DNA from: a virus
DNA length: 32,723 nucleotides
Reading direction: 5' to 3' (one strand)
Virus record (IMG/VR): IMGVR_UViG_3300010412_000053
Location: 1-32,723 of that record
The notes below the pieces were generated by a model. The model did not search any database, had not been told where the DNA came from, and was given only the letters and a program-made list of their open reading frames with translations. Both the position numbers and the translations under genes were made by a program. Position 1 is the stretch's first letter. Every line of letters starts with the position of its first letter. Shown piece by piece: positions 1 through 32,723 of the stretch.

Positions 1-194
1 AAACTAAACAAAAATATAGAGTTAAACCAGACGACAGAGAAGATTTTAGAAAATATTTTTTAAAGATTAATAAAAAACTTAAATTAAATCAATCTTTAGA
101 AGAAGTTATTTGGATACACTTAAAAACTATAAAGCATGATAAAAAAGAATTGTTTGATAAAGGAATTGAACACTTTGGATATAAATTAAATTAA
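1..194 (+). CDS. C-terminal end of an unrecognised protein (partial)
   Basis: An open frame runs in from the left edge, with codons starting at base 3, and ends at TAA 192-194. About 63 residues are visible. They are rich in Lys, Glu, Asp and aromatic residues and end in HFGYKLN. The start lies outside the window and no motif is recognisable. It ends 18 nt before the tail sheath gene, whose ribosome binding site lies in the gap, so it is probably co-transcribed with the tail genes. A tail or structural role is suggested only by position. Confidence 0.6.
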   Translation, partial: TKQKYRVKPDDREDFRKYFLKINKKLKLNQSLEEVIWIHLKTIKHDKKELFDKGIEHFGYKLN

Positions 195-212
195 TAGAGG
201 AAGGAGAATACA

Positions 213-2348
213 ATGAGTCAAAGATTAACTACATCTTTCGTTAACACTAACATTCCAGGAGCTTATCCTAATGTTACGGTTAAATCAACTCCAGTAGGAA
301 TTACAAGTACAGGAGATATCGTAATAATTGGTGAAGCTGAAGGTGGGGCAGATATTTCTGCAGAATCACTTAAAGATAACTTTTTTACTTCAACTCAATT
401 AAACAGAGTTAAAGCTAAATACTTAAAAGGACCAATAGTAGATGCTATGGCTGCTTTGATTTCTCCAAGTAGCGACAGCAATATTACAGGTTCTATCGGT
501 AAAGTATATATTGTTAAAACTAATGCTGGAGCAAAAGCTCAAGCTACAATTGATGCTTACGGAACATTAAAAGATAAAAACTTTGGTGTTGATGGGAATA
601 AGTATTCTTATAAAATTACACAAATTGAAGCCGAAGTAGGACCAAGTAAAACGGGTTCTGCTCTATCTCCTTTTACTGCATCAAATTTTGACGGTCTTTC
701 TTTTAGTATCAGAAAAGACGGTAGTGCAGCCCAAGTAATTACTTTAGGAACTGGAACACACGCTTCGCTTGCAGCTCTTGCTGCTGAAATTGATGCGGCA
801 TTACCTGCAGGATTAAGCTGTTCTGTGTCTTCAACTTCTTTAAAAATATCTGCTGACGCAGACGCTTCTGCAAACCAAAAAGGGTACGGTAAATCTTTTG
901 AGCTTATCGACTCTACAGCAGGTGATCTAGCAGTTTTAGGTTTTTCTGAAGATCTAATAGTTTCTTCTCAAGAACCAGAAATTCAAATTGCTATTAATAG
1001 ACAAGATACTAATACTAATGAATCTTTTGCTGTTGCTGCTGAAGTAGCAATGACAATTGGATATGAAGGAACTTCTGCTACCGTTACTATTACAGATACG
1101 GCATTAACAACTTCTGTTGTAGGTGGAGCTGGGGCTGATTTAAACATCACTTTAAGCGAATTTCCTACAGTAGCAGATCTTGCTGCTTTCATTAGTTCTC
1201 AAGCTGGATATTCAGCAACAGCTATTGCTGCTTCTAAAAATTTAAGCCCTGCTAAACTAGATAACGTATCAGCAGTAGGAATTGCAGTTTCAGGAATGGT
1301 AGAAGCTGGAAGAATTAAAAAAGCTTTAAATAACTTTAAAACAAAAATTGCTCAAAGTGCAGTTGTTGATTTTGAAGCTTCAGCAGTAAAAGGTCTTCCT
1401 GCTGAAACTGTAGTAGCTCAATATTTAACAGGCGGAGCAAAAGGTTCGACATCTGCTGCTGCTATAGCAAGTGCAGTATCAGCTCTTGAAGGTATAAAGG
1501 CTAACTTTGTTATTCCTTTATTTTCTAGAGATGCTTCTGCTGATATTGCTGATGGAATGACTGATTCGGCATCTACTTATACTATTGATGCAATTAACGC
1601 TTTAGTTAAATCACATGTTTTAGCTATGTCAAGTCCAAAGATTAAAAGAAATAGAATTGCTATGTTAAGCAAAGAAGCTTCTTATGCTGAAAACAAAACT
1701 GCAGCTTCTTCTTTATCTCACTATAGAGTGAATATGTTCTTTCAAAAAGCAAGTCAAGTTGATTCTCTAGGAAATGTCGTAGAATATCAACCGTGGTTTG
1801 CAGCTTGTGTTGCAGCAGGTATGCAATCTGCAGGATTTAATAAATCTTTAACTAATAAATTTGCTAATGTTATTAGCTTTAAAGATCCGTCAGGATTTGA
1901 CTCTGGCAATCCAGGTGATGTTGAAGATGCTATTGATGCAGGGTTGTTTTTTATGCAATCTGAAACTGCAGGAAATAAATGGGTAATTGATCAAACTACT
2001 TACGGATTTGATTCTAATTTTGTTTATAATTCTATGCAAGCGGTATATATGGCCGATGTTTTAGCTATTCAACTTTCTGAATCTCTTGAAAAATTTGCAG
2101 TAGGTCAATCACTTGCTGATATTAGTTCTGCAGGTATTATTGCATTTATTTCTAAGAAAATGGAAGAATTTAGAAAATTAAAAATAATTGGATCTTCAGA
2201 CGATGCACCATTAGGATATAAGAATGTAAATGTTGTAATCAATGGTCCAATTGCTGAAGTAAATCTTGAAGTTAAATTAGCGACTGCAATTCTATTTATC
2301 CCAATTGAATTAGAATTAAGTCAAATTCAATCAAGTGCAACAGCTTAA
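213..2348 (+). CDS. Contractile tail sheath protein
   Basis: This is probably the subunit of the contractile sheath around the tail tube. The 711-residue product has the N-terminal IPGAYPNV stretch that resembles the PGxY opening of myovirus sheath proteins. A long Ala/Ser/Thr-rich middle (about residues 120-380) reads like inserted beta domains decorating the sheath. The C-terminal part (about 480-711) contains EYQPWFAACVAAGMQSAG and a beta-rich end, as in the conserved sheath core that polymerises around the tube. It is longer than many sheaths (T4 gp18 is 659 aa), which fits a large phage. The start at 213 has a strong site, GAGGAAGGAG at 197-206. The next gene is tube-like, the usual sheath-tube order. 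The call rests on these motifs and on gene order. Confidence 0.8.
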   Translation: MSQRLTTSFVNTNIPGAYPNVTVKSTPVGITSTGDIVIIGEAEGGADISAESLKDNFFTSTQLNRVKAKYLKGPIVDAMAALISPSSDSNITGSIGKVYIVKTNAGAKAQATIDAYGTLKDKNFGVDGNKYSYKITQIEAEVGPSKTGSALSPFTASNFDGLSFSIRKDGSAAQVITLGTGTHASLAALAAEIDAALPAGLSCSVSSTSLKISADADASANQKGYGKSFELIDSTAGDLAVLGFSEDLIVSSQEPEIQIAINRQDTNTNESFAVAAEVAMTIGYEGTSATVTITDTALTTSVVGGAGADLNITLSEFPTVADLAAFISSQAGYSATAIAASKNLSPAKLDNVSAVGIAVSGMVEAGRIKKALNNFKTKIAQSAVVDFEASAVKGLPAETVVAQYLTGGAKGSTSAAAIASAVSALEGIKANFVIPLFSRDASADIADGMTDSASTYTIDAINALVKSHVLAMSSPKIKRNRIAMLSKEASYAENKTAASSLSHYRVNMFFQKASQVDSLGNVVEYQPWFAACVAAGMQSAGFNKSLTNKFANVISFKDPSGFDSGNPGDVEDAIDAGLFFMQSETAGNKWVIDQTTYGFDSNFVYNSMQAVYMADVLAIQLSESLEKFAVGQSLADISSAGIIAFISKKMEEFRKLKIIGSSDDAPLGYKNVNVVINGPIAEVNLEVKLATAILFIPIELELSQIQSSATA

Positions 2349-2371
2349 TAATTAAATAAAAGGAGATAAAT

Positions 2372-2821
2372 ATGTCAGTAACAATGGTAGGGGCTAGAGC
2401 AAAAGTAAAGGTAGCAGGAAAATATGTAGGTATTTTCGATTCTTGTCAGTATGGAGGAAACATTGGTACAGAACCAATCCATACTCTAGGTCGCTATTCT
2501 CCAAACGAAATTTCAATCACAAGCTATGAAGCTGTATCAGTTTCATGTTCAGGGTTTAGAATTATTGACCAAGGTGTTCACGTTTTACCTGCAGCACCTC
2601 AATTACAAGATCTTTTAAATTTTGAAGCAGTTCAAATTGAAGTAGAAGACAGACAATCTGGAAAGACTATTGCAGTTATTAAAAACTGCGTACCATCTAA
2701 CTGGTCAGAAGCTCAACAAGCAAAAGGAACAACTAGATTTAACATTAGTTATATCGGAACACTTCTTCATGATGAGGCTGGAGATCAAGAAGAAAGTGCT
2801 AACGCTTCTACATTACCTTAA
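2372..2821 (+). CDS. Tail tube protein
   Basis: This is probably the inner tail tube subunit of the contractile tail. The 149-residue product is beta-rich and contains motifs resembling myovirus tube proteins: an N-terminal GARAKVKVAGKYVGIFDSC hairpin, a loop with HTLGRYSPNEISITSYE, and a C-terminal strand with FNISYIGTLLHDEAG. The size matches tube proteins (about 140-180 aa). It starts 23 nt after the sheath stop with AAGGAG upstream, and a strong hairpin terminator follows, so sheath and tube end one transcription unit. Both are among the most abundant virion proteins, which fits the strong ribosome binding sites. I did not see a separate tape measure or baseplate gene in the window. Confidence 0.78.
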   Translation: MSVTMVGARAKVKVAGKYVGIFDSCQYGGNIGTEPIHTLGRYSPNEISITSYEAVSVSCSGFRIIDQGVHVLPAAPQLQDLLNFEAVQIEVEDRQSGKTIAVIKNCVPSNWSEAQQAKGTTRFNISYIGTLLHDEAGDQEESANASTLP

Positions 2822-2844
2822 TTTAAAACACATTTATACAATTT

Positions 2845-2869
2845 AAGGGAGCTTTTTAGCTCCCTTTTT
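2845..2869 (+). terminator. Rho-independent terminator after the tail tube gene
   Basis: A perfect 9-bp stem, AAGGGAGCT (2845-2853) with AGCTCCCTT (2858-2866), encloses a TTTT loop and is followed by a T-rich stretch. It sits 24 nt after the tube stop codon and directly before the extended -10 promoter of the next gene, giving a clean stop-start punctuation. Confidence 0.9.
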
Positions 2870-2875
2870 ATTTTA

Positions 2876-2884
2876 TGATATTAT
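2876..2884 (+). promoter_or_regulatory. Extended -10 promoter TGATATTAT (copy 1)
   Basis: TG-A-TATTAT matches an extended -10 element. The expected transcription start, seven bases after the last T, is base 2891, which is the A of the ATG of the next gene. The position where a -35 box would lie is occupied by the preceding terminator, so no -35 element is available. Confidence 0.75.
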
Positions 2885-2890
2885 GTTGTT

Positions 2891-3283
2891 ATGAATGATG
2901 AAAAAAGAAATTGTATATTTACGAACCTTCCAGCAGACTCCAAAATAGTCGTTTCATCCTCAAAACAAAACTGGACTAAAGCAGTTCCATGTACCAAAAA
3001 ATTCAAAGAATCTAAACAAAACTCAGAACTAACAGATTTAGAATTTAAACTTGTAGAACTTTTTATTCAAAAAGAATTGGCTTTATTAAAAGTAGAGCAT
3101 TTTGAAAATAAAATGAATAAAATCAGAAGCTTATTATCTAATGATTATAGTTTTGAATTAAAAAAACAAGATATTGATTTGTTAGATATTAAAATAATAA
3201 ACACCATTTCCTTGACTTCTACTGAAAAAGAAGATAAAATAAAAGAAACAGAAGAAATACAGGATTTGTGGAATAATGAATAA
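2891..3283 (+). CDS. Unrecognised 130-aa protein, predicted leaderless
   Basis: I do not recognise this protein. It has an N-terminal segment with two cysteines (NCIFTNLPADSK and AVPCTKKF, about residues 7-36), then a charged, Lys/Glu-rich, probably helical body. The ATG lies only 6 nt after the -10 hexamer and no Shine-Dalgarno sequence precedes it, so the message should begin at the start codon. The frame overlaps the next small gene by 8 nt, which supports co-translation. It opens the transcription unit that leads to the AAA+ ATPase. The coding call is supported by codon use like the neighbours and by position between a promoter and an overlapping gene. Confidence 0.7.
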   Translation: MNDEKRNCIFTNLPADSKIVVSSSKQNWTKAVPCTKKFKESKQNSELTDLEFKLVELFIQKELALLKVEHFENKMNKIRSLLSNDYSFELKKQDIDLLDIKIINTISLTSTEKEDKIKETEEIQDLWNNE

Positions 3284-3503
3284 AAAAGAACAAAGAATAG
3301 CAAATACTTTTTACTTTTATACAAAAGGTGATAAAAAACTTTTACCTTCTGTAAAAAATTCATATAGAATAAGCAAAAAATCTAATAAATTCCACAATGA
3401 TTATATGGAACTTATAACTACAAAAGTAGACAATGAAGGATGGGCAGTTCTCGAAAGAATAGGTATTAATAAAAACACGGAAGAGTTTGATAAAGATTTA
3501 TAG
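3276..3503 (+). CDS. Unrecognised small protein (75 aa)
   Basis: This is a small basic protein, Lys/Asn-rich, with FYFYTKGDKKLLPSVKNSY near the N-terminus and a more acidic C-terminus. No domain is recognised. It begins 8 nt inside the preceding gene and ends 9 nt before the AAA+ ATPase gene, so it sits inside one operon. The ribosome binding site before ATG 3276 is weak, which fits translation coupled to the upstream gene. A role linked to the AAA+ ATPase or chaperonin is possible only by position. Confidence 0.6.
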   Translation: MNKKEQRIANTFYFYTKGDKKLLPSVKNSYRISKKSNKFHNDYMELITTKVDNEGWAVLERIGINKNTEEFDKDL

Positions 3504-3512
3504 GAGATATAA

Positions 3513-4529
3513 ATGGGTATTTTTGACACAACACCTGCGAAAGGCGGTAAATTTAAAATTATTAAAGCAACATCTTTAGAAGATGTAAGTGAAGGAACTG
3601 TAGTTGAACTTCCCGAATCAGATCTTTGTATTCAAACATCTACTCATATTGTTCAATACGAATATATGGATGAAGAAGATGAGGGTAAAAACAAACTAAC
3701 AATTAAACCTGGAGTATGGACAATTGCAAACGGTCCTACAGGTCTTACTTTAAGAAAAATAGAACTTAGAACTCATAACTTATTAGAAACAGCAAGTAAT
3801 ACCTCTTTAATCCAAAAAGAAGCTAAATTGTTTTTTTCTAAACTAGATATTTATGCTAAATTTAAAAAAGATCCTAAAAGAGCTATATTGTTATATTCTC
3901 AGCCAGGAATGGGTAAATCTTCTACTATATCAAAAATTAGCTCAGAATTTCTTCAAGAAGACGAAGGAACAGTAATTATATTTTGGGATACATCTGATAT
4001 CGGTGCAAATCATGTCAGCAAATTCTTATCCACAGGGTCAAAATTTTCTAATAAATGCACTAGGATGCTTTTTGTAATGGAAGATATTGGTGGTGGAAAT
4101 GCTGAAGATTATCATGGCCCAAAAACAGCAGATGCGAGTTTATTAGAATTGTTAGATGGAGCTTCTGTTAGTTTTAAACTTCCTACATTTATCATAGCAA
4201 CAACAAACACACCTGAAAACCTATTAAAATCATTAGCAGATAGGCCAGGTCGTTTTGATCAAATGTTTGAATTATTAGGACCAGGACCAGAAGAAAGGGT
4301 GCTATTAGCTCAACATATCGCTGGTCATAAATTAACTGAAGAACAACAAGACGCTCTTTACAGTAAAGATGCTGACGGACTCAGTATTGCTCATATATCT
4401 GAAATTATTATAAGATCAGAATTACATGACAAAAGTTATGCTGAAATTATTAAAGAAATGAAAGAACATAAAAAGAAAATTGAAGCAGCCTTTCAAAAAG
4501 CAAAAGGAAAGTTAGGCTTAGGTATGTAA
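3513..4529 (+). CDS. AAA+ ATPase
   Basis: This is an ATP-driven remodelling protein of the classic AAA type. The first ~90 residues form a beta-rich N-domain. The ATPase core has Walker A SQPGMGKSS (129-137), Walker B MLFVMEDIGG (185-194), a sensor-1 region ATTNTPE (about 229-235) and an arginine-finger type RPGRFD (244-249). The last ~90 residues are helical and charged. No membrane segment or signal peptide is visible, so it should act in the cytoplasm. It starts with TAGGAG upstream. It lies directly before the GroEL-like gene, but that gene has its own promoter. Substrate unknown; capsid or replication complex remodelling are options. The family call is firm, the role is not. Confidence 0.88.
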   Translation: MGIFDTTPAKGGKFKIIKATSLEDVSEGTVVELPESDLCIQTSTHIVQYEYMDEEDEGKNKLTIKPGVWTIANGPTGLTLRKIELRTHNLLETASNTSLIQKEAKLFFSKLDIYAKFKKDPKRAILLYSQPGMGKSSTISKISSEFLQEDEGTVIIFWDTSDIGANHVSKFLSTGSKFSNKCTRMLFVMEDIGGGNAEDYHGPKTADASLLELLDGASVSFKLPTFIIATTNTPENLLKSLADRPGRFDQMFELLGPGPEERVLLAQHIAGHKLTEEQQDALYSKDADGLSIAHISEIIIRSELHDKSYAEIIKEMKEHKKKIEAAFQKAKGKLGLGM

Positions 4530-4565
4530 TTTTTTATATTTTTTACAATTTTTACAATTTTTTTA

Positions 4566-4574
4566 TGATATTAT
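4566..4574 (+). promoter_or_regulatory. Extended -10 promoter TGATATTAT (copy 2)
   Basis: TG-A-TATTAT lies after a T-rich stretch holding two ACAATTTTT copies. The expected transcription start is near 4581, giving a 25-nt leader with a TTAGGAGT ribosome binding site (4593-4600) before the chaperonin GTG. TTTACA at 4551-4556 and 4542-4547 are 12 and 21 nt from the hexamer, neither a normal -35 spacing. Confidence 0.75.
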
Positions 4575-4605
4575 GTATTTGTCAATATGTTATTAGGAGT
4601 ATAAT

Positions 4606-6390
4606 GTGACTGTAAAAAAAGTTAAAAGCCCAGCAAAACTTTATTGTTCAAGCCCTTCAGTTTTAAGAAAAATCACCTCACAAACTATGGATGAAATCTC
4701 AAATATAGTAGGTTCAAGCTATGGTCCAGGTGGTAAGACGACATTAATCGAAAGTGAATACCCTGGAATTCCTAATAAAAATACTAAAGATGGTGTCACT
4801 ATTTTTAAATCATTAGGGTCTTCTGACCCTTATAAACATTTAATTATTGAACAAACTAGAGATGCAGCACAAAGAACAGCAAGCGAAGCTGGAGATGGTA
4901 CTACTGCAACAACTATTATTTCTGCACATCTTGTTAAAAGTTTGTTTAAGTATTGTGAAGAAAATCCTAAAGAATCTCCACAAAGAGCTACAAGGATCTT
5001 GAATAATATTATAAAAAAAGAACTTATTCCTGCTGTAAAAGAAGCATCAATCAAAATCGACACAAATAATCAACATTTATTAGGCAAAGTAGCAAAAATC
5101 TCTGCTAACGGTGATGAAGATATGGCAAATGCTGTTATGGAAGCTTTTGATATGGTAGGGTTTGGGGAATCATCCCACGTTACTATTCAAGAACTTTCAG
5201 GCCCAGGGGGTTATGAGGTTGAGCTTATTGAAGGATACCCTATTGCTATAGGCTTTGAAGAATCAATTGGTAAATTTCATACAGCTTTTGTTAATGATAA
5301 AGCTAATCAAAGATGTAAATTGGATAAACCTTTGTTTCTTTTATATGATGGAATGATTAATGATCTAGTAGCCTTTTTACCTTTAATTGATTCGTTAGGA
5401 AAAAAATATGTAGAAGAAGGAAATTCAGATTTTTGTAACCTAGTGCTAGTAGCTCATGGATTTTCAGAAAACGTATTAACAACTTTAGCTTTTAACTTCT
5501 CAAACCCTACAACACTTAACGTAGTACCAATGGCTACTCCTATGACTGCTCATAAAAATTCTCGTTTAGAGTTTTTATATGATTTATCAGCATTTACAGG
5601 AGCTAAAATTTTTGATATGAATAACCAAGTATCAAAAGCTACTTTAGAGAATCTTGGAACTAATATGGATAGTTTTGAATTTTATAGATTCAGAGCTACA
5701 GTAGTAGGACAACCTGATGATTTGGATATTGATGAGAGAGCAGAACAACTTGAACAACAATTGAAAAATGCCGCTAGTATTTCAGAGAAACTTGATTTAG
5801 AAGAAAGGTTAGGAAAATTAACTAATGGTATTGCTAAATTAAAAATATACGGAGCTTCTAACGGAGAATTAAAAGAAAGACATGACAGATGTGAAGATGC
5901 TGTTTGTGCTGTAAGAAGTGCGATTAAACACGGAGCGTTGCCTGGAGGATGTAGAGTTCTTGTTAATTTAGCATTAAAATTAAATGAAGAATATATTGAA
6001 TCTCATAGAGATTACAATCTAGTTCAAACTGTTTTAATTGAAAGTTTAATGGAACCTTTAAGAAAACTACTAGACAATGCTGGATATAATTCAGAAGAAA
6101 TTCAAAAAATTATTACAGATTATTTCTTAGATACTACCAAAGTTTATGACATAGAAAATATGGAATTTGGCGATCCTGAAGAATTGGGTATTTTTGATGC
6201 TTCACAAGCTGTAATACAAGCTTTAGAAAATAGTATATCTATTGCAAGTGTTATGGGTAATCTTGGAGGAATTGTTTGTTCTCCAAGAGATAATCAATTA
6301 GAAATTCAAGCTTGGAAAGAAGATCAAGAATTCAGAAGAGCTACAGATCATGCTGATGAATTTATAAACGAAGCAGATATAAGACCATAA
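4606..6390 (+). CDS. GroEL-like chaperonin
   Basis: This is a group I-like chaperonin subunit expected to form an ATP-driven folding chamber. Conserved elements appear in GroEL order: SSYGPGGKTTLI (37-48, like VTLGPKGRNVVL), TKDGVT (60-65), EAGDGTTATT (94-103), a degenerate apical domain (about 190-370), GASNGELKERHDRCEDA (416-432), and ALPGGC (444-449, like VAGGG). The catalytic aspartates match D97 (GroEL D87) and D431 (GroEL D398), so ATP hydrolysis is probably intact. At 594 aa it is longer than E. coli GroEL (548). The GTG start has TTAGGAGT 5 nt upstream; the ATG two bases earlier would stop at once. Its own promoter sits at 4566-4574. It precedes terminase and portal, suggesting capsid proteins as clients (inference). 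Confidence 0.9.
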   Translation: MTVKKVKSPAKLYCSSPSVLRKITSQTMDEISNIVGSSYGPGGKTTLIESEYPGIPNKNTKDGVTIFKSLGSSDPYKHLIIEQTRDAAQRTASEAGDGTTATTIISAHLVKSLFKYCEENPKESPQRATRILNNIIKKELIPAVKEASIKIDTNNQHLLGKVAKISANGDEDMANAVMEAFDMVGFGESSHVTIQELSGPGGYEVELIEGYPIAIGFEESIGKFHTAFVNDKANQRCKLDKPLFLLYDGMINDLVAFLPLIDSLGKKYVEEGNSDFCNLVLVAHGFSENVLTTLAFNFSNPTTLNVVPMATPMTAHKNSRLEFLYDLSAFTGAKIFDMNNQVSKATLENLGTNMDSFEFYRFRATVVGQPDDLDIDERAEQLEQQLKNAASISEKLDLEERLGKLTNGIAKLKIYGASNGELKERHDRCEDAVCAVRSAIKHGALPGGCRVLVNLALKLNEEYIESHRDYNLVQTVLIESLMEPLRKLLDNAGYNSEEIQKIITDYFLDTTKVYDIENMEFGDPEELGIFDASQAVIQALENSISIASVMGNLGGIVCSPRDNQLEIQAWKEDQEFRRATDHADEFINEADIRP

Positions 6391-6393
6391 AAA

Positions 6394-8229
6394 ATGTCAG
6401 AAGAATTAGAAAAAATAAAAAAAGAACTTATCCTAAAGCCCCTTAATTCTGCGGAAGAGTTAAGGGACTGGATGGATGTTTTTTTTAATATTAAATTCCC
6501 TATGGGTGTAGTATACCCTACATCTACACATAGTCCTGTAGAGGCTGCATGGAGGATTTATGAACTTATCAAAACAGGCCAAAGTAGAGATGTCCCTGAG
6601 ATAGTATTATTATCCTCAAGAGACTCTTATAAAACCCTTATAGCCTCTGCTATTGAGGTTCTTTGTTTAATTCATTTCAGGTTTAGTATAGCCCATGCAG
6701 CCGCCGTTCTTTCTCAGTCAGAAAAGGCCGTACAATATGCTAACTCTTTTTTTAACAAAATTCAGCCTTACTTAGAGGCTAATGGATGGAAAAAGACTTC
6801 GGACAATAAAACAAGGATTGAATGGAGGACAGATGAAGGGGATAATATCTATCTACGAGTTCTAGTTATGACTCGTCAGGGGATGAATTCCGAACACTTA
6901 CCGATGTTGTTTATGGACGAAATTGACCTTATTCAAGACCCTAGAGCCTTAGAAGAGGCTAAAATGGTTCCCAGCGTTTATAAACAGTATTTTCCATTGA
7001 CTGTAGCTCTATCTACCCGAAAATACGCAGGGGGATTGATGGAAGCCAGAGTTCGACAAGCCGAAAAAACGGGTGGGGAGGTCTTAAAATGGAATATAAT
7101 AGATATTACAGAAAGAATAACACCAGAAGAAGCTAAAGTATCGGAACCAAAGGTAGAAAGGTATATATCCAGAGAACTTCCTTTAAGAAACATCTCACCC
7201 CATGAGTTTGAATCTTTAAATGATAAGGAGAAGTTAAAATTTGAACGATTTGAAGCTTACTCTGGAATAGCAGAACATCCTATGCTATCTGTTATGAAGA
7301 ACTATTTAGTTGACAGACCGCAAGATGATGTGGGAAATTTATACAAACCAGTTGCTGCTGTTAGGAATAACTTTAAGCAGACCTCTCCAGAGATGGGCGA
7401 AGCTCAGTTGTTATGTAACAAACCAAGCTCTTCTGGCCTTGTGTACCCTCGTTTTAGCATAATAGAAAATGCTATATCAATTGATCAGGCTTACTCTCAT
7501 TTATCAGGAGATGATGAAAAAGACAAAACTCTGACAGAATTGATAAAATATATGCACGATTTAGGTATTGAATTTTATGGAGCAGCCGATTGGGGTAATA
7601 CAGATGAGACTTCAATAGGTGTTTTTGCAAAACTGGCTGGAGGAATGACATGGTTAATAGATCTTTTGTCAGCTCCAGATATGGAAATACCTGAAATTAA
7701 AGAAAAAATGAAAGAACTAACAGAACTTTATAAGGTAAAAAGATGGTTTTGTGATTCAAACTATCCTGCCTATATAAAAATGTTAAAGAAAACAGATACA
7801 AAGTACGGTAAAATACCTGCCATAGGCGTAAAAAAGGGTGTAGAATCGGTAATAGATGGTATTACATGTGTTCAATCAAGAATAATTGACGCAAACAATG
7901 TAAGACATTTTAAAGTATTAAAAATACAAAATACAGAACGTGTTTTTGATTCTTTTGAAACATATAAATGGAAACTAGATGGTAAGGGTAATCCCATTGA
8001 TGGTAAACCTGAACATGGTAAAGATGGAACATCTGATATTATGGATATGATACGTTATTATTTCCACAGTATGTTCGGTAAAGGTAAAACAGTAATGTTC
8101 ACTTACGAACTAGAAGGACCTCAAAATAGACCTTCAAATTTAGAAGGCAAAATAAGAGAGCTAACTGGTAAAACAACTGTTAATTACAAAAAAGGAAATA
8201 AAAATAAAGGGCTAGTCTGGGATATATAA
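6394..8229 (+). CDS. Terminase large subunit (ATPase-nuclease)
   Basis: This is the DNA packaging motor that pumps and cuts phage DNA at the portal. The N-terminal ATPase has a deviant Walker A, LLSSRDSYKT (72-81), and Walker B MLFMDE (171-176). The C-terminal RNase H-like nuclease shows three acidic motifs: FYGAADWG (D399), WFCDSNYPAY (D454) and SDIMDMIRYY (D548/D551). Its 611 aa is the usual length for T4-type large terminases. It starts 3 nt after the chaperonin stop with no clear Shine-Dalgarno, suggesting coupled translation. The 5' half uses AGG and CGA arginine codons far more than its neighbours, which prefer AGA. In Walker A, Tyr replaces the usual Gly before the Lys. Confidence 0.9.
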   Translation: MSEELEKIKKELILKPLNSAEELRDWMDVFFNIKFPMGVVYPTSTHSPVEAAWRIYELIKTGQSRDVPEIVLLSSRDSYKTLIASAIEVLCLIHFRFSIAHAAAVLSQSEKAVQYANSFFNKIQPYLEANGWKKTSDNKTRIEWRTDEGDNIYLRVLVMTRQGMNSEHLPMLFMDEIDLIQDPRALEEAKMVPSVYKQYFPLTVALSTRKYAGGLMEARVRQAEKTGGEVLKWNIIDITERITPEEAKVSEPKVERYISRELPLRNISPHEFESLNDKEKLKFERFEAYSGIAEHPMLSVMKNYLVDRPQDDVGNLYKPVAAVRNNFKQTSPEMGEAQLLCNKPSSSGLVYPRFSIIENAISIDQAYSHLSGDDEKDKTLTELIKYMHDLGIEFYGAADWGNTDETSIGVFAKLAGGMTWLIDLLSAPDMEIPEIKEKMKELTELYKVKRWFCDSNYPAYIKMLKKTDTKYGKIPAIGVKKGVESVIDGITCVQSRIIDANNVRHFKVLKIQNTERVFDSFETYKWKLDGKGNPIDGKPEHGKDGTSDIMDMIRYYFHSMFGKGKTVMFTYELEGPQNRPSNLEGKIRELTGKTTVNYKKGNKNKGLVWDI

Positions 8230-8255
8230 TATTTCAGCTAAAATAAGAGGACTAA

Positions 8256-8963
8256 ATGGCTAAAATGAACTTATTGATAGATCTAAGGGCATACGAAGGT
8301 AATAACGCCAATACCTCTCGTTCAGTTTTCAATAAAAACTTTCAACAAACAGCTATTAATATTGAAAGAGAAATTGTTCAAGAAGTAGAAATTCCAGCAA
8401 ACACGGTTAGATTGTTATTTTCTGTTTCAGATGCAGGGGATTTACCTCCTCTGGACACAGGACTTGTAGCAACAAAAGAAACTATTGCAATTTCTGTAGA
8501 TCAAGACCTTGATTATATTACATTAAGTCACAAAGTAGTTTCTGGAACATTAATTCTTGCAAATGGTAGACTGTTAGCACATGAAGGTATTGATTTTCAA
8601 GTAGAAGTATTAGCAAGTACAACAAAAATCACATGGATTGGTTCTTTTGCCAGAGCTGGTGCTGAAGCATTACAACTTGGTGAGACTATATTTGCATTTT
8701 ATAATTACAGCACAACTGGAGCTACAACAACAGTAACACCTCTTCCTGCTGATAATACTAATTTGTATAAATTTTTATATGTAGAAACAGATAAAGAATG
8801 TGAAATAATTATAAACGGAACTATTAGACAAAAAATTAAACCACCTGTTGTCAATAAGGTAGCAAAAAAAGGTTATTATTTAGCAAGTACAGATATTGAT
8901 AATGTTTATATTTCTAATACAAATAATTCTAGCATAATTATATATTTCATAACATCAAAGTAG
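8256..8963 (+). CDS. Probable structural protein between terminase and portal
   Basis: I do not recognise the family. The 235-residue product is beta-rich, with many Thr, Ile and Val and few Cys, and repeated strand-turn patterns such as DYITLSHKVVSGTLILANGR (about 89-108) and a C-terminal YISNTNNSSIIIYFI. This composition is typical of virion proteins. AAGAGGA is placed before ATG 8256. It is sandwiched between large terminase and portal, where head-associated proteins are common. A head decoration, neck or head-tail connector role is possible, but nothing in the sequence decides between them. Confidence 0.65.
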   Translation: MAKMNLLIDLRAYEGNNANTSRSVFNKNFQQTAINIEREIVQEVEIPANTVRLLFSVSDAGDLPPLDTGLVATKETIAISVDQDLDYITLSHKVVSGTLILANGRLLAHEGIDFQVEVLASTTKITWIGSFARAGAEALQLGETIFAFYNYSTTGATTTVTPLPADNTNLYKFLYVETDKECEIIINGTIRQKIKPPVVNKVAKKGYYLASTDIDNVYISNTNNSSIIIYFITSK

Positions 8964-8971
8964 GATAAAAA

Positions 8972-10783
8972 ATGTCTAACGATAATGATAATAACAACTC
9001 TGAAAAGCCGATAAAGAAAACTCTTTTCACGATTTCTAATGAAATCAATAGTGAGTTAATGAAATCATATACAGAAGATCCAGATGCTCCAGGAAAAAGT
9101 TTAGCGGACCTGATCGGAGCTAATGCTTCTTCTTCAAAAAGCGTTAATAGAACTACAAAACCTAGAATGGCGTTTACAGAAGATCCTGTAAGACAAGATA
9201 ATTATTTCGGCCTTTTCAAAAACAAAAAAAGACTTCTACCTGATTGGACTATCAAAAGAATAAGACAAGAAGATCATCTTGTTGCCTCTATCTTAAGAGC
9301 TAGAGGAAATACAATGTCAATGTTTGCTCGTCTTAGAAAAGATAGATTCGACATAGGTATTGAAGGTAATATAAAGAAAGAATACGATGATTTAATCACT
9401 CCAGAACAAAGAATAAAAATTCAAGAAAGAATTGGTAAAGCATTAAACCTTCTAATGAATTGTGGTAGTAATGATGGTGTAGCTAATGAAGATAGGATGC
9501 TTTTATCTGAATATTTCTATACTTCTGCTGTAAACGGACTTTCGTTTGGTAGATTTGCTACGGAAGTTATTTTTGATCAAGATGAAGAGGGCGGTAAATT
9601 TTTTCACAGATTTAGACCAGTAGATGCTGGTACAATCATGAGAGCTGTAAAAAAAGGAGAACATGCCGATAGCGTTAGACAGGCTTCAATTAGATTATTA
9701 GAAGAAGCTAACGGATCAAAAATTGATAAAGAAACTGCTTTAGCAGGAAGATACGCATGGATACAAGTTGTAGATAATATTCCTAGACAAGCTTTTACAC
9801 AAGAAGAAATGCTTGTGTGTAATTTATTTCCATCTACAGATATAGAACATAATGGATATCCTGTAACACCTCTTGATACAATTATTCAAGCTGTTACAAC
9901 TCACGTTTCTATCGAAACTTATAACAGACTTTATTTTGCTAATGGTAGAGCTACAAAAGGTATTTTAGTAATTAAATCTGATGAAATTGATCAGGCTACT
10001 ATTGAAGGTATTAAACAACAATTTAATGCTTCAATTAATAGTGTAGGAAATTCTTTTAGAACACCTATCTTCGGTGTAAGTTCTGAAGACGATGTTCAAT
10101 GGGTTCCGATGAATATGCAAAAGAAAGATGGGGAATTTCAATTCCTATATGATTCTGTTGCAAGAAATATTTTATCTGCTTTTAATATGTCTCCAGATGA
10201 ATTGCCAGGGTACGGACATCTTTCAAAAGGAACTAATCAACAATCTTTATCTGAAGCTAATAATGAATATAAATTAACAGCAGCTAGAGATACAGGTATT
10301 AGACCTTTGATTTTAAAATTTCAAGATTTTATTAATGAAAAACTATTACCATTAATTGATCCTGAATTAGCTGAGATTTGCGTAATAACATTATCAGGAT
10401 TAGATGCTGATACTAGACAAAACGAAGCTCTTCGTTTACAACAAGACATGCCCATACACATGACAATGGATGATGTATTGACTTATGTTGATAAAAAAAT
10501 CGAAGGACCTCATTTGGCAGGTGAAGTTAATTTTAACGAAAGATATCAAGTTATTGTTGATAAATATATTGAAACATCTCATGTTATGGGACACAAAATA
10601 GATCCATCCTACATGGTAGATCCTCTTCTTAAATACAGAAGAGATGCTTTCTGGTTCCAACAATTAGCTCTTTTACAACAAGCAAATCCTCAAGCATTAC
10701 AAGCTTATTTTGCTTATAGACCTGATCAAATAGAACTATTGAAGATGTTACAACAAGACATGTTAGATGAAGATAATGAATAG
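8972..10783 (+). CDS. Portal protein
   Basis: This is probably the ring-shaped vertex through which DNA enters and leaves the capsid and to which terminase docks. The 603-residue protein shows portal-type features: an N-terminal DWTIKRIRQEDHLVASILRA stretch (about 90-110), a wing region with RFATEVIFD, a long helix-forming core containing YDSVARNILSAFNMSPDELP (about 393-412), and a C-terminal helical part rich in Gln and Leu as in portal barrels. The size fits large-phage portals (T4 gp20 is 524 aa). It starts 8 nt after the upstream gene and follows terminase, a frequent order. No capsid protease or major capsid gene is recognised in the window; those probably lie elsewhere. Confidence 0.82.
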   Translation: MSNDNDNNNSEKPIKKTLFTISNEINSELMKSYTEDPDAPGKSLADLIGANASSSKSVNRTTKPRMAFTEDPVRQDNYFGLFKNKKRLLPDWTIKRIRQEDHLVASILRARGNTMSMFARLRKDRFDIGIEGNIKKEYDDLITPEQRIKIQERIGKALNLLMNCGSNDGVANEDRMLLSEYFYTSAVNGLSFGRFATEVIFDQDEEGGKFFHRFRPVDAGTIMRAVKKGEHADSVRQASIRLLEEANGSKIDKETALAGRYAWIQVVDNIPRQAFTQEEMLVCNLFPSTDIEHNGYPVTPLDTIIQAVTTHVSIETYNRLYFANGRATKGILVIKSDEIDQATIEGIKQQFNASINSVGNSFRTPIFGVSSEDDVQWVPMNMQKKDGEFQFLYDSVARNILSAFNMSPDELPGYGHLSKGTNQQSLSEANNEYKLTAARDTGIRPLILKFQDFINEKLLPLIDPELAEICVITLSGLDADTRQNEALRLQQDMPIHMTMDDVLTYVDKKIEGPHLAGEVNFNERYQVIVDKYIETSHVMGHKIDPSYMVDPLLKYRRDAFWFQQLALLQQANPQALQAYFAYRPDQIELLKMLQQDMLDEDNE

Positions 10784-10791
10784 GAGAATAT

Positions 10792-11283
10792 ATGGCAGAT
10801 AAAAAAACAGATTGGAAATCCAAATATTATGAACTAAGATCAAAACATATTAATGCAATTGATGTATCTTTTAGATTAGGATACCAAGAAGGTCTTAAGG
10901 CTGCTGAATTACAAAATATGCAAATGCAATTACAACAAGCCCAACAAGCTGCTATGGCCGCACCTCCAGCAGGTATGCCAGGGGAAATGCCTCCTGGGGA
11001 AGAGATGCCTCCTGAGCAAGCTATGCAGGAAGAGGGAGCACCTCCTGTTGAGGAAGATCAACCTTCTGAAGAACCTTCGGAATTGGATTCTAGTGTTGAT
11101 GAATTAGAGCAATATGTTTCTAAAAATGAAAAGGTTGATTTTTCTAAGCTAATGAAATCTTTACACAAATCAAACACACAGCCTATAGCTTCTTCTAGTA
11201 TATCTTCAAAACACAACAAAGTAGAAGATATTTTAAAAAAATGGGAAGAATCAGATTTAAAAAAAGAACAGCTAAAAAAATAA
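10792..11283 (+). CDS. Pro/Gln/Glu-rich protein following the portal
   Basis: This 163-residue protein has a helical N-terminus (DWKSKYYELRSKHINAIDVS, about 6-25), then a Gln/Met/Ala stretch, then a low-complexity region of proline, glutamate and methionine (about 57-95), and a charged C-terminus with DILKKWEESDLKKEQLKK. The flexible, acidic centre and the position right after the portal recall small head-core or scaffold proteins of T4-like phages (the gp67/gp68 position), but no sequence motif proves this. Its start has TAGGAG upstream. It is the last gene of its unit; a dyad and a strong terminator follow. Confidence 0.65.
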   Translation: MADKKTDWKSKYYELRSKHINAIDVSFRLGYQEGLKAAELQNMQMQLQQAQQAAMAAPPAGMPGEMPPGEEMPPEQAMQEEGAPPVEEDQPSEEPSELDSSVDELEQYVSKNEKVDFSKLMKSLHKSNTQPIASSSISSKHNKVEDILKKWEESDLKKEQLKK

Positions 11284-11301
11284 ATACCTAGCCCTAGGTA
11301 T
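11284..11301 (+). repeat. Perfect inverted repeat just after the stop codon
   Basis: ATACCTAG-CC-CTAGGTAT is an exact 8+2+8 dyad that begins one base after the TAA at 11281-11283. The two-base spacer is too tight for a normal RNA hairpin loop, though the stem could open inward. It could be a protein-binding operator or an RNA processing signal. No other copy was noticed in the window. Confidence 0.6.
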
Positions 11302-11311
11302 CAATAAGAAG

Positions 11312-11349
11312 GAAGGGATTTGCTTGTTAGTCACGAATCCCTTCTTTTT
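11312..11349 (+). terminator. Rho-independent terminator after the portal operon
   Basis: GAAGGGATT (11312-11320) pairs perfectly with AATCCCTTC (11336-11344) around a 15-nt loop, followed by TTTTT. It closes the chaperonin-terminase-portal unit and is followed 21 nt later by the next extended -10 promoter. Confidence 0.87.
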
Positions 11350-11370
11350 ATTGCGTTGTTGGTTTTGTTA

Positions 11371-11379
11371 TGATAATAT
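11371..11379 (+). promoter_or_regulatory. Extended -10 promoter TGATAATAT (copy 3)
   Basis: TG-A-TAATAT is a one-base variant of the window consensus. The expected transcription start is 11386, the A of the helicase ATG, so the message should be leaderless. TTGCGT at 11351-11356 is 17 nt upstream but matches the -35 consensus poorly. Confidence 0.72.
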
Positions 11380-11385
11380 AGATAC

Positions 11386-12492
11386 ATGAATTATAATTAT
11401 CAAAACATTACAGCAGAAAAAATAATTAAAGATATTACTACTTTACCTATTAAAGCTGCTGTATTAGCAGCAACACCAGGATCAGGCAAAACCACAATAT
11501 CCCAACTTGCTATACAAAAATATCTCCATAAATATCCAAATGCAAAGGTTTTAGTTCTTACGCACGGACAAAATCTATTAAAAACACAATTTATAGATAC
11601 CCTAAAAGATCCTTATTTTAATGTAGATTTTTCTTTTTGTGATATAAATGATATACCAAAAGATCTTCCACAAGTTTTTGTAGGACTACCTCAGTCTATA
11701 CATAAACTACCTCTTAACAAAATTGACTTACTTGTTGTTGATGAGTGTCATGAATTTTATCTTAAAAAAATGGTACAATCTATCATAACAAACTTAAATC
11801 CTACTCATCAAATTCTATTAACAGGATCTCCTTCTCAATTTGTAAAATTAAAAAGTATGGGTAAAAAATACGAAATAACATTTATATCAGGATCAGAGTT
11901 AGTAGAAAATGATGTATTCTCGCCTGTGGAGTTAGATGTGGTTCCTATAACGGAAGATAGATCTAGCTTTATTATAAATAATGTAAAAAAAATGATAGAA
12001 CATGCTACAAATAAGAAAAAAGATTTAACAAAACTGATGGTAGCTGTTAATAGTATCAAACAAGGACAAGAAGTAGCTAATTACTTAGAATCTTTAGGGA
12101 GAAAAGTAGCGTTATCTACATTTAAAAACGACAAAGAAAGCGAAAAAATTAAACATTTCAAGCAAGGTGTTTTTGATGTGTTAGTTGTTGTTCAAAGAGG
12201 AATCTTGGGGTTCTCGGACAATAATATCACAGGCGTTTTAGATTTAAGATGTAGTTCGGATATAGATATATCTAACCAGTTGTTCTCAAGAGTTTTAAGA
12301 AAACACCCAAACAATATTAATAAATTCTATTATAGATGCGGAAACAAAAACAATACGGACTATAACAACCAAGTAATAATGTTACATAAAATAAAAGCAA
12401 TGATGGAAAAACAAATATTTAGAGGTTTTGACGGATCTAATTTAAAAATTAAAATATCAGACTTATCAGGAAATGTTTTATGCGTAAAATAA
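11386..12492 (+). CDS. Superfamily 2 helicase / DNA translocase (DECH box)
   Basis: This is an ATP-dependent nucleic acid helicase or translocase. The 368-residue protein has Walker A ATPGSGKTT (29-37), a DECH box in LLVVDECHEF (115-124), motif III LLTGSPS (144-150), and motif VI QLFSRVLRK (298-306) with arginine-finger residues. Both RecA-like lobes are present but compact, with little accessory sequence. No Shine-Dalgarno precedes the ATG; it lies 7 nt after the promoter hexamer, so initiation is predicted to be leaderless. A second SF2 helicase follows with its own promoter, so the two probably have separate roles in replication, recombination or transcription. The exact substrate cannot be read. 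Confidence 0.85.
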   Translation: MNYNYQNITAEKIIKDITTLPIKAAVLAATPGSGKTTISQLAIQKYLHKYPNAKVLVLTHGQNLLKTQFIDTLKDPYFNVDFSFCDINDIPKDLPQVFVGLPQSIHKLPLNKIDLLVVDECHEFYLKKMVQSIITNLNPTHQILLTGSPSQFVKLKSMGKKYEITFISGSELVENDVFSPVELDVVPITEDRSSFIINNVKKMIEHATNKKKDLTKLMVAVNSIKQGQEVANYLESLGRKVALSTFKNDKESEKIKHFKQGVFDVLVVVQRGILGFSDNNITGVLDLRCSSDIDISNQLFSRVLRKHPNNINKFYYRCGNKNNTDYNNQVIMLHKIKAMMEKQIFRGFDGSNLKIKISDLSGNVLCVK

Positions 12493-12593
12493 TACTAATG
12501 ATTATATCGCTTGCAATATCTATATTTATATACAAATACAAGGATACCTATAAAATAAGGAAAATACAAGAAAAAATAATAAAAAGTAGATAG
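12480..12593 (+). CDS. Small single-pass membrane peptide (37 aa)
   Basis: A short open frame, too small for usual gene finders, starts at ATG 12480 inside the 3' end of the helicase gene and ends at TAG 12591-12593. It begins with MRK, followed by a hydrophobic run IILMIISLAISIFIY (residues 4-18) that would span a membrane, then a strongly basic tail. CAGGA lies about 8 nt before the ATG. It fills the gap between the helicase and the next promoter. Hydrophobic pattern, ribosome binding site and exact fit in the gap support it; its function is unknown. It lacks a holin-like second segment. Confidence 0.5.
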   Translation: MRKIILMIISLAISIFIYKYKDTYKIRKIQEKIIKSR

Positions 12594-12597
12594 TTTG

Positions 12598-12606
12598 TGA
12601 TATTAT
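12598..12606 (+). promoter_or_regulatory. Extended -10 promoter TGATATTAT (copy 4)
   Basis: TG-A-TATTAT overlaps the region just past the membrane peptide's stop codon. The expected start is about 12613, two bases before the helicase ATG. No -35 element is seen at the proper distance. Confidence 0.75.
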
Positions 12607-12614
12607 ATAGTTAA

Positions 12615-14120
12615 ATGATTAAAGTAAATATAAAAAATCCTACTGTTTGTTTTTTAGAGAACCCATCTTCTGATGAACTATCTAGACTAAAAAATTCACT
12701 TACATACAGTGATACTTCTGCGGCCTTTAACTTAAAAGCTCTAAAAGAAAATAGATGGCTTCAAATAAATAAACCTGAAACATTCCTGTTAAGAAAACAA
12801 GAGTTGGAAGCAAAATTAAAAACATGTATGCTCCAGTTTGATACAGAAAAAGGCAAACACTACTTTCATCCTGGATCTTTACCTTATTTAAACGATCAAT
12901 TTAATTTTGAAATAAAAAACGAAATAAATTACCCTGAACCTAGGAAAGTGATCTGGAAAAGACCTTTACCTTTTAGTTTGTATGATTATCAATCAATGTC
13001 TGTTGAAAAATTGATAGAAATAAAACATGGATGCGTGGAACTATGTACTGGTGCTGGTAAAACAGCAATAATCCTAACATTAGCAAGAGAACTAGGATTA
13101 AAAACTATAATAGTTACCCCTAGTAAGTCTATATTTTTAGAAATATTAGAAAAATTTGAACATCATCTAGGCAAGACAAATGTAGGAGCTTATGGAGATG
13201 GTAAGAAAAAATTAGGTAAATTATTTACAATTTGCGTATCTAAATCATTAACAATGCTAAAACCTGGAACTGAAGAGTATGATTTTTTTTCAAAGGCAGA
13301 TGTAGTTATTGGGGATGAATCGCACACTTTAGGAGCAGAAACCCTGGAAGCAGTTTTTCATGGCGTACTCAAAAATGTTCCTTATCGTTTTTTTCTATCA
13401 GGAACACAAGTAAGAGGGGATGGCAAAGACAAATTACTAGAATCAATAATAGGAAAAAGAGTTTTTTCTCTTACAACAAAAGAAGCAATTGACGGAGGTT
13501 TTATCTGTCCTGTTAGATTTATTGTATTTGAAACAACAAGTAAAGATATAAAACAATATAAAGATCCTTTAAAGGCCAAAAGAAGGCAATTTCTATATAA
13601 TGAAAATATTGCAGATATAGCAGCAAAAATAGCAAACTCTGCTTGGAATCATGCACAAGAATCAACACTAATTTTAGTAGAAGAACTTGAGCAAATTGCT
13701 TTGTTAAAACAAAGACTTAAAGTTCCTTTTGAGTATGTACATTCTGCGTCAAAAGCAGATGCAGCACAGTTTGGACTAGAAACAAGAAAAGTAGACGAAA
13801 CAGTTGAATCCTTTAATAAAGGAGAAGTAAAAGTATTGATAGGTACTAGCTGTATTGCAACAGGAACAAATATATTCCCTACTCACAATACGATTAATTG
13901 GGTAGGAGGAAGCTCTGAAGTTAAAACTAAACAAGGAGCTGTAGGTAGAAGTGTTAGAATTTTAGAAAAAAGCATATATAAAAATTTTCACAAACCAAAA
14001 CCAATCTCTAAAATATATGATTTTAGAATCACCAATATACCACTAATGGAGAATCATCTTCAGAAAAGAATTTCTATGTATAAAGAAACTTCTGATGATA
14101 TTAAATATATAAGAATATGA
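12615..14120 (+). CDS. Superfamily 2 helicase (UvsW-like, DESH box)
   Basis: This is an ATP-dependent DNA helicase resembling the phage UvsW group, which remodels branched DNA in recombination. An N-terminal domain of ~115 residues precedes the core. Motifs: a Q-like FSLYDYQ (120-126), Walker A CTGAGKT (144-150), DESH in VVIGDESHTL (230-239), motif III FLSGT (260-264), and motif VI QGAVGRSVR near residue 440. T4 UvsW is similar in size (about 500 aa). It has no Shine-Dalgarno and its ATG lies 8 nt after the promoter hexamer, so it should be nearly leaderless. It overlaps the sigma factor gene by ATGA, so the two are co-expressed. Function beyond helicase class is inferred from the recombination genes downstream. 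Confidence 0.85.
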   Translation: MIKVNIKNPTVCFLENPSSDELSRLKNSLTYSDTSAAFNLKALKENRWLQINKPETFLLRKQELEAKLKTCMLQFDTEKGKHYFHPGSLPYLNDQFNFEIKNEINYPEPRKVIWKRPLPFSLYDYQSMSVEKLIEIKHGCVELCTGAGKTAIILTLARELGLKTIIVTPSKSIFLEILEKFEHHLGKTNVGAYGDGKKKLGKLFTICVSKSLTMLKPGTEEYDFFSKADVVIGDESHTLGAETLEAVFHGVLKNVPYRFFLSGTQVRGDGKDKLLESIIGKRVFSLTTKEAIDGGFICPVRFIVFETTSKDIKQYKDPLKAKRRQFLYNENIADIAAKIANSAWNHAQESTLILVEELEQIALLKQRLKVPFEYVHSASKADAAQFGLETRKVDETVESFNKGEVKVLIGTSCIATGTNIFPTHNTINWVGGSSEVKTKQGAVGRSVRILEKSIYKNFHKPKPISKIYDFRITNIPLMENHLQKRISMYKETSDDIKYIRI

Positions 14121-15211
14121 AAAACAAAAAAGGCAAAAGAATTAACGATCAAGATTTCTATGTATTAGCTAATGATATAGCTAAGGTTCTAGAGCGAAAT
14201 AATAAAGGTAAAAAACTAAATAAAAGAGATTTTACTAAAAAACAAAAAGCTCAGGTAGAAAGAATGATGGAACTTGAAGAGATTTTTAGAAAATCTATAA
14301 ATTCTTATAAACAAAGCGATAAAATTTACTATAAGTTTTTAATTTATATCAAAGTAGAAAGAGGAAACATCCTAATGGCAAGACCTTTTTTTAGAGAAAA
14401 TTCAAAAACATTCGGTAAAGATATATCACCAATATTTAAAGTTTTTAGAGAAGACTTAAAGACGTTCGGTAAAGATATATCGCCAGAATTTAAAAATGAA
14501 GGTATTCAAAAACTTAAAGAATTTCATATAAATTACAAGTTTATTCAATTTGTAGTTGAAAATTGGAGAGGTAATATTCCTACTAAAGCACTAGATGCTT
14601 GGGAAGAACATCAAGAAGTTCGCAAGCAATTAATTGAAAACAGTATGCCAATGGCTATAAATGAAGCTATGAAATTTTATAAGGCAGTACCTAAGACCCA
14701 TACAACCTTGATGGATATGATAAATGCCTCTGTTTCAGGACTTTGCACAGGAGTAGATAAATGGGTAGGTCCTTTTAGGACTGTATTTAGAAGTGTTTGT
14801 TTAAGTAGAATGAAAAGCAACATAATGGATGTGTATAATCAAACATTTTTACATTACTATCCTTCTGATAAAAAGATAATTTATAAATCAAATTTATTGA
14901 AAGCTAGAGAAAAAATTGAAGATCAAGATGTGTTGTTAGAAAATATTAACAAATACTTAAAAGAAAACAATGACAAAAGAGTTCTTGAAAAACACGAACT
15001 GCAAGACCTACTTAATGGTGCTAGTTTAGAAAGTATTGAGATGCAAACAGAAGACGATGGATTTACTGTTTACGATACATATATAGACGAAAAAAATAAC
15101 ATAGAAAATATTATAGAAAAAAATGACTCACTAAAAAAGGTAATAGTTGGGTGTAAACAACTTCCTTTGTTAGAAAGAAAAATATTAAAATTAAAAGGAG
15201 TAGATATATGA
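14117..15211 (+). CDS. Sigma-70-family factor lacking the region 4 helix-turn-helix
   Basis: This protein probably redirects host RNA polymerase to phage promoters. Region 2 is recognisable at about 174-240: TTLMDMINASVSGLCTGVDK follows the pattern of FLDLIQEGNIGLMKAVDKF in sigma-70, followed by FRTVFRSVCLSRMKSNIMD. Region 3 matches at about 258-312, ending in LLNGASLESIEMQTEDDG, like the 'SLD' boundary. Region 4 starts at LPLLERKILKLKGVDI and then stops at residue 364, so the -35-reading helix-turn-helix is missing. An 18-residue tandem repeat lies at 92-127. It overlaps the upstream helicase by ATGA. Identity is inferred from alignment by eye; the missing region 4.2 suits promoters with no -35 box. 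Confidence 0.72.
   Translation: MKNKKGKRINDQDFYVLANDIAKVLERNNKGKKLNKRDFTKKQKAQVERMMELEEIFRKSINSYKQSDKIYYKFLIYIKVERGNILMARPFFRENSKTFGKDISPIFKVFREDLKTFGKDISPEFKNEGIQKLKEFHINYKFIQFVVENWRGNIPTKALDAWEEHQEVRKQLIENSMPMAINEAMKFYKAVPKTHTTLMDMINASVSGLCTGVDKWVGPFRTVFRSVCLSRMKSNIMDVYNQTFLHYYPSDKKIIYKSNLLKAREKIEDQDVLLENINKYLKENNDKRVLEKHELQDLLNGASLESIEMQTEDDGFTVYDTYIDEKNNIENIIEKNDSLKKVIVGCKQLPLLERKILKLKGVDI
14390..14497 (+). repeat. 54-bp tandem duplication inside the sigma factor gene
   Basis: Two in-frame copies with a 54-nt period (14390-14443 and 14444-14497) encode FRENSKTFGKDISPIFKV and FREDLKTFGKDISPEFKN. The copies differ at a few positions, so the duplication is not brand new. It lies upstream of sigma region 2, in the segment corresponding to region 1 or a linker. 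Confidence 0.85.
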
Positions 15212-15531
15212 GCAAAATTTCACTTAATGGTAATTTAATTTTAAAACCCTACCTGAAAAGTAGAGAACTAAGAGCTACAGAGGTTGCTACAGGTTTTACA
15301 ATGACAGCTAATAAAATAGGTATTGAAGCATTGGAACTTTTAGTTGACACAACTATTGTTGTAGGACAAAATCCATTATATCTTGAAAAAGGTACTAAAA
15401 TCTTTTTTAAAGAAGAAACATTACATAATCAAAAATGGCCTAGAACTATTTTTGAATCAGAAATTTTCCCAGAAGGTTTTGTAATAGGGTCTGTTTCTGA
15501 TGTTTTATTTATTGACCAAAAAGAGGGCTAA
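15208..15531 (+). CDS. Candidate GroES-like co-chaperonin
   Basis: This is possibly the lid partner for the phage GroEL-like chaperonin. The 107-residue length is close to GroES (97) and T4 gp31 (111). Its pattern follows GroES: an opening strand NGNLILKP (7-14), a mobile-loop-sized segment with TGFTMT (28-33, like GGIVLT), ALELLVDTTIVVGQN (41-55, like RGEVLAVGNG), LEKGTKIFFKEE (59-70, like KVGDIVIFND), and an end EGFVIGSVSDVLFID (89-103, like EEVLIMSESDILAIV). The ATG overlaps the sigma gene stop, with AAAGGAG upstream, so translation is coupled. Overall identity is low, so another small beta-barrel protein remains possible. A structure prediction would settle it. Confidence 0.55.
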   Translation: MSKISLNGNLILKPYLKSRELRATEVATGFTMTANKIGIEALELLVDTTIVVGQNPLYLEKGTKIFFKEETLHNQKWPRTIFESEIFPEGFVIGSVSDVLFIDQKEG

Positions 15532-16502
15532 TGTACAAAGTTTTAGTAGTAGGAGATCCGCATGTTCAAGTTTCAAATCTGAAAGATTCAGAGAAACTGA
15601 TGGATTTTATTATAAAAACTGCTAAAGAAAAAGAAGTACATTCTATAGTATTTTTAGGTGATCTATTTCATACTCATGCTGTTAAAAGAACGGAAGTGGA
15701 AGATTTCTGGTCTAGAGCTTTTAATTTAATTGAAAAAGAAGACATTAGGTGTAATGTTTTGGTTGGAAATCACGATCAAGTCGGATCTAAAGAAAAAGAA
15801 CAATTAATTAATTCTTTAAATGTGTTTGGGGATACAGGTTTAAGAACTATTATAAACAAACCTGTAATATTATATAATATAGCATATATTCCCTATCATA
15901 GTAATCATAATGATTTTTTAAAAGCAGCTCAGGACTTATATAATGATGGAGCTACTGAATTATTAATTGCTCATCAAACTTTTACAGGTGCTCAATACGA
16001 AAATGGTTTTTTTAGCGAAGAAGGTATTGATCCTGAATTAATACCACAAAAACAAATACTTAGCGGTCACATCCACAAAAGCCAGCAAGTAGGGAAATGT
16101 TTTTATCCAGGAACTCCTAAATGGGATACTATGGCAGATGCAAATCAAGAAAAAGGCATCTGGATTTTTAGTCACACAACCGATGGCCAATACGTTGACA
16201 AAGAATTCATTTCAACAGATAATATAGTAACACCTATTACAAGTTATGAAATTAAAGAAGGTGATATTGTTCCTGTTATTAATCCTTCGGCTAGAAACTA
16301 TATTACTTTAGAAGGAAAAACAGTCTGGATCAATAAAATGAAAAAAGAATTTAAAAATTGTAACATTAAAATAAAACCTACAGATAAAAGTATCAGTAAA
16401 ATAAATACAAGTTCTACAATTGATAAATACTTAGAAAACGAATTTGAACCTATTGCCTCTGTATCTAAAGAAGAACTGAAGGAATTTTTAAGAAATATAT
16501 GA
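15531..16502 (+). CDS. SbcD/gp47/Mre11-like recombination nuclease
   Basis: This is the metallophosphoesterase subunit of an SbcCD-type nuclease that processes DNA ends for recombination-dependent replication. Metal-binding motifs appear in order: GDPH (D9, H11), LGDLFH (D44), VGNHDQ (N80, H81), AHQTF (H148) and SGHIHKS (H180, H182). At 323 residues it is close to T4 gp47 (339). It overlaps the stop of the GroES-like gene (TAATG) and runs by ATGA into the next gene. Its ATPase partner is encoded at 18800-20848, five genes further on. The family call is firm. Confidence 0.88.
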   Translation: MYKVLVVGDPHVQVSNLKDSEKLMDFIIKTAKEKEVHSIVFLGDLFHTHAVKRTEVEDFWSRAFNLIEKEDIRCNVLVGNHDQVGSKEKEQLINSLNVFGDTGLRTIINKPVILYNIAYIPYHSNHNDFLKAAQDLYNDGATELLIAHQTFTGAQYENGFFSEEGIDPELIPQKQILSGHIHKSQQVGKCFYPGTPKWDTMADANQEKGIWIFSHTTDGQYVDKEFISTDNIVTPITSYEIKEGDIVPVINPSARNYITLEGKTVWINKMKKEFKNCNIKIKPTDKSISKINTSSTIDKYLENEFEPIASVSKEELKEFLRNI

Positions 16503-16873
16503 AAAATACAACAGCAATATTAGACGATATGAGAAAAATCACCATAATTACAGGTGAAATTTCAAGTGTACACGAACAAAGTCTTACAAAATGGCCTTAT
16601 ATAGTTTTTGACAATGTAAAAGGTGTTGAAATTAAATACGACCTAAGTAAGCAAGCACAAGAAGATTTGAAAGGTAATAGTGTAGATTTTTATATAACAC
16701 TACCTACAGAAATGGAGGACACTTCTAATATCGAAGGTTTTGATTTTAGATGTAAAACCCTAACCCTATGGGTAGCAGATATGTTCTGGACTGATATTAA
16801 AGTTAGTGTATTTATAAACGATAAATTAAAGTATAAATCAAAAGAGGATGAAAGTGGACTTAAGCAAAATTGA
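16499..16873 (+). CDS. Unrecognised 124-aa protein
   Basis: I do not recognise this protein. It is a mix of predicted strands and short helices, with aromatic residues clustered at LTLWVADMFWTDIKVSVFIN (about 88-107). It has no signal peptide or membrane span. It overlaps SbcD by ATGA and its 3' end overlaps the next gene, so all three are translated together. Position between a recombination nuclease and a small-terminase-like protein gives no firm clue. Confidence 0.6.
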   Translation: MKNTTAILDDMRKITIITGEISSVHEQSLTKWPYIVFDNVKGVEIKYDLSKQAQEDLKGNSVDFYITLPTEMEDTSNIEGFDFRCKTLTLWVADMFWTDIKVSVFINDKLKYKSKEDESGLKQN

Positions 16874-17486
16874 TAATGATTTTACTGATGATGAAAGTCA
16901 ACGAATAAACACCTTTGTATCCAACGGATTAATCGGTCTTGAAGTTGTTGTTAAAGATGAACATAAAGTAAATTCTTTGTTCAGTCTATATATGTCTGGG
17001 AAAAGTTATGAAGAAATAAGCAAAATTACCAGAGTAAAGAAAGATATTGTATTATATTTAGCTGCAAAAATGCAATGGTACGAAAAAAGAATGACATATC
17101 TTGAAGATATTCAAAAACAAATATCAAAAAAGTTAACAAACACAAGAGTTGAAAGTCTTAATTTTATTGCAGACTTAATTAGCTGTCACCATAAATATTA
17201 TGGGGATGAAATAAATAGATTTTTAGAAACTAATGATAGGACTATTATAGAGAACTTAGACATGAAAGCTTTAGGTCAGTATTTTAAAAGTATTGAAATT
17301 TTAGAAAAAATACTAAACCCTACTAATGTTACTCCAAGAGGATCTGGTACAGGGACTACTATTAATATTAATGCTGCTGGAAGTAAAATAGAAACTACAG
17401 ATAATACTGTAGATATTACTCCAAATAATACAGGGGATATATTAAAAGCATTAGCTTCTCTAAAAGATAAAAGTAAAAAAGACTAA
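16848..17486 (+). CDS. HTH DNA-binding protein, possible small terminase subunit
   Basis: It may recognise phage DNA for packaging. The N-terminal half contains a helix-turn-helix-like stretch, SLYMSGKSYEEISKITRVKK (about 46-65), followed by MQWYEKRMTYLEDIQKQISK, then a helical middle suited to oligomerisation, a short TTININAAG segment and a helical C-terminus. This layout recalls small terminases. Against it, the gene lies about 9 kb from the large terminase. GTG 16854 may be the true start, because AGAGG (16843-16847) is 6 nt from GTG but touches ATG 16848. A transcription regulator is the main alternative. A promoter and the protease gene follow. Confidence 0.45.
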   Translation: MKVDLSKIDNDFTDDESQRINTFVSNGLIGLEVVVKDEHKVNSLFSLYMSGKSYEEISKITRVKKDIVLYLAAKMQWYEKRMTYLEDIQKQISKKLTNTRVESLNFIADLISCHHKYYGDEINRFLETNDRTIIENLDMKALGQYFKSIEILEKILNPTNVTPRGSGTGTTININAAGSKIETTDNTVDITPNNTGDILKALASLKDKSKKD

Positions 17487-17497
17487 CCTTAAAGGTT
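17485..17497 (+). other. Short hairpin overlapping the stop codon
   Basis: AACCT-TAA-AGGTT forms a 5-bp stem that includes the last bases of the TAA stop. It is followed by a T-rich but interrupted stretch and then a promoter. It could be a weak terminator; the stem is too short to be sure. Confidence 0.3.
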
Positions 17498-17502
17498 ATT
17501 TG

Positions 17503-17511
17503 TGATATTAT
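17503..17511 (+). promoter_or_regulatory. Extended -10 promoter TGATATTAT (copy 5)
   Basis: TG-A-TATTAT lies 38 nt before the protease ATG. The expected start near 17518 gives a 31-nt leader with AAAGGAG just before ATG 17549. The -35 position lacks a match to TTGACA. Confidence 0.75.
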
Positions 17512-17548
17512 AATATTACAAGAATATTTTCTCAACAAAGGAGATCGA

Positions 17549-18508
17549 ATGAGAATTATTTTATTATTAGCTATTTTCTTGAATCTCACGCTGTCAACAG
17601 CTAAGGCAGCTCAAAAAGAGATTATCTTAACAAAAGACAATATCGCCACACTGACTGATGTTGTTACTGACGAGTCAGTTTCTAAATTAATCGGTGAAAT
17701 CAGAAGAATGGATTCACAACTTCCAAGCGGATACCCTATCTACTTATTCTTATCTACTCCTGGTGGAAGTATTCAGGCAGGTCTTGAATTAATCGAATTT
17801 ACAAAAGGTGTAAACAGACCTATTCATACTGTTACTCTTTTTGCAGCATCTATGGGATTTCAGATTGCTCAAAATTTAGGTGATAGATACATCCTTCAAT
17901 ATGGTGTATTAATGAGTCACAAAGCTTCAGGTGGATTTGATGGGGAATTCGGTGGAGAAGCAAGTCAATTAGATTCTAGGTACGGCTTATGGCTTCGTAG
18001 ATTAAAAGAAATGGATACAAAAACTGTAGAAAGAACTAACGGCAAAAAGACATTAAAACAATACCAATCAGAGTACGACAATGAACTTTGGTTAAATGGT
18101 AAAGAAGCTGTTGAAAATGGGTATGCTGATGAGGTTGTTACAGTTAGATGTTCTTCTGATTTAAGCGGAGAAAGAGTTGAAAACGTATTTTCTACGGGTA
18201 TGAGTTTGATTGTTACTTTTGATGCTTGTCCTTTAAGAACTGCTCCTATTTCTGTTACAGCACAAGTTAGAACAAATAAAGGTCTTATGTCTTTAAATGA
18301 TTTTGTTGCTAAAGGTGGTAGTTTTCAAGGTAAAACACATAATACTTGGGATAGTTCAAATTCTTCTCAAAAAGATGAGTTATATTCTTTAGAAGAAAAC
18401 TTATCTGTTGCTTCTATTGAAAAAGCTGTTAGAGATTATAAGAACAATGTGTTGAATAAAAAGAAAAATATTGTTAAAATGAGTTTTAAGAACTTTGTAA
18501 CGGAATAA
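17549..18508 (+). CDS. ClpP-like serine protease with a signal peptide
   Basis: This appears to be a ClpP-fold serine protease that is exported. Residues 1-20 form a signal peptide: basic start, hydrophobic IILLLAIFLNLTL, and AKA before AQKE as cleavage site. The ClpP-type fold follows: FLSTPGGSIQAG (67-78, oxyanion region), nucleophile Ser101 in FAASMG, and His124 in LMSHKASGG. At the position of the catalytic Asp, before WLNGKEAVENGYADEV, the sequence has Glu179. About 120 extra C-terminal residues have no recognised domain. It has its own promoter and ribosome binding site. Possible roles include envelope or lysis functions, or virion maturation if the leader is not cleaved. ClpP normally works with a cytoplasmic ATPase, which makes export odd. 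Confidence 0.78.
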   Translation: MRIILLLAIFLNLTLSTAKAAQKEIILTKDNIATLTDVVTDESVSKLIGEIRRMDSQLPSGYPIYLFLSTPGGSIQAGLELIEFTKGVNRPIHTVTLFAASMGFQIAQNLGDRYILQYGVLMSHKASGGFDGEFGGEASQLDSRYGLWLRRLKEMDTKTVERTNGKKTLKQYQSEYDNELWLNGKEAVENGYADEVVTVRCSSDLSGERVENVFSTGMSLIVTFDACPLRTAPISVTAQVRTNKGLMSLNDFVAKGGSFQGKTHNTWDSSNSSQKDELYSLEENLSVASIEKAVRDYKNNVLNKKKNIVKMSFKNFVTE

Positions 18509-18510
18509 TA

Positions 18511-18786
18511 ATGCCAAGAATATTGTATATCTGTAATAAATGTAGAAAAGAAAATAAAAGATTTTTTAAGTCTAGCATAGAAATACAAAACAAATTAGAA
18601 TGTAATTGTGGTGGAGAGCTTGAAAGACAACTCTCTTCCCCTTCTCAAAGAAGTAAAATGGTAATAGACAACGGCGTACAGGCAAAAGCTGTTGAATTAG
18701 ATAGAGAGATTGTCGAAATCATTGAAGATAGAGAAAAATCTCAATTAAAAAAACGTGGTGACTCTGTAATTGAAAATCTAAAGTAA
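18511..18786 (+). CDS. Small zinc-ribbon protein
   Basis: The 91-residue protein has an N-terminal zinc-ribbon-like motif: CNKC (8-11) and CNC (about 31-33), with the spacing of FmdB-type ribbons. The rest is a charged, probably helical tail. It starts 2 nt after the protease stop and ends 13 nt before the SbcC-like gene. No strong ribosome binding site is visible, so coupling to the protease gene is likely. It may bind DNA or a protein partner; this cannot be told from sequence. Confidence 0.65.
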   Translation: MPRILYICNKCRKENKRFFKSSIEIQNKLECNCGGELERQLSSPSQRSKMVIDNGVQAKAVELDREIVEIIEDREKSQLKKRGDSVIENLK

Positions 18787-18799
18787 ACGGAATTATTAG

Positions 18800-20848
18800 A
18801 TGCTTAATTTAAAAAAATACTCTTTTTCTGGAATAGGACGTTTTGCAGAAAAACAGACAATAGATTTAGAATCAAGATCCCATCTAATTCAAATAGATGG
18901 TCAAAATATGAATACAGGAGGTTCTTCTGGTGCAGGAAAATCAACTACAGTAGAAGCTCTAGCCTTTCTTTTAGGGATTAGCGAAATCCCAGCAACTCAA
19001 CTACAATCAAGAATAACAGACGATCCAATATGGGTACAAGGTGAATTTGAAGGTGGTATCACAATAACACGATCAAAAAAAGACGGATTAGTTATTGAAA
19101 CACCTGAAGAAACAGTATCAGGTAATAGTAAATTAGCAGAAGAAAAATTGGATGAAATCATTGGGGTAAATAGAGATTTACTGAAAACAATGTGCTATAA
19201 GAGACAAAAACAGGGAGGGTTCTTTTTAAACCTAACTCCTAAACAATCTTATGACTTCCTAACACAATGTCTTGATTTAAAAGAATATCAAGCTAAAATT
19301 AATACCTTAGAAGATTTGTTAAAAACAAAATACAAGCCAAGAAAGATAGAACTGGAAAGTAGTTCAAAAACTCTTACAGACAGTATTTCTCAGCTAAAAA
19401 TATTGCTAGAACAGAAAATTAAACCTTCCCCAATCGAAACAGAAGATTCAACATCTGTAGAGTTAGCATTAAATGTTTTGAAACAAAAACAAGAAGGAAT
19501 AAAAAAACAATATGAATCAAGCACAGAAGAACTAGGTAAAAAACCTACAATGTCTCAAGAGGTTTTTTTTGACAAAGAAATCGAGCTAAATACTATTAAC
19601 GAAGAAATAGTTAAAACAAATATAACAATAAATAGAAATATAGTAAATAAAGGGATTGAAATTGAACAAGCCCTTTCAGCAATTAATAAAATTAGAGAAA
19701 AAATAAACGAAACTAATACTCTAAAGAACAGGATGGTAGAGATTGATAAAGAAGCTATAGAATTAGAAAAACAAAGAGATCACCTATCTCAAGGGAATTG
19801 TCCTACTTGTTTAAGGGAGTGGAATACAGAATCTACTCAACAAAAAATAGAAGCTCTTACATTGCAAATAAATGAAAAGAAAAATACGGTACAATCTTAT
19901 ATTAAAGAAGTAGAAAAAATACCTCATTATAAGATGATGGAATCTAAGGCGTTAGAATTATTAGAACAAAAGAAAAATCTAAAGATAAATGTTTTGGAAG
20001 AGAAAGATCTTGAAGATTTAAAGGAAAAACAAAGAGTTCTTTTAAATGAAAAAGAAAATATCAATTCTGTTGAAAAACAAAAATATTTAGAAAAATTAAA
20101 CGAATGGAATCAAAAAAACTCACAAATATTAGAAATTTACAATTCTAACAAATCAAAAATTGATGAGCAATTTGTTATGCTTAATCGTCAATTAGATAAG
20201 ATTAAAAACGACAAAATTAACTACGAAAATGCTTTAAAAACTTATGAAACAGACTGTAAAAATATTCAAGATAAAATTAACTTAAACACAACAGAACTGT
20301 CTTTTCAATTAGAAGAATTAAATAAAATACAAAAAAATACTATTTTATCTGAAGAATCTATAAGATTAATTAAAAATTTTACCTTACAAAAATTCCAAGA
20401 CACTTTAGAATACATAGGACAAAGAGCTACCGAAATCATAAACATGATACCTAATATGTCAAATGCTGTTATTTATTTTGAAAACAGTAAGGAAACTAAG
20501 TCAGGAAATATAAAAAATGAAGTAAATGCCATTATTAATTTGGAGGGTGATAGTTCAGTCCCTATTAAAACGCTTTCGGGTGGAGAAAGAACTTCAGCAG
20601 ATTTTGCTATAGATTTAGCTGTAGGAGAAATGATTGAAAATATGACTCAAAAAGGTGTTAATTTCTTTATAATTGACGAAGGATTTGATGGATTGGATTC
20701 TGTATCAAAAATTGAATGTTTAGAAATTTTAAAGAACTTAAACACAGACAAAAAAATACTCATGGTAGATCATTCTTCTGAGGTTAAAGAAATGTTACAT
20801 GATACTATAATTGTAAAGAGAGTAGGGGAGAAAAGTTTTATACAATGA
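18800..20848 (+). CDS. SbcC/gp46/Rad50-like SMC-type ATPase
   Basis: This is the ATPase subunit that pairs with the SbcD-like nuclease to process DNA ends. Of 682 residues, the N-terminal ABC half has Walker A GSSGAGKST near residues 41-49. Two long coiled-coil arms flank a zinc hook CPTC at C334-C337. The C-terminal half has the ABC signature KTLSGGERTS (about 590-600) and Walker B FFIIDEGFDGLD (about 618-629). It is longer than T4 gp46 (560), mainly through the coiled coil. It overlaps the next gene by ATGA. Domain order and motifs are complete, so it should be functional. Confidence 0.92.
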   Translation: MLNLKKYSFSGIGRFAEKQTIDLESRSHLIQIDGQNMNTGGSSGAGKSTTVEALAFLLGISEIPATQLQSRITDDPIWVQGEFEGGITITRSKKDGLVIETPEETVSGNSKLAEEKLDEIIGVNRDLLKTMCYKRQKQGGFFLNLTPKQSYDFLTQCLDLKEYQAKINTLEDLLKTKYKPRKIELESSSKTLTDSISQLKILLEQKIKPSPIETEDSTSVELALNVLKQKQEGIKKQYESSTEELGKKPTMSQEVFFDKEIELNTINEEIVKTNITINRNIVNKGIEIEQALSAINKIREKINETNTLKNRMVEIDKEAIELEKQRDHLSQGNCPTCLREWNTESTQQKIEALTLQINEKKNTVQSYIKEVEKIPHYKMMESKALELLEQKKNLKINVLEEKDLEDLKEKQRVLLNEKENINSVEKQKYLEKLNEWNQKNSQILEIYNSNKSKIDEQFVMLNRQLDKIKNDKINYENALKTYETDCKNIQDKINLNTTELSFQLEELNKIQKNTILSEESIRLIKNFTLQKFQDTLEYIGQRATEIINMIPNMSNAVIYFENSKETKSGNIKNEVNAIINLEGDSSVPIKTLSGGERTSADFAIDLAVGEMIENMTQKGVNFFIIDEGFDGLDSVSKIECLEILKNLNTDKKILMVDHSSEVKEMLHDTIIVKRVGEKSFIQ

Positions 20849-21198
20849 ATACACCAGAAAGAGAAATGGAGCTAGATATTCAAAAAGCAATCCAAGAAAT
20901 GCACAAAAAATCGGATACCGATAAGGCATTGATTTTAAAAGAATTGCTTGATAAATATATAGAAAAAACCACATCGGATCATTCTATGGGGCCTCTTGAT
21001 TTGTTAGAAATTATTCAAAACGCTAAAAATAATTTTTCTACGCAAAAAATGCCTATTTATTTAGGAGAAAGAAAAAAGAAGGTAGATCCTTCTGATCTTC
21101 CTAATTTGTGTGTAGTTGAATCTACTATAAGTTATTTAAACAAACATCATTGTCTTAGAAAAATAGCAAAATTTGACAAACGTGATGATTCATTTTAG
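20845..21198 (+). CDS. Unrecognised 117-aa protein
   Basis: I do not recognise this protein. It is mostly helical and charged, with a moderately conserved-looking centre GPLDLLEIIQNAKNNF (about 49-64) and a C-terminal stretch with two histidines and a cysteine (NKHHCLRK). It has no signal peptide or membrane span. It starts with ATGA overlap to the SbcC-like gene, so translation is coupled, and it may be an accessory of the recombination machinery, by position only. Confidence 0.6.
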   Translation: MNTPEREMELDIQKAIQEMHKKSDTDKALILKELLDKYIEKTTSDHSMGPLDLLEIIQNAKNNFSTQKMPIYLGERKKKVDPSDLPNLCVVESTISYLNKHHCLRKIAKFDKRDDSF

Positions 21199-21206
21199 GA
21201 GAAAAT

Positions 21207-21707
21207 ATGTCTAAAAAAACTATTGATGAAATTGTTGAAGAAAAAATGCCTACCTTTGCAAATATGATTAAAGATATGAAAACAAAGGATGAACTAGAGA
21301 AGTCGCTGGTTATCTATCTTAGAGAAAAAGAAGGCTTAATTATTCAAAAAAATAGAGATGAAGAATTGGTTCAATTAAAAGAAAGAAAAGCCAAGATTTC
21401 AAAACCTTACAATCAGACTATTTCTGCACTTAAAAACATGATGGAATGTGTTTATAAGTTTGGTCATAAATTTGAAGCGGATTTAAAAGACGAATTTGAA
21501 AAAAATCTAGTAGCATATTCTAGACAGTTATCTGACGTTAAATTACAAAAAGATAAAGACAAAGAACTTAATGCTATTAATGAAATGATTAAAGAAATTA
21601 ATGAGGACTATGACCCTACAATTAAAACATTAGAATTGAAATCTGAATATGTATCTTTTATGCTAAAAGAAAGGTTTGGAGTAGATGCCCCGAAAGTCGA
21701 AATCTAA
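21207..21707 (+). CDS. Helical protein with an internal duplication
   Basis: The 166-residue, highly charged protein seems built from two copies of one helical unit, about 67 residues apart. The first has KNRDEELVQLKERKAKISKP (48-67) then YNQTI; the second has KDKDKELNAINEMIKEINED (115-134) then YDPTI. Each is followed by a helix with an aromatic residue. This suggests two helical hairpins, possibly a DNA- or protein-binding scaffold. It begins with TAGGAGA before ATG 21207, and its last 23 nt overlap the HNH gene. The family is not recognised. Confidence 0.65.
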   Translation: MSKKTIDEIVEEKMPTFANMIKDMKTKDELEKSLVIYLREKEGLIIQKNRDEELVQLKERKAKISKPYNQTISALKNMMECVYKFGHKFEADLKDEFEKNLVAYSRQLSDVKLQKDKDKELNAINEMIKEINEDYDPTIKTLELKSEYVSFMLKERFGVDAPKVEI

Positions 21708-22311
21708 GAAACAAGATTTAAAACCACCTACTCCAGATATAGTCAAAAAAAGACTAATAAAAGGAGGGATTCGTAGGGTTTTTAGGCAGTCTATAGAGAT
21801 GAGGACTGTTCTTCAAAACGCTAGAGTTGAACTTCCTCCTAAAACATTAAAATCAGGAGAAGTAGGAAAGAAAAATCAAGTAAGATATAAATGTTCTGTA
21901 TGCGGCAATCTTTTTTCACAAAAGAATGTTGCTGTTGATCATATTGATCCTGTAATACCCCTTCATAAGTCGGAAGAAGAACTCTCAATTGATGAAATGG
22001 CGTATAGAATATGGTGCGATATAGATAACTTACAGGTTATTTGTAATACAAAACTTAAAGATAATGGTGGTGTTCCTAGTTGTCACAAGGTAAAAACTGA
22101 CGAAGAAAACTTTATCAGAAAAAGACTAAAAGAAACCTACCCAACTATGACAGAAGATCCGAATATATGGCCATACGAGGCTTTAATAGAAGAATCAAAA
22201 TTAGCTTATAAGGTTTATCTTATAGAAAAAGAACAAGAAAGAATGGAAAAAGAAAGAAGAAAACTAGATAGAGAAGCTAAAAGAAGAGAGAAGCAGGAGA
22301 AAAAGAAATGA
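21685..22311 (+). CDS. HNH endonuclease
   Basis: This is an HNH-type DNA nuclease. The core lies at about residues 70-135: a zinc pair CSVCG, then VAVDHIDPVIPL with the catalytic His in the DH pair, then NLQVICNTKLKDNGG and SCHK supplying the second cysteine-containing zinc site and last histidine. The N-terminus is basic, and the C-terminus is a long Lys/Arg/Glu helix. It starts inside the previous gene with GGAG 3 nt upstream, and overlaps the next gene by ATGA. It is integrated in the operon by overlaps on both sides, so a housekeeping role in phage DNA processing seems as likely as a homing endonuclease. Confidence 0.82.
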   Translation: MPRKSKSKKQDLKPPTPDIVKKRLIKGGIRRVFRQSIEMRTVLQNARVELPPKTLKSGEVGKKNQVRYKCSVCGNLFSQKNVAVDHIDPVIPLHKSEEELSIDEMAYRIWCDIDNLQVICNTKLKDNGGVPSCHKVKTDEENFIRKRLKETYPTMTEDPNIWPYEALIEESKLAYKVYLIEKEQERMEKERRKLDREAKRREKQEKKK

Positions 22312-22547
22312 ACACAAAACTTATGACTCACGAAGAAGCTGTTGTTCGGCTAAAACAACTTGAAATAAATCAGAGACTCCTTAAAGCCTCTAGAGATATG
22401 CACTTTAAAAGTTCTGTACCTAAAGCTTCAATTTGTCAAAAAAACTTGGAAGAAAACAAAAAAGAAATTAACTTATTATTAAGCGTAGTATTCTGGCACA
22501 AATTAGCTAAAAAAATGCACTTTCAATTATCTGAAAAAGAAAAATAA
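22308..22547 (+). CDS. Unrecognised small helical protein (79 aa)
   Basis: This is a short helical protein with leucine-spaced N-terminal helix MTHEEAVVRLKQLEINQRLL, which could form a coiled coil, and a C-terminal segment with VVFWHKLAKKMHFQ. It overlaps the HNH gene by ATGA and shares the A of TAATG with the membrane protein gene that follows. This tight overlap on both sides supports it as a real gene. Function unknown. Confidence 0.6.
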   Translation: MNTKLMTHEEAVVRLKQLEINQRLLKASRDMHFKSSVPKASICQKNLEENKKEINLLLSVVFWHKLAKKMHFQLSEKEK

Positions 22548-23350
22548 TGGAAAATAAAGATAAAATAGAAGAAAAAATCAAATCTATCAGATCTCAGTAT
22601 AAATCTGAGTTAGATAAAGAAAAAGACGATACAGAGTCTTTCTTAGATCAATTTAACGATCTAATTAGAGCTATTTTCAATGATTCTTCAATCACTATAT
22701 ATGAAACATTAGATAAAGATAAGTTAGAAAAATGGAGAAAAAGATCTTTTTATAGAAAGTTTAAAAATTTTTTAAATTTTAATTATAAAAACTTGTTTTA
22801 TATTGCATTGCTTATAACAATAACAGGTTTCCTAGTTAGTGAGGCTTTAGAATTCTATGCTCTAGATGGAATAATTACAACAAAAACATATATCAAAGCT
22901 ATTTTAACAGAATTGTGTTTTATATTTCTTTCAGGGTACAGATCTGATTCAAAAATTCAAGCACTTGGAGTAGGGGCCTTAAGGGTTGGTATTTTTTGTT
23001 TAATGGTGTTCGTTATTACTTCTAGAACATTTATGGATAGTACAAAAAATTCAAGTAATACCAATGCAATACAAGAACAGATACTTATTATACAAGAGCA
23101 AATACAACAAAAAGAAGAAAATATCGTATATTATAGAGATGTTAAAAAGTGGTCAAATACTGCTAAACAATTAATCAAAGAAAAAGACGAATTAGTAAAA
23201 AATTTAATAGAATTAAAACAAAAACAAGCATCTGGAGCAACTGTTCAAGTATCTGAATTAATTAGATATAAGGCCTATGGTAATGCTTTCTTTAGAATAC
23301 TATTATTATTTATATCTATTTTGATTACAAGACGAATTTTTTCTTTCTAA
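22547..23350 (+). CDS. Multi-pass membrane protein with coiled coil
   Basis: This is an unrecognised inner-membrane protein of 267 residues. A charged N-terminal region of ~80 residues is followed by hydrophobic segments at about 84-103 (NLFYIALLITITGFLVSEAL), 118-132 (AILTELCFIFLSGY), 143-160 (ALRVGIFCLMVFVITS) and 249-264 (FFRILLLFISILI). A Gln/Lys/Glu coiled coil lies between the third and fourth segments (about 172-225). Four spans would place both ends in the cytoplasm. It ends the cluster; an extended -10 promoter for nrdB begins 13 nt later. Roles in superinfection exclusion, lysis control or anchoring of phage complexes are all possible and unproven. Confidence 0.7.
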   Translation: MENKDKIEEKIKSIRSQYKSELDKEKDDTESFLDQFNDLIRAIFNDSSITIYETLDKDKLEKWRKRSFYRKFKNFLNFNYKNLFYIALLITITGFLVSEALEFYALDGIITTKTYIKAILTELCFIFLSGYRSDSKIQALGVGALRVGIFCLMVFVITSRTFMDSTKNSSNTNAIQEQILIIQEQIQQKEENIVYYRDVKKWSNTAKQLIKEKDELVKNLIELKQKQASGATVQVSELIRYKAYGNAFFRILLLFISILITRRIFSF

Positions 23351-23363
23351 AATACAAAAAAAA

Positions 23364-23372
23364 TGATATTAT
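23364..23372 (+). promoter_or_regulatory. Extended -10 promoter TGATATTAT (copy 6)
   Basis: TG-A-TATTAT precedes the ribonucleotide reductase genes. The expected start near 23379 leaves a 27-nt leader carrying AAAGGGGA before ATG 23406. No -35 box is evident upstream. Confidence 0.75.
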
Positions 23373-23405
23373 TAATTGAAAACAAAAACAACAGAAAGGG
23401 GAAAT

Positions 23406-24386
23406 ATGTCATTACAATCTCCAAGAGAATTTTATAAACCATTTGAGTATCCCAAGGCTTATGAGTTTTGGGAAAAACAACAAAACGCACACTGGCTTCC
23501 TTTTGAAGTCGCTATGTCTAAAGATATTAATGATTGGACTGAAAAACTAACAGAATCAGAAAGACTTGTAGTTGGGCAAATCCTTAAATCTTTTACACAG
23601 ACAGAAATTAGCGTCAACGACTACTGGAGTAGAAAAGTAAGTAAATGGTTTCCCAAGCCCGAAATCTGTATGATGGCCTCTGCTTTTGCTTCAATTGAAA
23701 CAATCCATACTGTAGGATACTCTTACTTAAACGATAGTCTAGGATTAGATGATTATTCTGCGTTTTTACAAGACCCTACAGCAGTAGCCAAATTAAATGC
23801 TTTAAGAGTTGTTAAAAGCAAAAGCAAAAAAGATATAGCAAGATCGTTAGCTATTTTTAGCGGATTCACCGAGGGTGTTAATTTATTTAGTTCTTTTGCT
23901 ATTCTTATGAGTTTTGCTCGCTTTAACATGCTTGAAGGGGTAGAAACAATTGTAAGCTGGTCTGTAAGAGATGAATCTCTTCATTCAGAAGCAGGATGTT
24001 GGCTATTTAGAACTTTTATTGAAGAAAATCCAGAAATCTGGGACGATGAATTAAAGAAAGATATTTATGATGCTGCAAGACTATCTGTAAAATTAGAAGA
24101 TGATTTTATTGACAATGCCTTCAGTCTAGGTTCAATCAGGGGCTTAGATGTTGCCGATTTAAAAAACTTCATCAGAATGAGAGCTAATGCCAAGTTAATG
24201 GACTTAGGCCTAAAGACAAACTGGAAAAATATAGATCAAGAATCATTAAAAAGAATGGACTGGTTTGATGAGTTAAGTGGTGGAACTAAATTTGCAGACT
24301 TCTTTAGCGGTCGTGTTACCGACTATAGTAGATCGGGTTTTACAGTTGATAACTTATTTGAAGAAATGGACAAGAAAGAGGAATAA
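23406..24386 (+). CDS. nrdB: Ribonucleotide reductase class I, small (beta) subunit
   Basis: This is the radical-generating subunit that works with NrdA to make deoxyribonucleotides for phage replication. The ferritin-like fold shows the metal ligands E67 (in FTQTEISV), E98 and H101 (SIETIH), E156 (FTEGVN), E190 and H193 (RDESLH). Tyr105, four residues after H101, matches the radical tyrosine Y122 of E. coli NrdB. The first ligand aligns as Glu rather than the usual Asp. The length is 326 aa. I place the start at ATG 23406 because AAAGGGGA lies 5 nt before it; the frame extends upstream to TTG 23376, but that lies before the predicted transcript start. nrdA follows 2 nt later. Confidence 0.93.
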   Translation: MSLQSPREFYKPFEYPKAYEFWEKQQNAHWLPFEVAMSKDINDWTEKLTESERLVVGQILKSFTQTEISVNDYWSRKVSKWFPKPEICMMASAFASIETIHTVGYSYLNDSLGLDDYSAFLQDPTAVAKLNALRVVKSKSKKDIARSLAIFSGFTEGVNLFSSFAILMSFARFNMLEGVETIVSWSVRDESLHSEAGCWLFRTFIEENPEIWDDELKKDIYDAARLSVKLEDDFIDNAFSLGSIRGLDVADLKNFIRMRANAKLMDLGLKTNWKNIDQESLKRMDWFDELSGGTKFADFFSGRVTDYSRSGFTVDNLFEEMDKKEE

Positions 24387-24388
24387 TT

Positions 24389-26176
24389 GTGGAATTAAAT
24401 AAAGAATTAGAAGAATTAAAAAATAAAAATGAAGCCCCTCAGTGGATGTCAGAAGCAGGATATATTACAATTTCTAAGGGTTACAGGTTAAAAGGAGAAA
24501 CTCCTAAAGCAATGTATATGAGGGTAGCTGTTTCTGCAGCAAACTCTTTATTTAAAGATGTTACCCCTACTGTAAGTGTAATCCCTTTAGGATTTGTAAA
24601 AAAAATTCTAGGAATGACAGAACAAGAAATGGCAGAAGTTTTTTTTGAAGCAATGTGGAAAAATTGGATGTGTCCAGCTAGTCCTGTATTAGCAAACATG
24701 GGTACAGACAGAGGATTACCTATTAGTTGTTACGGAAATGATGTAGGTGATTCTGTTCAAAGAATTATGGAATGTGCCACAGAACTTGCTCTTCTATCTA
24801 AAAATTCTGGTGGCGTTGGTATGAACTGGAATAGAATTAGACCTAGAGGCTCTCTAATCAAAAAAGGTGCAAATGGAACATCTGAAGGTATTATTCCTTT
24901 TGCTAAAATCTACGATGCAACAGTAATAGGTATTTCTCAAGGTTCTACTCGTAGAGGAGCAGCATCAGGTAATTTAAACATAGAACATGGCGATTGGTAT
25001 GAATTTGTTAGAATGAGAAGACCTGAAGGGGATATTAACAGACAATGCGGTAACTTACATCATTGTACTGTTATTAACGATTCGTTCATGCAAAAAGTAA
25101 TGGACGGAGATTACGAAGCTCGCTCTAAATGGGCAGAATTAATGAGAAATAGAATGGAAACTGGTGAACCTTATATTATGTATAAAGATAATGTAAATAA
25201 GACCAACCCAGCAGGATATAAAAAGCATGGATTAGAAATTGATATGACTAATATTTGTAGCGAGATTACTTTATTTACAGATGATGAGCATAGTTTTATT
25301 TGTTGTCTAGCTTCAGCAAATTTAGTAAATTTTGACGAATGGAAAACAGAAAGAATAAAAAACCTTTCTTTACCTCAAATCATGACTTTATTTTTAAATG
25401 GAGTTTTAAATGAATTCATTGTTAAGGGTAAAAAAATAGTAGGATTAGAAAAAGTAGTAAGACATGCAGAAAAAGGAAGAGCAATTGGGATAGGGGTTTT
25501 AGGTTGGCATACGTTGCTTCAGTCAAAAAACTTGCCATTTGAATCATTCCAAACAATGATGTTAAATACCGAAATATTTAAGTTTATTCATACAGAAGCT
25601 CAAAGTGCATCTAAAATGTTAGCGGACATTTTTGGAGAACCGATTTGGTGTGAAGGCTCTGGGATGTATAACTCTCATTTGATTGCTATTGCACCTACAA
25701 GATCTAACTCAATAATTTCAGGGGATGTATCTCCAGGAATTGAACCTATCATTGCAAACGCTTATGTAGATAAAACAGCTAAAGGAACTTTTATTAGGAG
25801 AAATCCGTTTCTTATGTTAGTATTAGAGCGTTATAATAAAAATAACGACAAAATATGGAAAGATATAGCAAGAAATCACGGATCAGTACAGCATTTAGAT
25901 TTCCTAACAGAAGAAGAGAAAAACGTGTTTAAAACAGCTTACGAAATTAACCAACTTGCTCTTGTTATGCAAGCATCTCAAAGACAGAAATTTGTTTGTC
26001 AAGCACAAAGTCTCAACCTATTCTTTCCTTTTGGAGTAAATCCTGCGTATTTCAACAAAGTTCACCTTGAAGCATGGAAAATGGGCGTAAAAACTTTATA
26101 CTATTGCAGATCTAAGTCAGGTATTCAGGCAGATGTGGCAAATAGAGATGATGGTTGTTTGTCTTGTGAGGCATAA
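24389..26176 (+). CDS. nrdA: Ribonucleotide reductase class I, large (alpha) subunit
   Basis: This is the catalytic subunit that reduces ribonucleoside diphosphates, paired with NrdB. Active-site features: SPVLANMGTDRGLPISC (first redox cysteine), NSGGVGMNWN, MTNICSEITLF (Asn-x-Cys-x-Glu with the thiyl-radical cysteine), FICCLASANLVNF (second redox cysteine), and a C-terminal CLSCEA tail for re-reduction by thioredoxin or glutaredoxin. At 595 residues it is shorter than E. coli NrdA (761) and starts without an ATP-cone, so dATP shut-off is probably absent. The GTG start has GAGGA 6 nt upstream. No thioredoxin or glutaredoxin gene is seen nearby. Confidence 0.94.
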   Translation: MELNKELEELKNKNEAPQWMSEAGYITISKGYRLKGETPKAMYMRVAVSAANSLFKDVTPTVSVIPLGFVKKILGMTEQEMAEVFFEAMWKNWMCPASPVLANMGTDRGLPISCYGNDVGDSVQRIMECATELALLSKNSGGVGMNWNRIRPRGSLIKKGANGTSEGIIPFAKIYDATVIGISQGSTRRGAASGNLNIEHGDWYEFVRMRRPEGDINRQCGNLHHCTVINDSFMQKVMDGDYEARSKWAELMRNRMETGEPYIMYKDNVNKTNPAGYKKHGLEIDMTNICSEITLFTDDEHSFICCLASANLVNFDEWKTERIKNLSLPQIMTLFLNGVLNEFIVKGKKIVGLEKVVRHAEKGRAIGIGVLGWHTLLQSKNLPFESFQTMMLNTEIFKFIHTEAQSASKMLADIFGEPIWCEGSGMYNSHLIAIAPTRSNSIISGDVSPGIEPIIANAYVDKTAKGTFIRRNPFLMLVLERYNKNNDKIWKDIARNHGSVQHLDFLTEEEKNVFKTAYEINQLALVMQASQRQKFVCQAQSLNLFFPFGVNPAYFNKVHLEAWKMGVKTLYYCRSKSGIQADVANRDDGCLSCEA

Positions 26177-26180
26177 TTTG

Positions 26181-26189
26181 TGATATTAT
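26181..26189 (+). promoter_or_regulatory. Extended -10 promoter TGATATTAT (copy 7)
   Basis: TG-A-TATTAT lies 4 nt after the nrdA stop. The expected start near 26196 falls inside the AAGAGG ribosome binding site (26195-26200), giving a leader of about 10 nt before ATG 26206. No -35 element at normal spacing. Confidence 0.75.
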
Positions 26190-26205
26190 ATATCAAGAGG
26201 TAAAT

Positions 26206-27099
26206 ATGAGCAATCTAGATACAGATTTTTGGGATAGGAATGAAGAAGAGTTAGAATATGATACAGAACAAGAAAGTTCTGAATCATCTTACAATGAAGA
26301 TTCGTATGAAATGGAAGATTCCTTAGAAGGAAATGAAATGGATTTTTTAGATGAGCCAGAAAAACAGTCTAGTGTTGTTGATAACGCTAGAATTCGCTTA
26401 GAACAAGGTAGATTGTACGAAATGCTTATTAAACATGATTTGTTTGAAGGTGTAGATGCTATGCCTCAAGCTATTAATAAAGTTCAATCCGAAATTAAAG
26501 AATTTATAGTAGAAAGACTAGAAATTTTATTAGGAATGAAGGCCGAAAAAGAAAAGGAAGTACATCATATTGTTAAAGAATCTCAATTTAACGAAATTGA
26601 AGTTCAAGCATTAAAAATGATTGCAAGAAAAGTTACTAAAGGAGCTAGTGATAGTGTAGTAACTGAATCAAAAACAAAAAACGAATTAAATAGTGTAAAA
26701 AATAACTTTAAAACACCTCCAAAACCTCAAACTATTTCAAAACCTCAAACACAGAACAGGCCTCAAGCTGTAAAATCGCAGGGAAAGCCTCAAGCTTCGT
26801 CACCGCAGAAGCAGATGGAGAAGAAGACGGTTACTACTAAACCTAAATTTCCTGTGAGAAAGGAAATAACAGACGCTTCACCAGAAGTGCTGGCAAAACA
26901 AGATATTAAATATATCGAATCTTTAAAAAATATGTCTTTAGAAGAAGCAGGAAAGATTGTATCTGAAAAATACGCTAGACCTAGATCTCCTCAAAGAATA
27001 GATCAAGAATCGGTAAATAGATTATACACTCAAAAAATGTCAATTAACGAAACAGCACAAACATTTTCAGCATTATTGGCTGCAGCTAAAAGAAAATAA
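26206..27099 (+). CDS. Unrecognised protein with acidic N-terminus and Pro/Gln-rich linker
   Basis: I do not recognise this 297-residue protein. The first ~55 residues are strongly acidic (Glu/Asp/Ser). A helical domain follows (about 60-150), with RLEQGRLYEMLIKHDLFEG and a helix ending VERLEILLGMKAE. Residues about 165-215 form a low-complexity linker with repeated PKPQ/RPQ/KPQ units. The C-terminus (about 220-297) is helical with NMSLEEAGKIVSEKYARPRS. The DNA coding the linker at about 26775-26835 is visibly richer in G and C than its surroundings. Acidic tail plus flexible linker suits a protein that contacts several partners. The next genes follow closely with TAAGGAG, so an operon is likely. 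Confidence 0.65.
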   Translation: MSNLDTDFWDRNEEELEYDTEQESSESSYNEDSYEMEDSLEGNEMDFLDEPEKQSSVVDNARIRLEQGRLYEMLIKHDLFEGVDAMPQAINKVQSEIKEFIVERLEILLGMKAEKEKEVHHIVKESQFNEIEVQALKMIARKVTKGASDSVVTESKTKNELNSVKNNFKTPPKPQTISKPQTQNRPQAVKSQGKPQASSPQKQMEKKTVTTKPKFPVRKEITDASPEVLAKQDIKYIESLKNMSLEEAGKIVSEKYARPRSPQRIDQESVNRLYTQKMSINETAQTFSALLAAAKRK

Positions 27100-27108
27100 G
27101 GAGAATAT

Positions 27109-27666
27109 ATGAGAGAAGAACAAAAATTACCTAGATCAAAAGAAAAACTTGAAACTTTAACAGAACAAGCATTAAATACAGCAAGAAGAATTTCTGAAAT
27201 GGAACTTATTGTTTTTAATATTGCAAGAGAGAATGAAATTTTAAGAAATGCTTTACAATTAATTCATGAAAAATTAGAAGCTGTTATTTCTTTACAAAAC
27301 AATAATCAGTCATTAACTAATGAAAATATTAATGAAGCTGTTGTAAAAATGAAAGAAGCTTCTTTAAAAGAAAAGATTGATGCAATGGTAAAAGAAGGTA
27401 CTATCGAGCTTGCTGATACTGTAGGAGAAGATTCTTTAATTGTAAGTAGAGAATTAAGTAAAGAAGGTAAAGTAGAAAACCCTAGACTACAATTCTTAGT
27501 AGGAAGATTGGTGGACGAGCTTAAGAATAAATTTTTAAATAAAAAAGTTGGGGATTTGATTGTAGGTGAAGATAATAAATTAGATATCGAAATTATGGAA
27601 ATTTATAATTTAGTAGCCAAGCCTATGACTAGCGAAAATAATCAAAATGAATCAACTCAAGAATAG
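27109..27666 (+). CDS. Unrecognised coiled-coil protein
   Basis: The 185-residue protein has a long N-terminal coiled coil (about 8-65) with heptad-like spacing of Leu, Ile and Glu, a Gln/Asn-rich break (QNNNQSL), and a C-terminal mixed domain with ENPRLQFLVGRLVDELKNKF (about 124-143). No enzyme motif or membrane span. It begins 9 nt after the previous stop with TAAGGAG, and ends 9 nt before the metallophosphoesterase gene. It probably forms dimers or oligomers. Function unknown. Confidence 0.62.
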   Translation: MREEQKLPRSKEKLETLTEQALNTARRISEMELIVFNIARENEILRNALQLIHEKLEAVISLQNNNQSLTNENINEAVVKMKEASLKEKIDAMVKEGTIELADTVGEDSLIVSRELSKEGKVENPRLQFLVGRLVDELKNKFLNKKVGDLIVGEDNKLDIEIMEIYNLVAKPMTSENNQNESTQE

Positions 27667-27675
27667 GTATAAAAA

Positions 27676-28845
27676 ATGAGATTTACAGAAGAACAAATTG
27701 CTTTTATTTTAGAAAAAAAATCAGTAAGCAAAAGAAGTTATGCAGAAATCGTAGCCGCATTTGAGGTAAGGTTTTTAGAAAGTATTTCTGAACCAGAAGT
27801 AAGACAAGTCTGGGAAAGATATAAAAACCAAGATACAACTCCAGCTAGTGATATCAAGGTATTAAAATCTATTGCTAGAGCTAAAAAAACAAGCTCTTTT
27901 GTGGCAAAGGAAAGTAGAACTATCCTTCAACAATGGAATGATAGGGATGATATTTTGGATGCTATCAGAGAAGCTGCTAAGGCTGTCAATAAAATTAAAG
28001 TTAAACCTTATAAAAATGTTAAACACAAAAATAAGGTAGGAATTACAAAAGAATTACTACTATCAGACATCCATTTTGGTAAAAAAACAGATGATTTTAA
28101 TTTAGATGTTTGTAAAAAAAGACTAGAAGAAGTAGTACATGCTACGATTGGAGAGATTGAGCGTGACAAAAAAGACTACAATATTGATGAAATTGTTATA
28201 GCCTTACTAGGTGATATTATTGAAAACTATTCTATGCACGTTTTAGAATCAGCAAAAGGGTGTGAGTTCGGTAATGCAAAACAAGTTTACGAGGCTTTAA
28301 TCAATATATTTAAAATTGTTATTCTACCTTTAAACCAATTAGGTATTCCTATTAGGGTGGTGTGTGTGACAGGAAATCACGATAGAGATGGTGAAAATAG
28401 AACCTATCACAATCCAGGTGAGGAGAATTTTACCCATATTATCTATAATGCACTTAAAGATTTTGCAGAATTTTCAAAACTTAAAAATATACAGTTTATT
28501 ATTCCTAAAGAGCCGTGGGCAATTATTAATATTTACGGAAATACGGTACTTTATGAGCATTATGACAACTGTAAAAACGCAGACAGAAAGGGTTTAGAGA
28601 CTTTAATGACAAAAAGAGCTAATCAACTAGCTATTAATATTGATTATATGCGTGGAGGTCATTTTCATGAGCCTACCAGTTTCCGAAATGGTCGTATGCA
28701 AATTAACGGATGTTTAACAGGAAATGACAGTTTTGCCTCAGTTTTAGGGTTTAATGCCGAAGCATCCCAGACTTTAAATACTTTTGCAAATTCTAAAAAC
28801 AGACGTTATAAAATGTATAAAAGTTTTAATATATTACTAGAATAA
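27676..28845 (+). CDS. Metallophosphoesterase with N-terminal HTH-like domain
   Basis: This is a calcineurin-type phosphoesterase, the second in the window and distinct from the SbcD-like one. Metal ligands: SDIHFG (D131, H133), LLGDIIEN (D180), TGNHDRDG (N234, H235), YEHYDN (H295) and GGHFHE (H329, H331). The first ~55 residues form a helical domain with FTEEQIAFILEKKSVSKRSY and ISEPEVRQVWERY, resembling a DNA-binding helix-turn-helix. A nuclease or phosphatase acting on nucleic acid is therefore plausible. Similar enzymes occur in many phages without a defined role. Its ribosome binding site is weak. A non-coding stretch of about 80 nt follows. Confidence 0.83.
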   Translation: MRFTEEQIAFILEKKSVSKRSYAEIVAAFEVRFLESISEPEVRQVWERYKNQDTTPASDIKVLKSIARAKKTSSFVAKESRTILQQWNDRDDILDAIREAAKAVNKIKVKPYKNVKHKNKVGITKELLLSDIHFGKKTDDFNLDVCKKRLEEVVHATIGEIERDKKDYNIDEIVIALLGDIIENYSMHVLESAKGCEFGNAKQVYEALINIFKIVILPLNQLGIPIRVVCVTGNHDRDGENRTYHNPGEENFTHIIYNALKDFAEFSKLKNIQFIIPKEPWAIINIYGNTVLYEHYDNCKNADRKGLETLMTKRANQLAINIDYMRGGHFHEPTSFRNGRMQINGCLTGNDSFASVLGFNAEASQTLNTFANSKNRRYKMYKSFNILLE

Positions 28846-28895
28846 CCTAATACTTCCAATAACTTAGCTTAGGAGTTTTAGAAAAATTAATCTTT

Positions 28896-28914
28896 AGTTA
28901 TATAGCGTATAACT
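28896..28914 (+). other. Hairpin just upstream of a ribosome binding site
   Basis: AGTTATA (28896-28902) and TATAACT (28908-28914) form a perfect 7-bp inverted repeat with a TAGCG loop. The stem ends next to TAGGAG, the ribosome binding site for GTG 28929. It lies in an 83-nt non-coding gap. It has no T-tract, so it is not a terminator; translational control or RNA processing are possible. Confidence 0.4.
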
Positions 28915-28928
28915 CTAGGAGATATGTA

Positions 28929-29360
28929 GTGGGAAGAGGTTATCGTAAGTTTAATAAGGTTTCTTTCCCCGAAGAAAAAGAAGGGAATGTTAAAGAAGCT
29001 AATAGAAAACTCAGAGCTGAAATTAGAAGTTTAAAAAAGATAATAAAAATTTTAGAAAGCGAAAACAGAACATTGTCTAGATCGTTTAATAAAAGTTGTG
29101 ATTATATTCAAGAAGTTGTAAAGGATAAAAACTTAGAAGACGTAATGGATATGATTAGCGATTTTGACTATAAAGAAACAGAAAAAGGAAGGGAAAAGGA
29201 AAAAGGTAAAAACAGTAGTCAAAAAGAAGACAAAACTTGTCCCAAATGCAATAATGCTAAATATAAGGTGATGAATTTTGGAAGCTTTAAAATACATACC
29301 TGTACATGTGGCTATAGAGAGAAGGTAATAATAGCAAATGAAGGAATCGAAAGAAGTTAA
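28929..29360 (+). CDS. Coiled-coil protein with C-terminal zinc ribbon
   Basis: The 143-residue protein has a basic N-terminus (GRGYRKFNK), a coiled coil (about 22-55, ANRKLRAEIRSLKKIIKILE), an acidic stretch, a Lys/Glu linker (about 83-103), and a C-terminal zinc ribbon with CPKC (105-108) and CTCG (about 125-128). Zinc ribbons of this kind often bind nucleic acid or RNA polymerase. It starts at GTG 28929 with TAGGAG about 8 nt upstream. Its end overlaps the next gene by 23 nt. A regulator of transcription is one reading, but nothing proves it. Confidence 0.65.
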   Translation: MGRGYRKFNKVSFPEEKEGNVKEANRKLRAEIRSLKKIIKILESENRTLSRSFNKSCDYIQEVVKDKNLEDVMDMISDFDYKETEKGREKEKGKNSSQKEDKTCPKCNNAKYKVMNFGSFKIHTCTCGYREKVIIANEGIERS

Positions 29361-29727
29361 AGCATTAAGAAGCAAGCTACTAGGTATGGAAATGGAGTTA
29401 AACTTAATTTCTAGAGATCTTGATCGTTTTAAAGCAGAGTTAAAGTATAATGAAATAATGTTAGAAAATATTTTAGAAAATTTAGATTTTTTAACTAACG
29501 AAGCTGTTGCTATTTCTTTGTCTGAATTTAAAAAAATTAAACATCAAAAAAATTTAATAGAAATGAGGATTAAATACTATAAAGAAAAAATAAGTCCTCT
29601 AGAGCAATCCCTTAATAAAAAAGAAGATTTCCATAAACAAGAAATGGAAAGATTTGAACAGTTATATAGGATGCAATTTAAAAACAACGTATTGGAGTTT
29701 CCTAGTGATAGAAGAAAGAAAGCGTAA
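29338..29727 (+). CDS. Coiled-coil protein (129 aa)
   Basis: This is an almost entirely helical, charged protein. Heptad-like patterns run through ALRSKLLGMEMELNLISRDL (about 9-28) and again through KIKHQKNLIEMRIKYYKEKI (about 66-85), with no catalytic motif, signal or membrane span. It overlaps the zinc-ribbon gene upstream by 23 nt and the sigma-region-4-like gene downstream by 23 nt, so three genes are interlocked. It could be a structural or assembly factor, or an accessory of its neighbours. Confidence 0.62.
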   Translation: MKESKEVKALRSKLLGMEMELNLISRDLDRFKAELKYNEIMLENILENLDFLTNEAVAISLSEFKKIKHQKNLIEMRIKYYKEKISPLEQSLNKKEDFHKQEMERFEQLYRMQFKNNVLEFPSDRRKKA

Positions 29728-29914
29728 AATAGTAGAAGAAGATGATTTTATTGATTGTCCTAAGTTTAAGAATAGTATTAAATTCTTAATTGAAAAAAAT
29801 CCTGATGGAGTTGATGATGAGGTTATCGCTAAAGTTTTAAACATTTCTGTAGAAGAGGTTAATGAATTATATAATAATGCTATTACTAAACTTAAAAAAA
29901 CTTTAGAAGTATAA
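29705..29914 (+). CDS. Small sigma-region-4-like helix-turn-helix protein
   Basis: This is a 69-residue protein whose C-terminal half reads like sigma-70 region 4.2: VDDEVIAKVLNISVEEVNEL followed by YNNAITKLKKTL, the pattern of IGKRLGVSRERVRQIEARALRKLR in sigma factors. It could contact a -35 region or the polymerase beta flap. I place the start at GTG 29705 because GGAG (29694-29697) is 7 nt upstream; the frame extends to ATG 29654, but that adds a segment overlapping the coiled-coil gene and lacks a ribosome binding site. The same window encodes a sigma factor that lacks this very region. A generic small HTH regulator is the alternative. Confidence 0.6.
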   Translation: MIEERKRKIVEEDDFIDCPKFKNSIKFLIEKNPDGVDDEVIAKVLNISVEEVNELYNNAITKLKKTLEV

Positions 29915-29916
29915 TT

Positions 29917-30333
29917 ATGATTTTGATGAGCGAACTATTAAAAGGTAAAAAATTAGAAGATCTTTCAGAAGAAATTCAAACAAACTTAAATAAACTTTTA
30001 CCTATTATTAACAATGTTAGAACTTTATACGGACACCCTATGACTGTATCTTCTTGTGTTCGTACAATGGACGAACATCTTGCTATATACGCAAAAAAAG
30101 GTATCACGGATAAATCTAAAATACCTATGAAATCAAAACATTTGTACGGCCTAGCTGTAGATATTTACGATCCTAATAAAGAATTACAAAAATGGTGTTT
30201 ATCCAACGAGCAGACTCTTAAAGAGATAGGGGTCTGGATGGAATCGTTTGACGCAACACCTAATTGGGTTCATTTTCAAATAGTTCCTTACGGCTCTTAT
30301 CAAGAAGGCAAATCGCTCTGGTTTAAGCCTTAA
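29917..30333 (+). CDS. M15-family peptidase, probable endolysin
   Basis: This is a zinc peptidase expected to cut peptidoglycan peptide cross-links during lysis. The M15 zinc site is complete: SKHLYGLAVD (73-82; S-x-H-x-x-G-x-A-x-D with H75 and D82) and WVHFQ (117-121; H119). It also has SSCVRTMDEHLAIY, typical for this family. At 138 residues it is a single catalytic domain with no wall-binding part and no signal peptide, so release would need a holin; none is clear in the window. The start could be ATG 29917 or ATG 29926; neither has a strong ribosome binding site. A terminator overlaps its stop codon. Confidence 0.85.
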   Translation: MILMSELLKGKKLEDLSEEIQTNLNKLLPIINNVRTLYGHPMTVSSCVRTMDEHLAIYAKKGITDKSKIPMKSKHLYGLAVDIYDPNKELQKWCLSNEQTLKEIGVWMESFDATPNWVHFQIVPYGSYQEGKSLWFKP

Positions 30334-30340
30334 ACTTTTT
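30321..30340 (+). terminator. Probable terminator overlapping the endolysin stop codon
   Basis: GTTTAA (30321-30326) pairs with TTAAAC (30330-30335) around a GCC loop and is followed by TTTTT (30336-30340). The stem contains the TAA stop at 30331-30333. It is AT-rich and therefore weak, but sits directly before a new promoter, as the other terminators do. Confidence 0.5.
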
Positions 30341-30341
30341 C

Positions 30342-30370
30342 TTTACATTCATTTCATTACATGATACTAT
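30342..30370 (+). promoter_or_regulatory. Promoter for the replication genes (copy 8, with a -35 box)
   Basis: TG-A-TACTAT (30362-30370) is a one-base variant of the window's extended -10 element. Unlike the others it also has TTTACA (30342-30347) exactly 17 nt from the hexamer, a good sigma-70 -35 match. The expected start is near 30377, giving a leader with AAGGAG at 30389-30394. Confidence 0.72.
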
Positions 30371-30400
30371 ATAGTAGTAATAAATTACAAGGAGTTTTTT

Positions 30401-31039
30401 ATTAATTATTTATGCTTCGACATCGAGACTGGTGGGTTAGACAAAAAGAAACACACAATTACTGAAGCGTATTTTGGAATATGGAATAGTGATTGGGTTT
30501 TGCTAGATGAGCTTCATGTATATATGAAACATGATAACGGAACAATTGTTGGAGAACCTGAAGCTTTCAAAATAACAGGAATTGATCCTGTTGTATTGTT
30601 AGATAGTCCAGACACTCTTACTTATTCTGAAGCCAGAGAAAAGCTTTTGTCAATGTTAGAAAAACATAAAATCCCAGGAAAAAGATCCCACTATAAATAC
30701 TTAGGACAAAATATAGTAGCTTTTGATATTCCTTTTATGCAAGAGCAAGGTTTTTTTACAGAAACTCATGCAAAAAAAGCAGGAATACACCATAATGCAA
30801 TTGATACCACTCAAATAGTAACTTGGCTTAAAGATATAGATGTATTACCTTCCAATGTAGGGAATTTAGGAAGTTTAGTAGAATATTTCGGTCTTCCTAA
30901 GGGTATTGCTCATAGAGCAAAAGATGATGTTCACATGCAAAAAGAAGTATATATAAAATTATGTGAATTATTCAAGAAAAACTCATTAAACAATTTAGGT
31001 ATGTCAGATAACGATCTATTAAAGATTGTGGAGCTTTAG
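30401..31039 (+). CDS. DnaQ-like 3'-5' proofreading exonuclease with ATT start
   Basis: This is a DEDDh exonuclease likely to proofread for the polymerase encoded next. Counted from ATT 30401 it has 212 residues: Exo I FDIETGGLD (about 6-14), Exo II NIVAFDIPFM (near 103-112), and Exo III HRAKDDVHMQ (near 173-182). The in-frame region from the stop at 30362-30364 to TTG 30500 holds no ATG, GTG or TTG, and starting at TTG would delete the essential DxE motif. ATT 30401 has AAGGAG 6 nt upstream, so ATT appears to be the real start codon. It overlaps the polymerase gene by one base. Confidence 0.85.
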   Translation: MNYLCFDIETGGLDKKKHTITEAYFGIWNSDWVLLDELHVYMKHDNGTIVGEPEAFKITGIDPVVLLDSPDTLTYSEAREKLLSMLEKHKIPGKRSHYKYLGQNIVAFDIPFMQEQGFFTETHAKKAGIHHNAIDTTQIVTWLKDIDVLPSNVGNLGSLVEYFGLPKGIAHRAKDDVHMQKEVYIKLCELFKKNSLNNLGMSDNDLLKIVEL

Positions 31040-32723
31040 TGAAAAATTTTATTACTCCTAATTCGCATCCTGCAAGTTTTTTAACAGGATCAACACTAGA
31101 ATCAATGGTGGATAAAATGGCTAGTTTAAATACTGGTTATTTTGTTTGTACTGATAATGGGTATTTAACAGATACATATAAAGCATATCTTTACTCTAAG
31201 AAAAAAAACCTTAAACCTATCTTAGGTAGTGAGATATATGTAATTCCTTCTGATAAAGTATATGAAAATACTAAATCTCAAAAAATCAAATACTTTACAT
31301 TAACACTTCATGCAAAAAATCAAGAAGCATATCAATTTCTAGTGAAAAAGATTTCAGAAAAAAACAGACCTACTTTAAAACTATTAGAACATGAATACCC
31401 TACATTCACTTGGAGTGACTTAAAAGATTTTGCTGAAAAAGATTTTACAGCAGTAATCGGAGGGCCACAATGTATTGTGGCAAAAAATCTTTTAGTTAAT
31501 GAAGAAGAATTAGCTAAAAAAGTTTTTCTAAAATTAAAAGAATTATTTAAGAACAATTTATATTCATCTATTATTCCTTTAGAATTTGATAAAAAATGGA
31601 CCACATCTAGCCATTTTGTATTTACTAATGGTCAAAGTGCAACTGTCGATTCATCTATAATGGCTGAAACAGATTTTACTACGACTTATAGAGTTAGTCT
31701 AAGAGAAGTAGCAGAAAAACCAGGAAAACATAAGACAATTAAGAGAATTTATGTTAACGGAATAGGATATAATGTAAATAAATCTATAGTTTCTGCTGAA
31801 AATTTTAAAGAATTTAAGACTATAGGACAAGATATATTTAAAATGTATAATGATTTTATTTACTCTATTTCAAAAGAAAATAATGTTAAAATATTAATCA
31901 ATGATTATTCATATTTTGCAAGTAAAGACGATCAATTAGTTCAAAATTTGAAATTAGGTGAAGAAACAAGGATCTACACTAATAATTCTATTAAAAATAC
32001 AGAAGAAGTGCTTTCTTATCTAAAAAATAACTATTCAGAACAAGAAATTCAAGAGTTTATTAATAATAGTCATGAATGGGCTAGTAATTTTGATGGGTTT
32101 TCATTAAAATACAATTACAGACTTGTTAAAGATGGAAGTAATTCCCTTCAAAAAACAATGGAACTAATCAAAAAGATTGGTCGTTTTGATATTAACAATC
32201 CTGAACACAAAAAAAGACTAAAACACGAAATAGACGTAATACATAGTAATGGTGTTATTGATCTTTTACCTTATTTTTTTCCTATTAGTGAAGCCTTAAA
32301 CTACTATACAGATAACGGAAGAGTAGTAGGTCCTGCCAGAGGCTCTGGTGGAGGTAGTTTTTTAATGTATTGTATGGGTATTACACAAGTAAATCCATTA
32401 AAATACGGACTGTATTTTTCTCGTTTCCTAACATTAGGTCGTATCCAAAAAGGGACTCTTCCTGATGTCGATGTTGATTTACCTGATAGAGAACTTCTGG
32501 TAGAAAATGGAGGCTTCCTAGATACAAAATACAAGGATAAATGGTCGCAAATCTCTACTAGAACTCTTATGAAGTTAAAATCGTCCATAAGAGATGTTAA
32601 TAGATTTAAAAAGGGTAAAGTAGAAGATGAAATAGAAGTTTTTGCTAAAAATTTAGAACCAGCCCCTCAAGGTGTATCTGATAAAGATTTTGTGTTCGGA
32701 TATGATGAAACGCCAGGATTAAT
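31039..32723 (+). CDS. DNA polymerase III alpha-like (C-family) polymerase, N-terminal part
   Basis: This is the phage replicative polymerase of bacterial DnaE type; the 3' end is beyond the window (about 561 codons visible). The N-terminus aligns with the PHP domain (NSHPASFLTGSTLESMVDKM, then VCTDNGYLTD and LKPILGSEIYV), but metal-binding positions look degraded: one His in place of HxH, and TDN for TDH. The polymerase core shows VGPARGSGGGSFLMYCMGIT, NPLKYGLYFSRFL, and the catalytic aspartates in PDVDVD (D476, D478, D480). The GTG start shares its G with the TAG of the exonuclease gene and has GGAG 5 nt upstream. Loss of PHP activity would fit reliance on the adjacent DnaQ-like exonuclease. 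The third catalytic Asp and tau/beta-binding ends are not visible. Confidence 0.9.
   Translation, partial: MKNFITPNSHPASFLTGSTLESMVDKMASLNTGYFVCTDNGYLTDTYKAYLYSKKKNLKPILGSEIYVIPSDKVYENTKSQKIKYFTLTLHAKNQEAYQFLVKKISEKNRPTLKLLEHEYPTFTWSDLKDFAEKDFTAVIGGPQCIVAKNLLVNEEELAKKVFLKLKELFKNNLYSSIIPLEFDKKWTTSSHFVFTNGQSATVDSSIMAETDFTTTYRVSLREVAEKPGKHKTIKRIYVNGIGYNVNKSIVSAENFKEFKTIGQDIFKMYNDFIYSISKENNVKILINDYSYFASKDDQLVQNLKLGEETRIYTNNSIKNTEEVLSYLKNNYSEQEIQEFINNSHEWASNFDGFSLKYNYRLVKDGSNSLQKTMELIKKIGRFDINNPEHKKRLKHEIDVIHSNGVIDLLPYFFPISEALNYYTDNGRVVGPARGSGGGSFLMYCMGITQVNPLKYGLYFSRFLTLGRIQKGTLPDVDVDLPDRELLVENGGFLDTKYKDKWSQISTRTLMKLKSSIRDVNRFKKGKVEDEIEVFAKNLEPAPQGVSDKDFVFGYDETPGL

Follow-up and report, generated by a model that had tools for sequence, protein, structure and literature searches.

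The secClpP gene and its neighbourhood

The gene described here lies on a 32.7 kb contig of an uncultured virus; this whole stretch of DNA (32,723 nucleotides) is referred to as the window. The encoded protein, secClpP, is a serine protease of the ClpP fold with a predicted export signal (Table 1). Its match to the Pfam family CLP_protease (PF00574) covers residues 27-198 (E 1.3e-16, 61.4 bits, cut-off 20.2). In the AlphaFold (AF2) monomer model (mean pLDDT 86), residues 26-200 align with ClpP crystal structures (Z 22.7, rmsd 2.4 Å, 168 residues). The initial annotation of a ClpP-like protease with an extra C-terminal domain is thus borne out by both profile and predicted structure, the extra domain being formed by residues 201-319, beyond the ClpP domain. 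Three further profiles score below their cut-offs, namely the NCBIfam clpP equivalog TIGR00493 (51.4 bits, cut-off 308.6), NF045542 Clp_rel_HeadMat (39.2 bits, cut-off 120) and NfeD1b_N (E 0.094, 12.7 bits, cut-off 40). Among the PHROGs, phrog_94 (annotated as head maturation protease) matches best, at 4.1e-13.

Table 1. Positions in the window of secClpP, its parts, its putative expression signals and its neighbours
Feature	Positions	Strand	Remarks
secClpP, ClpP-fold serine protease, predicted exported	17549..18508	+	319 aa, ATG start
Predicted Sec signal peptide, residues 1-20	17549..17608	+	cleavage between AKA and AQ; hydropathy, A-X-A rule
ClpP-fold domain, residues 27-198	17627..18142	+	PF00574 match; ClpP crystals Z 22.7
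Catalytic Ser101 (E. coli ClpP Ser97)	17849..17851	+	invariant 63/63
Catalytic His124 (E. coli ClpP His122)	17918..17920	+	invariant 63/63
Glu179, at the ClpP Asp171 position	18083..18085	+	relatives: Glu 59/61, Asp 2/61
C-terminal extension, residues 201-319	18149..18505	+	beta strands, variable middle, long helix (AF2 models)
Cys201, candidate disulfide partner	18149..18151	+	invariant 61/61
Cys227, candidate disulfide partner	18227..18229	+	invariant 62/62; followed by invariant Pro228
Ribosome-binding site AAAGGAG	17537..17543	+	common to close relatives
TGTGATATTATA, candidate extended -10 promoter	17501..17512	+	recurs in close relatives' intergenic gap
Upstream neighbour, 212 aa	16848..17486	+	order conserved
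Downstream neighbour, 91 aa, FmdB-like zinc ribbon	18511..18786	+	TIGR02605 3e-5, below cut-off; order conserved
SbcD-like nuclease subunit	15531..16502	+	same conserved cluster
SbcC-like nuclease subunit	18800..20848	+	same conserved cluster

A strong ribosome-binding site and a promoter of its own had been ascribed to the gene. The former is present and conserved in close relatives. The promoter can be retained in part: the candidate element recurs in the non-coding gap of close relatives, but a consensus promoter scan returned sites no more often than in shuffled sequences, and no + strand site immediately before the gene.

The order helicase, 364 aa, 107 aa, SbcD, 124 aa, 212 aa, secClpP, zinc ribbon, SbcC is largely kept at about 20 loci, all of them from the window's own lineage. 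The neighbourhood is a replication/recombination cluster, with neither lysis nor head genes, which suggests early or middle expression. The homologue of the 212-aa upstream gene in the cultured relative Mx1 directly precedes the gene of the terminase large subunit, and from this position the upstream gene may encode the small terminase subunit. Elsewhere in the window (4606-6390), a divergent phage GroEL gene is found directly before the terminase gene; its nearest cultured match is that of Mx1 (41%).

Active site and selection

Residue counts were taken from an alignment of 63 proteins with a readable N-terminus. The retention of the catalytic Ser and His, as initially described, is confirmed by the alignment to E. 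coli ClpP, and neither residue varies among the relatives. The canonical Ser-His-Asp triad is absent, since the acid is a Glu in nearly all family members. The proposed replacement of Asp by Glu is therefore real, and it is the norm rather than a peculiarity of the window. Among 61 relatives this position holds either Glu (59) or Asp (2), which lends weight to the alignment and to an acid being required here. Variation is also almost absent at Trp181 and at the Ala-Asp pair 193-194. The Ser-Lys dyad of NfeD/1510 and SppA is likewise absent, the base position being occupied by the invariant His.

Over the whole gene, dN/dS amounts to about 0.08 for the pair L031-L035 (dN 0.133, dS 1.69), and the identity of secClpP in the nearest related phages is about 55-63%. 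To judge by the sequences, secClpP is a maintained enzyme and no decayed copy, because the catalytic Ser, His and acid are conserved at this low dN/dS; the identity kept in the nearest phages, together with the same ratio, is far from chance.

Export signal

The leader, MRIILLLAIFLNLTLSTAKA followed by AQ, displays the n-region charge, hydrophobic core and A-X-A site of a Sec signal. Its 12-residue hydropathy maximum reaches 2.74. Of the 29 other window proteins scored, none goes beyond 1.69, and the maxima of related phages' cytoplasmic ClpPs are 1.03 or less. An N-terminal hydrophobic export segment (12-residue hydropathy of at least 2.0) is present in 63/63 aligned relatives, so that the cleavable signal peptide read from the leader at first sight stands as a well-founded prediction. 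A cleavage site of the A-X-A type can be recognized in 48 of the 63, and a lipobox-like motif in 2. The flanking charge is compatible with an outward-facing domain in 56/63 relatives and does not favour one in the other 7, mostly from an anchored group. In this subclade a linker of about 40 residues comes after the hydrophobic segment, often without a cleavage site, as in membrane anchors. For some members the charge rule speaks neither way or against this orientation, and their topology is less certain.

The suggested location in the envelope or periplasm agrees with the export signal or anchor in every relative and with the two invariant cysteines of the extension. That the compartment would be a periplasm is weakly indicated by the host of Myxococcus phage Mx1, a diderm, and by the MAG bins, which come from two-membrane groups. 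Taken together, it is very probable that secClpP is exported and carries a functional active site.

A second apparently exported peptidase was observed in a related record (L014; G003 30485-31030, reverse strand). The beginning of this 181-aa protein resembles a signal or a lipobox, and a phage metallopeptidase is matched weakly (0.0038).

Apparent loss of the axial loop and gain of a C-terminal extension

ClpP is the cytoplasmic chamber of ATP-driven proteases, and its axial N-terminal loop is required by ClpX and ClpA. In the short-leader members of the secClpP family, the predicted cleavage site is separated by few residues, or none, from the equivalent of E. coli ClpP residue 18 in the alignment, and for this reason the loop appears to be gone from their mature forms. 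The ClpX-docking groove is uninformative, since apart from the retained Tyr60 its residues vary in both groups.

At the other end, the family carries an extension of about 75-140 residues beyond the ClpP domain (about 120 in the window). Its Cys201 and Cys227 are the only cysteines of the window secClpP, and a putative disulfide between them would fit an oxidising compartment. When compared alone to the PDB with Foldseek, the extension gave no match at E <= 0.001, which is no proof of a new fold. Two structural matches in BFVD reach into it: A0A6J5KYR7 from an uncultured Caudovirales phage (39% identity) and, over 237 columns, A0A7D3V576 from Fadolivirus, a giant virus of protists (26% identity). 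Both are annotated only as Clp protease subunit.

Distribution and phylogeny

Fragment scans of the viral collection located relatives on about 65 further contigs of up to 177 kb, and about 70 contigs are known altogether. Carriers outside the window's lineage share only secClpP with it; the gene has therefore moved or been inherited across lineages. No full-length match was found in cultured phages, where all matches to the window secClpP cover less than 80%, and three other members used as queries yielded no cultured carrier at E <= 1e-10.

A host-derived gene was considered and rejected. A genome scan over 84,980 species gave three hits, each a metagenome-assembled bacterial genome with its secClpP copy on a contig with phage genes; the scan used short peptide patterns, which divergent chromosomal relatives could escape. 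Two bacterial phyla, represented by 58 and 395 genomes, contained no copy except in the hit MAG. Bacteria also have a periplasmic ClpP-like family, COG3904.

In the tree, the exported proteins form one clade, long-stemmed and with 100/100 support, which includes neither ClpP nor the second ClpPs of the phages. A separation from ClpP, as the initial annotation had left to phylogeny, is thereby established.

Comparison with cytoplasmic ClpPs

secClpP resembles E. coli ClpP (MEROPS S14) in the fold of residues 26-200 and in the Ser and His of the triad, at about 25% identity. Unlike the E. coli enzyme, it is predicted to be exported, has Glu in place of Asp171 and a replaced Arg170, and would be left without the axial loop after signal cleavage. 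The extension, with its two invariant cysteines, and the separate clade further distinguish the two.

A second ClpP-family gene was found in 13/17 records searched, and those that were read have the normal Asp and no export signal. These second copies, the Clp-like protein of Mx1 (WNM70285) and the ClpPs of PA5oct and Atu_ph07 are phage-borne members of the same Pfam family, but differ from secClpP by the absence of an export signal and of an extension, by the canonical Asp and by their different clade. The genomes of cytoplasmic phage ClpPs sometimes hold a ClpX-like AAA+ gene as well. Such a gene is also present in two of the lineages studied here. In L043 (7594-8520) a ClpX-like AAA+ gene lies about 1.1 kb downstream of secClpP. 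A ClpP serine protease has been described in some jumbo phages as a probable host-directed protease (Iyer et al., PMC7824862), and several Clp proteins are encoded by Atu_ph07 (PMC6102473). Full-text literature searches found no report of an exported phage ClpP.

Two intein-like arrangements were seen along the way. The second, cytoplasmic ClpP of L060 (G014, reverse strand, ~640-1965) appears to contain an intein-like insert, in which Cys and His-Asn-Cys splice motifs can be recognized. In L017 (G003 100466-104172, reverse strand), two overlapping ORFs share the terminase large subunit between them, and the second starts like an intein end (NHNYFANGILTHN); the Mx1 terminase matches both halves.

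Alternative functions

The envelope proteases NfeD/1510 and SppA share with secClpP a related fold of the same clan, the predicted envelope location and the proposed independence from ATP. An exported or anchored enzyme that works like SppA or NfeD/1510 (stomatin protease) would cleave signal peptides or membrane peptides; by trimming membrane segments it would benefit export or quality control of the envelope in the infected cell, and the membrane-anchored versions in one subclade would suit such a role. NfeD/1510 and SppA, however, employ a Ser-Lys dyad, as opposed to the Ser-His-Glu of secClpP with its invariant His as base. The NfeD1b_N match is far under the cut-off, and ClpP provides the top structural and profile matches. 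The resemblance to NfeD/1510 raised by the initial annotation is consequently not upheld, and this function is unlikely.

Even less likely is an accessory role in lysis, where late digestion of envelope proteins would help release. The envelope location would allow it, but an endolysin candidate (29917-30333) is 11 kb away, and secClpP shares its cluster with SbcC/SbcD and helicases. As this cluster serves replication/recombination, the lysis role proposed at the outset has no positional support.

secClpP could also be packaged in the virion and act on the envelope at entry, as many envelope-active enzymes of phages travel in this way. Cleavable Sec signals point instead to a protein that the infected cell exports, and the gene lies outside the structural cluster, which leaves this option very improbable.

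The weakest alternative is a prohead (head maturation) protease with an incidental hydrophobic stretch as leader, an identity that the initial annotation had itself set against its proposal. Many S14-like phage proteases are prohead proteases, phrog_94 is the top PHROGs match, and the ClpP-type prohead proteases (phrog_94, NF045542) share the fold and a weak profile match with secClpP. They sit in head modules, however, and the relatives of secClpP use another head protease. Searches with Pfam S77 and S78 returned nothing for the window and the three relatives nearest to it, and the putative prohead protease of Mx1 was therefore taken as query. Mx1 (identity to window proteins: GroEL 41%, portal 46%, sheath 42%, terminase 28%) encodes a capsid protein, this protease and a cytoplasmic Clp-like protein, and builds its heads without any secClpP. 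Seven secClpP-bearing relatives possess the Mx1-type capsid protein (52-55% identity) and a homologue of the Mx1 prohead protease, in most of them a few kb at most from the capsid gene; in long contigs secClpP is tens of kb from this homologue. The unrelated L040 lineage has both a head maturation protease of phrog_1028 (1e-38) and a cytoplasmic ClpP, each less than 2 kb from secClpP. The window's own head protease region falls outside the fragment. With separate head proteases in the relatives, and an export signal ill-suited to a capsid-internal protease, this identity was rejected as extremely improbable.

Among the structural genes of one record (L018; G003 119150-121309, reverse strand), a 719-residue ORF matches mCpol, the minimal CRISPR polymerase (PF18182, 5e-19), as well as DUF5661, and is in part similar to an uncharacterized Mx1 protein.

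Proposed mechanism and meaning

The reading favoured here, and considered probable, is that secClpP is an exported, ATP-independent ClpP-type serine protease of the host envelope during infection. As at least 60 uncultured viruses encode the exported form, and the cutting residues persist in each of them, it probably works on the host envelope. Fold, export signal, conserved triad, loop loss and selection are supported at the level of sequence; for the oligomer, disulfide, activity, substrate and role of secClpP we infer the following scheme. A large tailed phage would express secClpP from its replication/recombination cluster, and the Sec signal peptide would take the protein across the inner membrane. 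In other members, an uncleaved anchor or lipobox seems to keep it in the membrane. The Ser-His-Glu triad would then cleave in the host envelope, presumably without an unfoldase, because the axial loop for ClpX/ClpA docking would be missing after signal cleavage and no ATP is available outside the membrane. Peptides, loose termini or unfolded proteins would be the substrates; the window itself points to no particular target. Probably stabilized by a disulfide, the extension may stand in for the gate or help to choose the substrates.

The most likely benefit would be envelope remodelling, i.e., the removal or trimming of host envelope proteins or receptors, or the clearing of mis-exported proteins. 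This role is plausible, yet held with somewhat less than even confidence; superinfection exclusion and host takeover may be further benefits. More tentative still is the wider proposal of a phage-specific ClpP lineage that has left the AAA+ system. Exported to the envelope and independent of ATP, it would rely on a Ser-His-Glu triad, its extension fixed by a disulfide. Phages would keep it besides an ordinary cytoplasmic ClpP of their own and use it to alter the host surface; the destruction of receptors against superinfection is one example.

For the secClpP clade, automatic labels such as 'head maturation protease' or 'ATP-dependent Clp protease' are misleading. If the proposed function is true, secClpP shows the ClpP fold working alone, exported, with its docking loop dropped and its acid swapped, and points to an envelope-directed proteolytic step in the infection by large phages.
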